A stretch of 47,229 nucleotides of DNA from Caldisericota bacterium. Its GTDB lineage: Bacteria; Caldisericota; Caldisericia; Caldisericales; Caldisericaceae. Position numbers and translations under genes: made by a program. This document shows, one piece after another, positions 1 through 47,229 of this stretch. The stretch is taken from positions 1 to 47,229 of the forward strand of contig QMOQ01000003.1 in assembly GCA_003650285.1 (NCBI GenBank), written 5' to 3'. Position 1 is the first letter of the stretch. Each line of letters begins with the position of its first letter. Below the pieces are notes generated by a model. It searched no databases, was not told the DNA's origin, and saw only the letters and a list, made by a program, of their open reading frames with translations.

Positions 1-738
1 ATATTAGCACCTGATAGAACAAAGCTCAGCAAAAGACACGGTGCTACTTCAGTGGGCCAGTACAGAGAAATGGGCTTCCTTCCCGAAGCTCTCTTTAACT
101 ACCTTGCCCTTCTCGGATGGTCTTCTAAGGATGACAGAGAGTTTTTTACAAGAGAAGAACTCATTAAACTCTTTACTCTTGAAAGCGTTAACAAAGCTCC
201 TGCCATATTTGATATTGATAAACTTAAATGGATGAATCATCATTATATTTCAAAGGTAGACGATGAAAGACTTTGTAGGCTTGCTCTTCCATTTATGATA
301 GAGGAAAAATGGATTAAAGCAGACAGCAGTTGCTCTGAGAAGTTATTAAATATAGTCAACGCAGTAAAAGGTAATATGGAAACCATCAGTGACATAACAA
401 AGGTTGCTGCTCCTTTTTTTGAAGAGATTGACCTTGTTAAAACCGAAGAAAATCAAAGAATACTTGAACAGGAAGAAAATAAAATAGTATTTTCATACCT
501 AATTGAAAAATTGCAAGATATCGAGTTTACAGAAAGAGAAATGGATAAATTTATAAATAGTTTGAAAAGCGTGCTTAATCTTTCTGGAAAGAAAATATAT
601 CACCCAATGCGAGTTGCTCTTATTGGATCTAAAAATGGTCCGGAACTTACAAAAATTATACTGATACTCGGGAAAAAGCGAGTAATAGATAGGTTTAATA
701 AAGTGCTTAATAAGAATTTCACCGGGACGAATTTATAA
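1..738 (+). CDS. gltX: Glutamyl-tRNA synthetase, C-terminal part (5' end outside window)
   Basis: Charges tRNA with glutamate (ATP-dependent, cytoplasmic class I synthetase). The frame is open from the first base and reads LAPDRTKLSKRHGA, the KMSKS-equivalent loop (KLSKR) of GluRS. It continues with the typical GluRS segment GFLPEALFNYLALLGWS and then the helical anticodon-binding region. The GTG at 52 listed as a start in the ORF track lies inside the catalytic domain, so the true start is upstream of the window. Only about 245 residues are present, roughly half of a normal protein. Whether it charges tRNA-Glu only, or also tRNA-Gln, cannot be judged from this part. It converges with the next gene, 26 bases away, with no clear terminator between them. 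Confidence 0.95.
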   Translation: MLAPDRTKLSKRHGATSVGQYREMGFLPEALFNYLALLGWSSKDDREFFTREELIKLFTLESVNKAPAIFDIDKLKWMNHHYISKVDDERLCRLALPFMIEEKWIKADSSCSEKLLNIVNAVKGNMETISDITKVAAPFFEEIDLVKTEENQRILEQEENKIVFSYLIEKLQDIEFTEREMDKFINSLKSVLNLSGKKIYHPMRVALIGSKNGPELTKIILILGKKRVIDRFNKVLNKNFTGTNL

Positions 739-764
739 AGAGTGTTTGAATGACTAAATTTTAT

Positions 765-2036
765 TTATAATCCTCTTACGATGACAATGGGGGTTTGTTG
801 GTCTTCATTTCCCGCAGGATTGTCAGAAAGTACTTTCTCCAGTTTATCCTTTGATACGCCCTTACTGTATCCTACTGCCCAGGCATCTCCAAGGTCGTTT
901 GCATCAATGATTGCTGCTCTGCAGCCAGTTCTCTCTGTGATTTTTTCACTTACTGTAAATGAATCCTTTGGTCCGGGTATGACAGCATAATCAAAAGGTG
1001 GGATTGCAGCAGGTGGATCATCTATTAGAGCAGCTTGTTCTCCTGCAATAATGTAAAACCAGCCCTTTTTACCAAAGATTCTTCCTATAGCCCCGGCTTT
1101 TGTCGCGAGGATAATACGTGTTTTACCTGCTTCTCTTATTGCTATTTCCATTGCTGCAGGGTTTGCAAGTGGTGCTGCCCCGCCAAATGGTACATCCTTA
1201 TGCGACACAAAATGCGAAACAAGTCTTGCAAGAAAGGATGGGAAAATTGTATCTACTGTTATCATTCTTTCCTCACACATTGCAGCAACACAGGAGGAAA
1301 TAGTAATAATGTCATTTTTTTTTCTTACGCTTTTTGTATACTTATCTATTATGTCGTAGAGGTTATCTCCCTCTTTTATAAGTGGCGTTTTTATGGGGAT
1401 TCTCTCTATATCGGGAATTGTTAACCTAACTTTTCTTTCTCTGAATGGGAAATCTTCGCTTTGGAAGTTTTTCTTTGCAAATTCATATAAATTTTTATAT
1501 CCAGGGTGGGCTTTTATTCCGAGTGTTAAAACTTTTATGGCACGTTCTTTTTTACCCTGGTTAATCAAAACTTCTGCAAATTTCTTAAAATCGGATGCAT
1601 AAAAATCAGATGGCTCAAGTGCAATAAATAATTCAAAATATTTTTCTGCATTGCCAAAATCTTTTTCTTCATAATTTATATTGGAAAGTCTTTTCAGAAA
1701 ATATCTGTAAGGGGACATTGTAGTTTTTATTGGTTTATCAAACAATGCAAGTCCTTCTTCATATACTTTAATGGCGTTGTCCGCATCTTCTAAGTCAAAA
1801 TAGTATAGGTCTCCGAGCATTAAATAGAGCCATCTATTATCTGGATTTGCCCTAATTCCGTCTTTTAGTACGGCTATTGCTTTTTCTTTTTCACCTGATT
1901 TAAGGTATAGTTTTGAGAGCAAATGGTGTGCCCCTACTCGATTTTTTTTATGTGTGTTTATAAACTCTTTGAGTAGCTCTATTGCTTTTGCTCTATTGTT
2001 TTCTTTTATTTTTTTTGCTTTTTCTATAACGTTCAT
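765..2036 (-). CDS. TPR-repeat protein fused to a CofE-like (F420-0:gamma-glutamyl ligase family) domain
   Basis: 423 aa. The first ~195 residues are tetratricopeptide-like helical repeats (for example NPDNRWLYLMLGDLYYFDLEDADNA), normally a protein-binding scaffold. From about residue 210 the sequence resembles the coenzyme F420-0:L-glutamate ligase family: RIPIKTPLIKEGDNLYDII at the start, then FYIIAGEQAALIDDPPAAIP, IIDANDLGDAWAVG and a closing DNPAGNEDQQTPIVIVRG, which match the bacterial branch as I recall it. CofE itself adds glutamate to F420-0. Many bacterial relatives occur without known F420 synthesis, so the substrate here is unknown. There is no signal peptide or membrane segment, so it is probably cytoplasmic. 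A 177-base gap separates it from the upstream operon, so it probably has its own promoter. The family call is fairly sure; the activity is not. Confidence 0.75.
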   Translation of the reverse strand: MNVIEKAKKIKENNRAKAIELLKEFINTHKKNRVGAHHLLSKLYLKSGEKEKAIAVLKDGIRANPDNRWLYLMLGDLYYFDLEDADNAIKVYEEGLALFDKPIKTTMSPYRYFLKRLSNINYEEKDFGNAEKYFELFIALEPSDFYASDFKKFAEVLINQGKKERAIKVLTLGIKAHPGYKNLYEFAKKNFQSEDFPFRERKVRLTIPDIERIPIKTPLIKEGDNLYDIIDKYTKSVRKKNDIITISSCVAAMCEERMITVDTIFPSFLARLVSHFVSHKDVPFGGAAPLANPAAMEIAIREAGKTRIILATKAGAIGRIFGKKGWFYIIAGEQAALIDDPPAAIPPFDYAVIPGPKDSFTVSEKITERTGCRAAIIDANDLGDAWAVGYSKGVSKDKLEKVLSDNPAGNEDQQTPIVIVRGL

Positions 2037-2213
2037 AAGGCAAACTCTCCCATCCTACTTTATATTGTTTTTTAACGAATTTTTACGTTTTATTGGTACA
2101 AGCATATACTTTATGATATCTTTTTCATTTCTGCAGTAATTTTTCTATAATATTAATCTTTTTAAATTTGATAAACAGTATACAGAAAAGCTTTATATAT
2201 ACAAGTTTTTATT

Positions 2214-2984
2214 TTATAAATCCTTTTTGTCTTGATTGTCTTTCTTCAGTTTTATACCCTTACTTTTTAAAAATACTTTAAAACATTTAACTGCTTTGTT
2301 AACTGATTCTTTTTCTCCCATTAGTTTAATCTTAAGAAACGAATTTTTAAATATAGGCGGATAGGAAGCAGTTTTTATTTTATATTTTGTTTCGAGCATT
2401 TCAAGAAAGTCGACAAGATCAGATTCCTTGAGTGGGACAAAAAATGCTTTTTCAAAAACCCTTTTTCCACTTGTTAGTAACGGCAATACATACTGAGTAA
2501 ACATTGCATTAAATTCTTGAGGTACACCGGGTAGAATAAAAAGATGTTTATTGGTTATTTTAAGATGCATCCCGGGAGATACGCCGATTTCATTTTTTAT
2601 GGGAATTGCACCCTCAATTGCGTAGGACATTCTTTCTATATAATTTTTATTTGCTTGTTGTCTGATTTTCTTTAAGCTATTTAATACATAACATTGTACC
2701 GTTTTATCTTTTACGAGTGGTTTTCCCAATGTCTTTGAAACAGTTACCAGCGTAATATCGTCGGGGGTTAGGCCAAGTCCTCCAGATGTGATTAAAACAT
2801 CAGAATATGCTATAAGAAAAAGCAAGCCTTCTTTTACGGAGGCCTCACTATCTCCCGTGAGAAGCAATTTGTTTAAATAGAGATGTTTCTTCTTTAGTTT
2901 CGAAATTACAAAATGGGCATTGAGATCCTCTCTTTCATTGCGGAGGAGTTCATCTCCAATAATCATTAAGCTTGTTTTCATCAA
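2214..2984 (-). CDS. CinA-like protein, molybdopterin-binding (MoCF) domain only
   Basis: 256 aa. The N-terminal ~170 residues match the MoCF_biosynth/CinA N-terminal domain: MIIGDELLRNEREDLNAHF, then DVLITSGGLGLTPDDITL and the GVSPGMHLK / LFILPGVPQEFNAMF pair. In CinA proteins this domain (COG1058) has been tied to ADP-ribose pyrophosphatase activity, with a C-terminal NMN deamidase domain. That C-terminal domain is absent here; the last ~80 residues are a short basic tail with a small alpha/beta region. The start overlaps the apgM stop by 4 bases (ATGA), and it is the last gene of the coupled run. A role in pyridine-nucleotide repair is inferred from the family only. Confidence 0.8.
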   Translation of the reverse strand: MMKTSLMIIGDELLRNEREDLNAHFVISKLKKKHLYLNKLLLTGDSEASVKEGLLFLIAYSDVLITSGGLGLTPDDITLVTVSKTLGKPLVKDKTVQCYVLNSLKKIRQQANKNYIERMSYAIEGAIPIKNEIGVSPGMHLKITNKHLFILPGVPQEFNAMFTQYVLPLLTSGKRVFEKAFFVPLKESDLVDFLEMLETKYKIKTASYPPIFKNSFLKIKLMGEKESVNKAVKCFKVFLKSKGIKLKKDNQDKKDL

Positions 2985-4198
2985 GCGCCAAATTTTTTTA
3001 GTTTTAAGGAGTGAGCAAGCATTAAGACAATTTCATTTTTTGCCTCAAATCTGCCAAGTCCTCCTTTGGTTCCAATTTCTCTCTCTGAAAAATATTCTGT
3101 TCGGTCAGGGCGTGCATAAGGTGAAAAAAGAACAAATGGCACTCCATGAAAGCTATGTTGTTTCATTATGGCAGGTGTAGAATGGTCGCATGTAATAGTT
3201 AGCACGGTAGGATTCAATTTAAGTATTTCAGGAATAATTTTTTCATCTACTTCTTCTATAAGGCGTACTTTGGCGTCGAAGTTTCCGTCTTCACCATACG
3301 AATCTGTTTTCTTTATATGAAAGTAGAAAAAATCATATTTATCATAATTTTCTTTAAGTGTTTTTAATTCATCCATGATATCTGTACTGCCTACATCTAA
3401 TATGTCCATACCAACGAGTTTGGCGAGCCCCTTGTACATAGGGTATGTTGCAATAGCTACTGGTTTTAAGCCGTATATTTCTGTCATTGTCTGTATTTTA
3501 GGATATGAAGAAAATCCTCGCAACAGTAATCCATTGGCTGGATGTTGGTCTTTTATAATACTGTTTGCTTTTTCAATAAATTCATTCACTATTTTGGCAC
3601 TTTTTTTTGCTTTTGCGTCTAAGAAATTGCATTTTAGCGGGGCAACGCCAGTAGCTTGTGGGTCAGTATCGGTAAGTTCATCTGAAAGATCTTCTCCTCT
3701 GAAAACTGCGACGAACCGATAATCCATCACAGGCTTTATAAATATTTCAGTATCATAAATTTTCTTTATCTTATTTTGTATCATTTCAGTAAGTTTTTTA
3801 CAGTGTTCTGTTGGTATTCTGCCAGCTCTTCGGTCAAGTATTTTATTGGTACTATCAAGTGTTGCAAAATTACCCCTTACTGCTATATCGCCCTGCTTTA
3901 GCGGAAAACCAATACCTAAAGCAGCCAAAATGCCTCTGCCTATTATGTATTTGATAGGATCGTAACCAAAAATGCTGAGATGTCCGGGTCCTGATCCGGG
4001 AGTAATGCCCATTGAAACAGGATCTGCAATACCTGTAATGGAATTTCTTGTTATGAAATCAAAATTTGGAGCATATGCAGTTTCAATCTCTGTTTTGCCT
4101 AACTTGTTTGGTATACCTCCAACACCATCTAACACCATGAGGATTATTTTATTATTGTTTTTTACTATTAAATTTTTGATGAATTCTTGCGATATCAC
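2981..4198 (-). CDS. apgM: 2,3-bisphosphoglycerate-independent phosphoglycerate mutase, archaeal type
   Basis: Interconverts 3- and 2-phosphoglycerate in glycolysis and gluconeogenesis, in the cytoplasm. 405 aa, the usual ApgM length and shorter than GpmI (about 510 aa). Visible metal-binding and nucleophile regions of the alkaline phosphatase superfamily are MVLDGVGG at the N-terminus, GSGPGHLSIFGYDP (the nucleophile Ser region), and TCDHSTPAIMKQHSFHGVP near the C-terminus with the Asp/His metal ligands. ApgM is common in archaea and in deep-branching anaerobic bacteria. It overlaps the upstream DnaB-like gene and the downstream CinA-like gene by 4 bases each, so all three are probably translationally coupled. 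Confidence 0.93.
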   Translation of the reverse strand: MISQEFIKNLIVKNNNKIILMVLDGVGGIPNKLGKTEIETAYAPNFDFITRNSITGIADPVSMGITPGSGPGHLSIFGYDPIKYIIGRGILAALGIGFPLKQGDIAVRGNFATLDSTNKILDRRAGRIPTEHCKKLTEMIQNKIKKIYDTEIFIKPVMDYRFVAVFRGEDLSDELTDTDPQATGVAPLKCNFLDAKAKKSAKIVNEFIEKANSIIKDQHPANGLLLRGFSSYPKIQTMTEIYGLKPVAIATYPMYKGLAKLVGMDILDVGSTDIMDELKTLKENYDKYDFFYFHIKKTDSYGEDGNFDAKVRLIEEVDEKIIPEILKLNPTVLTITCDHSTPAIMKQHSFHGVPFVLFSPYARPDRTEYFSEREIGTKGGLGRFEAKNEIVLMLAHSLKLKKFGA

Positions 4199-5721
4199 TT
4201 TTCTTCTCCTTTTTCATATTTTGTTGCATCTCCTTGCATAGGCATAAGATACCTATTATCCATCATCCACTCGAATATTTTTGAAATTTTCGCATATGTA
4301 TACTCTTCTTCTATATCTTTATATTCAATTTCTACGAGGTTATTGTCTTCGATGAGGAATAGATACTGGATAATAATATCTCCTCCAAGAGGAGCATCTC
4401 TGTTTTTATCTACATAGAGATTTAAAATCTCAAAATGTGGTATTTGAGTTGGATTGATTCTTCCTTCTTTTGCAGCATTGTCAATCTTTTCATGAAGAGC
4501 GGCGGTATCTTGGAAATCTTTTGTAAGAATGAGTGCAACATCTGAATCGTATTCTATGTCTCCTCCGCCTGTGCAGTTAAACATGGTAGGTCTTGTTGTA
4601 CTTTTTTTTGAATCAAGGCGACATCCTTCTTTATCAAATGAAGAAACAGCAAAAACTGGACATTTTAACTCCATAGACAAACTTGCTAGACCACCCGAAA
4701 CATCATCTACTTGTTGAGCAAGATCCTGGTAAAGAATTGGAGTAGGAACTTTTTGCAGGTAATCGACAAATATTACTATTTTGTCTGTGTTTGCTTCCTG
4801 CATGACTGAAAAAGCGTGGCTCTTTATTCTATTAATGGTATCCTCTCTTCTTCCTTCGACAAGGTAGAGATAGTTCATATAACTTTCTGTTTTTGCATAG
4901 CCGCGGTTAAATCTTTCCTTAAGCTCTGAATTGCTTATAATATTTGTTGTTTCAAGCACATAAGGAGGTATCAATGTTTCTTGAGAAAAAATTCGCAGAA
5001 ATAAAACTCTTGAAGTTTGTTCCCATGAATAAAATAGAACAGGTATATGTTCATTGCTTGCAATATACGAAGCGACTCTTAGCATAAGGTTTGTTTTACC
5101 TCTCCGGGGTGCACCTGCTAACGCATAATAAAATCCGGGCCTTGCACCAGAAAGAGTTTCATTCAGGCAACGAAATGGCTCTAAAGAGTATCCAAGAATA
5201 AAATTTTTATTAGATTCTCTTGATTCAACTTCTGAAGAGAACATGATAAGCTGTGTTCGTACGGGGCTAAGTCTTTTTTTAACTCTTTTTCGCATGATAT
5301 CGTGAACTTCATTAATTATTTCTCCTGTAAATTCTGTAAGATCTTTTTTCTGCTCCCTTTCCTTTATATAAGATTCTATATGTTTTCCTATGGACATAAG
5401 CCTTTCTTCTGATTTCCTTTTTTTGAGAATGTCTATATATAAAACAAGTGATTCAAGGTTTAATGGTGTAATTGTTGCAGCTTTATCAACTAATTTGCCC
5501 AAGTTTGTCGTGTATATTCCACTTTCCTCAAATTCCGTTTTTATTAAAGTAGGTTCTGGGATTTCTTCTTTTTTACCATATTTTTTAAGGATATAGCCAA
5601 CAAGGATTTTTTCTTCATAAGCAGTAAAAAGATCTTTTTCTAAACCATTTTTTATGCTGCTAAGCAAAAGGAATTTATCCTTAAGTATGGAACCAATTAA
5701 TTTTATTGCGATTTCATCCAT
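4195..5721 (-). CDS. DnaB-like RecA-fold ATPase/helicase
   Basis: 508 aa with the DnaB layout. The N-terminal helical region starts IGSILKDKFLL, like the DnaB N-domain. A linker of ~100 residues follows, then a C-terminal ATPase domain from about residue 175. Walker A is GAPRRGKT (residues 203-210) and Walker B is IVIFVDYLQK. Counterparts of later DnaB motifs are GGGDIEYDSDVALIL and LYVDKNRDAPLGG. Several motifs are altered: the usual SLEM reads SWEQ and the SQL(S/N)R motif reads SSFDKEG. This could be the replicative helicase of the genome or a diverged paralogue with another role; a second dnaB elsewhere would decide. It overlaps the amidohydrolase stop by 19 bases and the apgM start by 4. 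No primase or other replication gene is nearby. Confidence 0.8.
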   Translation of the reverse strand: MDEIAIKLIGSILKDKFLLLSSIKNGLEKDLFTAYEEKILVGYILKKYGKKEEIPEPTLIKTEFEESGIYTTNLGKLVDKAATITPLNLESLVLYIDILKKRKSEERLMSIGKHIESYIKEREQKKDLTEFTGEIINEVHDIMRKRVKKRLSPVRTQLIMFSSEVESRESNKNFILGYSLEPFRCLNETLSGARPGFYYALAGAPRRGKTNLMLRVASYIASNEHIPVLFYSWEQTSRVLFLRIFSQETLIPPYVLETTNIISNSELKERFNRGYAKTESYMNYLYLVEGRREDTINRIKSHAFSVMQEANTDKIVIFVDYLQKVPTPILYQDLAQQVDDVSGGLASLSMELKCPVFAVSSFDKEGCRLDSKKSTTRPTMFNCTGGGDIEYDSDVALILTKDFQDTAALHEKIDNAAKEGRINPTQIPHFEILNLYVDKNRDAPLGGDIIIQYLFLIEDNNLVEIEYKDIEEEYTYAKISKIFEWMMDNRYLMPMQGDATKYEKGEEK

Positions 5722-7190
5722 TCTATCCCTCCTATAATATTTTTTATTATAATTATATTCATTATATCATTAAAATGAAATAATGATTTATCCAGTAAAA
5801 TAAAATCTGCAAGATAACCATTTTTGATTTTTCCACTTACATTTTCTGCAAAGCTTGCAAATGCACTGCCAGTTGTGTATGCATCAAAAGCTTCTTTTCT
5901 GGAAATACATTCTTCTGGTACAAAAGGGTTTGTGCTGTTTGGCGAAATCCTGGTAGTAGCAGCATATATGCCTTGAAGCGGAGATGCATCCTCAACAGGT
6001 GCATCAGAGCCGAATGCAAGCAGTTTACCGCTGTTTAAAACTGTTTTCCATGGATATGCATATCTGTAATTTCCTATCAATTTTTTAACAAGAGCGGCAT
6101 CTGCAGTGGCATGTATTGGTTGCATGGATGCTATACAATGAGTCCTTTGAAGCAGCGAGAGATCTTTTTCATTGATGAACTGGAGATGCTCGATTCTGTT
6201 TCGCATTTTTTGATTTCCAAAACGACTAAAAAGGCTCATTACAGTATGTACAGCCTTATCTCCAATTGCATGTACGGCAACCTGGATATCATTTTCATTT
6301 GCAAGACTTATTATATTATTCAATTCGTCTTTTTCCATTGTGAAAGAGGAAGGAAATCCATTTACTCTGTACATGGCAGCAGTTTGTGAGCCAAGTGAGC
6401 CATCCATGAAGCATTTTAGTGGGCCGAAGCGTAAGTTTTTATCACCCAATCCGGTATGTATTTTCTCATTAATGACATCCCCTAGTGAGTTCTTTTCAAT
6501 GCCTTGATATATACGTATTTTTAAATCTTTATTTTTGTTTATATTATTTAAAAGCGGGTAGATAGAAAAATCAAAGTTTGTGGCGGAAACAATGCCTCTT
6601 TTTAACAGATACTTTTCTGCGTTTTTTACATCTTTTATAGATATTTGTCTTTCTTTTATGCTTTTAACGAGCTCGATAGCACGGTCTTTTAATATTCCAA
6701 TAAATTTTCCTTTATTTTTTACTAACACATCACCTCTAATTCTTTTTAGAGCGATTTGTTTTTCTTTTAAAGCTGCTTTGTTTACAAAAACCGAATGCTC
6801 ATCTTTACTCTGTATGAAAACTGGTTTTTTATTGTATTCAAAGAGTTTTTCCCATTCATTTCTGGAAAAATTATTGAAGTTAAGGTTGTAGATGTAGACA
6901 AAATTTTTGTCATTTCCTTCAATTAAACGTTTGACACATTGATAGCTTTTACAGTTAGTAGCATTCTCAGAGGAAAGGAGTAGCGCGATTTCTTTTATAT
7001 GCACATGTGCGTCGTTAAAACCGGGGTACAAGAAACCATCATATTTTTTTTCCCGGACAAATGGAAATTGTTGTTTTATTAGATTTCTTTTGCCAATTAC
7101 TTGTATTATCCCATTCTCCACAACAACTGAATAATCTTTTTTTTCTGTCTTGTTGATATAAATTGAATCAGCAGAAAAAATCGTTTTCAT
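5703..7190 (-). CDS. Amidohydrolase family protein, YtcJ/Amidohydro_3-like
   Basis: 495 aa metal-dependent hydrolase of the amidohydrolase superfamily. Visible landmarks are GFLYPGFNDAHVHI (metal-binding HxH after beta strand 1), MDGSLGSQTAAMY, VAVHAIGDKAV (His), RIEHLQF (His) and LLAFGSDAPVE (catalytic Asp). The order and the GSLGS segment fit the YtcJ-like branch. Members of this branch are often annotated as predicted amidohydrolases of unknown substrate, so a specific reaction should not be assigned. There is no signal peptide; it is probably cytoplasmic. It overlaps the GerMN gene stop by 4 bases (ATGA) and the next gene by 19 bases. Confidence 0.9.
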   Translation of the reverse strand: MKTIFSADSIYINKTEKKDYSVVVENGIIQVIGKRNLIKQQFPFVREKKYDGFLYPGFNDAHVHIKEIALLLSSENATNCKSYQCVKRLIEGNDKNFVYIYNLNFNNFSRNEWEKLFEYNKKPVFIQSKDEHSVFVNKAALKEKQIALKRIRGDVLVKNKGKFIGILKDRAIELVKSIKERQISIKDVKNAEKYLLKRGIVSATNFDFSIYPLLNNINKNKDLKIRIYQGIEKNSLGDVINEKIHTGLGDKNLRFGPLKCFMDGSLGSQTAAMYRVNGFPSSFTMEKDELNNIISLANENDIQVAVHAIGDKAVHTVMSLFSRFGNQKMRNRIEHLQFINEKDLSLLQRTHCIASMQPIHATADAALVKKLIGNYRYAYPWKTVLNSGKLLAFGSDAPVEDASPLQGIYAATTRISPNSTNPFVPEECISRKEAFDAYTTGSAFASFAENVSGKIKNGYLADFILLDKSLFHFNDIMNIIIIKNIIGGIEWMKSQ

Positions 7191-8467
7191 TGTCTTGTTA
7201 GAAGAAATTCTTCTTTGTTAATAATAAGTTTGACTTTTTTTACATTAGGCAACTCTGTGTATGAAAGCATGATTTGCTGTTTGATTTTGTCTATATTAAA
7301 GTTTACATCTTCGGGAATAGATATTTCCATAATAAGAGTAAAATTTTCTGTTCTGTAAGAAAGAAGTGTGCTATTTTCGGGTAAGTATGTATCAAATTCT
7401 GAAGAGTCTTTTAATAGGATAAACAGTGTTTCTATAGGATTTTGTGAGTTTATTGTTTTTACAACGGGCATAAAAAATTGTTCTTCTCCTTCTGTATAAA
7501 CATAATATGGGATTATTGCTTCGCCTTCTTCAGTTAGTGCAAAAAAGCGTTTTATAGGGTGTGATATGTTAGTACTGCCAAAAAGAGTGGGAACAACCTT
7601 TCCGTCTATTAAAATCTGAACAGATGTAATATCCGGTAATTCTGTGAGCGTATTTACTATTGAAAGCACTGTGAGATATTCAGCATGAGATCCCAGTGGA
7701 TGGTTAAGTATATCTAATGAGAAATCAATAGTGACAATGCCACCTGATTGAATATAAAAATCATTCAGTATGTCAATGTCTTCTGGAAAAGGAGAGCTGA
7801 GGCCTTTTAGTGACCCATAAAAAAGCTCTTGAAGAATTTCTTTTGTTAATGCAACTGGATCAGTTTTTGGGATTATCTCTCTTTTTTCAAGGAGAAGGTT
7901 GCCCCCATTTAGATTAGAGAAATACAGGAGCACTTCTTTTCCTTGTGGTAAAACTCCCGAATAGTGTGCAATAGGGTGATCAATTTGAATGTAATGATTA
8001 AAATAATCCTTCTTTTCATTATCTATTAAAATCTGAACTGATGTAATATCTGGCAATTCTGTGAGAGTGTTTACTAATCCATATACTCTTATGGCTTCTT
8101 TTCTGACACTGAGTGATGCGATTTTTGTAGCTGCTTCATTTAAATTTAACGTGCATACTCCATCCTCTATGTTTATCGATTTTACAACGGTATCGCTATT
8201 TAAAGGAGAGAATAGGTCGTTCTGTACAGGTGTTTTAAGTGTGTCTATTATTTTTATTACGGCGAGCGTATTGCTGCTGGGAATTTTGATTTCTTTTTCC
8301 GTTGGTATGAGTTCTTTTCCTATAGGGTCATAGTAGTAGAGTTTTACTATAGTTTTCTTACCCGTCGTTTTTAAACGAAGATTTAAATAAAGATAGGAAC
8401 CTGTTAGAATGATTGCAACAAATAGAATCAGAGCAATTAAACGGACCACTGTTTTTTTATTCTTCAT
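7187..8467 (-). CDS. Membrane-anchored protein with three GerMN-type repeats
   Basis: 426 aa. A basic N-terminus and one membrane segment (residues ~7-29, VVRLIALILFVAIILTGSYLY) with no lipobox suggest an uncleaved anchor with an extracytoplasmic body. The rest looks like three GerMN (sporulation/germination) domains, roughly residues 38-165, 166-305 and 306-426. The first two share the identical 18-residue segment VNTLTELPDITSVQILID. The third is degenerate but keeps the end (SYTELPNVKKVKLIINKE). GerMN domains also occur in non-sporulating bacteria, where their role is unclear; cell-wall or septum association is only an inference. It is the first gene of a coupled operon. A possible -10 (TACAAT) lies six bases before the ATG and there is no clear ribosome binding site. 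Confidence 0.82.
   Translation of the reverse strand: MKNKKTVVRLIALILFVAIILTGSYLYLNLRLKTTGKKTIVKLYYYDPIGKELIPTEKEIKIPSSNTLAVIKIIDTLKTPVQNDLFSPLNSDTVVKSINIEDGVCTLNLNEAATKIASLSVRKEAIRVYGLVNTLTELPDITSVQILIDNEKKDYFNHYIQIDHPIAHYSGVLPQGKEVLLYFSNLNGGNLLLEKREIIPKTDPVALTKEILQELFYGSLKGLSSPFPEDIDILNDFYIQSGGIVTIDFSLDILNHPLGSHAEYLTVLSIVNTLTELPDITSVQILIDGKVVPTLFGSTNISHPIKRFFALTEEGEAIIPYYVYTEGEEQFFMPVVKTINSQNPIETLFILLKDSSEFDTYLPENSTLLSYRTENFTLIMEISIPEDVNFNIDKIKQQIMLSYTELPNVKKVKLIINKEEFLLTRQ
7605..7659. repeat. 55-bp direct repeat, copy A (GerMN gene)
   Basis: This stretch encodes the VNTLTELPDITSVQILID end of the second GerMN domain. It differs from copy B at only 5 of 55 positions, although the flanking parts of the two domains are much more diverged. 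Confidence 0.85.
8022..8076. repeat. 55-bp direct repeat, copy B (GerMN gene)
   Basis: Counterpart of the repeat at 7605-7659, in the same orientation and reading frame, encoding the end of the first GerMN domain. Confidence 0.85.
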
Positions 8468-8518
8468 ATTTTTATTGTACCTTTAAAATTATTTTTTAAA
8501 ACATATTTTTTTAGAGAG

Positions 8519-9226
8519 TTATATTCTTAGGTAACAATGTTTTACATTTTTTTTAATTTCTTCACAAAATGCATGCATTTCTTCTTTAGAAAAAGCTTTT
8601 TCGTTTTTGAATTTTTCAGAAACTGTTTTATCATAATGTGCGTTTTGCAGATAGTATCGTTTTGCTCCTTTTATAAGCAGTCCAATTTTTCTGAAACTGT
8701 CTTTTGTATGAATTTTTTTTATCGCTGTGGTTCTGAATTCATAATCTGGAGCATATTGCATTATAATATTTATACTTTCACTGATTTTATTTGTATCTAC
8801 TATTGTTCCGCAAACTTCCGAGTAGTTTTCAAGAGGCGCTTTTATATCCACAGCAAAGTAATCAACGAGTTGCTCGTCTATTAATTTCTTTATTATATCT
8901 GGATTTGAGCCATTTGAATCGATCTTGATAAGATACCCCATTTTTTTTATTTGTTTAATTGTTTTTAGCAGGCCTTCTTGCATAGTAGGTTCTCCTCCAG
9001 TTAATTCTACAGCTTCAAGTAAGCCCTTTCTTTTTTTTAAAAATGAAAGCACATTGCTAACGGGAATAGGTGGTTCAAAAAGGTGGGGTAATACGAGTTC
9101 GGGGTTGTGGCAATATGGACATCTGAAATTACACCCCTGAGTGAATATGATGGCGCATGTTTTGCCAGGATAGTCGATTAAGGAAAACTTATTAAATCCA
9201 CCAATGCTTATTGTATTTTTTATCAT
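8519..9226 (-). CDS. Radical SAM protein, anaerobic ribonucleotide reductase activase-like (NrdG2 type)
   Basis: 235 aa. Predicted to use S-adenosylmethionine and a [4Fe-4S] cluster to install the glycyl radical on class III ribonucleotide reductase. The cluster motif is GCNFRCPYCHNPE (CxxxCxxC, cysteines near residues 32-39), preceded by SLIDYPGKTCAIIFTQ, typical of the NrdG2 type. The GGE SAM-binding motif is ELTGGEPTMQ, and YFAVDIKAPLENY also fits the family. Family members activate various glycyl radical enzymes, and no nrdD is adjacent, so the partner is unknown. No good ribosome binding site precedes the ATG at 9226. The gene is divergent from pth. Confidence 0.88.
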   Translation of the reverse strand: MIKNTISIGGFNKFSLIDYPGKTCAIIFTQGCNFRCPYCHNPELVLPHLFEPPIPVSNVLSFLKKRKGLLEAVELTGGEPTMQEGLLKTIKQIKKMGYLIKIDSNGSNPDIIKKLIDEQLVDYFAVDIKAPLENYSEVCGTIVDTNKISESINIIMQYAPDYEFRTTAIKKIHTKDSFRKIGLLIKGAKRYYLQNAHYDKTVSEKFKNEKAFSKEEMHAFCEEIKKNVKHCYLRI

Positions 9227-9358
9227 TTTTTATTTGTTGTGAAATTCTTGTTGATAATATTTTGGGTTCCAGGTAGCAAACAAAAATATTTACAGCCAGA
9301 AAGTATAGGAATCCTCATTAACCCTCCTTTTTCAACATTTTACTATTTTTTCATTTTC

Positions 9359-9386
9359 TTGCAATAAATGTCTAATCATTTAAAAT
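9359..9386 (+). promoter_or_regulatory. Candidate sigma-70-type promoter of pth-mfd-mazG
   Basis: TTGCAA, a 16-base spacer, then TAAAAT, ending 21 bases before the pth ATG at 9408. It is the best match in the 181-base divergent intergenic region. Confidence 0.5.
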
Positions 9387-9391
9387 GATTA
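9373..9391. promoter_or_regulatory. Perfect 19-bp palindrome over the pth -10 region (operator candidate)
   Basis: TAATCATTTAAAATGATTA is a perfect inverted repeat around one central base. It covers the candidate -10 and ends four bases before the GGTGAG ribosome binding site. In AT-rich DNA such palindromes can be chance; no regulator is identified. Confidence 0.4.
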
Positions 9392-9407
9392 CTTGGTGAG
9401 ATATGAT

Positions 9408-9977
9408 ATGTATGGAATAATTGGGCTTGGAAATGTTGGAGAAGAATATAAAGGTACCAGGCATAATACTGGTTTTATGGTGATTGATGCTTTGGCATCT
9501 AAATGGAAAATTACACTAAAAAAAGTAAAATATTTTTCATTTTATAGCAAAGGAACAGTTAAACGAGGTAGAAATAAAGAAGCAGTTGCATTAGTGAAAC
9601 CTATTACATATGTGAATCTTTCAGGGCTTGCTGTAAAGCCCTTTATTGATGATTTGATGCTTCCTACCTCTCATCTTATTATTATTCATGATGATCTTGA
9701 TATTCCAATCGGGAAGTTTAAAATAAAAATAGGTGGGGGCCCCGGGGGTCATAAAGGCATTACTTCCGTTCTTTCGCTTGTCGACTCAAATTTTATCAGA
9801 ATCAAGGTAGGAATAGGAAGGCCTCTAGTAAAAACTGAAACAGTAGATTATGTGCTTTCTCAGTTTAGTCTTGAAGAAAAAACCACAATGGACCAAGTTA
9901 TAAACGATGTTACGGAAGCAGTTGAGTTGATTATTTTTGAAGGCATTGAGAAGGCACAAACAGTTTATAATAAATGA
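9408..9977 (+). CDS. pth: Peptidyl-tRNA hydrolase
   Basis: Releases tRNA from peptidyl-tRNA that has dropped off the ribosome, in the cytoplasm. 189 aa from the ATG at 9408, preferred over the TTG at 9393 because it gives the family start MYGIIGLGNVGEEYKGTRHN and has GGTGAG seven bases upstream. Conserved elements are TRHNTGFMVIDAL (catalytic His), PITYVNLSG, HDDLDIPIGKFKIKIGGGPGGHKGITS and RIKVGIGRP. The length matches bacterial Pth (about 190 aa). The stop overlaps the mfd start by 4 bases, a common pth-mfd arrangement in bacteria. Confidence 0.95.
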   Translation: MYGIIGLGNVGEEYKGTRHNTGFMVIDALASKWKITLKKVKYFSFYSKGTVKRGRNKEAVALVKPITYVNLSGLAVKPFIDDLMLPTSHLIIIHDDLDIPIGKFKIKIGGGPGGHKGITSVLSLVDSNFIRIKVGIGRPLVKTETVDYVLSQFSLEEKTTMDQVINDVTEAVELIIFEGIEKAQTVYNK

Positions 9978-12900
9978 AATTTGAAGATCTATTTGAAAAT
10001 TCTGAAAGGATTATTCAAACTTCAGACAAAGAAAAAATTTTTATCTCACCAGATTTTGGTGTATTAGTAAAAGCAATTATCAATAAACTAAAGGACGACA
10101 ACATTATTATTATCACAAGAGATTTTGAAGATGCAAAATTACTTAGACGTATTGTTCCTGGCGGTTTACTAAATCCAGAATTTGGGTTGCATCCATTCGA
10201 AAACGGTTTTGTAGGTGAAGACAGAATTGCCAAAAAGATTGAATTTCTTAATTCATTTTACAAAAAAGAGGGAAGAAAAATTATTATTTCTTCTTTAAAA
10301 GGCCTGTTTGATCCTGTAATCCCAAAGAAATATGTTAAAGAACTCTATATTAAAAAAAATGGGAAAGTAAGTATTAGCAAACTTTCCCGTACTCTTGCCA
10401 ATTTTGGTTACAGACGGACTTTAGAAGTAGCAGAACGTGGCGAATTTTCGGTAAAGGGCAATATTATTGATATCTATACGTTTACTCATGAAAAGCCCAT
10501 TCGAGTACTTTATGGAGAAGAAGACAAAATAGAAGTACTAAAATTCTTTAACATAGAGACAAGGCGGTCAGAAAGCGTTCTTTCTTCTATTGAACTGTAT
10601 CCTATTAATTATTTTCTTTTTCCTGAGGGAATATGGAAGAAGGCTTTCGAACGGGTGAAATTATGCTTAAGAAATAAGAAAAATGAATACTTAAAGGATT
10701 CAGTGATGGAAGATTTTGCTGCTTTAAGGGAAGGCGATACGGTAGGAATCAACTATTACTTCCAATTTTTTTCAAACAAAGGCATTGTCTCGTATCCATC
10801 TCTTATCGATGAAATTAATTGCTTCACAAAAATAATTTACAAAACAATTGATACTAAGAACTTTATGAGAGAAACAAAAGAAGTATATGAGAAGAGTGTA
10901 GACACAGGTGAAATCATTCCTCTTTCTTTAGATATAATTGGAAAAGGTTTAGAATCAATAGAAAAGGGGAAAATTGTGTATTTAAGTAAGTTTTCCGATT
11001 CCGGAAAATATGTTGAACTACCTATCAAACCTCTCTCAGAAAATTTTCTCGCACTTTCTTCTTTTAAAGATTTCATATTAAGTTATCTTGACGAAAAAAA
11101 CATAATCATCATTACAGAGGAATATGAACGGGTAAAGGAATTAATCGATATTTATGAGATTTCGCCATCTAAATTAGAAAAACTGCAATTAATAGACGGG
11201 TACATGGAGCAGGGAATAGAAACCGAAAAAGTTTTGGTTTTGACTGATAAAGAATTGTTTCCGCACTATAAAATACGCAAATTGGCAAGGAAATTATTGT
11301 TTAGCGAAAAAATTGTGAGTGTTGAAGAATTAGAAACAGGCAATTATGTTGTTCATAAAGATTTTGGTATAGGAATATTCAAAGGACTTGTAAAACTTAA
11401 AATGGGAGACAGCGAAAGCGAATATCTCCTTATAGAGTATAGAGATGGCGAGAAATTATATGTTCCAATGGAAAGGATAGGTTTCGTCGAAAGATACATC
11501 GGAGACAGGCGAATTATTTCACTAAGTAAACTCCACGGTAAGGAATGGGGAAATATAAAGGAGAAAGCAAGAGAGAATGCGCAAAAACTTGCAAGGAAAC
11601 TTTTGCAGGTGCAGGCTGAAAGGACTTTGAGAGGCGGATTTTCATTTAAGTCCTTTAGAGAGGAAGAGAAAATTTTAGATCTCTCTTTTCCTTATGAATT
11701 AACAGATGGCCAGGAGGTAGCGCTAACGGAAGTAATGTTAGATATGGAAGCAGATAAACCAATGGATAGGCTAGTATGCGGTGATGTTGGATATGGTAAG
11801 ACTGAAATTGCAATAAGGGCTGCTTTTAAGGCCGTGATGAACGGAAAACAAGCGGTAGTGCTTGTGCCTACCACAATTCTTGCTATGCAGCACGGGAGAA
11901 TTTTCAGGGAACGGCTTCATCTTTTTCCAATCGAGATTGATGTGCTCTCACGTTTTACGTCTAAAGAACATACGAATACAATATTAAAGAAATTGAAAGC
12001 AGGAACGCTGGATATATTAATTGGTACGCATCGAATTTTATCAAAAGATGTAAAACTCAAAAATTTGGGTTTGCTTATTGTTGATGAGGAACAGAAATTT
12101 GGCGTCCGGGACAAGGAAAAAATTAAAGAGCTTTGTGCAAATATCGATATTCTTACGCTTACCGCAACGCCAATTCCCCGCACATTGCATTCTTCTTTGA
12201 TTAACCTGAGGTCTATCTCGCTCATCAATACTCCGCCTATGGGAAGGTTTCCTATAAAAACGTTTGTGATGCCTTTAAATTGGGAAGTTATCGTAAAAGC
12301 GATTCAGTTTGAGCTAAATAGAAAAGGGCAGGTGTTTTTTGTTCACAATAAAATTGAAAATATCTATGAGTTTACTGAGAAATTAAAAAATTTATTAAAA
12401 GATACTAGCGCAAGAATTAGCGTTGTGCACGGAAAAATGGACAAAGGGGACATTGAGCGGGTTATGCTTTTATTTTACCAGGGGAAAATAGATGTACTTG
12501 TTTCTACGACAATTATAGAAAACGGACTTGATATACCTACGGTGAATACATTAATTGTAGATACTGCCGAGAACTTTGGGCTTTCGCAGATGTATCAATT
12601 AAGAGGAAGAATAGGAAGGTCTCATATTAATGCATTTGCATATTTCTTTTTTACGAAAAATAAAAGCTTAAAAGCTGTCGCAGAAGAACGTCTGGAAACG
12701 ATAAAGGAATTTGAAGGCAAGGGAGCAGGGATAAAAATTGCCATGAAAGACCTTGAGATAAGGGGAGCGGGGAACATGCTTGGAAAAGAACAACATGGAC
12801 ACATTGTATCTGTTGGTTATAATATGTATGTGAATTTACTTGATGAAGCAGTAGCAGAGCTTAAGGGTAAAAAAATAATTGAAACGAAAGACGTTTTAGT

Positions 12901-13333
12901 ACGACTAAAGGAAAAATACTATATTCCTTCTAGATATATTTCAGTAAATAGTGAAAGAATGAATTACTATAGAAGAATTACTGGAGCAAAAGATTCATTA
13001 GAAATTAATAATATTCGAGAGGAGCTTGTTGATAGGTTTGGAAAAATTCCTCCTGAAGTGGAAAATTTATTGAAAATAGGTATTATAGAAGCTGACGCAC
13101 GTGATATAGGTATAAAGGAAATATTCCAGGAAGGGAAGAGGGTATTCTTCAGTGTAGACAAAAAGAATACTCTTTCTTTGAAAAACGTTAAGATGTTTCT
13201 TGATAAAAGTAAAAAAGCGAGATTTGGAGAAGATTACCTTTCTTTTGAGACGGGAAAAGATATAATTGTAGAAGTGTTGAATGCACTAAATATACTTAGA
13301 GAGGAAAGAAATTATGCTAAATTGGATTATTAA
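9974..13333 (+). CDS. mfd: Transcription-repair coupling factor Mfd
   Basis: ATP-dependent DNA translocase that pushes stalled RNA polymerase off the template and recruits UvrA for nucleotide excision repair. 1119 aa, slightly shorter than E. coli Mfd (1148). Order seen: UvrB-like N-terminal region (residues ~1-330), the RNA polymerase-interacting/CarD-like domain around 450-530 (GNYVVHKDFGIGIFKGL), then the helicase with Walker A CGDVGYGKTEIA, DEEQKFGV (DEEQ box), TLTATPIPRTL and GRIGRSHINAFAYFF (motif VI), and the TRCF C-terminal domain. The start overlaps pth and the end overlaps mazG by 20 bases, indicating one transcription unit. Confidence 0.97.
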   Translation: MKFEDLFENSERIIQTSDKEKIFISPDFGVLVKAIINKLKDDNIIIITRDFEDAKLLRRIVPGGLLNPEFGLHPFENGFVGEDRIAKKIEFLNSFYKKEGRKIIISSLKGLFDPVIPKKYVKELYIKKNGKVSISKLSRTLANFGYRRTLEVAERGEFSVKGNIIDIYTFTHEKPIRVLYGEEDKIEVLKFFNIETRRSESVLSSIELYPINYFLFPEGIWKKAFERVKLCLRNKKNEYLKDSVMEDFAALREGDTVGINYYFQFFSNKGIVSYPSLIDEINCFTKIIYKTIDTKNFMRETKEVYEKSVDTGEIIPLSLDIIGKGLESIEKGKIVYLSKFSDSGKYVELPIKPLSENFLALSSFKDFILSYLDEKNIIIITEEYERVKELIDIYEISPSKLEKLQLIDGYMEQGIETEKVLVLTDKELFPHYKIRKLARKLLFSEKIVSVEELETGNYVVHKDFGIGIFKGLVKLKMGDSESEYLLIEYRDGEKLYVPMERIGFVERYIGDRRIISLSKLHGKEWGNIKEKARENAQKLARKLLQVQAERTLRGGFSFKSFREEEKILDLSFPYELTDGQEVALTEVMLDMEADKPMDRLVCGDVGYGKTEIAIRAAFKAVMNGKQAVVLVPTTILAMQHGRIFRERLHLFPIEIDVLSRFTSKEHTNTILKKLKAGTLDILIGTHRILSKDVKLKNLGLLIVDEEQKFGVRDKEKIKELCANIDILTLTATPIPRTLHSSLINLRSISLINTPPMGRFPIKTFVMPLNWEVIVKAIQFELNRKGQVFFVHNKIENIYEFTEKLKNLLKDTSARISVVHGKMDKGDIERVMLLFYQGKIDVLVSTTIIENGLDIPTVNTLIVDTAENFGLSQMYQLRGRIGRSHINAFAYFFFTKNKSLKAVAEERLETIKEFEGKGAGIKIAMKDLEIRGAGNMLGKEQHGHIVSVGYNMYVNLLDEAVAELKGKKIIETKDVLVRLKEKYYIPSRYISVNSERMNYYRRITGAKDSLEINNIREELVDRFGKIPPEVENLLKIGIIEADARDIGIKEIFQEGKRVFFSVDKKNTLSLKNVKMFLDKSKKARFGEDYLSFETGKDIIVEVLNALNILREERNYAKLDY

Positions 13334-14510
13334 AAACGAGATTGCTGTAGATTCGATGCCTTTAAAAAATAAGATGAAAGAAGCGCAGAGAGAAGGAGTT
13401 AAGGCAATCATTTTGCTTGCAAATGAACCTATACCTAAAGAATGGATTCCTTGCAATATAACACATAAATGCTTTTCTGCTGATATTTTTTTGCAGTCCG
13501 ATCTAATTGAATTAAGAGAATTTTTTCTTTACTCTGGATTTTTGAAGCGAATAAGGTTCCCGTTTGTTATTTATTATGAAAACGATTTGCCTTCAGTATC
13601 TATGTTGGCCGCTCTCTATTTGGTATACAATGGGGAAAAAGTTGTAAACGCCATTAAAACGGTAGAGAGTAAAGTTATATTAAACTGGACGGATGAGCAG
13701 AAGGGTTTTATGTACAATATAGCAGATCATATAAAATTATTTTACTTAAATAAAAGAATGACCAAATTTTATGAGGCAGATATGCAGGTCCAGCTGCTGC
13801 GAAAGTTGTGCCCATGGGATAGAGAGCAAACACATAAATCGCTTATCCCTGAACTTATAGAGGAGCCGTTAGAACTTGTGCAGGCAATAAAAAAAGAATC
13901 CTTTTCCTCCATAACAGAGGAATTAGGGGATGTGCTGCTTCAAATTCTTTTACATAGCGTAATTGGGGAAGAAGAAGGAAAGTTTAGCCTGGATGAAGTT
14001 TTAGATGGACTTTTCGATAAGATGTATAGGAGACACCCGCATGTATTTGGTGAGAGCAGTGTAAAGCAAAGCAATGAAGTATTAAAACAGTGGGAAGCGA
14101 TTAAAAAGATAGAGAAAAATGGTCGTTCCGTGGATATAGCTAAAGTACTTGCAGGTTTAATTTCTGCATTTGATATACAGGATGAAGCGCGGAAGCGCGG
14201 ATTTGACTTTTCTCACATCGATCAAATTATGCAAAAAGTGAAGGAAGAGTTGGATGAAGTTAAAATGGAGATTGAGCAAGGGAGAGACCCGGCTAGTGAA
14301 ATAGGGGATCTTCTTTTTTCTGTGGTGAATCTTTCCAGATTTTCGGATGTAGATCCTGCGCATGCTTTATTTCTTTCCATGGAAAAATTTAGGGAAAGAT
14401 TTGAAAAAATTAGAGAAAAAACAGATAATAAGATAGAAAAATTTTCGGATAAACAACTTGGTGAAATTTGGGAGCAAATAAAAAAGGATGAACGAAGAGA
14501 AAAAAATTAG
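13314..14510 (+). CDS. mazG: MazG nucleotide pyrophosphohydrolase with an N-terminal degenerate DSP phosphatase-like domain
   Basis: 398 aa. Residues ~160-398 are a standard tandem MazG: LRKLCPWDREQTHKSLIPELIEEP, EELGDVLLQILLH (EExxE/ExxD metal sites), MYRRHPHVFGE, and a second domain with VKEELDEVKMEI and EIGDLLFSVVNLSR. MazG hydrolyses (d)NTPs to monophosphates and so cleans non-canonical or excess nucleotides. Residues 1-~148 are extra. They follow the layout of small dual-specificity phosphatases: NWIIKNEIAVDSMP, GVKAIILL, then PFVIYYENDLPSVSMLAALYLVYNG where HCxxGxxRS is expected. Tyr88 stands at the catalytic Cys position and Ser94 at the Arg position, so the domain should be inactive. 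The ATG overlaps mfd and has GAGAGGAAAG before it. The MazG call is certain; the phosphatase resemblance is my own pattern reading. Confidence 0.92.
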   Translation: MLNWIIKNEIAVDSMPLKNKMKEAQREGVKAIILLANEPIPKEWIPCNITHKCFSADIFLQSDLIELREFFLYSGFLKRIRFPFVIYYENDLPSVSMLAALYLVYNGEKVVNAIKTVESKVILNWTDEQKGFMYNIADHIKLFYLNKRMTKFYEADMQVQLLRKLCPWDREQTHKSLIPELIEEPLELVQAIKKESFSSITEELGDVLLQILLHSVIGEEEGKFSLDEVLDGLFDKMYRRHPHVFGESSVKQSNEVLKQWEAIKKIEKNGRSVDIAKVLAGLISAFDIQDEARKRGFDFSHIDQIMQKVKEELDEVKMEIEQGRDPASEIGDLLFSVVNLSRFSDVDPAHALFLSMEKFRERFEKIREKTDNKIEKFSDKQLGEIWEQIKKDERREKN

Positions 14511-15549
14511 CGGTAAACAGTTAGTAAAGGAAACGGTCTATGCAATTCTTGCAGGTATTGCAGGTATTGTATTTGTTTCAATTATCACGCATAATTGGAA
14601 TTTTATTTCAATGATAAGATCATTTAAAATTTCCTATCTTGTCTTTGCCTTTTTTTTAATGTTTTTTGATTGGATTATTGAAGCATATGTGATAAAAATT
14701 ATTGCAGATGCACTTGAGTATAAGATAGTATTTAGGGATTGTTTGAATATATTTCTCATAGGAGGGTTTTTTTCTCGCATTACTCCTTTTGCTGGAGGGG
14801 GAGGAGAACCGTTTCAGATATTCTTACTTTCGCGAGATAATGCGGTAAAACCAGGGGATTCTACAGCCATTGTTGCTATTAAAACATTTATCGGGACATT
14901 CACACGGCTTTCTGTTTTTGCGCTTCTTCCAATGTGGATTGCTCTTACGAAAACACAATGGCATCTTTCTAAGACAACTAATAATTTGATAAATACGGGA
15001 ATAATCCTTACTTTAATATTTTTTTTATTTTTTATTTTTTCTGTGTTTAAACCACATGTTGTTGAAAAATGGATAGAAAATTTATCGAGGAAAAAGTTTT
15101 TTAGTAGAATCATTCCCAAGGCGAAAGTGGAAAATTCCATAGAGCAGATGAGAAAGATAGTTATAGATTTTGAAACAGCACGCAACAAAATGTTTAAATC
15201 GCGAAAAGTATATATATTACATGCTTTTATATTAAGCTTTGTATCCTGGGGTTTGGTGCTATTTACTCCAGTGATCCTCCTTAGGGGCTTAGGTGTGCAA
15301 TCTCCTTGGCCACAAATTGTTATTACAGCTCTCATTTTTTTTATTGCCTCAGCTTATATACCCACACCGGGTGGGAGTGGCACTGCAGAGATAGGAATTT
15401 TGGCTCTATTTGCAGGGCTTATTCCGCAACCGCTTATTGGTGTGTTTGTTATTGTTTGGAGAGTATTTTCTCATTATTTGCTAATTATTTTTGGTGGGGT
15501 AACAACTTGGATCAATCTTTCTAAAAAGAAAAAATCTAAACCCCACTAA
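14488..15549 (+). CDS. Flippase-like integral membrane protein (LPG synthase TM / UPF0104 family)
   Basis: 353 aa with about eight hydrophobic segments, for example ILAGIAGIVFVSIIT, ISYLVFAFFLMFFDWII and WPQIVITALIFFIASAYIP. Family landmarks are FLIGGFFSRITPFAGGGGEPFQ and ASAYIPTPGGSGTAEIG, the PF03706 signature also found in the membrane half of MprF (lysyl-phosphatidylglycerol flippase). There is no aminoacyl-transferase domain, so lysylation of lipid is unlikely; lipid or lipid-linked transport is inferred from the family. It overlaps mazG by 23 bases and, at its 3' end, overlaps the convergent phosphoesterase by 14 bases. Confidence 0.85.
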   Translation: MNEEKKISGKQLVKETVYAILAGIAGIVFVSIITHNWNFISMIRSFKISYLVFAFFLMFFDWIIEAYVIKIIADALEYKIVFRDCLNIFLIGGFFSRITPFAGGGGEPFQIFLLSRDNAVKPGDSTAIVAIKTFIGTFTRLSVFALLPMWIALTKTQWHLSKTTNNLINTGIILTLIFFLFFIFSVFKPHVVEKWIENLSRKKFFSRIIPKAKVENSIEQMRKIVIDFETARNKMFKSRKVYILHAFILSFVSWGLVLFTPVILLRGLGVQSPWPQIVITALIFFIASAYIPTPGGSGTAEIGILALFAGLIPQPLIGVFVIVWRVFSHYLLIIFGGVTTWINLSKKKKSKPH

Positions 15550-16273
15550 ACAATCTATCTCCTAAAAAGTTTGGAAGATGAGCTTTAATTATTTTTTTAT
15601 AAACTGCTTCTATGTTATATTGAAAACGTACAATTTCCATAGTGTTGTAAGAAGTATCATAGATTGCAAAGGCGCCTTCGGGATTTCCATCTCTTGGTTG
15701 TCCTACACTTCCGACATTAATGAGGTATTGATTGTCTTTTTGTAGTATAAACTTACAACCTTCTATACAAGAATAATAACTTATTTTTTTATTTTTAGTT
15801 TGTATAAAATAACCTGCAACATGCGAATGGCCGAAAAATCCAATTTGGGTTTTGATGTCTGTAAAGTTTTTTACTGCGTCTTGTGCGGTTATTAGATATT
15901 CAAAAGGGTTTTTCTCATCAAATGTTCCATGAAAAATAGTAAAATTATCTTGCTCTGAAAAAAAGGGAAGATTTCGAAGAAAAGTTTTTGAATTTTTGGA
16001 AAGCTTTTTTCTTGTCCATCTGATAGCAAGGCGTGCGTAAGTATTAAAAGATTGTTCTTCATTTATACAATTTATGGCATAATCATGGTTTCCTATAACT
16101 GAATGAATATGGAGTTCTTTAAGTATTGTTATGCATTCTTCAGGATCAGGCCCGTATCCCACAATGTCTCCACAACATATGATTGATTCAACGCCTTTAT
16201 CTTTCATTTTACCGATTACAGCGTTAAGGGCTTCCACATTGCTATGTATATCTGAAATAATTCCATATTTCAT
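15536..16273 (-). CDS. Calcineurin-like metallophosphoesterase (YfcE/MJ0936-like)
   Basis: 245 aa dinuclear-metal phosphoesterase. Metal motifs in order are YGIISDIHSNVEAL (DxH), ICCGDIVGYGP (GDxxG), SVIGNHDYA (GNHD), FGHSHVAGYF (GHxH) and LINVGSVGQPRDGNP. It matches the Metallophos_2 group; the natural substrate is not predictable (phosphodiesters are typical for relatives). It probably stands alone, after the terminator that closes the opp operon. The AAGGAGG upstream is about 26 bases from the ATG, too far for a normal ribosome binding site, yet MKYGIISDIHSN is the expected N-terminus. Confidence 0.9.
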   Translation of the reverse strand: MKYGIISDIHSNVEALNAVIGKMKDKGVESIICCGDIVGYGPDPEECITILKELHIHSVIGNHDYAINCINEEQSFNTYARLAIRWTRKKLSKNSKTFLRNLPFFSEQDNFTIFHGTFDEKNPFEYLITAQDAVKNFTDIKTQIGFFGHSHVAGYFIQTKNKKISYYSCIEGCKFILQKDNQYLINVGSVGQPRDGNPEGAFAIYDTSYNTMEIVRFQYNIEAVYKKIIKAHLPNFLGDRLFSGV

Positions 16274-16356
16274 GTTGTTGTATTATGTAAAATGTTTATC
16301 CTCCTTTTTCAGAATTATATCATTTCTTTTGTAATTTCATATATTTTTATATAAAT

Positions 16357-16394
16357 AAAATAGACCGGGTATATTAAAAACCCCGGTCTATTTT
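16357..16394 (-). terminator. Strong hairpin terminator after the opp operon
   Basis: AAAATAGACCGGG and CCCGGTCTATTTT form a 13-bp stem with a 12-base loop. On the - strand it is followed by an AT-rich run beginning ATTTATAT. It lies 19 bases after the oppF stop and separates opp from the phosphoesterase gene. The U-tract is broken, but the stem is strong. Confidence 0.8.
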
Positions 16395-16412
16395 ATGATG
16401 ATTAATTTAAAA

Positions 16413-17414
16413 TTAAGATTTCTTTGTGAATTCTGTCTTTCCACCCTTTTTAACAAAATGACAGGCTGTGAAGTGACCACTTCCTATGTCAACTAATTGA
16501 GGCATTTTTTCTGCACAGATATCTTTTGCATATATACAGCGAGTTCTGAATACGCACCCTGAAGGTGGATTTATTGGCGAAGGAATATCGCCTGCCAGGA
16601 TAATTCTTTCCTTTTTAATTTCAGGGTCAGGAATTGGTATTGCAGAGAGCAAAGCCTGTGTATACGGGTGCAGTGGATTATTAAATAATTCTTGTGTATT
16701 CGCTATTTCCATAAGCTTTCCGAGGTACATAACCCCAATTCTATCGGAAACATGCCTTACTACAGCTAGGTTGTGCGCAATAAATAAATATGTAAGGGAA
16801 AGTTTTTGTTGAAGATCCATTAACAGATTCAGCACTTGAGATTGGATGGATGCATCCAGTGCTGAAACTGGCTCATCTGCAACAATGAATTTTGGATTAA
16901 GCACAATAGCTCTTGCTATACCTATCCTTTGTCTTTGCCCTCCAGAAAATTCATGCGGGTATCTACGTAAATATTCCGGGCGTAACCCCACAACTTTCAT
17001 TGTTTCTATTGCTTTTTCCTCCTGTTCTTTTTTATTTCCTACGCGATGTACAAACAATGGTTCCCTAATAATTTCTCCGACTGGAAGACGAGGATTTAAT
17101 GAACCATATGGATCTTGAAATATGATTTGCATGTCTCTTCTTAAGGGTCTCATTTCTGATGCAGAATAGTTTGTTATATCTATGTCTTCTGCAATAATTT
17201 GTCCAGCTGTGGGTTCTAAAAGCTTTAAGATGGTCTTTCCAGTAGTGGTTTTACCACTCCCACTTTCTCCTACAAGGGAAAATGTTTCTCCTTCGAAAAT
17301 ATTAAACGATATATCGTCAACAGCTTTAACCCAGGCGATTGGTTTACTGAAAACACCACCTACAACAGGGAAGTATTTTTTTAGATTTTTAACCTCCAAT
17401 ATTGATTTCTTCAT
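16413..17414 (-). CDS. oppF: Oligopeptide/dipeptide ABC transporter ATP-binding protein OppF-like
   Basis: Second ATPase of an Opp/Dpp-type importer. 333 aa from the ATG at 17414, chosen over the listed 17456 because AAGGAGGT lies just before it, it overlaps the oppD stop by 4 bases (ATGA), and MKKSILEVKNLKKYFP is a typical start. It has Walker A GESGSGKTT, Q-loop IIFQDPYGSLNPR, signature FSGGQRQRIGIARA, Walker B FIVADEPVSALD and the C-terminal oligo_HPY region SGCVFRTRCIYAKDIC, whose cysteines suggest the Fe-S or metal motif of this subfamily. OppF and DppF cannot be told apart by sequence alone. Confidence 0.93.
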   Translation of the reverse strand: MKKSILEVKNLKKYFPVVGGVFSKPIAWVKAVDDISFNIFEGETFSLVGESGSGKTTTGKTILKLLEPTAGQIIAEDIDITNYSASEMRPLRRDMQIIFQDPYGSLNPRLPVGEIIREPLFVHRVGNKKEQEEKAIETMKVVGLRPEYLRRYPHEFSGGQRQRIGIARAIVLNPKFIVADEPVSALDASIQSQVLNLLMDLQQKLSLTYLFIAHNLAVVRHVSDRIGVMYLGKLMEIANTQELFNNPLHPYTQALLSAIPIPDPEIKKERIILAGDIPSPINPPSGCVFRTRCIYAKDICAEKMPQLVDIGSGHFTACHFVKKGGKTEFTKKS

Positions 17415-18412
17415 TTTTTCGATACCTCCTTGGCGTTTTCTATGGGGTTGAAACATCTTACCAAATGGCCTGGTTTAATTTCTTTAAGTTCCGGCATTTG
17501 TTTCCTGCAAATGTCTGTCGCAAATGGACATCTTGGATGAAAATAGCATCCTTTTGGCATGTTATGTGGGCTTGGTATCATTCCTTCAATTGCAAGTAGT
17601 GGTTGTTTTGTTTTTTTGGTGATTAAGCTTGGTATGGATTTCAGAAGCCCATATGTGTAAGGGTGTCTCGGATCTTTAAATATATTTTTTACAGATGAGT
17701 ATTCTACAATTTTTCCCATATAAGCTACTGCGACGGTATCTGCCATTTCAGCAACAAGTGCAAGGTCATGTGTGATAAAAAGAATAGCTGCTTCAATTTT
17801 TTTCTGCAAATCTTTCATTAGTTCCAGAATTTGTGCTTGAATTGTTACGTCCAGTGCAGTTGTTGCTTCATCAGAAATAAGGAGGTCTGGATTACAAGAC
17901 AGCGCCATAGCAATCATTGCTCTTTGTCTCATTCCGCCGCTCATCTCATGCGGGTATTCATTGAATCGTTTTTCCGGATCAGGGATACCTACGAGTTCAA
18001 GCATTTTTACTGTTTTCTTTTTCGCTTCTTCCTCATTTACATCCTGGTGTATAAGAATTGCTTCCATAACCTGATTTCCGATAGTATATACGGGATTCAA
18101 TGCGGTCATTGGCTCCTGAAATATCATTGCTATTTCTGAACCTCTGATTTTTCTCATTTCTTCTTCACTTTTTTTAAGAAGGTCTTCTCCTTTAAATATT
18201 ACTTCTCCTCCCGCGTTTTTACCGGGTTGATCAACTAATCTAAGAATTGAAAGTGATGCTACGCTTTTGCCGCACCCACTTTCCCCTACGAGACCCAAAA
18301 CTTCGCTTTTATGAAGCTTTAGATTTATACCATCAACTGCTTTTACTATTCCAGTGTCCGTGTAGAAGTATGTTTTTAAGTCTTTTATTTCTAATAAAAG
18401 TTCTTTTTTCAT
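17411..18412 (-). CDS. oppD: Oligopeptide/dipeptide ABC transporter ATP-binding protein OppD-like
   Basis: First ATPase of the peptide importer, on the inner face of the membrane. 333 aa with Walker A GESGCGKSV, Q-loop MIFQEPMTALNP, signature MSGGMRQRAMIAMALS, Walker B LLISDEATTALD and the C-terminal oligo_HPY region KGCYFHPRCPFATDIC. It pairs with OppF to drive OppB/OppC and lies 11 bases downstream of oppC in the same unit. Confidence 0.94.
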   Translation of the reverse strand: MKKELLLEIKDLKTYFYTDTGIVKAVDGINLKLHKSEVLGLVGESGCGKSVASLSILRLVDQPGKNAGGEVIFKGEDLLKKSEEEMRKIRGSEIAMIFQEPMTALNPVYTIGNQVMEAILIHQDVNEEEAKKKTVKMLELVGIPDPEKRFNEYPHEMSGGMRQRAMIAMALSCNPDLLISDEATTALDVTIQAQILELMKDLQKKIEAAILFITHDLALVAEMADTVAVAYMGKIVEYSSVKNIFKDPRHPYTYGLLKSIPSLITKKTKQPLLAIEGMIPSPHNMPKGCYFHPRCPFATDICRKQMPELKEIKPGHLVRCFNPIENAKEVSKK

Positions 18413-18423
18413 TTTTCTCTCTC

Positions 18424-19308
18424 CTACCTATAAAGTTTCGGGTCCAATGCATCACGCAGACCATCACCTATAAAGTTAAACGAAAGAACTGTCAAGAAGA
18501 TCATTATACCTGGCCATATAACTAAACGAGGAGCTAAGAAGATATCTTGTTGGGAGTTAGTTAGCATGTTACCCCACGTGGGCGTACTGGGAGGAACACC
18601 TAACCCAAGAAAACTTAAGCCGGCTTCAGATAAAATAGCACCTCCAACAGTCAGTGTCATAGAAACTAAAATAGGGGCCATTGTATTTGGTAAAAGATGT
18701 CTGAAAATAATCCTGGCATTACTTACGCCTATAGCTTTAGCAGCCTCAGTATATTCATTTTCCTTTAAAGATAAATACATTCCTCTAACAATCCTTGCAT
18801 TTGTCATCCATCCTAAGAAGGAAAAAACTAGAATAATATTAAGAACTCCTTGTCCCATTAATTTTGCAAGAGCCATATAAATTGGAAAGGCGGGAACTGA
18901 GAGAAAAGCATCTGTAATTCTCATTAAAATATTGTCGGCTAGTCCTCCATAATATCCTGCAACAGCACCAACTATAATTCCGAAAATAGCAGGGATAATG
19001 GCAGCTGAAAAACCAACAATCAAAGAAATTCTTCCTCCATACATCAATCTCGTAAAAAGGTCGTGTCCCATGCTATCAGTACCTAATAAATATTGAGAAT
19101 TCGGAGAACCATACAAGTAAGAAAAGTCGCTAAAAGTAGATCCGTACTCGAAAAACAAAGGGACAATAAAACTAAAAATTACAATTGATCCAACAGATAT
19201 TAATCCAATGATTGCTAATTTATGCTTCAAAAATCTTTTAGTGACTCTTGAAAGATAACTTTCTGGTTTTGATTCGGTAAATTGTACTTCAGTTCTTAAT
19301 GTGCTCAT
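18424..19308 (-). CDS. oppC: Oligopeptide/dipeptide ABC transporter permease OppC-like
   Basis: 294 aa inner-membrane permease. It has the N-terminal OppC leader helix (FLKHKLAIIGLISVGSIVIFSFIVPLFF), then the binding-protein-dependent transport domain with the conserved EAAKAIGVSNARIIFRHLLPN loop (EAA motif contacting the ATPase) and GLSFLGLGVPPSTPTWGNML, characteristic of DppC/OppC. The ten-base gap to oppB contains an AGGAGG ribosome binding site. Confidence 0.94.
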   Translation of the reverse strand: MSTLRTEVQFTESKPESYLSRVTKRFLKHKLAIIGLISVGSIVIFSFIVPLFFEYGSTFSDFSYLYGSPNSQYLLGTDSMGHDLFTRLMYGGRISLIVGFSAAIIPAIFGIIVGAVAGYYGGLADNILMRITDAFLSVPAFPIYMALAKLMGQGVLNIILVFSFLGWMTNARIVRGMYLSLKENEYTEAAKAIGVSNARIIFRHLLPNTMAPILVSMTLTVGGAILSEAGLSFLGLGVPPSTPTWGNMLTNSQQDIFLAPRLVIWPGIMIFLTVLSFNFIGDGLRDALDPKLYR

Positions 19309-19318
19309 TAAATCCTCC

Positions 19319-20287
19319 TTAACTATACCTTATTCGTGGATCTGCTATAGCATAAAGTAAATCTGCCCCAAAATTACAAATTACAACAAGAATAGCGAGC
19401 ACCATTAAAGTACCCATAGCTAAAAATGTATCAGAATTTATTATTGCAGTGTAAAGCAACCTTCCGACGCCAAACATTGAAAAAACAGTTTCTGTTAGAA
19501 CAGCACCTCCAAACAACATCGGAATAGAGAGCATAAGGAGGGTTATCACTGGAATTAAAGCGTTTCTTAATGCATGTTTATATATTACTGTTCTTTCAGG
19601 CAAGCCCTTGGCACGTGCTGTTCTGACATAATCTTGCCTAAGAACCTCCAGCATAGATGATCTTGTATACCGCGTCCAAGACGCCATTCCTTGCAAACCT
19701 AAAGCTATTGCAGGCAGAATAAGATATTTAAGGTGATCTAAAGATCTCATGAAAAAATTAGCCGTATCCATTCCTACTGAAGAATACCCACCAATTGGTA
19801 GCCATCCAAGTTTTACTCCAAATAAAAGCATTAACATTAGACCAAACCAAAAAATAGGCATTGCCATTCCGAAAAAAGCAAGGGCAGTGGCAACATAATC
19901 GAGAAAAGAATATTGCTTCAGTGCTGAATATATACCGACCGGGATGGATACAATCAACGAGAGTAGAAATGAAAGTCCCATTAGTGATAGAGTGACAGGC
20001 AGTCTGCTTTTGATAAGTTGTATAACAGGATCATGGTATTCTCTTGAATATCCCCATTGTCCCATGACAAAGGCTTTTAACCAATAAAAGTATCTCGCCA
20101 GCAAAGGCTTATCCATGCCATAAATCCTTTCTAATTTTTTAATTATCTCAGGAGTAATTCTTGGATTGCCAGCAACAAGTGATCTCAGGCTGTTCCCTGT
20201 CAGAGAAAGCACCATGAAGATAAAAAATGAAATTATTAGCATGAGTGGTATTAATTGTAGCATTCTTCTAGTTATGTAAGTTCTCAC
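19319..20287 (-). CDS. oppB: Oligopeptide/dipeptide ABC transporter permease OppB-like
   Basis: 322 aa permease with the OppB/DppB layout: an N-terminal helix (MLQLIPLMLIISFFIFMVLSL), a periplasmic loop ending in YGMDKPLLARYFYWLK, and a core with VRTARAKGLPERTVIYKHALRNALIPV (EAA loop) and VFSMFGVGRLLYTAI. It is separated from the binding-protein gene by a strong hairpin. Confidence 0.94.
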   Translation of the reverse strand: MRTYITRRMLQLIPLMLIISFFIFMVLSLTGNSLRSLVAGNPRITPEIIKKLERIYGMDKPLLARYFYWLKAFVMGQWGYSREYHDPVIQLIKSRLPVTLSLMGLSFLLSLIVSIPVGIYSALKQYSFLDYVATALAFFGMAMPIFWFGLMLMLLFGVKLGWLPIGGYSSVGMDTANFFMRSLDHLKYLILPAIALGLQGMASWTRYTRSSMLEVLRQDYVRTARAKGLPERTVIYKHALRNALIPVITLLMLSIPMLFGGAVLTETVFSMFGVGRLLYTAIINSDTFLAMGTLMVLAILVVICNFGADLLYAIADPRIRYS

Positions 20288-20317
20288 TTTATCCTCCGTT
20301 ATGAAAAGATTTTAAAA

Positions 20318-20348
20318 ATACCAGCGGACTATGAAAGTCCGCTGGTAT
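20318..20348 (-). terminator. Hairpin between the binding-protein gene and oppB (partial terminator/attenuator)
   Basis: ATACCAGCGGACT, the loop ATGAA (as read on the + strand), then AGTCCGCTGGTAT give a perfect 13-bp stem. On the - strand it is followed by TTTTTAAAA. Hairpins here often allow more binding protein than permease to be made; that role is inferred. Confidence 0.8.
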
Positions 20349-20373
20349 TCAAGATAATTTTTTTTGGTTCTAA

Positions 20374-22599
20374 TTATTCTTTATAAACAAACGGGAAATC
20401 TGATGTCCAGGTTTTATAAGGAAATGGTTTGTAGGATTTTACGCTGGTAGATATATAAGTATGGTCTACCCAGGTAACCAGGAAAAGAGCAGGAAGTTGA
20501 TCTGTCCAAACTTTCATTGCTATTTTCAAATTCGGGATTAATTTACTCATTTGCACAGTACTGTTTGCAGCCGAAATTGCCGCATCGTATTCAGAATTAC
20601 TCCATCTGCTGTAGTTACCAGTATTATAATCATTTTCTGCTGTAGGAATTTCGCTTGTGTGGTAAATTTGAATTGCTCCTGAAGTAAGATCAAACGGCGA
20701 GCCGCCTCCCCATGCAAAAACAGTAGCCTGGAAATTACCCATAGGAACTGTTTCTGTCATCGCAACGCCCCAGGAAATTGACTTTGTCGTTATACCAACA
20801 CCTATTTTTTTCCACTGCTTAGTTAATACTTCTGCGGTTTGTGCTCTGGCTGGTTTTTCTGGAGAAATAGTAAATTCAATTACAAGTTTTTCTCCGTTTT
20901 TATATCTATAGCCGTCTGTTCCTAATACCCATCCTGCTTCATCTAACAGTTCATTTGCTCTATCGGGATTATATGGATACATTGTTACTAATGAGGGATT
21001 CCAAACTGCTAAGTTATCAAACCAATCATAAGCAGGAGTAAAGGTTCCAAGATAAACAACTTTACTAATCTCGTCTCTGTCTGTAGCATAAGCTAAGGCT
21101 TTTCTTACCCTTAAATCAGATAAGACTGGATCCTGTGTATTCCAGGTTATTTGTTCACGGTATGTCGAAGGCACATACTCTACATGTATGCTATCTCCCA
21201 TTTTTTCTTTTATCATGCTAGCTTGTGCAGCTGAAGAACCAGTATTAACGGCAATATCAACACTTTTAGCAAGTAAATTAGCCATAATTGTATTAGTATT
21301 TGGGATTACATACTGAATGATTTTCTTTGATACAGGTTCTCCATAGTACCAATTAGGGTTAGCCTCAAACTCAAGTCTTTCACCTTTCATCCATTTTGTT
21401 AGTACATATGGGCCATGTCCGACTGGATTATCCCAATAAGGATCATTTGCTAATGCTCCGGGATTTTGTTCAAATCTTTCGCGAAGAATATGTTCAGGAT
21501 ACATCAAAGTCATAACATAATATGGCTCCAAATCCGCTTCTTTAAAGTAATAAGTAATAGTGTAATCATCGGGTGTTTCTATTTTCTCTACCTTTAAATC
21601 TACAACATTGTAGGTAATAGGAACGTCAGGATGAGTTCTTACTTCCCATCCAAATTTTGCATCTGCTGAGGTAATTGGGTGACCATCAGCCCATTTAAGG
21701 CCTTTCCTGAGCCTGAAGGTGACTTTCATTGTTTCAACACCATCTACTTCGTTAACTACCCATAAACCGTTTTCCTGAGAAGGAACCTCTCTAATCATGC
21801 TGGGATACAAAACTGCTGGGTTTTCGTCTAATCCAATCGCTCCATCGAAAATAAGTGCCGTAGAATCAACACCTACTGCAAAATTTGCAAACTCTTGACC
21901 TGCAAGGTCGCCTGGTTCTTGAGATTCGGCAAAAGTCAGAACTGGTGTATCTTTTGGGGGGACAATCAACATATATACACTATTTGCACATTCAGCTCGA
22001 GTAGCACTTTTAATAGGTGCTATTAATCTCCCTTTTCTATAATTTAACATTTGAATTGTGGGTTGATAAGCCAAAGTTACGGCGCCATAGGCCCACTTTG
22101 CAACTTTTTGTTCATCATTAGCCATTGCTATCGGCTGTTCTAGAGTTGCATTTAAACTTAAAGATTCGCTTTCTTTGCCGATAACCCTAATCCCGAGAAC
22201 AGCTAGTTCTTGTCTTGTGATATTTCTTGTTGGACCAAAGGTACCATCCGGATAGCCTAGTATGTATCCTGCTTTTGCTGCTGCCTCTACATAACCATAC
22301 GACCAGCGGCTTTTTGAAACATCCGGGAATGTGGGCGTGGAAGGACTATAAAGACTAAGGTCTTTTGCCACAACAATCATTTTTGCAAATTGCTCACGTG
22401 TTACAGGATCTTCCGGCTTAAATGTTCCATCCGGGAAACCTACTATTACTTCTTGTGCAACAAGGTAGTCAATATGTTCTTTTGCCCAGTAATCTGTTGG
22501 AATATCCGGGAAACCTGCTGCGGTCGTTAAAGCCGGCCTTACCGCAAAGAAGACCAACACCATCATTACTGCAAGTGTTAAAGCTAATACTTTTTTCAT
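20374..22599 (-). CDS. Extracellular peptide-binding protein (SBP_bac_5) with three N-terminal SLH domains
   Basis: 741 aa. A Sec signal peptide (residues ~1-28, KKVLALTLAVMMVLVFFAV) has no lipobox Cys, so this is not a lipoprotein. Three SLH domains follow: FPDIPTDYWAKEHIDYL..GFPDGTFKP (about 29-75), FPDVSKSRWSYGYVEAA..GYPDGTFGP (about 90-140) and a weaker one near 160-215 (KVAKWAYGAVTLAY). From about residue 225 it is an OppA/DppA-type solute-binding protein (LRKGLKWADGHPITSADAKFGWE, DPYWDNPVGHGPYVLTKW). SLH domains bind cell-wall polymers or peptidoglycan, so they probably replace the lipid anchor. It is the first gene of the opp unit, with AAAGGAGG before the ATG. The solute is probably peptide but some relatives bind sugars or nickel. 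Confidence 0.9.
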   Translation of the reverse strand: MKKVLALTLAVMMVLVFFAVRPALTTAAGFPDIPTDYWAKEHIDYLVAQEVIVGFPDGTFKPEDPVTREQFAKMIVVAKDLSLYSPSTPTFPDVSKSRWSYGYVEAAAKAGYILGYPDGTFGPTRNITRQELAVLGIRVIGKESESLSLNATLEQPIAMANDEQKVAKWAYGAVTLAYQPTIQMLNYRKGRLIAPIKSATRAECANSVYMLIVPPKDTPVLTFAESQEPGDLAGQEFANFAVGVDSTALIFDGAIGLDENPAVLYPSMIREVPSQENGLWVVNEVDGVETMKVTFRLRKGLKWADGHPITSADAKFGWEVRTHPDVPITYNVVDLKVEKIETPDDYTITYYFKEADLEPYYVMTLMYPEHILRERFEQNPGALANDPYWDNPVGHGPYVLTKWMKGERLEFEANPNWYYGEPVSKKIIQYVIPNTNTIMANLLAKSVDIAVNTGSSAAQASMIKEKMGDSIHVEYVPSTYREQITWNTQDPVLSDLRVRKALAYATDRDEISKVVYLGTFTPAYDWFDNLAVWNPSLVTMYPYNPDRANELLDEAGWVLGTDGYRYKNGEKLVIEFTISPEKPARAQTAEVLTKQWKKIGVGITTKSISWGVAMTETVPMGNFQATVFAWGGGSPFDLTSGAIQIYHTSEIPTAENDYNTGNYSRWSNSEYDAAISAANSTVQMSKLIPNLKIAMKVWTDQLPALFLVTWVDHTYISTSVKSYKPFPYKTWTSDFPFVYKE

Positions 22600-22687
22600 A
22601 CTTTTTCCTCCTTTAAGATTTGTTTTTTCTTACTTCTTTTTACATTCTTTTTACATTCTTTGCCTGTTTTCACCTCCTCAAATGAAA

Positions 22688-23164
22688 TTATCGAAACATC
22701 ATTTGGTTTAATGACCAATAAAGGGTAGCATAATTTTCTTTATTTTGCAAAATTTCAATGCTTTGCTTATTTATTTTTTTACCTTCTACTTTTACTATAT
22801 CATTGTTTTTTATTACAACTGGGTTTATAATTTGTTTTGGTGTTTTTAATCCTGTAAAGCTTGCTATAACAAGCAGCACCGAGGCGAATCCAATGGCAAA
22901 TCTTGTAAACCTTGTTTTTTTCAGCTTTCTTAGTTCGTTATTTACTAATTTGTCTCTTTTGAGTTGAGATAAAAGTGTTTCTTCGAGATTATTGCGAAAA
23001 TTGTTATCAGGAGCTTCGTCTCCCTTTTTGAGAAATAGTGCAATATCAGCCATGGATAAAAGATCCACATCATTATTTAGCTCTTTATAGCTTGGAGATT
23101 TCTCTTCCATTAGGTTCTCTATAAAGTTTGAAATGCTTTGTTCTTTTTCCTTATTGATTTGCAT
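22688..23164 (-). CDS. Probable anti-sigma factor (single-pass membrane protein)
   Basis: 158 aa. A charged cytoplasmic N-terminal region of ~85 residues precedes a basic stretch (RKLKKTRFTRF), one membrane helix (AIGFASVLLVIASFTGL) and a short outer tail. There is no HxxxCxxC zinc motif of classical ZAS anti-sigma factors, and I recognise no family. The call rests on its 14-base overlap with the ECF sigma gene upstream and on topology typical of anti-sigma factors. It is 89 bases before the SLH-binding-protein gene on the same strand. Confidence 0.6.
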   Translation of the reverse strand: MQINKEKEQSISNFIENLMEEKSPSYKELNNDVDLLSMADIALFLKKGDEAPDNNFRNNLEETLLSQLKRDKLVNNELRKLKKTRFTRFAIGFASVLLVIASFTGLKTPKQIINPVVIKNNDIVKVEGKKINKQSIEILQNKENYATLYWSLNQMMFR

Positions 23165-23723
23165 TTTTTATTCTCTCCTTAACTCTTTCTTTTAAGGTGC
23201 TCAATGCTCTAAATTGCATTACCTTTATAGCCCCTTCATTTTTCCCGAGTGTTGCAGCAATTTCGCGAATACATTTTTTCTTAAAGAACCTTAATTTAAT
23301 AATTTCTTGATACTGTTTTGGAATTTTCTGCAACTCTTCGTTAATTATTTCTTCTATTTCCTTTCTCTCTATCATAATGTATGGGTCATCAATTGGCGGA
23401 AGCAGCACATTTCCCCATTTTTCTTCAAGTGGAAGAATTTCTATCCCTGCATTTTTTCTAAACAGATCTCTTATAGTGTTTCGCTCTATGCTGTATACCC
23501 AAATATCTAATCCTTCGTTCATCCTGCTTTCATATGTATTTAAATGTTTAAAAATTTTAAAAAATGTTTCTGACGTAATATCCTCAGCTTGCTCCCTGTT
23601 TTGTAATTTCCTATAAGCATACTTATATATTTTAGGGAAAAACATTTTATAAAATTCTCTAAATGCTTTTTCATCTCCTGAAACAATTTTCTTAACAAAA
23701 ATAATTTCTTCTCTTTTTTCCAA
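23151..23723 (-). CDS. ECF-type RNA polymerase sigma factor
   Basis: 190 aa. Region 2 is FREFYKMFFPKIYKYAYRKLQNREQAEDITSETFFKIFKHL (core binding and -10 recognition). Region 4 is IPKQYQEIIKLRFFKKKCIREIAATLGKNEGAIKVMQFRALSTLKE (helix-turn-helix for the -35). Regions 1 and 3 are missing, as expected for group 4 sigma factors. The start is a TTG at 23723 with AGGTGAGG just before it; a GTG at 23731 is in another frame. It sits between the ftsZ-side genes and the peptide transporter, and its target promoters are unknown. Confidence 0.9.
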   Translation of the reverse strand: MEKREEIIFVKKIVSGDEKAFREFYKMFFPKIYKYAYRKLQNREQAEDITSETFFKIFKHLNTYESRMNEGLDIWVYSIERNTIRDLFRKNAGIEILPLEEKWGNVLLPPIDDPYIMIERKEIEEIINEELQKIPKQYQEIIKLRFFKKKCIREIAATLGKNEGAIKVMQFRALSTLKERVKERIKNANQ

Positions 23724-23769
23724 TTCCTCACCTATATAAACGTAATTTTTTAAAAAAGGTTACACTTTC

Positions 23770-24657
23770 TCATTTTCCCGTTTCGTTTATAATTTCTCCT
23801 TCTCTCACTATATGTGGTGTTCTTACAACGGTGATAGCGTTTCGGGTGTCCGGTATTTCTGCAACGATTTTTTCTGCATCTCTATAAATGTGTGTTTCCA
23901 TAAATTGTACTTTTTCCCCGGTCAATACATAGATACCTGTTTCCCCGTCTTTCTGTACTATATCTTTCTCTCCAATAATTATTCCATTTGTCTTGGTATA
24001 TTGTACCAAAAAAATATTTTTGTTCAATATTGACTCCAAATAGTCATATACTTTGCATACAACAAATTTGTTTCCTCTGAAAATAATGTTTCCCTCTATA
24101 AGTATATTATTTTGGAATTGGTCGAAGTATAGCGTATTTATATCCTCAGGAATATTTATATTTTCAAGATACAGATACGCAAATTCATTTGGAATAATTG
24201 TCGCAGCTATTTCTCCGTAATGTATAAATTCTCCAGGATAGATTGTATCAAGTTCATTTTTATTTATTGGATTATTCTTTAAATCTGGCGGAAAATCAAA
24301 ATCATAATTTTCATATCGAGCCCATTGCAAGATCCCTTTTCCGGGAGATAATAAATCTACTACAATTTCTTTATCTTTAATTTTCCCTATGACTTCGTTT
24401 TTAGTAACAAATATCCCATCTTCTATAATTGGTTCTAATATTCCATCTATTTGTGCAAAAGCAGGCTTCATATCGAACAATACGAACCCTTCAGCCCTGA
24501 TCTTTAACCAGATGGTTTGTACTTTGATATTTTCTGCTTGAATATGAGAAGTTTTGGAATAAGCAAGAATATTGCTTCCAGCAGAGACAATGAGAATTAT
24601 AGACAAAAGACATAAGGAAATATTTACAAGTAATTTTATTCCCGATAGCTGATTCAT
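23770..24657 (-). CDS. Membrane-anchored HlyD-like protein next to ftsZ, function unknown
   Basis: 295 aa. One N-terminal membrane helix (residues ~9-30, LLVNISLCLLSIILIVSAGSNIL) precedes an outer domain. Residues ~60-120 (AQIDGILEPIIEDGIFVTKNEVIGKI, then VVDLLSPGKGIL) look like the lipoyl-type hairpin of HlyD/membrane-fusion proteins. The end (GEKVQFMETHIYRDAEKIVAEIP, VVRTPHIVREGEII) resembles the barrel domain of that fold. There is no coiled-coil hairpin and no transporter beside it. The ATG follows the ftsZ stop with no gap, so it is probably co-expressed with division genes. I recall HlyD-like proteins near division genes in some Clostridia, not verified here. A division role is inferred only from position. 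Confidence 0.6.
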   Translation of the reverse strand: MNQLSGIKLLVNISLCLLSIILIVSAGSNILAYSKTSHIQAENIKVQTIWLKIRAEGFVLFDMKPAFAQIDGILEPIIEDGIFVTKNEVIGKIKDKEIVVDLLSPGKGILQWARYENYDFDFPPDLKNNPINKNELDTIYPGEFIHYGEIAATIIPNEFAYLYLENINIPEDINTLYFDQFQNNILIEGNIIFRGNKFVVCKVYDYLESILNKNIFLVQYTKTNGIIIGEKDIVQKDGETGIYVLTGEKVQFMETHIYRDAEKIVAEIPDTRNAITVVRTPHIVREGEIINETGK

Positions 24658-25713
24658 TTATTCAGTTGTTTTCTTTCTTCTTATAAATGCAGGAGTTTCA
24701 AAATTACCTATATCGATACTTTCGCTATCAATATTAAGTACTTTCATTTTTTTACTTATTTGAGCAGATTTGTCAAAACCAGCGGCAATTACAGAAATAT
24801 AGATCTCATCTGTAAGTGATTCGTCTATTGCTGTACCAAAGATTATATTTGCATCAGGAGAAGCCGATTCGGTTATTACTTTTGTGGCTTCATCTACTTC
24901 AAACAGTGTGAGGTCTTTGCCTCCCGTGATGTTGTAGAGAACTCTGTCTGCTCCAGTCAAAGAAAATTCCAATAGTGGGCTTTTTATTGCTGCTCTTGCA
25001 GCTTCTGTTGCTCTATTTTCTCCATGCCCGTTTCCCATGCCGAGCCATGCTGTTCCGGCATCTTTAAGTGTTGTTTTAACATCTGCAAAGTCTACATTGA
25101 CCAGACCTGGCATTGTAATAAGATCTGAGATGCTTCTTACTGCATGATACAATATATTATCTGCTAATTTGAAGGCGTCGTTGATCGTAGTTTTTTTATC
25201 CACGAGTTTTAATAATCTGTCGTTTGATATTGTTATGACAGTGTCTACCCCCGGTGTAAGCTCTTTTATTCCATTTTCTGCAACTTCCATTCTTTTTCTT
25301 CCTTCAAATTTAAAGGGTTTTGTTACTATTGCTATTGTGAGGATGTTCATTTCTTTTGCAATGGATGCTATAATAGGGGAAGCCCCAGTACCAGTACCTC
25401 CGCCCATACCAGCTGTGACAAATACAAGATCGGTACCCTCTAAAATTTTTTTAAGCTCTTCCTTGCTTTCCTCCGCAGATATCTTTCCTATTTCAGGATA
25501 AGAACCTGCACCCAATCCTCCCGTTGTTCTTGCGCCTATCTGCACTTTTTTTTCTGCTTTGTTTAATGCAAGTACCTGTACATCAGTGTTTATTGCGATA
25601 AATTCTACTCCTTTTATTCCTTCATCCATCATTCTATTTATGGCATTGCTTCCTCCGCCACCAATACCTATTACACGAATTTTTGCTTGGGCGCTTACCC
25701 ACGGATCTAGCAT
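24658..25713 (-). CDS. ftsZ: Cell division GTPase FtsZ
   Basis: Tubulin-like GTPase that forms the Z-ring at midcell. 351 aa. Motifs are IRVIGIGGGGSNAINRMM (nucleotide binding), AINTDVQVL, AGMGGGTGTGASPIIA (tubulin signature), and a synergy region with DFADVKTTLKDAGTAWLGMG. The C-terminus NFETPAFIRRKK is the conserved peptide that binds FtsA and other partners; the linker before it is short. The ATG has GGAGG eight bases upstream, within the 18-base gap after ftsA. Confidence 0.98.
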   Translation of the reverse strand: MLDPWVSAQAKIRVIGIGGGGSNAINRMMDEGIKGVEFIAINTDVQVLALNKAEKKVQIGARTTGGLGAGSYPEIGKISAEESKEELKKILEGTDLVFVTAGMGGGTGTGASPIIASIAKEMNILTIAIVTKPFKFEGRKRMEVAENGIKELTPGVDTVITISNDRLLKLVDKKTTINDAFKLADNILYHAVRSISDLITMPGLVNVDFADVKTTLKDAGTAWLGMGNGHGENRATEAARAAIKSPLLEFSLTGADRVLYNITGGKDLTLFEVDEATKVITESASPDANIIFGTAIDESLTDEIYISVIAAGFDKSAQISKKMKVLNIDSESIDIGNFETPAFIRRKKTTE

Positions 25714-25731
25714 TATTATCAGCCTCCTTTA

Positions 25732-26949
25732 TTAACCAAATATATCTTTTATCCAAGATAAATGTTTTAAAAAGTCCATCTTCTTGTGTTTTGCCATCTC
25801 GTTTTCTATTGCAAACTTTATGAGACCTACGCTAGTGGAATATGCAGGGCTGTGTAGAAATTCTGCAATTGCAAAATTTCCATCTGGATAACCAATTCTA
25901 GCAGGAATTTCAATAATTTCACTTGCTCTTTCAACAAAATTTTTAAGTAGAGAGCATCCTCCAGTAATAACAATACCGGCAGGAATATTATTCCAGTATC
26001 CTGACTTCATCAATTCCAAGCGTATACCTTCCAATATTTCATCGGATCTTGAAGTAATGATATTTCCAATAAAATCTATAGACACTTTTCTTTTTTCGGT
26101 GCTACCAAATTTATCTATTTCTATTTCACCTGTTGGGTTATTATTCTCTGTCTCAACAAAACCATGATTTTTTTTAATTGATTCTGCTTCCTCTAAAGGT
26201 ATCCTCAATCCGTATGCAATATCTTTTGTAATATATTCTCCCCCAATTGGCAGTACTGAGGTATGAGCAATATTCCCGTTTGCAAAAATTGCAAGATCAC
26301 CTGTACCTGCACCAATATCCAGTAGAGCAACACCCAATTCCTTTTCTTCTTCATTAATTATTGCACATGATGATGCAAGGGATTGGAGCACAAATCCGTT
26401 TAACTCGAGATCTGCCATGCGAATGCATTTTTTAATGTTGTGGAGCGACGTTGTAGAACCCGTTATAATATGTACTTCTTCTTCTAATTTTATACCCGAC
26501 ATACCAATCGGGTTTCTTATTCCATCTTGGCCATCAATAATAAACTGTCTTGGTAATACATGGACAATGTCCTGATTTGGTTGAAGTAAAAGTACTTTTG
26601 CAGATTCTTCTACTCGTCTTATATCTTCTTTTGTTATTTCTCTTCCTTCTTTTGATATGACAATTATGCCTTTATTGTTTAGCGAATATACATGATTTCC
26701 GCTTATAGAGACGTAAACAGGCGTAGCTTTTTTGCCAGCCATTGTTTCAGCCTGTTTCTTGGCTGCTGTAATGGCTTCGGCAGCTTTGTTCAAATCTGTT
26801 ACTATTCCTTTATTTATACTTCTACTGGGAACTGACCCTACGCCAATAATGGAAGGACGTTCATCCGTCACTTCAGCTATGAGAAATTTTATAGTGCTGC
26901 TTCCTAAGTCAAGTGCAGAAATAATTTTTTCGTTCACTTTTCCCTCCAT
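25732..26949 (-). CDS. ftsA: Cell division protein FtsA
   Basis: Actin-like ATPase that tethers FtsZ to the membrane. 405 aa with SALDLGSSTIKFLIAEV (phosphate 1), the 1C SHS2 domain around GVGSVPSRSINKGIVTDLNKA, LLDIGAGTGDLAIFANG (phosphate 2) and GIVITGGCSLLKNF (adenosine). The C-terminal helix (MDFLKHLSWIKDIFG) is amphipathic, the membrane-targeting helix. The start overlaps the ftsQ-like gene by 16 bases. Confidence 0.97.
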   Translation of the reverse strand: MEGKVNEKIISALDLGSSTIKFLIAEVTDERPSIIGVGSVPSRSINKGIVTDLNKAAEAITAAKKQAETMAGKKATPVYVSISGNHVYSLNNKGIIVISKEGREITKEDIRRVEESAKVLLLQPNQDIVHVLPRQFIIDGQDGIRNPIGMSGIKLEEEVHIITGSTTSLHNIKKCIRMADLELNGFVLQSLASSCAIINEEEKELGVALLDIGAGTGDLAIFANGNIAHTSVLPIGGEYITKDIAYGLRIPLEEAESIKKNHGFVETENNNPTGEIEIDKFGSTEKRKVSIDFIGNIITSRSDEILEGIRLELMKSGYWNNIPAGIVITGGCSLLKNFVERASEIIEIPARIGYPDGNFAIAEFLHSPAYSTSVGLIKFAIENEMAKHKKMDFLKHLSWIKDIFG

Positions 26950-27533
26950 TTAATTATAGCTTGTTCTTTGTATTGCAAATTTATTTCTTTTATTTTATAT
27001 ATTTCCTCATTGAATAATTCTATTACTTTTTTATATTCTTGCAACTTTTTTTTATAATCTCCTTTTTCCATTATAACAAGGATTTTATTTTTATCATAAA
27101 ATGCAATCATTTTATTTTCTACAGAAAATTTATCCACTGTATCAAGTATATTCAAATCGTTTAGATTAACAAACAACAAGATGAAATTTTCATTCCAACT
27201 TTTGCTTGTGAAATCAGCAAAAAAGTTATTTTCTAACTCCTCTTTTTTGTTTATAATATGTCCTTTGGATGAGATTGCAAAATCTCTATCTGAAAAATGG
27301 ATAGTACCAAATATTGTTTCATTATAAAATACGTCAACACTGAGGAGCTTCCTGTGAATTTCTGCCGGGATTTTTAACTGATATACAGAATATAAGATAC
27401 CTACTTTTTTAAATATATCATCAAGATCGATCTCTATGTTACTATAAACCCGTATGCGCTCTGCCGGGAGAAGTGGGGACAGGAGTATAAGTAAGAGGAT
27501 AACAGTTATAATTAAAAGGATGAGTTTTTTCAT
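26934..27533 (-). CDS. ftsQ: FtsQ/DivIB-like division protein, short and divergent
   Basis: 199 aa with one N-terminal membrane helix (LILLIITVILLLILLSPLL) and an outer domain. Position between ddl and ftsA, topology and the NLNDLNILDTVDKFSVENKMIAFYDKNKILVIM segment fit the FtsQ/DivIB beta domain. A recognisable POTRA domain is not obvious, and the protein is shorter than usual (about 250-280 aa). In known systems FtsQ links FtsL-FtsB to the septal machinery. The call rests mainly on gene order. It overlaps ddl by 4 bases and ftsA by 16. Confidence 0.7.
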   Translation of the reverse strand: MKKLILLIITVILLLILLSPLLPAERIRVYSNIEIDLDDIFKKVGILYSVYQLKIPAEIHRKLLSVDVFYNETIFGTIHFSDRDFAISSKGHIINKKEELENNFFADFTSKSWNENFILLFVNLNDLNILDTVDKFSVENKMIAFYDKNKILVIMEKGDYKKKLQEYKKVIELFNEEIYKIKEINLQYKEQAIIKWREK

Positions 27534-28459
27534 TTACCTCTTTTTAATGCTTCTTTAACGATGTAGGCAGTGAGATTGTCAAAGGTTATTCCGTCCGCTT
27601 TTGCAGCATCTGGAACTAAACTTGTTTCAGTAAATCCAGGTATCGTGTTTGCTTCCAGGGCGAATGGTATATTGTTTGCAACAATAAAGTCTATTCTTGC
27701 GAAATCTCTAAGGCCAAATTCTTCGTAGATTAATATAGCATTTCTTTTTGCTTTGTCGTATATATTTTTAGGAATTCGTGCTGGAATGATGTGGCGTGAC
27801 ATTCCGGGTACATACTTTGATTCGTAATCATAGAATTCATTTTCTGGTGCAATTTCGATAATTGGAAGCACTTTAATATTGTTCCCGTTTCCTATAATTG
27901 ATACGGTAATTTCTTTTCCATCGAGAAATTCCTCTATAATGACAGTATCGCTAAATGCGAATGCTTTATCTAATCCTTTTTTAAAGGTTTTTTCATCGTT
28001 TACTATGCTTATGCCTATTGTAGAACCTTGGTCAACTGGTTTTACAACGAGCTTATTGCTTCTTAGGTAATGTGCAATTTCTTTGAATAGGACTTTTTCT
28101 TTCTTCTTGATTGGATAGTAGTTGGCCGTTTCGATTTTTTGAGCTGTCAAAAGTTGCTTTGTTATAAGCTTATTCATGCAGATGGCACTGGCAAGTACGT
28201 TAGAGCCAGTATATGGTATATTTGCTATTTCAAGAGCTCCTTGTACAGTTCCATCTTCTCCATATTTTCCGTGTAGTGCAACAAAAACAACGTCAGGGGC
28301 AAAATTCTCTAAAATCTTCTCTAATTTGCCTTTGAAATCAAATGTTTTTACAATAAATCCATTTTTTTTAAGGCTTTTAGCAATTGCTTTTCCACTTCCA
28401 ATAGATACTTCTCTTTCTTCTGAAAAGCCACCATATAAAACTAGTATTTTTTTATTCAT
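27530..28459 (-). CDS. ddl: D-alanine--D-alanine ligase
   Basis: Joins two D-Ala using ATP to give the dipeptide added by MurF. 309 aa from the ATG at 28459, where the protein begins MNKKILVLYGGFSEEREVS, the family start. The 28483 start in the ORF track adds eight residues that run into murB. ATP-grasp landmarks are VFVALHGKYGEDG, KPVDQGSTIGISIV, EEFLDGKEITVSIIG, ARIDFIVANN and EANTIPGFTETSLVP. The start lies one base after the murB stop. Confidence 0.96.
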   Translation of the reverse strand: MNKKILVLYGGFSEEREVSIGSGKAIAKSLKKNGFIVKTFDFKGKLEKILENFAPDVVFVALHGKYGEDGTVQGALEIANIPYTGSNVLASAICMNKLITKQLLTAQKIETANYYPIKKKEKVLFKEIAHYLRSNKLVVKPVDQGSTIGISIVNDEKTFKKGLDKAFAFSDTVIIEEFLDGKEITVSIIGNGNNIKVLPIIEIAPENEFYDYESKYVPGMSRHIIPARIPKNIYDKAKRNAILIYEEFGLRDFARIDFIVANNIPFALEANTIPGFTETSLVPDAAKADGITFDNLTAYIVKEALKRGK

Positions 28460-28460
28460 T

Positions 28461-29372
28461 TTAGCTTCTAAAATTGCCTGCAAGTTTTATTTCGAGCTCC
28501 AGGACAAGATCTTTTTTTCTGTGCACTTGTTGTTGTGCCTTCCTTATCAGATGTATTACATCTGATGCTGTTGCTTTTCCTAGATTGATTATAAAATTTG
28601 CATGCATATCCGATATCATTGCATCTCCTACTCTTAGACCTTTACAATTTGTTTCTTCCAATACTTTGCCGGCATATGTCGTAGGCGGATTTTTGAATAT
28701 GCTACCTGCACATGGATAATCTAGAGGTTGGTGCTCTTTCTTTATCTTACTGAATATTTCCACTTTTTTTCTGATTTCTACTGGATCTTGATTTTCTAAA
28801 ACTAAGAATGCGTCCAGAAGAATTAGTGGTTCGTTTTGTAAGATACTGTACCTATAGTTAAATTTTAGGTCATCATGGTACAGCTTGTATATCTTTCCAT
28901 TCATTCCAATTACAGTGACGTATTTTATGAATTTACTTATAAAGTGAGAATTACTGCCGGCATTCATTACAATAGATCCACCAATTACACCTGGAATCTT
29001 GGCTGCGAATTCTATTCCTCCAAGTCCTTTCTCCATTGATTTATTAATTAATTCTTGCAGGGATATCCCTCCCTGTGTAATGATTGTATTTCTATCGAAT
29101 TGAATATTTTTCATTTTATTGGCGATTTGGATTACTACTCCATCTATTCCATTATCCGAAACAAGCAGATTTGTTCCATTTCCTACTGCCATTATGGGTA
29201 GTTTGTTCTTCTTTGCCCATTCAATAATATTTTTTATATCTTCAAAATTTTCTGGTTTGCAAAAGATTTGTGCTGGCCCTCCGATATGAAAAGAGGTATG
29301 GTTTGCCATTGGTTCGTTTTCAATCACTTCACTCTTCACTACTTCACGAAGTTTATCAATGCTTCTTCTCAC
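28461..29372 (-). CDS. murB: UDP-N-acetylenolpyruvoylglucosamine reductase MurB
   Basis: NADPH- and FAD-dependent reduction giving UDP-MurNAc. 303 aa. FAD-binding elements are NHTSFHIGGPAQIFCKPEN, GNGTNLLVSDNG and KIPGVIGGSIVMNAG. CAGSIFKNPP carries the Ser that protonates the product, placing it in the type II group. The start overlaps murC by 17 bases. Confidence 0.97.
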   Translation of the reverse strand: MRRSIDKLREVVKSEVIENEPMANHTSFHIGGPAQIFCKPENFEDIKNIIEWAKKNKLPIMAVGNGTNLLVSDNGIDGVVIQIANKMKNIQFDRNTIITQGGISLQELINKSMEKGLGGIEFAAKIPGVIGGSIVMNAGSNSHFISKFIKYVTVIGMNGKIYKLYHDDLKFNYRYSILQNEPLILLDAFLVLENQDPVEIRKKVEIFSKIKKEHQPLDYPCAGSIFKNPPTTYAGKVLEETNCKGLRVGDAMISDMHANFIINLGKATASDVIHLIRKAQQQVHRKKDLVLELEIKLAGNFRS

Positions 29373-30735
29373 ATGTTACTCCTTTTAAAAATCTTATTAA
29401 AAAAGGAGAAAAATTTTCTATATCTCCTGGTCCTAATAATACTATTAAATCATTTCTTTTCAAGATTTTTCTCAATATCCGTGTTACATCCTCCAATTGT
29501 TTCCCATAGTATACTTCTTTTTTTTCATTTTTTTCTTTAATCCATTTATTTATTACACTGCCATTAATACCTTTTATGGGGGCTTCAAAAGCAGGATAAA
29601 TATCTGTAGATATGATAATGTCGGCATAGTGAAACGGTTTGGCAATGTTTTGCTTGAGTTCATTTACTCTGCTATATCTGTGAGGTTGGAATACTGCGAT
29701 GATTCTTTTGCTTGGGAAATGTTTTTTTATTGCATTAAGCGTTGATTCAATTTCTGTTGGATGGTCAGCATGGTCGTCAATTACGGTAATACCCCCTATT
29801 TCTCCTCTTATTTTCATTCTTCTGTTTGGCATGGAAAAACTTTTTAAAGAGGTTAATGTGTCTTTAATTTTTATTCCAGAAAGATGTGCAACAGAAATTG
29901 CAGCAAGTACGTTGAGTACGTTTTTATCTCCGTAAGAAGGGAGAAATCCTTTTCCTATAAATTTTCTTAAGTAAAACAGATCGAATTCTGTTTCTGATGC
30001 AGAATATTTGATGTTTGTTGCAAAAATATTTGCTTTTTTGTTCTTTATACTGTAAAAGAATGTGTTTGTATCTGAGAGGTTTGCAATAGAAAAGACATTT
30101 TTGTCGTCTCCGCATATTACCTTTTTTTCTGACTTATCTTGAAGTGTTTTGAATGCTTGCTTTAAATTTTTGAAGCTATTTTGGTATGCTCCAAGATGAT
30201 CCTTGTCGATATTTGTTATTACAAGGATTTTAGGTTTGAAAAAAAGAAAAGATCTGTCACTTTCATCCGATTCGATAACAAATAATTTCGCAGTTTTATC
30301 AAATGAATCAAATTTTTCTTCTCCTCCACCTATATAGACGTTGGTTTTTTTGCCGTTTTCTTTTAAAATATGCCCAATAAGTGCCGTTGTAGTTGTTTTA
30401 CCATGAGTGCCTGATACTACTATGGTTTTAAATTTTTTTGTAATTTCGGCAAGCGCTTCTCCCCTTTTCTTAATTGTAATGCCTAATTTTTTTGCTTGAA
30501 TTAATTCCTCATTTGAAGAAGGTATTGCTGAAGAGTAAATTACAAGATCAATACTTTTATTTATGTTGTTTTTATTGTGACCTATGTAAATATTAATTCC
30601 TTTATTTTGCAATTTTTCTGTTTTTCTGTTGCTTTTTATGTCTGAACCAAAAACTTTATTACCGAAATCTTTGAGTAAAAGTGCAAGCTTGTTCATTCCT
30701 GCACCACCAATGCCTATAAGAAATATTTTACTCAT
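29356..30735 (-). CDS. murC: UDP-N-acetylmuramate--L-alanine ligase MurC
   Basis: Adds the first amino acid to UDP-MurNAc. 459 aa with an N-terminal Rossmann UDP-binding start (FLIGIGGAGMNKLALLL), P-loop VVSGTHGKTTTTALIG, central ATPase (ITNIDKDHLGAY) and C-terminal domain with VIDDHADHPTEIESTL and FQPHRYSRV. The IGIGGAGM and HPTEI motifs separate MurC from the other Mur ligases. It overlaps murG by 8 bases and murB by 17. Confidence 0.97.
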   Translation of the reverse strand: MSKIFLIGIGGAGMNKLALLLKDFGNKVFGSDIKSNRKTEKLQNKGINIYIGHNKNNINKSIDLVIYSSAIPSSNEELIQAKKLGITIKKRGEALAEITKKFKTIVVSGTHGKTTTTALIGHILKENGKKTNVYIGGGEEKFDSFDKTAKLFVIESDESDRSFLFFKPKILVITNIDKDHLGAYQNSFKNLKQAFKTLQDKSEKKVICGDDKNVFSIANLSDTNTFFYSIKNKKANIFATNIKYSASETEFDLFYLRKFIGKGFLPSYGDKNVLNVLAAISVAHLSGIKIKDTLTSLKSFSMPNRRMKIRGEIGGITVIDDHADHPTEIESTLNAIKKHFPSKRIIAVFQPHRYSRVNELKQNIAKPFHYADIIISTDIYPAFEAPIKGINGSVINKWIKEKNEKKEVYYGKQLEDVTRILRKILKRNDLIVLLGPGDIENFSPFLIRFLKGVTCEKKH

Positions 30736-31810
30736 TTATTTTGCTCCTAACTTCATCGTATATAAGTTCTTCACTATTCTCTGGGAATATTCCTTCCGTA
30801 TTATTTTTCATTGTTTTTATTTTATCGGGATGTGTGAGATAGTAAATGATTTTATTCAGCAGCATGTTCTCTGATAGTTCTGATTCTTTTATAAGCTCTA
30901 TGCATCTTTTGCTTTTAAGAAAAAGTGCATTTTTTTCTTGATGATTGTCTCTGGCGTGTGGGTATGGTATGATAATTCCCGGAACTCCCTTTCTCGTTAA
31001 TTCAGTAAGAGTCATTGCTCCAGCTCTTGATACTGCAAAATTGGCTGCTCCAATGGCATATTCTACCTCTTCTAAATATGGTATTATTTTTACTCTTGGT
31101 GGAAGAGCTTTATTTTTTTTAGTTATAACATGGTAATCTCGTTCTCCTGTTATAAATATGATTTGAATATTTCTATTCTTAAATAAAAGTTTTTTTATGA
31201 TATTTGAAAATATGTTGTTTATTTTTTTTGCTCCTCCGCTTCCTCCAAGAACGAGGAGTGTAGGTTTATCGTCAAACTTGAAGAAATTTAATGCATCTTT
31301 TCTTTTTATGTTAACAATTTTCTTTCTTATAGGATTGCCGGTAAAAACTGTTTTTCTTCCGTCAAAGAAGCCATAAATATCAGGGAATCCCATAAAGATC
31401 GTCTTGCTTTTTTTTGCAAATAGTCTATTAGCACGGCCTGGTACAATGTTTTGTTCATAAAGAAATACGGGTATATTTTTTGTTATTGCCGCAAAGACTA
31501 TGGGTGCTGAAACATATCCGCCAGCTCCAATTACTGCATCAATATTTTCTTCTCTTAATGTGTGATATGCCTCTTTAATTCCTATACTTGCTTTGTGCAC
31601 AAATTTTGAAAACTTTTTTGGACTAAATTCTAACGCAGCAGATTCTATTGTTCTTGTATAAAGTTTGTGTGTTTTATATATATTTTCTTCTTTACTGTTT
31701 TTTCTTCCAACGAGAACAACTTTATCTCCGTTTTTTATAAATGTTTTTGCGATTGAAATAACTGGATAAATATGACCTCCCGTTCCTCCGCCTGCAATAA
31801 GTATTTTCAT
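30728..31810 (-). CDS. murG: Lipid II synthase MurG
   Basis: Transfers GlcNAc to lipid I on the inner membrane face. 360 aa from the ATG at 31810; the GTG start at 31822 in the track would overlap ftsW, whereas 31810 has GGTGA just upstream and gives MKILIAGGGTGGHIYP. Conserved parts are GAGGYVSAPIVFAA, YEQNIVPGRANR and VSRAGAMTLTELTRKGVPGIIIPYPHA with DNHQEKNA after it, typical of GT28 acceptor and donor sites. Confidence 0.97.
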   Translation of the reverse strand: MKILIAGGGTGGHIYPVISIAKTFIKNGDKVVLVGRKNSKEENIYKTHKLYTRTIESAALEFSPKKFSKFVHKASIGIKEAYHTLREENIDAVIGAGGYVSAPIVFAAITKNIPVFLYEQNIVPGRANRLFAKKSKTIFMGFPDIYGFFDGRKTVFTGNPIRKKIVNIKRKDALNFFKFDDKPTLLVLGGSGGAKKINNIFSNIIKKLLFKNRNIQIIFITGERDYHVITKKNKALPPRVKIIPYLEEVEYAIGAANFAVSRAGAMTLTELTRKGVPGIIIPYPHARDNHQEKNALFLKSKRCIELIKESELSENMLLNKIIYYLTHPDKIKTMKNNTEGIFPENSEELIYDEVRSKINE

Positions 31811-31811
31811 T

Positions 31812-32885
31812 TCATTCACCACTCTTTTTCGCTATGTTTATAAGAATGCCAATGCCGGTAAGATTTGCTAACATACTGTTGCCACCGAAACTTATGAATG
31901 GCAATGTGATACCAGTAACGGGAAGTAATCCTATATTTGTTGATATATTTATCAAAGCAGAAAGTGCAATACTTAGAGTAATACCTACTGCTAATAACCT
32001 GGGAAAGGTGCTTCCCGTATTTTTTGCAATTTTGAACCCTGTATATATCAGTGCAATAAAGAGAGCTATTATTACAGTACACCCTATAATGCCAAATTCT
32101 TCTGCTGTGATAGCGAATATAAAATCTGCGGTTTTTTCTGGAAGCTTTCCGTATTTGAACATGCTTCTCATGAAACCTGTGCCGATTATTCCACCTCTTG
32201 CAATTGCCCTGAATGATTGGAGTGCCTGATATCCTTCACCTGTAGGGGCACTATAGGGATTAAGGAAAAAAACTATTCTTTCTTTCCAGCTTTGGTTATT
32301 TATTATAAATATGGCTCCTAAAATTACTGTAGGAACCGAAACAATGCAGAAATCTATTAGCTTCATTCCGCTAACCAATAATAATGCTCCGCATGTCAGC
32401 ATTATTATTGCCCCACTTCCCATATCGGGCTCTATAATTACGAGTCCCGATATAAGAATTACTATTCCAAGAAGAATTATGTATATTTTCTTGTTATAAT
32501 CTTCTTTTAATCTTGTGGAAACTACTTTTGAAATAAATATTGAGAGAACGAGAGAAACATATTGTGAAGGTTGAATTGCAAATGGTAGCCCTACATATAG
32601 CCATCTTCTTGATGTTTCTCCGGTTGTGAAGAAAAGAGATATTAAAATGAGGAAAAATAAAACAGTGGAAATGTCTTTAAGTTTTGTATGATTGAAATAT
32701 GAAAATAAAATAAGAGAAGCTGTACCGATACCTACGTATAAGAGCTGTTTGTAGAAGATTGTCAGGGATAGACTAGTTGATGTAGACGGGCTTATACTAA
32801 AATTCATAAGCAATCCTATCCCGACAAGAGCGTATGCAAAAAATAACAATGCACGTATATTAGATGTTTTTTGTTCTTTATTCAT
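31812..32885 (-). CDS. ftsW: Septal peptidoglycan polymerase FtsW (SEDS family)
   Basis: 357 aa with about ten membrane segments. SEDS signatures are QPSQYVSLVLSIFIS, IIEPDMGSGAIIM and GYQALQSFRAIARGGIIGTG, then the FtsW stretch LPEKTADFIFAITAEEFG, and GITLPFISFGGNSML. Polymerises lipid II at the septum with FtsI. The position between murD and murG supports FtsW rather than RodA. It overlaps murD by 4 bases. Confidence 0.95.
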   Translation of the reverse strand: MNKEQKTSNIRALLFFAYALVGIGLLMNFSISPSTSTSLSLTIFYKQLLYVGIGTASLILFSYFNHTKLKDISTVLFFLILISLFFTTGETSRRWLYVGLPFAIQPSQYVSLVLSIFISKVVSTRLKEDYNKKIYIILLGIVILISGLVIIEPDMGSGAIIMLTCGALLLVSGMKLIDFCIVSVPTVILGAIFIINNQSWKERIVFFLNPYSAPTGEGYQALQSFRAIARGGIIGTGFMRSMFKYGKLPEKTADFIFAITAEEFGIIGCTVIIALFIALIYTGFKIAKNTGSTFPRLLAVGITLSIALSALINISTNIGLLPVTGITLPFISFGGNSMLANLTGIGILINIAKKSGE

Positions 32886-34225
32886 AGGCTATTTACAATT
32901 TTTTTGAATTTATCTCCTCTGTCTTCAAAATCTTTAAACATATCAAAACTTGCACAGGCCGGGGAAAGTAGGATGGTGTCTCCCTGATGTGCAATTTTTT
33001 TTGCTAGCTCTACTGCTTTTTCTAATGTTGATGCAAATACGATATTATTAAAACCTTGATCGATAGCATTATTTGCTATTTCAGCAGCAGTTTCCCCTGT
33101 GACGACAAGTTTTCTTAATTTATTTGGAAACAATCTTGCAAGCTCTGTGAAATCGTTATTTTTACTACTTCCTCCAGCGATGAGAATAATTTTACTATGA
33201 AATGCATTTAGAGCCTGTATCGTGGAATCTGGTGTTGTGGCTTTCGAATCGTTTATGTATGATACGCCATCTAATTCTCTGACTTTTTCAAGTCGATGTG
33301 GCAACCCTTCGAATGTTTCTATGCCTTTTTTGATTGTTTCATTATCTATTTTAAGGAGTTTTGCAGAAAGAATAGCCGCCAGAACATTACTGATGTTATG
33401 TTTTCCGAGGAGACGAATGGATTCAATGCTTATAATTTCTTCTTCTTTTTCTTCATTTTTAAAGATGATTTTGTTATTTTCCAGGAATACGCCTTTTCGT
33501 ACAGGAGTTGTCCTGCTGAAGTAGAATATCTTGCTGTTAATATCTTTTTCTAATCTTTTTGATATAGCGTCATCGGCATTTAATACAGCAAAATCTGTGG
33601 ATATCTGATTTTTGAAAATTCTTTTTTTGTATTTTAAATACTCTTCCATATCTTTGTATCTATTTAGGTGATCTTCAGAAAAATTGAGAAACACTGATAC
33701 TTTTGGATGAAAATCCTCTATTGTTTCTAATTGAAAACAGCTTGTTTCGAGTATAGCAATATCAGGGTTTGGATTGTTTAATAGAAGTTCTGAATACGGA
33801 GTACCTAAATTTCCCCCTGTTATGCTGTTGTAAGGTGCATAGTAAAATATGTTGCCAGTAAGTGCTGTTGTGGTGCTTTTTCCATTGGTACCTGTTATGC
33901 TTATTATTTGAGTAGTTGATGTTGTTTTGTATGCAAACTCCATTTCTCCAATATACGGGATACGATATTTTTCTATTTCTTTCACTATTTTTGTTTGCAA
34001 AGGAACACCTGGTGAAATTACTGCCATTTCGAAATTTTTAATTTTATCAAATGAATGTATTCCAAATTCAAATTCTATATTGTTTTTGCGAAGCATTATT
34101 TTTGGTTTTTCAAATTCATTTCCATCGCTATTTTCTGTGACAAATGGCTCAAAGCCTTGTTTTTTTGCAAGCAGAGCTGCATAAATACCACTTTTCCTTG
34201 CTCCTACAATTAGTATTTTTTTCAT
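32882..34225 (-). CDS. murD: UDP-N-acetylmuramoyl-L-alanine--D-glutamate ligase MurD
   Basis: Adds D-Glu as the second residue of the stem peptide. 447 aa; N-terminal domain KKILIVGARKSGIYAALLA with VISPGVP, P-loop SITGTNGKSTTTALTG, LNFSEDHLNRY, and C-terminal domain GVSYINDSKATTPDSTIQAL followed by LLSPACASFDMFKDFEDRG, the MurD signature. Its start lies 7 bases after the mraY stop. Confidence 0.97.
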   Translation of the reverse strand: MKKILIVGARKSGIYAALLAKKQGFEPFVTENSDGNEFEKPKIMLRKNNIEFEFGIHSFDKIKNFEMAVISPGVPLQTKIVKEIEKYRIPYIGEMEFAYKTTSTTQIISITGTNGKSTTTALTGNIFYYAPYNSITGGNLGTPYSELLLNNPNPDIAILETSCFQLETIEDFHPKVSVFLNFSEDHLNRYKDMEEYLKYKKRIFKNQISTDFAVLNADDAISKRLEKDINSKIFYFSRTTPVRKGVFLENNKIIFKNEEKEEEIISIESIRLLGKHNISNVLAAILSAKLLKIDNETIKKGIETFEGLPHRLEKVRELDGVSYINDSKATTPDSTIQALNAFHSKIILIAGGSSKNNDFTELARLFPNKLRKLVVTGETAAEIANNAIDQGFNNIVFASTLEKAVELAKKIAHQGDTILLSPACASFDMFKDFEDRGDKFKKIVNSL

Positions 34226-34232
34226 TAGGTCC

Positions 34233-35162
34233 TCACAAAATTGTTACCGTGAAAATACACGCGACAAGCGTAATTAGCAAGAATCTGTAATCTATTTTTA
34301 ATTCGCTCCAGCCAGATTTTTCAAAATGGTGATGGATTGGTGCCATTTTGAAAAATCTTTTTCCGTGAGTCAGCTTGAAGTAAGAAATCTGGATGATTAC
34401 CGAAAGTGTTTCTATGACGGGGATTATAGCCATAATTGGGAGTAACAGTTCTGAATTATTTATGATACCCATAGCTCCAAAGAGTCCCCCTAATGCCAAA
34501 GATCCTGTATCTCCCATAAAAACAGCTGCTTTTGGCCTGTTGAACCAGAGATAAGCAAGAAGAGCTCCGATAATAATCGATGAAATTGTTTTGGTGGCTA
34601 TATTCCCTATTATTATAAATGTAAAGAACAGCGGGATTGATAAACTTCCAAGTAACCCATCGATTCCATCTGTGAGATTAAAAGCATTGGACGAGCCAAC
34701 CATAATGAGCAGGTATAAAATAAAATACGATATATTTCTCATTTGAAGTGACCATGTCCTTATACTCACTGTTGTGCTGATTAAATCTTTTCCAATAATA
34801 AATAATAGTATAGATACGAAGATTTGAAGAATAATTTTTTTTCTTGCACTGAGCCCTAACGACTCCCCCTTTCTAGTACTTACAAAATCATCAATGAACC
34901 CGATTAACCCATTGAGGAGTAAAGCTAAGTATAGAAATAAAAATGTTTTGTTATAGTAGAAAGGAAGAAACAGCGCTGGAATAATCAAGAAGATAATCCC
35001 ACTGGCGGTTGGTGTCCCTTTTTTTGTTTTATGCTCTCTTGGTCCTTCTTTTCGAATAAATTGAGTGAATTTTATTTTTTTGAGCCATGGTATTGCAATC
35101 AAAAAAAGAGGCATTGCCACTGAAAACGATATTAGTATATATAATAGCAACATTTTATCCAT
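34233..35162 (-). CDS. mraY: Phospho-N-acetylmuramoyl-pentapeptide transferase MraY
   Basis: Makes lipid I by moving phospho-MurNAc-pentapeptide to undecaprenyl phosphate. 309 aa integral membrane protein. Conserved parts are GPREHKTKKGTPTASGIIFLI, LLNGLIGFIDDFVS (Asp-Asp), NAFNLTDGIDGLLGSL, FMGDTGSLALGGLFG and MAPIHHHFEKSGWSELKI, all MraY hallmarks. It follows murF after 3 bases. Confidence 0.97.
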   Translation of the reverse strand: MDKMLLLYILISFSVAMPLFLIAIPWLKKIKFTQFIRKEGPREHKTKKGTPTASGIIFLIIPALFLPFYYNKTFLFLYLALLLNGLIGFIDDFVSTRKGESLGLSARKKIILQIFVSILLFIIGKDLISTTVSIRTWSLQMRNISYFILYLLIMVGSSNAFNLTDGIDGLLGSLSIPLFFTFIIIGNIATKTISSIIIGALLAYLWFNRPKAAVFMGDTGSLALGGLFGAMGIINNSELLLPIMAIIPVIETLSVIIQISYFKLTHGKRFFKMAPIHHHFEKSGWSELKIDYRFLLITLVACIFTVTIL

Positions 35163-35165
35163 TTT

Positions 35166-36542
35166 TTATTTTCCAAACCTTTTTTTGAGGATTTCTACAA
35201 TTTCTTCCATTTTCATATCCCTTGAACCTTTGATGAATATAACAGAATTTTGGCAAATTTTCAATTCTTTTATGAATGTCCTGGCTTTTTCCATGCAGGT
35301 GAATGCGATTCCTTGTTCTATACCGTTTAATTTGGCACCTGACAAAATATCTTCGGCGTATTTACCGATGCTTATTAATAATTTTGGTTTCACTCTGGCA
35401 ATGCTTTCTCCTGTTTTTTTGTGAAGTAATTTTGCATTTTTCCCGAGTTCGAGCATGTCCCCAACGACAATAATTAGAGGGGCTTTATGTTTTGTGAATC
35501 GCGAAAGATTTGCTACAAGCGAAACGGGGTTTGAATTGTATGTTTCATCAATAATTGTAATGCCTCTCGAAAGAAGCATACTTGTTCCCCTTCCCTTTGC
35601 TGGTGTAAATGTTTTTAAAACTGCTATCGATTTGTTTATAGGAATTCCTGCAATTATACCAAGTGACAAAGATGCCAGCATATCATATAAAAAGTGTATT
35701 CCAGAGAACGGAAACTCATCAACATAGCATTTGTTTTTATAACAAAATTTTATTTTCATATATTGTTCTGTTGATTCTATTATATTTCCTCTTACTTCTC
35801 CGTTTCTCTTTGTGCTGAAATATAGAGCATCTGTTTTATTGCTCAATCTTTGTATTAGAGGGTCATCGCCGTTGAGTATTATTTTCCCATTATTTTCTTT
35901 AACAAACTGTATTAGTTTGAATTTTTCTTGCGCAACGCCTTCTCTATTTTTTAAAAATTCTAAATGAGAGTCTCCAATGTTTAGCAAAAGAGCAATATTT
36001 GGTTGCAAGACTTTGTTTAGTGTGTCCATATCCCCTCTTTTTTGGATTCCCATTTCTACTACAAGATAATCTTCATCTCCGTTTGTATCGTTTAAAAGAA
36101 ATAGAGGGATTGATATCTCTGTGTTTGCGTTTCCTTTTGTTGCCGCGATATTAAATTTTTTTGCAAGAATAAGACTTATCATTTCTTTTGTTGTAGTTTT
36201 GCCGGCACTTCCTGTTATGCCTATGATTTTGTTTTGGAATTTTTTCCTTGCTAATTCCCCGGCGGATAAAAGAAAGTTTTTTGTTGACTCTACTTTGTAT
36301 ACAAAAGTATCTTTGAAAAAATTGTTATTATATGGCTTTTGTATTGCAATACCTTTTGCTCCTCGTTGTATTGCGTCAGAGATAAAATCATGACCGTCTA
36401 CTTTTTGGCCCTCCAGTGCAATAAAAAAACTTCCGCTTTTTATATTTCTGCTGTCGACTGAAAAATGGGTAAAATCATTTACCCGTTTACCCTTCCAGCT
36501 TCCTGCTATATTATTGATGATTTCATCAGTTTTGATTATCAT
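35166..36542 (-). CDS. murF: UDP-MurNAc-tripeptide--D-Ala-D-Ala ligase MurF
   Basis: Completes the pentapeptide with D-Ala-D-Ala from Ddl. 458 aa. Landmarks are FTHFSVDSRNIKSGSFFIALEGQKVDGHDF, P-loop GITGSAGKTTTKEMI, KGNANTEISIPL, NIGDSHLEFL and IDETYNSNPVSL. The start overlaps murE by 17 bases. Confidence 0.96.
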   Translation of the reverse strand: MIIKTDEIINNIAGSWKGKRVNDFTHFSVDSRNIKSGSFFIALEGQKVDGHDFISDAIQRGAKGIAIQKPYNNNFFKDTFVYKVESTKNFLLSAGELARKKFQNKIIGITGSAGKTTTKEMISLILAKKFNIAATKGNANTEISIPLFLLNDTNGDEDYLVVEMGIQKRGDMDTLNKVLQPNIALLLNIGDSHLEFLKNREGVAQEKFKLIQFVKENNGKIILNGDDPLIQRLSNKTDALYFSTKRNGEVRGNIIESTEQYMKIKFCYKNKCYVDEFPFSGIHFLYDMLASLSLGIIAGIPINKSIAVLKTFTPAKGRGTSMLLSRGITIIDETYNSNPVSLVANLSRFTKHKAPLIIVVGDMLELGKNAKLLHKKTGESIARVKPKLLISIGKYAEDILSGAKLNGIEQGIAFTCMEKARTFIKELKICQNSVIFIKGSRDMKMEEIVEILKKRFGK

Positions 36543-37977
36543 TCAAAACCTCTTTTGCATATTCTGAATCATTTAAATAGATGATCTTGTTTTTGTAATG
36601 CATTTCATTTTCGTGTCCTCTGCCAAGCAGGGCTATTATGTCATTATTTTGCATTGTTTTTATTGCTGCTTTTATTGCTTTTTTTCTGTCTAAAATAATT
36701 TTCGTATTGTTACTTGCTCCCTTTTGTACATTTTTTGCAATTTTTTTCGGGTCATCACTTCTTGGATCATCTGTGGTTATAATAACGAAATCGCTCAGAG
36801 CCGAGGCTATTTTTCCTATTTCCATGCTCTTCTTTTCAGTTGACCATCCAACTGCGCCAATTACTGTAATAATGTGTCCCTTCTTGATGTTGTTTAGAAA
36901 TGATAGCACTTTTTTTATTTCAGCAGGATTGTGTGCAAAATCAATAATGATTATGCCTTTTTTTGTCTTTATAATATCCATTCTTCCAGGTATTGTAGGT
37001 ATGTCTTTTGCAAATTTTTGAAGCTTAGATAGACTGATGCCTTCTTCGATTGCAAAGGCTGAAGCAGCAAGAAAATTATAAAGATTAAATTCACCACCCA
37101 TATTGAGGGAAAAAGGTGCTTTTTTCTTATCGTTGTACTGCAGGATAAATTTGGTTTCTTCTATTCCAACTTTCTCTACAAAAGCTTTGTAGTTTGCCTT
37201 GTTTATTATTCCAAAGAGCACGGGATTAATTGATATTTTTTTAAATTTTTCATAAAAAGGAGTATCTGCATTTAAGAATATTTTTCCTTTATAGTTTTCA
37301 AAAAACGATACTTTTGTTTGAATATAATTTTCTAGTGTCTTATGGATATCTAAATGGTCTTCTCCTAAAAAAGTAAGGATTTTATTATAAAAAATTAACC
37401 CTTCGATGCGATGGTGCAGAATAGCAAATGAAGAAACTTCCATGAATACGTATTTAACATTTTCCTTTACTGCTTTGTATAGAAATCTATTTAGGGGAAA
37501 CGCATCAGGTGTAGTAGGCGGAAAGGAATCTTTCCTGACAAATTTATCACCTATCCCCTCTCCTATTGTGCCAATAAATCCGGATTTTATGTCAACATTA
37601 TTAAAAAGTTTATAAAGTAGATAGGACGTTGTTGTTTTGCCGCTTGTTCCTGTAATTCCTACTAATTTTAGCTTCTGGGACGAAAATCCGAAAAAAGCAC
37701 TGGATAAGAGAGCGTAGGTTTTTCGAGAGTTATCTGTTTCGATAATTAGCATATCAGGGGAATGTTTTATACTTTTTTCAGTTACTATTCCAATAGCTCC
37801 TTTCGTGATTGCCTCTTCAATCTTTTCGTGGGAATCGAAGGTAATGCCTTTTATTGCAACGAATAGGTCTCCTTTTTTTACTTTTCTTGAATCAATTTGA
37901 ATATTTTTGATGGGAACCTCTATGTTTCCATGTACGTGCAAAGAAGGGAATAAATTTTTTATCTGTTTTCCATTCAT
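36526..37977 (-). CDS. murE: UDP-MurNAc-dipeptide diamino acid ligase MurE
   Basis: Adds the diamino acid (meso-DAP or Lys) as the third residue. 483 aa. Motifs are IDSRKVKKGDLFVAIKG, P-loop GITGTSGKTTTSYLLY, SSFAILHHRIEGL, LGEDHLDIHKTLENY and GRMDIIKTKKGIIIIDFAHNP. The specificity loop reads TTDDPRSDDP. DNPR is the usual meso-DAP motif; DDPR is a variant that, as I recall, also occurs in Thermotoga MurE, which can use lysine, so the third residue cannot be assigned. The ATG overlaps the ftsI stop by one base (TAATG). Confidence 0.96.
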   Translation of the reverse strand: MNGKQIKNLFPSLHVHGNIEVPIKNIQIDSRKVKKGDLFVAIKGITFDSHEKIEEAITKGAIGIVTEKSIKHSPDMLIIETDNSRKTYALLSSAFFGFSSQKLKLVGITGTSGKTTTSYLLYKLFNNVDIKSGFIGTIGEGIGDKFVRKDSFPPTTPDAFPLNRFLYKAVKENVKYVFMEVSSFAILHHRIEGLIFYNKILTFLGEDHLDIHKTLENYIQTKVSFFENYKGKIFLNADTPFYEKFKKISINPVLFGIINKANYKAFVEKVGIEETKFILQYNDKKKAPFSLNMGGEFNLYNFLAASAFAIEEGISLSKLQKFAKDIPTIPGRMDIIKTKKGIIIIDFAHNPAEIKKVLSFLNNIKKGHIITVIGAVGWSTEKKSMEIGKIASALSDFVIITTDDPRSDDPKKIAKNVQKGASNNTKIILDRKKAIKAAIKTMQNNDIIALLGRGHENEMHYKNKIIYLNDSEYAKEVLNDNQN

Positions 37978-39671
37978 TAGTGAGGTATCCTCAAATATTT
38001 TATAATGAAAGATGCAATTTTTTGAAAGAGTGGTGCTGCTATATAAAGGGAATAACTGGGTTTTTCTGTCTCTTCGATTATTGTGAGGATTACGACCTCA
38101 GGATCATTTGCGGGCACGATACCACAAAAACTGTAGATTAATTTAGTATCCGAGTACCCGCCGTCTTGAGAGGGTTTTTGTGCTGTTCCTGTTTTTCCTG
38201 CTATTGCATATCCTTCTATTTTTGCTTGCGGAACACCTTTGTCACTAACTACCTCTTTTAGAGCAGTCATTACTTCATTTGCAACTTTTGGTGAAAGTAC
38301 CGTTTTTTTTGCTGTTGGTGAAAAATTATAAATTACGTTGTTTTTATGGTCTGTTATTTTTTTTATTATAGTAGGTTTCATTTCTATTCCGCCGTTTGCA
38401 ATTGCGGAAAAAGCTGTGATTAACTGTATTGGCGTTACTGCTATCCCTTGCCCAAAGGACATTGTTGCAAGTTCTACTTTTCCTACATTTTCTACATCGG
38501 TCAGGATTCCTTTTTCTTCTCCGGGAAGTTCGATATTTGTAGATTTGCCAAACCCAAATTTTGTTAGATAATTGTATAATTTGGTTTTTCCTAAGTTGAG
38601 GCCTATTTCTACAAAGGCTACATCGCAGGAATTTCTCATAATTTCGTTTAACCCATGTTCTTCTCCGTGGGTTTGCCAGCAATGCAGGACTCTATTCTTT
38701 ACGTTTATGTATCCATTGCAATAAAAATCATCATCTGTATGGAGCGTTTCTTCTTCTAAAGCTGCTGCAGCAATTATTGGTTTTAGTACTGAGCCAGGCT
38801 CATAATTTATCTGGATTGCTCTATTTATCACATTGTTATTGTTTATTTCAGCAAGATTATTTGGGTTAAAATTAGGATATGATGCCATGCCTAAGATTTC
38901 TCCTGTTTTTGGGTTCATTACAATTACAACTCCACTTTTTGCATTTGTTTCCTGGATAGTCTCTATGAGATTTTTTTCAATTTGGTATTGTATATTAATA
39001 TCTATAGTCAGTTGTACCGTATTGCCTTTTTGGGGATCTATTGCAAATGTTGAGTAGCCTGGGAGTATTGGCTTACTTGAATTTGACGGAAAATAAAGGC
39101 TTCCATCAATTCCTTTTAGATAATTGTTAAATTTGTATTCTATTCCACTCAGGCCTTGTTCATCTGTTCCTATAAATCCAACGATGTTTGACGCTAACGA
39201 ATTATACGGGTAGACCCTCTTCTTTGTAGGCGTAATTGCTATACCATTTTGTATGTTTAGAGATCTAAGTGCATTTTTTTGTTCATTATCAAGTGAAGTG
39301 CTGATTCTTACATACACAGACTGGTTATGCAAAAGGGAATAAAATTTTTCTTCATCAATTCCCACTATTTCAGGTATCTTGCTTAGTTTAGATTTTTTAT
39401 CTTCTTCGCTGAGTTTAGATGGGTTTATATCTAATTCCCATGTATCTTTGCTCAGAGATAGGGGTGTATTGTCTCTATCTACGATTTCTCCTCTTTCTGC
39501 TTTAATTGATATGGCGCCAAAATCAAGCTGAGAACCAATTTCTGCAACATATGCCTCCCTGTTTATCACTCCCATAAATAAATGTTTTATAAATATTGCT
39601 CCAAAAAGAAACACAATAATGAGAAATAAAATTGACAGTTTTTGGATGAATTTTTCTTCTTTATTTTCCAT
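37977..39671 (-). CDS. ftsI: Septal penicillin-binding protein (FtsI/PBP2b-like transpeptidase)
   Basis: 564 aa class B PBP that cross-links septal peptidoglycan. One N-terminal membrane anchor (LSILFLIIVFLFGAIFIKHLF), dimerisation domain with ERGEIVDRDNTPLS, and transpeptidase domain with active-site motifs YEPGSVLKP (SxxK), MRNSCDVAF (SxN equivalent, here SCD) and IAGKTGTAQKP (KTG). There are no PASTA domains, unlike many Gram-positive relatives. The start overlaps ftsL by 11 bases. Confidence 0.95.
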   Translation of the reverse strand: MENKEEKFIQKLSILFLIIVFLFGAIFIKHLFMGVINREAYVAEIGSQLDFGAISIKAERGEIVDRDNTPLSLSKDTWELDINPSKLSEEDKKSKLSKIPEIVGIDEEKFYSLLHNQSVYVRISTSLDNEQKNALRSLNIQNGIAITPTKKRVYPYNSLASNIVGFIGTDEQGLSGIEYKFNNYLKGIDGSLYFPSNSSKPILPGYSTFAIDPQKGNTVQLTIDINIQYQIEKNLIETIQETNAKSGVVIVMNPKTGEILGMASYPNFNPNNLAEINNNNVINRAIQINYEPGSVLKPIIAAAALEEETLHTDDDFYCNGYINVKNRVLHCWQTHGEEHGLNEIMRNSCDVAFVEIGLNLGKTKLYNYLTKFGFGKSTNIELPGEEKGILTDVENVGKVELATMSFGQGIAVTPIQLITAFSAIANGGIEMKPTIIKKITDHKNNVIYNFSPTAKKTVLSPKVANEVMTALKEVVSDKGVPQAKIEGYAIAGKTGTAQKPSQDGGYSDTKLIYSFCGIVPANDPEVVILTIIEETEKPSYSLYIAAPLFQKIASFIIKYLRIPH

Positions 39672-39927
39672 TAGTGCTAATTTCTATTATATAAAAAGAG
39701 TCGGGCTCTTTCATCTCATATTTCCCACGTGCTAATTTGTCAATTTCAATTGGGGAACTTTTGTCGAGAAGTCTTATGTTAAGCTCTTCATTTTTTGACT
39801 GCAGGACAGATACTTGAGCGCCAAGCGTTTCTTTTAATTTTTCTAATCTGATTGTTTTTAAGTAAGTTATTCCGTATAATGCCAAAAGCAAAAGAACTAT
39901 AAGTACAAGTAATAAATATCTTTTCAT
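39661..39927 (-). CDS. ftsL: FtsL-like division protein
   Basis: 88 aa. Short cytoplasmic start, one membrane helix (LLLVLIVLLLLALYGITYL), then a leucine-spaced coiled coil (LKETLGAQVSVLQSKNEELNIRLLDKSSP) and a short tail with IEIDKLARGKYEMKEP. This is the FtsL/DivIC topology; sequence conservation is low in the family, so position between rsmH and ftsI is part of the evidence. It overlaps rsmH by 4 bases. Confidence 0.88.
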   Translation of the reverse strand: MKRYLLLVLIVLLLLALYGITYLKTIRLEKLKETLGAQVSVLQSKNEELNIRLLDKSSPIEIDKLARGKYEMKEPDSFYIIEISTNGK

Positions 39928-40802
39928 AATTTTTTAGCTCCTCTTAACTTTGCGCTTCTCGATCGAGGATTTCGAGATATTTCCTCAGGTGTCGGTTTTA
40001 TCACTTTTTTGTTAAGAATGTGCAGCTCCTCGCTTTGCTTGAAATATGTTTTTATAAGTCTATCTTCTAAAGAGTGGTATGAGATAATTGCAACTCGTCC
40101 ATTTTTAGCTAAGATTTGTGGAAAGCTTTCTAAAAACTTTTCAAGATTTTCCAGTTCTTTGTTGACTTTGATCCTTAGAGCTTGAAATGTCCTGGTAGCA
40201 GGGTGGATTTTTTGCCATTTATGAGGGTACGCTTTTTTTATTATTTCTGCAAGTTCTGTTGTTGTTTTTATAGTTTTTAATTTCCTGTAATTTACAATTT
40301 TTTTTGCTATTTTTCTTGAAAATCGTTCTTCTCCATATTTGTATATTATGTCTGCTATTTCATATTCAGGAAAGCTATTTATTATTTCTAGCGCTGTTGT
40401 TCTTTCCTCACGATTCATCCTCATATCTAATGGGCCTTCTCTCTTAAAACTAAAACCTCTTTCTTCTATTTCTATTTGCAAAGAAGAGATTCCCAAATCA
40501 ACAATTATTTTATTTACCCCAGTGACGTTATGCTCTTTTGTAATATTTAATATATCAGCGAAATTGCCATGTATTAGAGTAAAATTGGTTTTAATCGAAG
40601 ATAATCTTTTTTTTGCTGTATCTAAAGTTTCTTTGTCCCTGTCTATGCCATATAAATGTCCAAATTTATTGACATGCGAGAGAATTTTCTCGCTATGCCC
40701 GCCTTCCCCTATGGTGCAATCCATGACGATGTCTTCCTTCTTAATGTCGAGAAGGTCTATAGCTTCATTTATTAAAACAGGCGTATGGTATATTTTCATC
40801 AT
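39924..40802 (-). CDS. rsmH: 16S rRNA m4C1402 methyltransferase RsmH (MraW)
   Basis: Methylates C1402 of 16S rRNA in the ribosomal decoding site. 292 aa. Landmarks are YHTPVLINEAIDLL, VMDCTIGEGGHSEKIL (SAM binding), GIDRDKETLDTAKKRL, IIVDLGISSLQIE, RGFSFKREGPLDMRM and NGRVAIISYHSLEDRLIKTYF. First gene of the dcw cluster. Two adjacent ATGs (40802, 40799) have no Shine-Dalgarno before them. mraZ, the usual preceding gene, is absent. Confidence 0.96.
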   Translation of the reverse strand: MMKIYHTPVLINEAIDLLDIKKEDIVMDCTIGEGGHSEKILSHVNKFGHLYGIDRDKETLDTAKKRLSSIKTNFTLIHGNFADILNITKEHNVTGVNKIIVDLGISSLQIEIEERGFSFKREGPLDMRMNREERTTALEIINSFPEYEIADIIYKYGEERFSRKIAKKIVNYRKLKTIKTTTELAEIIKKAYPHKWQKIHPATRTFQALRIKVNKELENLEKFLESFPQILAKNGRVAIISYHSLEDRLIKTYFKQSEELHILNKKVIKPTPEEISRNPRSRSAKLRGAKKL

Positions 40803-40809
40803 TGTTATA

Positions 40810-40818
40810 ATTATAACA
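40810..40818 (-). promoter_or_regulatory. Extended -10 element directly before rsmH (possible leaderless start of dcw operon)
   Basis: TGTTATAAT (TGn + TATAAT) ends seven bases before the rsmH ATG, so initiation would fall on or next to the A of the start codon. It is part of the perfect palindrome TGTTATAATTATAACA (40803-40818). The -35 position is just a T-run from the RNase P terminator. Confidence 0.5.
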
Positions 40819-40840
40819 TTATCTAATATTTAAAAAAAAT

Positions 40841-41176
40841 CCCTAAGCAAGGAATAAGCCGGATTCTGTTCTCTCAAGTAGAGAGACGATGATCATTTAT
40901 CTATGCAGCCAACCCGATGGTTTTTGGTGGAGGCGCCCTACCATCCTATTTGGCCTTGCTTCAGGTGGGGTTTACCATACCCATCTTCATTACTGGAGAT
41001 GGTGGTAGTCTTTTACACTGCCTTTTCACCCTTACTGATTTCTCAGCGGTTTATTTTCTGTGGCACTTTCCCTAGAGTTGCCCCTGCCTGGGTTTCCCAG
41101 GCACCTTACCTCCATGAAGTCCGGACTTTCCTCAAGATGCATTATGCATCTTGCGACCATCTTCCTTGCTTAGGGA
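40841..41176 (-). ncRNA. rnpB: RNase P RNA, bacterial class A
   Basis: Catalytic RNA that matures tRNA 5' ends. On the - strand the universal 5' block GAGGAAAGTCCGGAC and the 3' block ACAGAATCCGGCTTAT (P4 and flanks) are present. The ends pair as CCCTAAGCAAGG with CCTTGCTTAGGG (P1, 12 bp). Internal landmarks are GGTAGGGCGCC, GGTAAACCCCACC and AGTGCCACAGAAA. About 336 nt, normal for the class. P1 is followed by TTTTTTTT, so P1 may double as an intrinsic terminator. The 5' end lies within two bases of the stop codon of the zinc-ribbon gene upstream, so a promoter must lie inside that gene or the RNA is cut from a longer transcript. Confidence 0.95.
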
Positions 41177-41177
41177 T

Positions 41178-41894
41178 TTATTTTAATTCTTCGGTATAGT
41201 ATAAAATCTTTCCGCATACTTCGCATTGAATAATTTTATCCCCTCCCTCTTTTTTTAATTCTTCTGCTATTTTCAAGGGAATTTGTACTCCACAATTTTT
41301 GCAGAATCCACGATCTGTTGTTGTAATTGTTTCTTCGGGGTAATTTTCTTTTATCATTTCATATTTTTGAATGATAGTTTGTGGAATCACCTCTTTTAGT
41401 TTTGCAAATTCTTTATCTAATATTTTTACTTCTGATTTTAATTCTTTCTCAAGCTTTTTTCGCTCTTTTTTCATCTGCACAATTGTTTCTTTCATTTTTT
41501 TAACTTTTTTGCCAAGTTCTTCAGTGAGTTCATCTTTCTCGCTTATTTCACTAGTCATGAATTCTAAATTCTTTTTTAATTCATTTTGCTTTGCAATAAG
41601 CGATTCTTCGGTTTTTTTTGCTGTTTTTAGCTCCTTACTTGTCTTTAATTTATTTCCTTTTATTAACGAAGAAATGTGTTCTGATTGGGATTCGTTTTTT
41701 TCTGCTTCTATTTCAAGCTCCTTTTTCCGTTTGAGGAACCCATTTTTTGCAGATTTAATTTCTTTTATTTCTTCTTCTATCTTGCTTATTTCGTTTAAAA
41801 TTTGTACTTCTGTTCCAATTTCTTTAATGCGGTGTTCTTTATTTTTTACCTTTTTTTCTTTTTGTTCAAAGTCCCAAAGCATTTTTATATACAT
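41178..41894 (-). CDS. Coiled-coil protein with C-terminal C4 zinc ribbon (DUF164/zf-RING_7 family)
   Basis: 238 aa from the ATG at 41894, which has GGAGG upstream; the longer 41999 start in the track would read through the tRNA. Residues ~10-175 are highly charged Lys/Glu-rich coiled coil. The end carries GFCKNCGVQIPLKIAEEL and IIQCEVCGKILYY, a four-cysteine zinc ribbon with a 20+ residue insert. This matches the bacterial family related to CT398, whose molecular role is unclear (nucleic-acid or complex scaffolding is suggested). It lies between a tRNA gene and rnpB. Confidence 0.88.
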   Translation of the reverse strand: MYIKMLWDFEQKEKKVKNKEHRIKEIGTEVQILNEISKIEEEIKEIKSAKNGFLKRKKELEIEAEKNESQSEHISSLIKGNKLKTSKELKTAKKTEESLIAKQNELKKNLEFMTSEISEKDELTEELGKKVKKMKETIVQMKKERKKLEKELKSEVKILDKEFAKLKEVIPQTIIQKYEMIKENYPEETITTTDRGFCKNCGVQIPLKIAEELKKEGGDKIIQCEVCGKILYYTEELK

Positions 41895-41912
41895 TAAAAA
41901 CCTCCGTTTAAA

Positions 41913-41987
41913 TGGTGGGCCCGCCTGGATTCGAACCAGGAACCAATTGGTTATGAGCCAACTGCTCCGCCGTTGAGCTACGGGCCC
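41913..41987 (-). tRNA. tRNA with anticodon CAT (probably elongator tRNA-Met)
   Basis: A full cloverleaf is readable: acceptor GGGCCCG/CGGGCCC, D arm GCTC..GAGC, anticodon arm GTTGG-CTCATAA-CCAAT, T arm CCTGG-TTCGAAT-CCAGG, and an encoded 3' ACCA. The initiator hallmarks (mismatched first pair, three G-C pairs next to the anticodon loop) are missing, so it is elongator Met or the Ile2 tRNA whose C34 becomes lysidine; Met is the likelier. Confidence 0.92.
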
Positions 41988-42003
41988 GTCCATATGCAAT
42001 CAT

Positions 42004-42031
42004 ATTCTACTCAACTTTTGATATAAGTCAA
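42004..42031 (-). promoter_or_regulatory. Sigma-70-type promoter of the tRNA gene
   Basis: On the - strand TTGACT (42031-42026), a 16-base spacer, then TAGAAT (42009-42004). Expected start is about ten bases before the tRNA. The zinc-ribbon gene and RNase P RNA may share this transcript. Confidence 0.7.
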
Positions 42032-42112
42032 GCTTATATATCTTGGAAAGCCCTAGAATACAAGTTAAAACATTGGAGAACATTACTATAATAATTTAAC
42101 GCGGTTCTTAAA

Positions 42113-42140
42113 TTGACTTCATATAATATATCCATATAAT
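42113..42140 (+). promoter_or_regulatory. Sigma-70-type promoter of the PPC gene and valS
   Basis: TTGACT, a 16-base spacer and TATAAT: one of the best consensus matches in the window. It precedes the AGGAGG ribosome binding site at the next gene by about 40 bases. Confidence 0.75.
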
Positions 42141-42188
42141 AGGTAAGCAAAAAATATAATATATAAAGTAAATAAGTTAGGAGGCATC

Positions 42189-42614
42189 ATGATTATAAAA
42201 GAAGGTAAAGTAATGCTTGGTATGAGATTGCAGGATGGAGAAGATTTATTAGAATCCTTAAAAACTGTGTGCAAAAATTATAAAATTGAATCTGGCATTA
42301 TATTAAATGGGATAGGTATGTTGCGAAATGTAGAGATAGGTTATTGGGATGGAAATGAGTACCTTGCAAAGAACATTAAAGATCCTGTCGAGCTTGTTTC
42401 TTTGCAGGGGAATATTAGCACAACAGAAAATGATGGAGATCCAATTATTCATATCCATGTCGCACTGGCTCTTAAAGATCATACACTCATCGGTGGACAT
42501 TTTATTAAAGGACAGATAAATAATACGGGAGAGATTTTTTTACAGAAATTAGACAATATCTTGCTTATACGGAAAAAAGAAAGAAATGGACTGTTAGGCC
42601 TGTTTCTTGCTTAA
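42189..42614 (+). CDS. PPC/DUF296-domain protein
   Basis: 141 aa, all one PPC domain: KEGKVMLGMRLQDGEDLLESL at the start, GIILNGIGMLRNVEIGYW, LVSLQGNISTTENDGDPIIHIHVALALKDHTLIGGHF, the His-rich core of the fold. In plants the domain is attached to AT-hook proteins; in bacteria stand-alone members form trimers and have no clear function. It has a consensus promoter and an AGGAGG site of its own and is followed 18 bases later by valS. Confidence 0.88.
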   Translation: MIIKEGKVMLGMRLQDGEDLLESLKTVCKNYKIESGIILNGIGMLRNVEIGYWDGNEYLAKNIKDPVELVSLQGNISTTENDGDPIIHIHVALALKDHTLIGGHFIKGQINNTGEIFLQKLDNILLIRKKERNGLLGLFLA

Positions 42615-42632
42615 GTTGTACGGGAAATTATT

Positions 42633-45275
42633 ATGATAGATATGGAAAAGGCCTACGCGCCTGGCAAAGTAGAAGAACGGATATATAAATTTTGGGAGGA
42701 GAATAAATCTTTCCATTCTGTTCCTAATTCTGATAAAATTCCTTTTGTAGTAATGATGCCGCCTCCGAATATAACTGGTAGACTTCATACGGGGCATGCA
42801 TTAAATTTTACTATTCAAGATATTTTTGTGCGTTTTAACAGGATGAACGGGAGAGAAACACTTTGGCTTCCAGGAATGGATCATGCTGGTATTGCGACTC
42901 AGGCAGTTGTCGAAAGGGAGTTGCTTGCAAAAGGTATCAAGAAAAGCGATCTAGGGCGAGATAGATTTGTGGAGAAAGTTTGGAAATGGAAAGAAAAATA
43001 CGGAGGAACTATTCTTACCCAGTTAAAGAGATTAGGAGTTTCTGCAGATTGGAGCAGACTGCGTTTTACACTGGATGACAGATATAAAGAAGCAGTTAAA
43101 GAGGCATTTGTCTGGTATTATGAAAAAGGCCTACTTTACAGAGGCGAGAGGATTATAAATTGGTGTCCTCACTGTCATACGGCACTTTCTGATATTGAAG
43201 TTGAGTATGAAACTTCAAAAAGTAAGCTATATTATATTAAATATCCGTTTAAGGAAAATGCTAATAATGGAATTGTTGTTGCTACAACACGACCTGAAAC
43301 GATGTTAGGAGATACTGCAGTTGCTGTGTCTCCCGATGATGATAGATATAAAAAACTTGTCGGTAAAACAATTATACTTCCTTTAGTTGGGAGAGAGATC
43401 CCCATTGTGAGCGATAAAGGAGTAGATAAAGAATTTGGTACAGGTGCTGTAAAAGTTACTCCTTCTCACTCTGCTGATGATTTTGAAATCGCTAAAAGGC
43501 ACGATCTTCCATTTGTTAATATCATAAACGGAGAAGGAAAGATGTTCAATGTACCTGATAAATATTTAGGTCTTTCAGTGATGGAATGTAGAAGTGTCCT
43601 GGTAAAAGATTTGAAAGAGATTGGCTGTCTTGTAAAAGAAGAAGGTTTTGAAAACTCTGTGGGACATTGTCAACGCTGCGATACTGTTGTAGAACCTCTT
43701 CTTTCAAAGCAGTGGTTTATTAAAATGGAAATGCTTGCAGATAAAGCATTGCAGGTAGTGAAAAATGGAGACATAAAAATTATTCCATCCAAGTGGGAAA
43801 AAGTTTATTATGATTGGTTGAATAACATAAGAGATTGGTGTATAAGTAGACAGCTTTGGTGGGGGCATCGAATTCCTGCGTATTATTGCAAAGATTGTGG
43901 TGAGGTAATTGTATCCAGAGAAGAAGTAAAAAAATGCACAAAGTGTGGGAGTACTAATATTGTTCAAGATGAAGATGTATTGGATACATGGTTTTCTTCT
44001 GCCTTGTGGCCTTTTGCGACACTGGGTTGGCCGGAAAAAACTATTGACTTAAATTATTATTACCCGACTATGTTGCTTGTTACCGGATATGATATCCTTT
44101 TTTTCTGGGTGGCAAGAATGATTATGAGTGGTTTAATATTTATGGGGAATAAGCCTTTTGGCACTGTTTTGCTTCATGGTTTAGTAAGGGATGAAAAAGG
44201 TAGAAAAATGAGCAAGTCTTTGAAAAACAATATAGATCCCATAGATATAATTAATAAATATGGTACAGATGCACTGCGTTTTACAATGGCTTATCTCACA
44301 ACAGCAGGGGGGCAAGATATAAATCTTTCTGGTGAAAAGCTCACTGCAAGTAGAAATTTTATGAATAAAGTATGGAATGCATCTAGATTTGTTGTCATGA
44401 ACTTAGAAGAATTTAATCCGCTTAAATTTGATAGTAAGAATATACATTTGGAACTTGAGGATATATGGCTGCAAAGTAAACTGAACCGTGTTCTTAAACG
44501 ACAAGCAGAACTTCTTTCTCAGTACGAGTTGGGCGAGGCTTCTAGAGAATTATATGATTTTGTCTGGAAAGAATTTTGTGACTGGTATATAGAAATTTCT
44601 AAAGTTCGTCTTTATAGCGATGATAAAGTAAGGAAAGAAGAAACACAGTTTCTTTTGTGGGATGCATTGAATAAAATTTTAAAAATGCTTCATCCTTTTA
44701 TTCCGTTTGTTACAGAAGAAATATTCTCTTATCTTCCGCATAGAGAAAAAGCTCTTATTGTAGCAGGTTTTCCTGGTTATGACGAGGGAAAAATTGATAA
44801 AGAGTCAGAGAAAAAGGCAGAGTTCATCTTTTCTGCTGTAAGAAGCATTAGAAATCTGAAGGCAGAATTTGATATTCCAACTACTCGGCCGATTAAAGTC
44901 TCTTTTAGGACAGAGGATGATGAACAAAGAAAACTTCTTTTACAAGAAAAAACAAAAATTATGAAGATTGCTTTTTTGAGTGATTTGAGATTTACAGACT
45001 CTAGGCCATCTCGAACTGTAAAAAGTGTTGTATCTGGGACAACATTTTATTTACATGTTGCTACTGAGATCGATGTTGAGAAGGAAAAGAAACGCCTTAA
45101 TGAAAAGCTTGAATCTTTAGAAACCGAGAGGAAAAAAATTACAGGAAGATTGTACAATGAATCTTATCTTAAGAAAGCACCATCAGAAGTGATAAAAAAG
45201 GACAGGGATAGACTGGAAGAAGCAGGAAAGGAACACGTTTTAATATTGGAGCATCTTAAAGATTTGGGGGCATAG
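42633..45275 (+). CDS. valS: Valyl-tRNA synthetase
   Basis: Charges tRNA-Val with valine, class I, cytoplasmic. 880 aa, the usual length. HIGH motif as PPPNITGRLHTGHALN, editing (CP1) domain including TTRPETMLGDTAVAVSP and FGTGAVKVTPSHSADDFE, a zinc-like segment CKDCGEVIVSREEVKKCTKCG, KMSKS loop GRKMSKSLKNNIDP, an anticodon-binding domain, and a C-terminal coiled coil (VEKEKKRLNEKLESLETERKK). The HIGH and KMSKS motifs are intact. Two in-frame ATGs (42633, 42642) are possible starts; neither has a strong ribosome binding site. Confidence 0.97.
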   Translation: MIDMEKAYAPGKVEERIYKFWEENKSFHSVPNSDKIPFVVMMPPPNITGRLHTGHALNFTIQDIFVRFNRMNGRETLWLPGMDHAGIATQAVVERELLAKGIKKSDLGRDRFVEKVWKWKEKYGGTILTQLKRLGVSADWSRLRFTLDDRYKEAVKEAFVWYYEKGLLYRGERIINWCPHCHTALSDIEVEYETSKSKLYYIKYPFKENANNGIVVATTRPETMLGDTAVAVSPDDDRYKKLVGKTIILPLVGREIPIVSDKGVDKEFGTGAVKVTPSHSADDFEIAKRHDLPFVNIINGEGKMFNVPDKYLGLSVMECRSVLVKDLKEIGCLVKEEGFENSVGHCQRCDTVVEPLLSKQWFIKMEMLADKALQVVKNGDIKIIPSKWEKVYYDWLNNIRDWCISRQLWWGHRIPAYYCKDCGEVIVSREEVKKCTKCGSTNIVQDEDVLDTWFSSALWPFATLGWPEKTIDLNYYYPTMLLVTGYDILFFWVARMIMSGLIFMGNKPFGTVLLHGLVRDEKGRKMSKSLKNNIDPIDIINKYGTDALRFTMAYLTTAGGQDINLSGEKLTASRNFMNKVWNASRFVVMNLEEFNPLKFDSKNIHLELEDIWLQSKLNRVLKRQAELLSQYELGEASRELYDFVWKEFCDWYIEISKVRLYSDDKVRKEETQFLLWDALNKILKMLHPFIPFVTEEIFSYLPHREKALIVAGFPGYDEGKIDKESEKKAEFIFSAVRSIRNLKAEFDIPTTRPIKVSFRTEDDEQRKLLLQEKTKIMKIAFLSDLRFTDSRPSRTVKSVVSGTTFYLHVATEIDVEKEKKRLNEKLESLETERKKITGRLYNESYLKKAPSEVIKKDRDRLEEAGKEHVLILEHLKDLGA

Positions 45276-46610
45276 ATGTTTTCTTATTCACATTCTTTAG
45301 ATTATACATATTGCTTAAACAGAAATAAAAAAATATGGTTAAAATTTGGTTTTGATAGAATGGAAAACATTCTTGGAGAAATAGGTAATCCTCAAGATTT
45401 ACTAAAAACTGTTCATATTGCAGGCACGAAAGGAAAAGGTTCTACTCTCTCTTTTCTTTCATTTATTTTGAGAGAAAAGTTGAAGGTAGGAGCATTTACA
45501 TCGCCATCTTTAATTAACACCGGCGAAAGGATTTCTGTGAATGGGCATCTCATAATGCCTCATGAGTTTTCTCTTATTTTAGATGACCTGAGAAAGATCT
45601 ATAGGATAATTTCTGTGGAAGATACACCTTCTACATTTGAGACTTTCACAATTGCATCTTTTATTTATTTTTTAAAAAAGAGAGTTGATATGGTTTTATA
45701 TGAGGTAGGAATGGGAGGAAGACTTGATGCTACAAATATTATTAAAAATCCACTCGTTTCTATTATAACCGAGATAAGTTTTGATCATCAAAAATTTTTG
45801 GGAAATTCGCTCAAGGAGATTGCCATGGAAAAATCAGGCATTATTAAAAAAGGAACCCCTCTGATTATTGGAAAACAGGAAAAAGCAGTTTCTGAAATTA
45901 TTGTAAGTGAGGCTTCAAGAAATAAAGTACAGTGTTTTGAATATGGAAAAGATTATTTTATTTCTGAGGTAAAAGAAAATGATAAAGGCGTTGTTTTTGA
46001 TTTTCACTCACAGACTTTTCAAAGGTATTTTAAAGAGCTTGTTATTCCATTGATTGGTTACCATCAAGCAGAGAATGCTTCTTCTGCAATACAAACTGTG
46101 CTTTTGCTCGAAGATATGGGATATGAGATAAACGAGAAGGATATATATAATGGATTGGCTAAAAGTTTCTGGCCAGGGAGGTTAGAGATTGTAAGCGAAA
46201 AACCTTTCATTGTTCTTGATGGAGCACATAACAGAGCTTCTTCTGAAGCACTTGTTAGATCCTTAAAGAATAATTTTAATGAACGAATTATTTTTCTTTT
46301 TTCAATGTTAAGGGATAAAAATATAGAGGATACACTTTCTGTTCTTGCGCCTGTTGGGGAAATGTTTGTTTTAACCGAGACACCGAATTCTTATTCAAGA
46401 AGGCTTGATGTTGAAAAACTAAATAGCATTGCCAGAAAATATATTCCAACGGATAAAATTATAGTGGAAAAAACCCCAAGGAAAGCATTTGCTTTTGCAA
46501 AAAAAAATGTTGGAAACGATGGATTGCTCTGTGTTACGGGATCACTATATCTTATTGCCTATATAAGAAAATTGATGAATTATTTTGTTTTTTCAAAAAA
46601 CTTGTTATAA
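45276..46610 (+). CDS. folC: Folylpolyglutamate synthase / dihydrofolate synthase
   Basis: Mur-ligase-like enzyme that adds glutamate to (dihydro)folate or makes dihydrofolate from dihydropteroate. 444 aa. Motifs are P-loop VHIAGTKGKGSTLSF, FTSPSLINTGERISVNG, YEVGMGGRLDATNII, ISFDHQKFLGNSLKEIAMEKSGIIKKGTP and FIVLDGAHNRASSEAL. The ATG follows the valS stop with no gap, the valS-folC order seen in many bacteria. Whether it has one or both activities is not clear from sequence. Confidence 0.95.
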   Translation: MFSYSHSLDYTYCLNRNKKIWLKFGFDRMENILGEIGNPQDLLKTVHIAGTKGKGSTLSFLSFILREKLKVGAFTSPSLINTGERISVNGHLIMPHEFSLILDDLRKIYRIISVEDTPSTFETFTIASFIYFLKKRVDMVLYEVGMGGRLDATNIIKNPLVSIITEISFDHQKFLGNSLKEIAMEKSGIIKKGTPLIIGKQEKAVSEIIVSEASRNKVQCFEYGKDYFISEVKENDKGVVFDFHSQTFQRYFKELVIPLIGYHQAENASSAIQTVLLLEDMGYEINEKDIYNGLAKSFWPGRLEIVSEKPFIVLDGAHNRASSEALVRSLKNNFNERIIFLFSMLRDKNIEDTLSVLAPVGEMFVLTETPNSYSRRLDVEKLNSIARKYIPTDKIIVEKTPRKAFAFAKKNVGNDGLLCVTGSLYLIAYIRKLMNYFVFSKNLL

Positions 46611-46611
46611 T
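46603..46611 (+). promoter_or_regulatory. Extended -10 element before the zinc-ribbon membrane gene (possible leaderless start)
   Basis: TGTTATAAT, identical to the element at rsmH, overlaps the folC stop and ends eight bases before the ATG at 46620. A poor TTGTTT lies 15 bases upstream of TATAAT. There is no good ribosome binding site. Confidence 0.4.
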
Positions 46612-46619
46612 TTTGGCAT

Positions 46620-47093
46620 ATGAACTATATAATGAATCTTTTAAGAGGAAGTTTTCCATGGATAAGTGCTCTTGATTTTGGGATTTTCTTATTAGGATCA
46701 CTTGTTGTCATATTTGTTATTGCATTTTATGTTTATCGTGATAGTAATCTTCGTGGCGGGAAAAGCCTTTTGTGGGCTATATGCACAATTCTCCTTGGTG
46801 GGATATTGCCTTTTCTTTTTTATATGATAGTGCGGTCATCATATACAAAAGAGGAACTTGAGGAAGAAAAATTAAACAAGGAATTAATGCAACTGCAAAG
46901 AAATTATTATGAGTTAATGGTGAGTAAAGAAATACAGAAATGTCCAGTATGTGGAGAAGAAGTTAGTGCAGATTATATGTACTGTCCCAAATGTTTTACG
47001 CAGTTAAAAAAATATTGCGATGAGTGTAAAAAAATTGTAGATAAAAACGCAAAAATATGTCCATATTGTGGACATATTTTTGGTAAGAGGTAA
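46620..47093 (+). CDS. Membrane protein with C-terminal double zinc ribbon
   Basis: 157 aa. Two membrane helices (GIFLLGSLVVIFVIAFYVY and LLWAICTILLGGILPFLFYMIV) are followed by a short charged helix (EELEEEKLNKELMQLQRN). Two zinc ribbons of the DZR type follow: KCPVCGEEVSADYMYCPKC and YCDECKKIVDKNAKICPYCG. The helices suggest a membrane anchor with the zinc ribbons in the cytoplasm. No specific family function is known to me. It may use the ATG at 46632 instead. rnfC follows 7 bases after its stop. Confidence 0.8.
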   Translation: MNYIMNLLRGSFPWISALDFGIFLLGSLVVIFVIAFYVYRDSNLRGGKSLLWAICTILLGGILPFLFYMIVRSSYTKEELEEEKLNKELMQLQRNYYELMVSKEIQKCPVCGEEVSADYMYCPKCFTQLKKYCDECKKIVDKNAKICPYCGHIFGKR

Positions 47094-47100
47094 GTGAATA

Positions 47101-47229
47101 ATGAAGGAATTTACATTTAAGGCAGGTGGAGCACATCCTGAAGAAAATAAACTGACGAAAGACGCCCCGTTTATCAATTTAACTCCCCCCGCTGTTGTGG
47201 TCATCCCGTTGAGCCAGCATATCGGGGCG
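47101..47229 (+). CDS. rnfC: Electron transport complex subunit RnfC, N-terminal part (runs off window)
   Basis: The frame from the ATG at 47101 stays open to the last base. It reads KEFTFKAGGAHPEENKLTKD and then PPAVVVIPLSQHIGA, the N-terminal RnfC signature (GGxHPxxxK...IPLxQHIGAP). Rnf couples ferredoxin oxidation with NAD reduction to ion pumping at the membrane; RnfC carries the NADH/FMN-binding side and Fe-S clusters. Only 43 codons are visible, so the operon (rnfD, G, E, A, B) would lie beyond the window. AGAGGTAAG precedes the ATG. Confidence 0.9.
   Translation, partial: MKEFTFKAGGAHPEENKLTKDAPFINLTPPAVVVIPLSQHIGA

Follow-up and report, generated by a model that had tools for sequence, protein, structure and literature searches.

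A TPR-repeat protein from Caldisericota with a CofE-fold domain best explained as a non-F420 subfamily member, and the envelope associations of its relatives

The F420-0:gamma-glutamyl ligase CofE uses GTP to activate a lactyl carboxylate, couples L-glutamate to it, and holds F420 through F92, residues G153 to C155, R234 of the dimer partner and a domain-swapped hairpin (PMC10861534). An F420-0:gamma-glutamyl ligase homologue, QimC, has also been described in Streptococcus pyogenes, where it is encoded with a flippase in a wall-modification operon (PMC13059722). A literature search for CofE combined with TPR repeats or with an amidase found no paper. Here we analyzed a gene in a 47,229-nucleotide stretch of DNA (the window) from a Caldisericota genome of 0.95 Mb that is about 80% complete. 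The original prediction for this gene was an unusual fusion of TPR repeats to a CofE-like domain, suggesting a partner protein and perhaps gamma-glutamylation of something other than F420. The coordinates of the gene, its conserved motifs and the fusions found in relatives are given in Table 1.

Table 1. Coordinates of the TPR-ligase gene in the window, its conserved motifs and fused relatives in other genomes.
Feature	Position	Strand	Basis or remark
Whole gene, TPR/CofE-like ligase fusion	765..2036	-	423 aa plus stop, ATG start
TPR scaffold of five helix pairs with a capping helix, residues 1-195	1452..2036	-	Pfam TPR models, AlphaFold helices
CofE-fold (F420_ligase, PF01996) domain, residues 208-423	768..1415	-	Pfam, AlphaFold, Foldseek, profile-profile
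T217	1386..1388	-	Invariant in 101/101; loop equivalent to CofE residues 10-14, which we take to be the GTP loop
D339	1020..1022	-	Invariant in 101/101; five residues past the column aligned with CofE D109
D378-A-N380-D381 (DAND motif)	894..905	-	Invariant or nearly so
N406-P-x-G-N....T-P416 motif	789..821	-	Replaces the CofE MGEGGDGIP loop
C-terminus, P416 to stop (PIVIVRGL)	765..791	-	CofE continues for ~28 residues including the F420-stacking R234 (PMC10861534)
Amidase_3-ligase fusion	L120:2359-3960	-	
Amidase_3-ligase fusion	L121:1592-3253	+	
Amidase_3-ligase fusion	L128:1572-3248	+	
Amidase_3-ligase fusion	L130:1461-3074	+	
CDP-alcohol phosphatidyltransferase-ligase fusion	L084:1763-3136	+	
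CDP-alcohol phosphatidyltransferase-ligase fusion	L085:1827-3161	+	

The predicted fusion was confirmed by Pfam, AlphaFold, Foldseek, profile-profile comparison and a conserved junction. TPR_14 and other TPR models of Pfam match residues ~10-195 (best 7e-16), and tandem 34-residue helix-turn-helix repeats, about five of which make up the N-terminal part, are present according to both Pfam and AlphaFold. The F420_ligase model PF01996 matches residues 215-301 at 8e-9 (35.8 bits against a gathering score of 25); this is its single match in the gene's own, ~80% complete genome, and 24 of 25 family members match it at E 0.01 or better. A full-length AlphaFold2 model, obtained from a 28-row alignment (pLDDT 89.1, pTM 0.86), shows 11 TPR-type helices over residues 3-190 followed by an alpha/beta domain. 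The best five PDB matches in Foldseek were all Archaeoglobus fulgidus CofE entries (2phn, 7uld and 2g9i; E 5e-7 to 2e-6), with TM scores by target of 0.56-0.60, and TPR proteins ranked after these. Profile-profile alignment (hhalign) with ten true CofE sequences covered the full domain (E 1e-12 to 7e-15, probability 97.7-98.6%); in a direct PDB profile search the alignment was confined to CofE residues 4-72. A viral fold library returned TPR matches only, no relatives were found in a CofE scan of viral contigs, and the protein has no membrane segment. The junction of the two parts is kept in all close relatives, which excludes a read-through or frame error. Its product is best explained as a cytosolic two-part protein, consisting of a TPR scaffold and a CofE-fold domain from a separate, non-F420 subfamily.

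The surroundings of the gene gave no indication of F420 metabolism, in agreement with the original prediction that nothing in the window suggests F420 biosynthesis, and the genome check for cofC, cofD and cofH likewise left a PF01996 protein without an F420 context. CofD and CofH were above the family cut-off in 0 of 54 Caldisericota genomes, and none of these genomes contained a genuine CofC; the few CofC matches were barely above the cut-off (22-25 bits) and, lying mostly in frames of 328-457 aa or in one 210 aa frame, look from their length like related nucleotidyltransferases. Likewise, 56 genomes from other lineages that carry the ligase yielded no CofD above the cut-off. The CofD and CofH searches matched above cut-off in methanogens and Haloferax, which served as positive controls. 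The gene's own genome is only ~80% complete, and its relatives agree on the absence of the pathway, including a one-contig, 99% complete genome. The CofE equivalog models scored far below their cut-offs (TIGR01916, 23.9 against 180.65 bits; NF009809, 26.5 against 274 bits). The elements that grip F420 are also missing or reduced: the protein ends at TPIVIVRGL and lacks the tail bearing R234, and the hairpin region is shortened, with 38 residues between D378 and P416 compared to 64 between D150 and P214 in CofE. Because both the pathway genes and the F420 contacts are missing, the protein is not an F420 ligase. With the pathway absent and the contacts lost, yet the domain conserved under purifying selection, the best reading is that its substrate is not F420, as had been proposed.

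The residues conserved in the subfamily differ from those of CofE. T217, G325, D339, D378 and N380 are 100% identical among 101 family members, and D242, A270, G304, F327, G332, D381, N406, P407 and P416 are nearly invariant, so that the set as a whole stands at 98-100% identity. In the 2007 CofE structure, metal is reportedly bound by D109, D150, T151 and E208, and GTP is touched by K45 and N112. At the aligned positions the subfamily keeps neither D109 nor the CofE-invariant K45, S111, N112, R154 and R157, and has N or Q in place of E208. Among the CofE motifs S44-K45, D109-x-S-N, D150, G153-R154 and R157, just the equivalents of D150 and G153 are probably kept; D150 aligns with D378 in a deep profile and with N380 in a shallower one, leaving its exact column uncertain. 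As judged from these alignments, the metal/nucleotide site has been rewritten, with one acidic ligand probably retained and T217, D339, D378, N380, D381, N406 and P407 forming a new invariant set. Alignment with the CofE contacts, which the original prediction had called for, thus gave a mixed outcome, in that the parts gripping F420 are lost and the GTP and metal residues are partly lost (K45, D109, N112 and E208 gone, D150 probably present). A site that is rewritten but strictly conserved more likely belongs to an enzyme with a changed substrate than to a relic.

Of 54 Caldisericota genomes, 49 carry the ligase domain; among 300 genomes sampled from the Bacillota phylum of a Syntrophomonadaceae relative the count is 137, taken at E 0.001 or better and including some weak partial matches to other CofE-like paralogues. 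Named relatives of the protein are two CPR bacteria and members of Bacillota and Caldisericota. A tree of 107 ligase domains places the Caldisericia TPR fusions in one clade with those of the Bacillota family Fermentithermobacillaceae (SH-aLRT 99, 19 rows), and the fusion is therefore old and stable and no local accident; four diverged TPR-like fusions from a further Caldisericota family, f3, fall on a long branch of unsure placement. The description of the fusion as unusual needs to be qualified, as the TPR fusion is standard in Caldisericota, and fusions to an amidase, a PgsA-like protein or a membrane helix also exist. Purifying selection on the ligase domain is strong: dN/dS in close pairs is 0.04-0.07 there, compared to 0.19-0.23 in the TPR part. 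One Caldisericota genome (G024) carries a tandem duplicate of the diverged TPR-ligase gene (L087:1623-2966(-) and 2986-4347(-)).

In the window, the gene lies among gltX, apgM, a MoCF/CinA-like gene and a DnaB-like gene and has neither an envelope neighbour nor an envelope fusion, and no conserved gene neighbourhood that could serve as a substrate clue was found in Caldisericota. The DnaB-like gene (4195-5721(-)) encodes a 508 aa protein with the DnaB-like helicase C-terminal domain at residues 183-446, and its N-terminal part matched no Pfam family at 0.001. Elsewhere in the window, the product of 7187-8467(-) carries a hydrophobic segment at its N-terminus and is internally duplicated; both halves contain NTLTELPDITSVQILID, and the duplication resembles GerMN-type repeats.

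Outside the window, the subfamily is recurrently fused or coupled to cell-envelope proteins, which is a new finding of this analysis. Fusions of Amidase_3 (N-acetylmuramoyl-L-alanine amidase) to the ligase occur in Bacillota loci L120, L121, L122, L128, L129, L130 and L133, the last being cut by a contig end. They are 533-558 aa long (626 aa in L122), with Amidase_3 in the middle and the CofE-like domain at the C-terminus, and the amidase matches range from 8e-28 to 2e-38 in the four fusions scanned. These proteins have no evident signal peptide, and a cytosolic amidase-ligase would be odd in itself. Sister genomes encode the two as neighbouring but separate genes with the amidase just upstream (L160, L170 and L173, with an overlap of 14 nt in L173), and L142, L154 and L156 have a diverged amidase homologue next to the ligase in divergent orientation; the homologues beside the ligase are sometimes degenerate. 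Two distant clades (L120, L128 and L130; L147, L153 and L155) have a gene for a SpoVB/MurJ-like flippase next to the ligase.

Caldisericota family f7 provides another kind of association, in which a PgsA-like CDP-alcohol phosphatidyltransferase is fused to the ligase (L084 and L085) or its gene overlaps that of the ligase (L083, L086 and L088), and is the sole PF01066 protein detected in those genomes. Separately, no CDP-alcohol phosphatidyltransferase match at all was obtained in 41 of the 54 Caldisericota genomes, one of them a single contig that is 99% complete, and this result suggests unusual phospholipid synthesis; in genomes G019-G022 the PF01066 domain is part of a frame of ~436 aa that may encode a two-domain inositol-phosphate enzyme of the kind that makes DIP-type compatible solutes. 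In Clostridia and Negativicutes, a beta-sandwich protein with one transmembrane (TM) segment is encoded immediately upstream of the ligase in 13 surveyed loci and is fused to it in L069 and L132; fold searches with this partner found nothing beyond weak, generic similarity to adaptin-ear and ApaG-like sandwiches. It was absent from the 54 Caldisericota genomes in a search whose positive control detected it in 7 of 10. The Fermentithermobacillaceae TPR fusions, in turn, have a hydrophobic segment at the N-terminus. By association, the amidase, flippase, phosphatidyltransferase, one-TM and hydrophobic-segment links point to the membrane and envelope, the neighbour survey being descriptive and the family sample non-random. 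A partner protein for the TPR half, as originally suggested, is plausible in light of these fused and coupled relatives.

Several further candidates were discarded. A clustering hint that the Clostridial upstream partner shares ancestry with the TPR half was rejected, as that partner is the one-helix beta-sandwich missing from the 54 Caldisericota genomes. The divergent PvlArgDC and YqeY genes beside the Clostridial version represent shared housekeeping synteny and not a functional clue. Long upstream extensions in the GC-rich loci L123, L125 and L131 were shadow frames, as was the frame behind a "PgsA" regex match in L124.

We tentatively favor an NTP-dependent amide ligase, perhaps a gamma-glutamyl ligase, that acts on an envelope-related carboxylate and is docked through its TPRs. 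The CofE-fold domain would be an active, NTP- and metal-dependent enzyme that activates the carboxylate as an acyl phosphate and joins it to an amino acid, by analogy glutamate. The substrate may come from cell-envelope metabolism as a peptidoglycan, lipid-headgroup or wall-polymer intermediate, and the TPRs would bring the ligase to a partner, as the fused amidase, PgsA-like and membrane-anchored domains may do in relatives. Against this reading stand the lack of an envelope neighbour in the window and of conserved neighbourhoods in Caldisericota, the CofE GTP and metal residues K45, D109, N112 and E208 that are not retained at the aligned positions, and the generic nature of TPRs, which leaves the envelope link one of association.

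Other explanations account for parts of the same evidence. The chance that two adjacent genes were taken as one, or that the ligase match is fortuitous, is practically negligible: the weak Pfam span at residues 215-301 would by itself allow it, but an identical open frame and junction recur across all close relatives, the full-length model is confident and both halves are under purifying selection. True gamma-glutamyl ligation of F420-0 or a deazaflavin, in a host importing FO or F420-0, would agree with the Pfam and CofE fold matches; it is nevertheless very improbable given the absence of CofC, CofD and CofH from the 54 Caldisericota genomes, the TIGR01916 score far below cut-off, the missing tail and shortened hairpin region, and the presence of the domain in many other lineages without cofD.

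More weight attaches to two readings that share the non-F420 premise. An active amide or gamma-glutamyl ligase might instead serve a soluble metabolite, a folate-like cofactor or a protein side chain brought by the TPRs, with the envelope links of relatives incidental or lineage-specific. The cytosolic scaffold without a membrane segment, the lack of a conserved envelope neighbour in Caldisericota and a weak match to TIGR04132 ("putative folate metabolism gamma-glutamate ligase") are consistent with this, but that match is far below cut-off (19 against 350 bits) and the subfamily is fused or coupled to envelope proteins in several distinct ways, and we regard a soluble substrate as unlikely. 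Rather unlikely, too, is a catalytically dead domain serving as a ligand- or nucleotide-binding sensor or a scaffold for envelope enzymes. The unconserved CofE positions K45, D109, S111-N112, R154, R157 and E208, the placement of the domain beside other enzymes in the manner of a regulatory module and the degenerate state of some adjacent amidase homologues would fit such a role. The polar residues T217, D339, D378, N380, D381 and N406, invariant across 101 diverse sequences, together with the low dN/dS of the ligase part, fit an active site better, although a strict ligand site would give the same invariant pattern.

Extending the favored envelope ligase to the whole subfamily, we consider, as a doubtful and speculative proposal, an undescribed class of cell-envelope amide ligases on the CofE fold, paired with an amidase in Bacillota and a phosphatidyltransferase in deep Caldisericota and recruited by TPRs in Caldisericia. 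In the Bacillota version, the bond targeted by the amidase, between a lactyl carboxylate and an amino acid, matches in type the lactyl-glutamate bond made by CofE, and an amidase cutting the lactyl-alanine bond of muramic acid would form a chemically coherent pair with a bond-making CofE-like domain. In the deep Caldisericota version, the ligase could follow the phosphatidyltransferase as CofE follows CofD, extending a lipid headgroup. The subfamily scores above the Pfam F420_ligase cut-off, and the name steers annotators to a cofactor that these bacteria do not make. Its amidase, phosphatidyltransferase, membrane and TPR fusions are testable leads to a new amide-forming envelope step and to uses of the CofE fold outside F420.

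Among known systems, QimC presumably belongs to a branch different from the present subfamily. By description, it resembles the present protein as an F420_ligase-fold protein in a host not known for F420, encoded in a wall-modification operon (PMC13059722). Mycobacterial FbiB, a fusion of CofE and nitroreductase, likewise carries a CofE-like domain in a fusion protein; in the present protein the partner is an N-terminal TPR scaffold, and the nitroreductase domain and F420 are absent. CofE itself (A. fulgidus 2G9I, 2PHN and 7ULD; TIGR01916) shares the fold with full-length profile homology, and equivalents of its D34, R49, G100, A106-G107, P214 and probably D150 are kept. Unlike CofE, the protein has the new invariant residues D339, N380 and D381 and an NPxG motif, lacks the C-terminal F420-stacking tail, has a hairpin region ~25 residues shorter and comes from a genome without the F420 pathway. 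The single-domain CofE-like proteins of Bacillota (for example, L055 and L066) belong to the same subfamily at ~35-42% identity and have the same invariant residues; they differ in having no TPRs and in being coupled to the one-TM beta-sandwich protein, amidases or SpoVB-like flippases.
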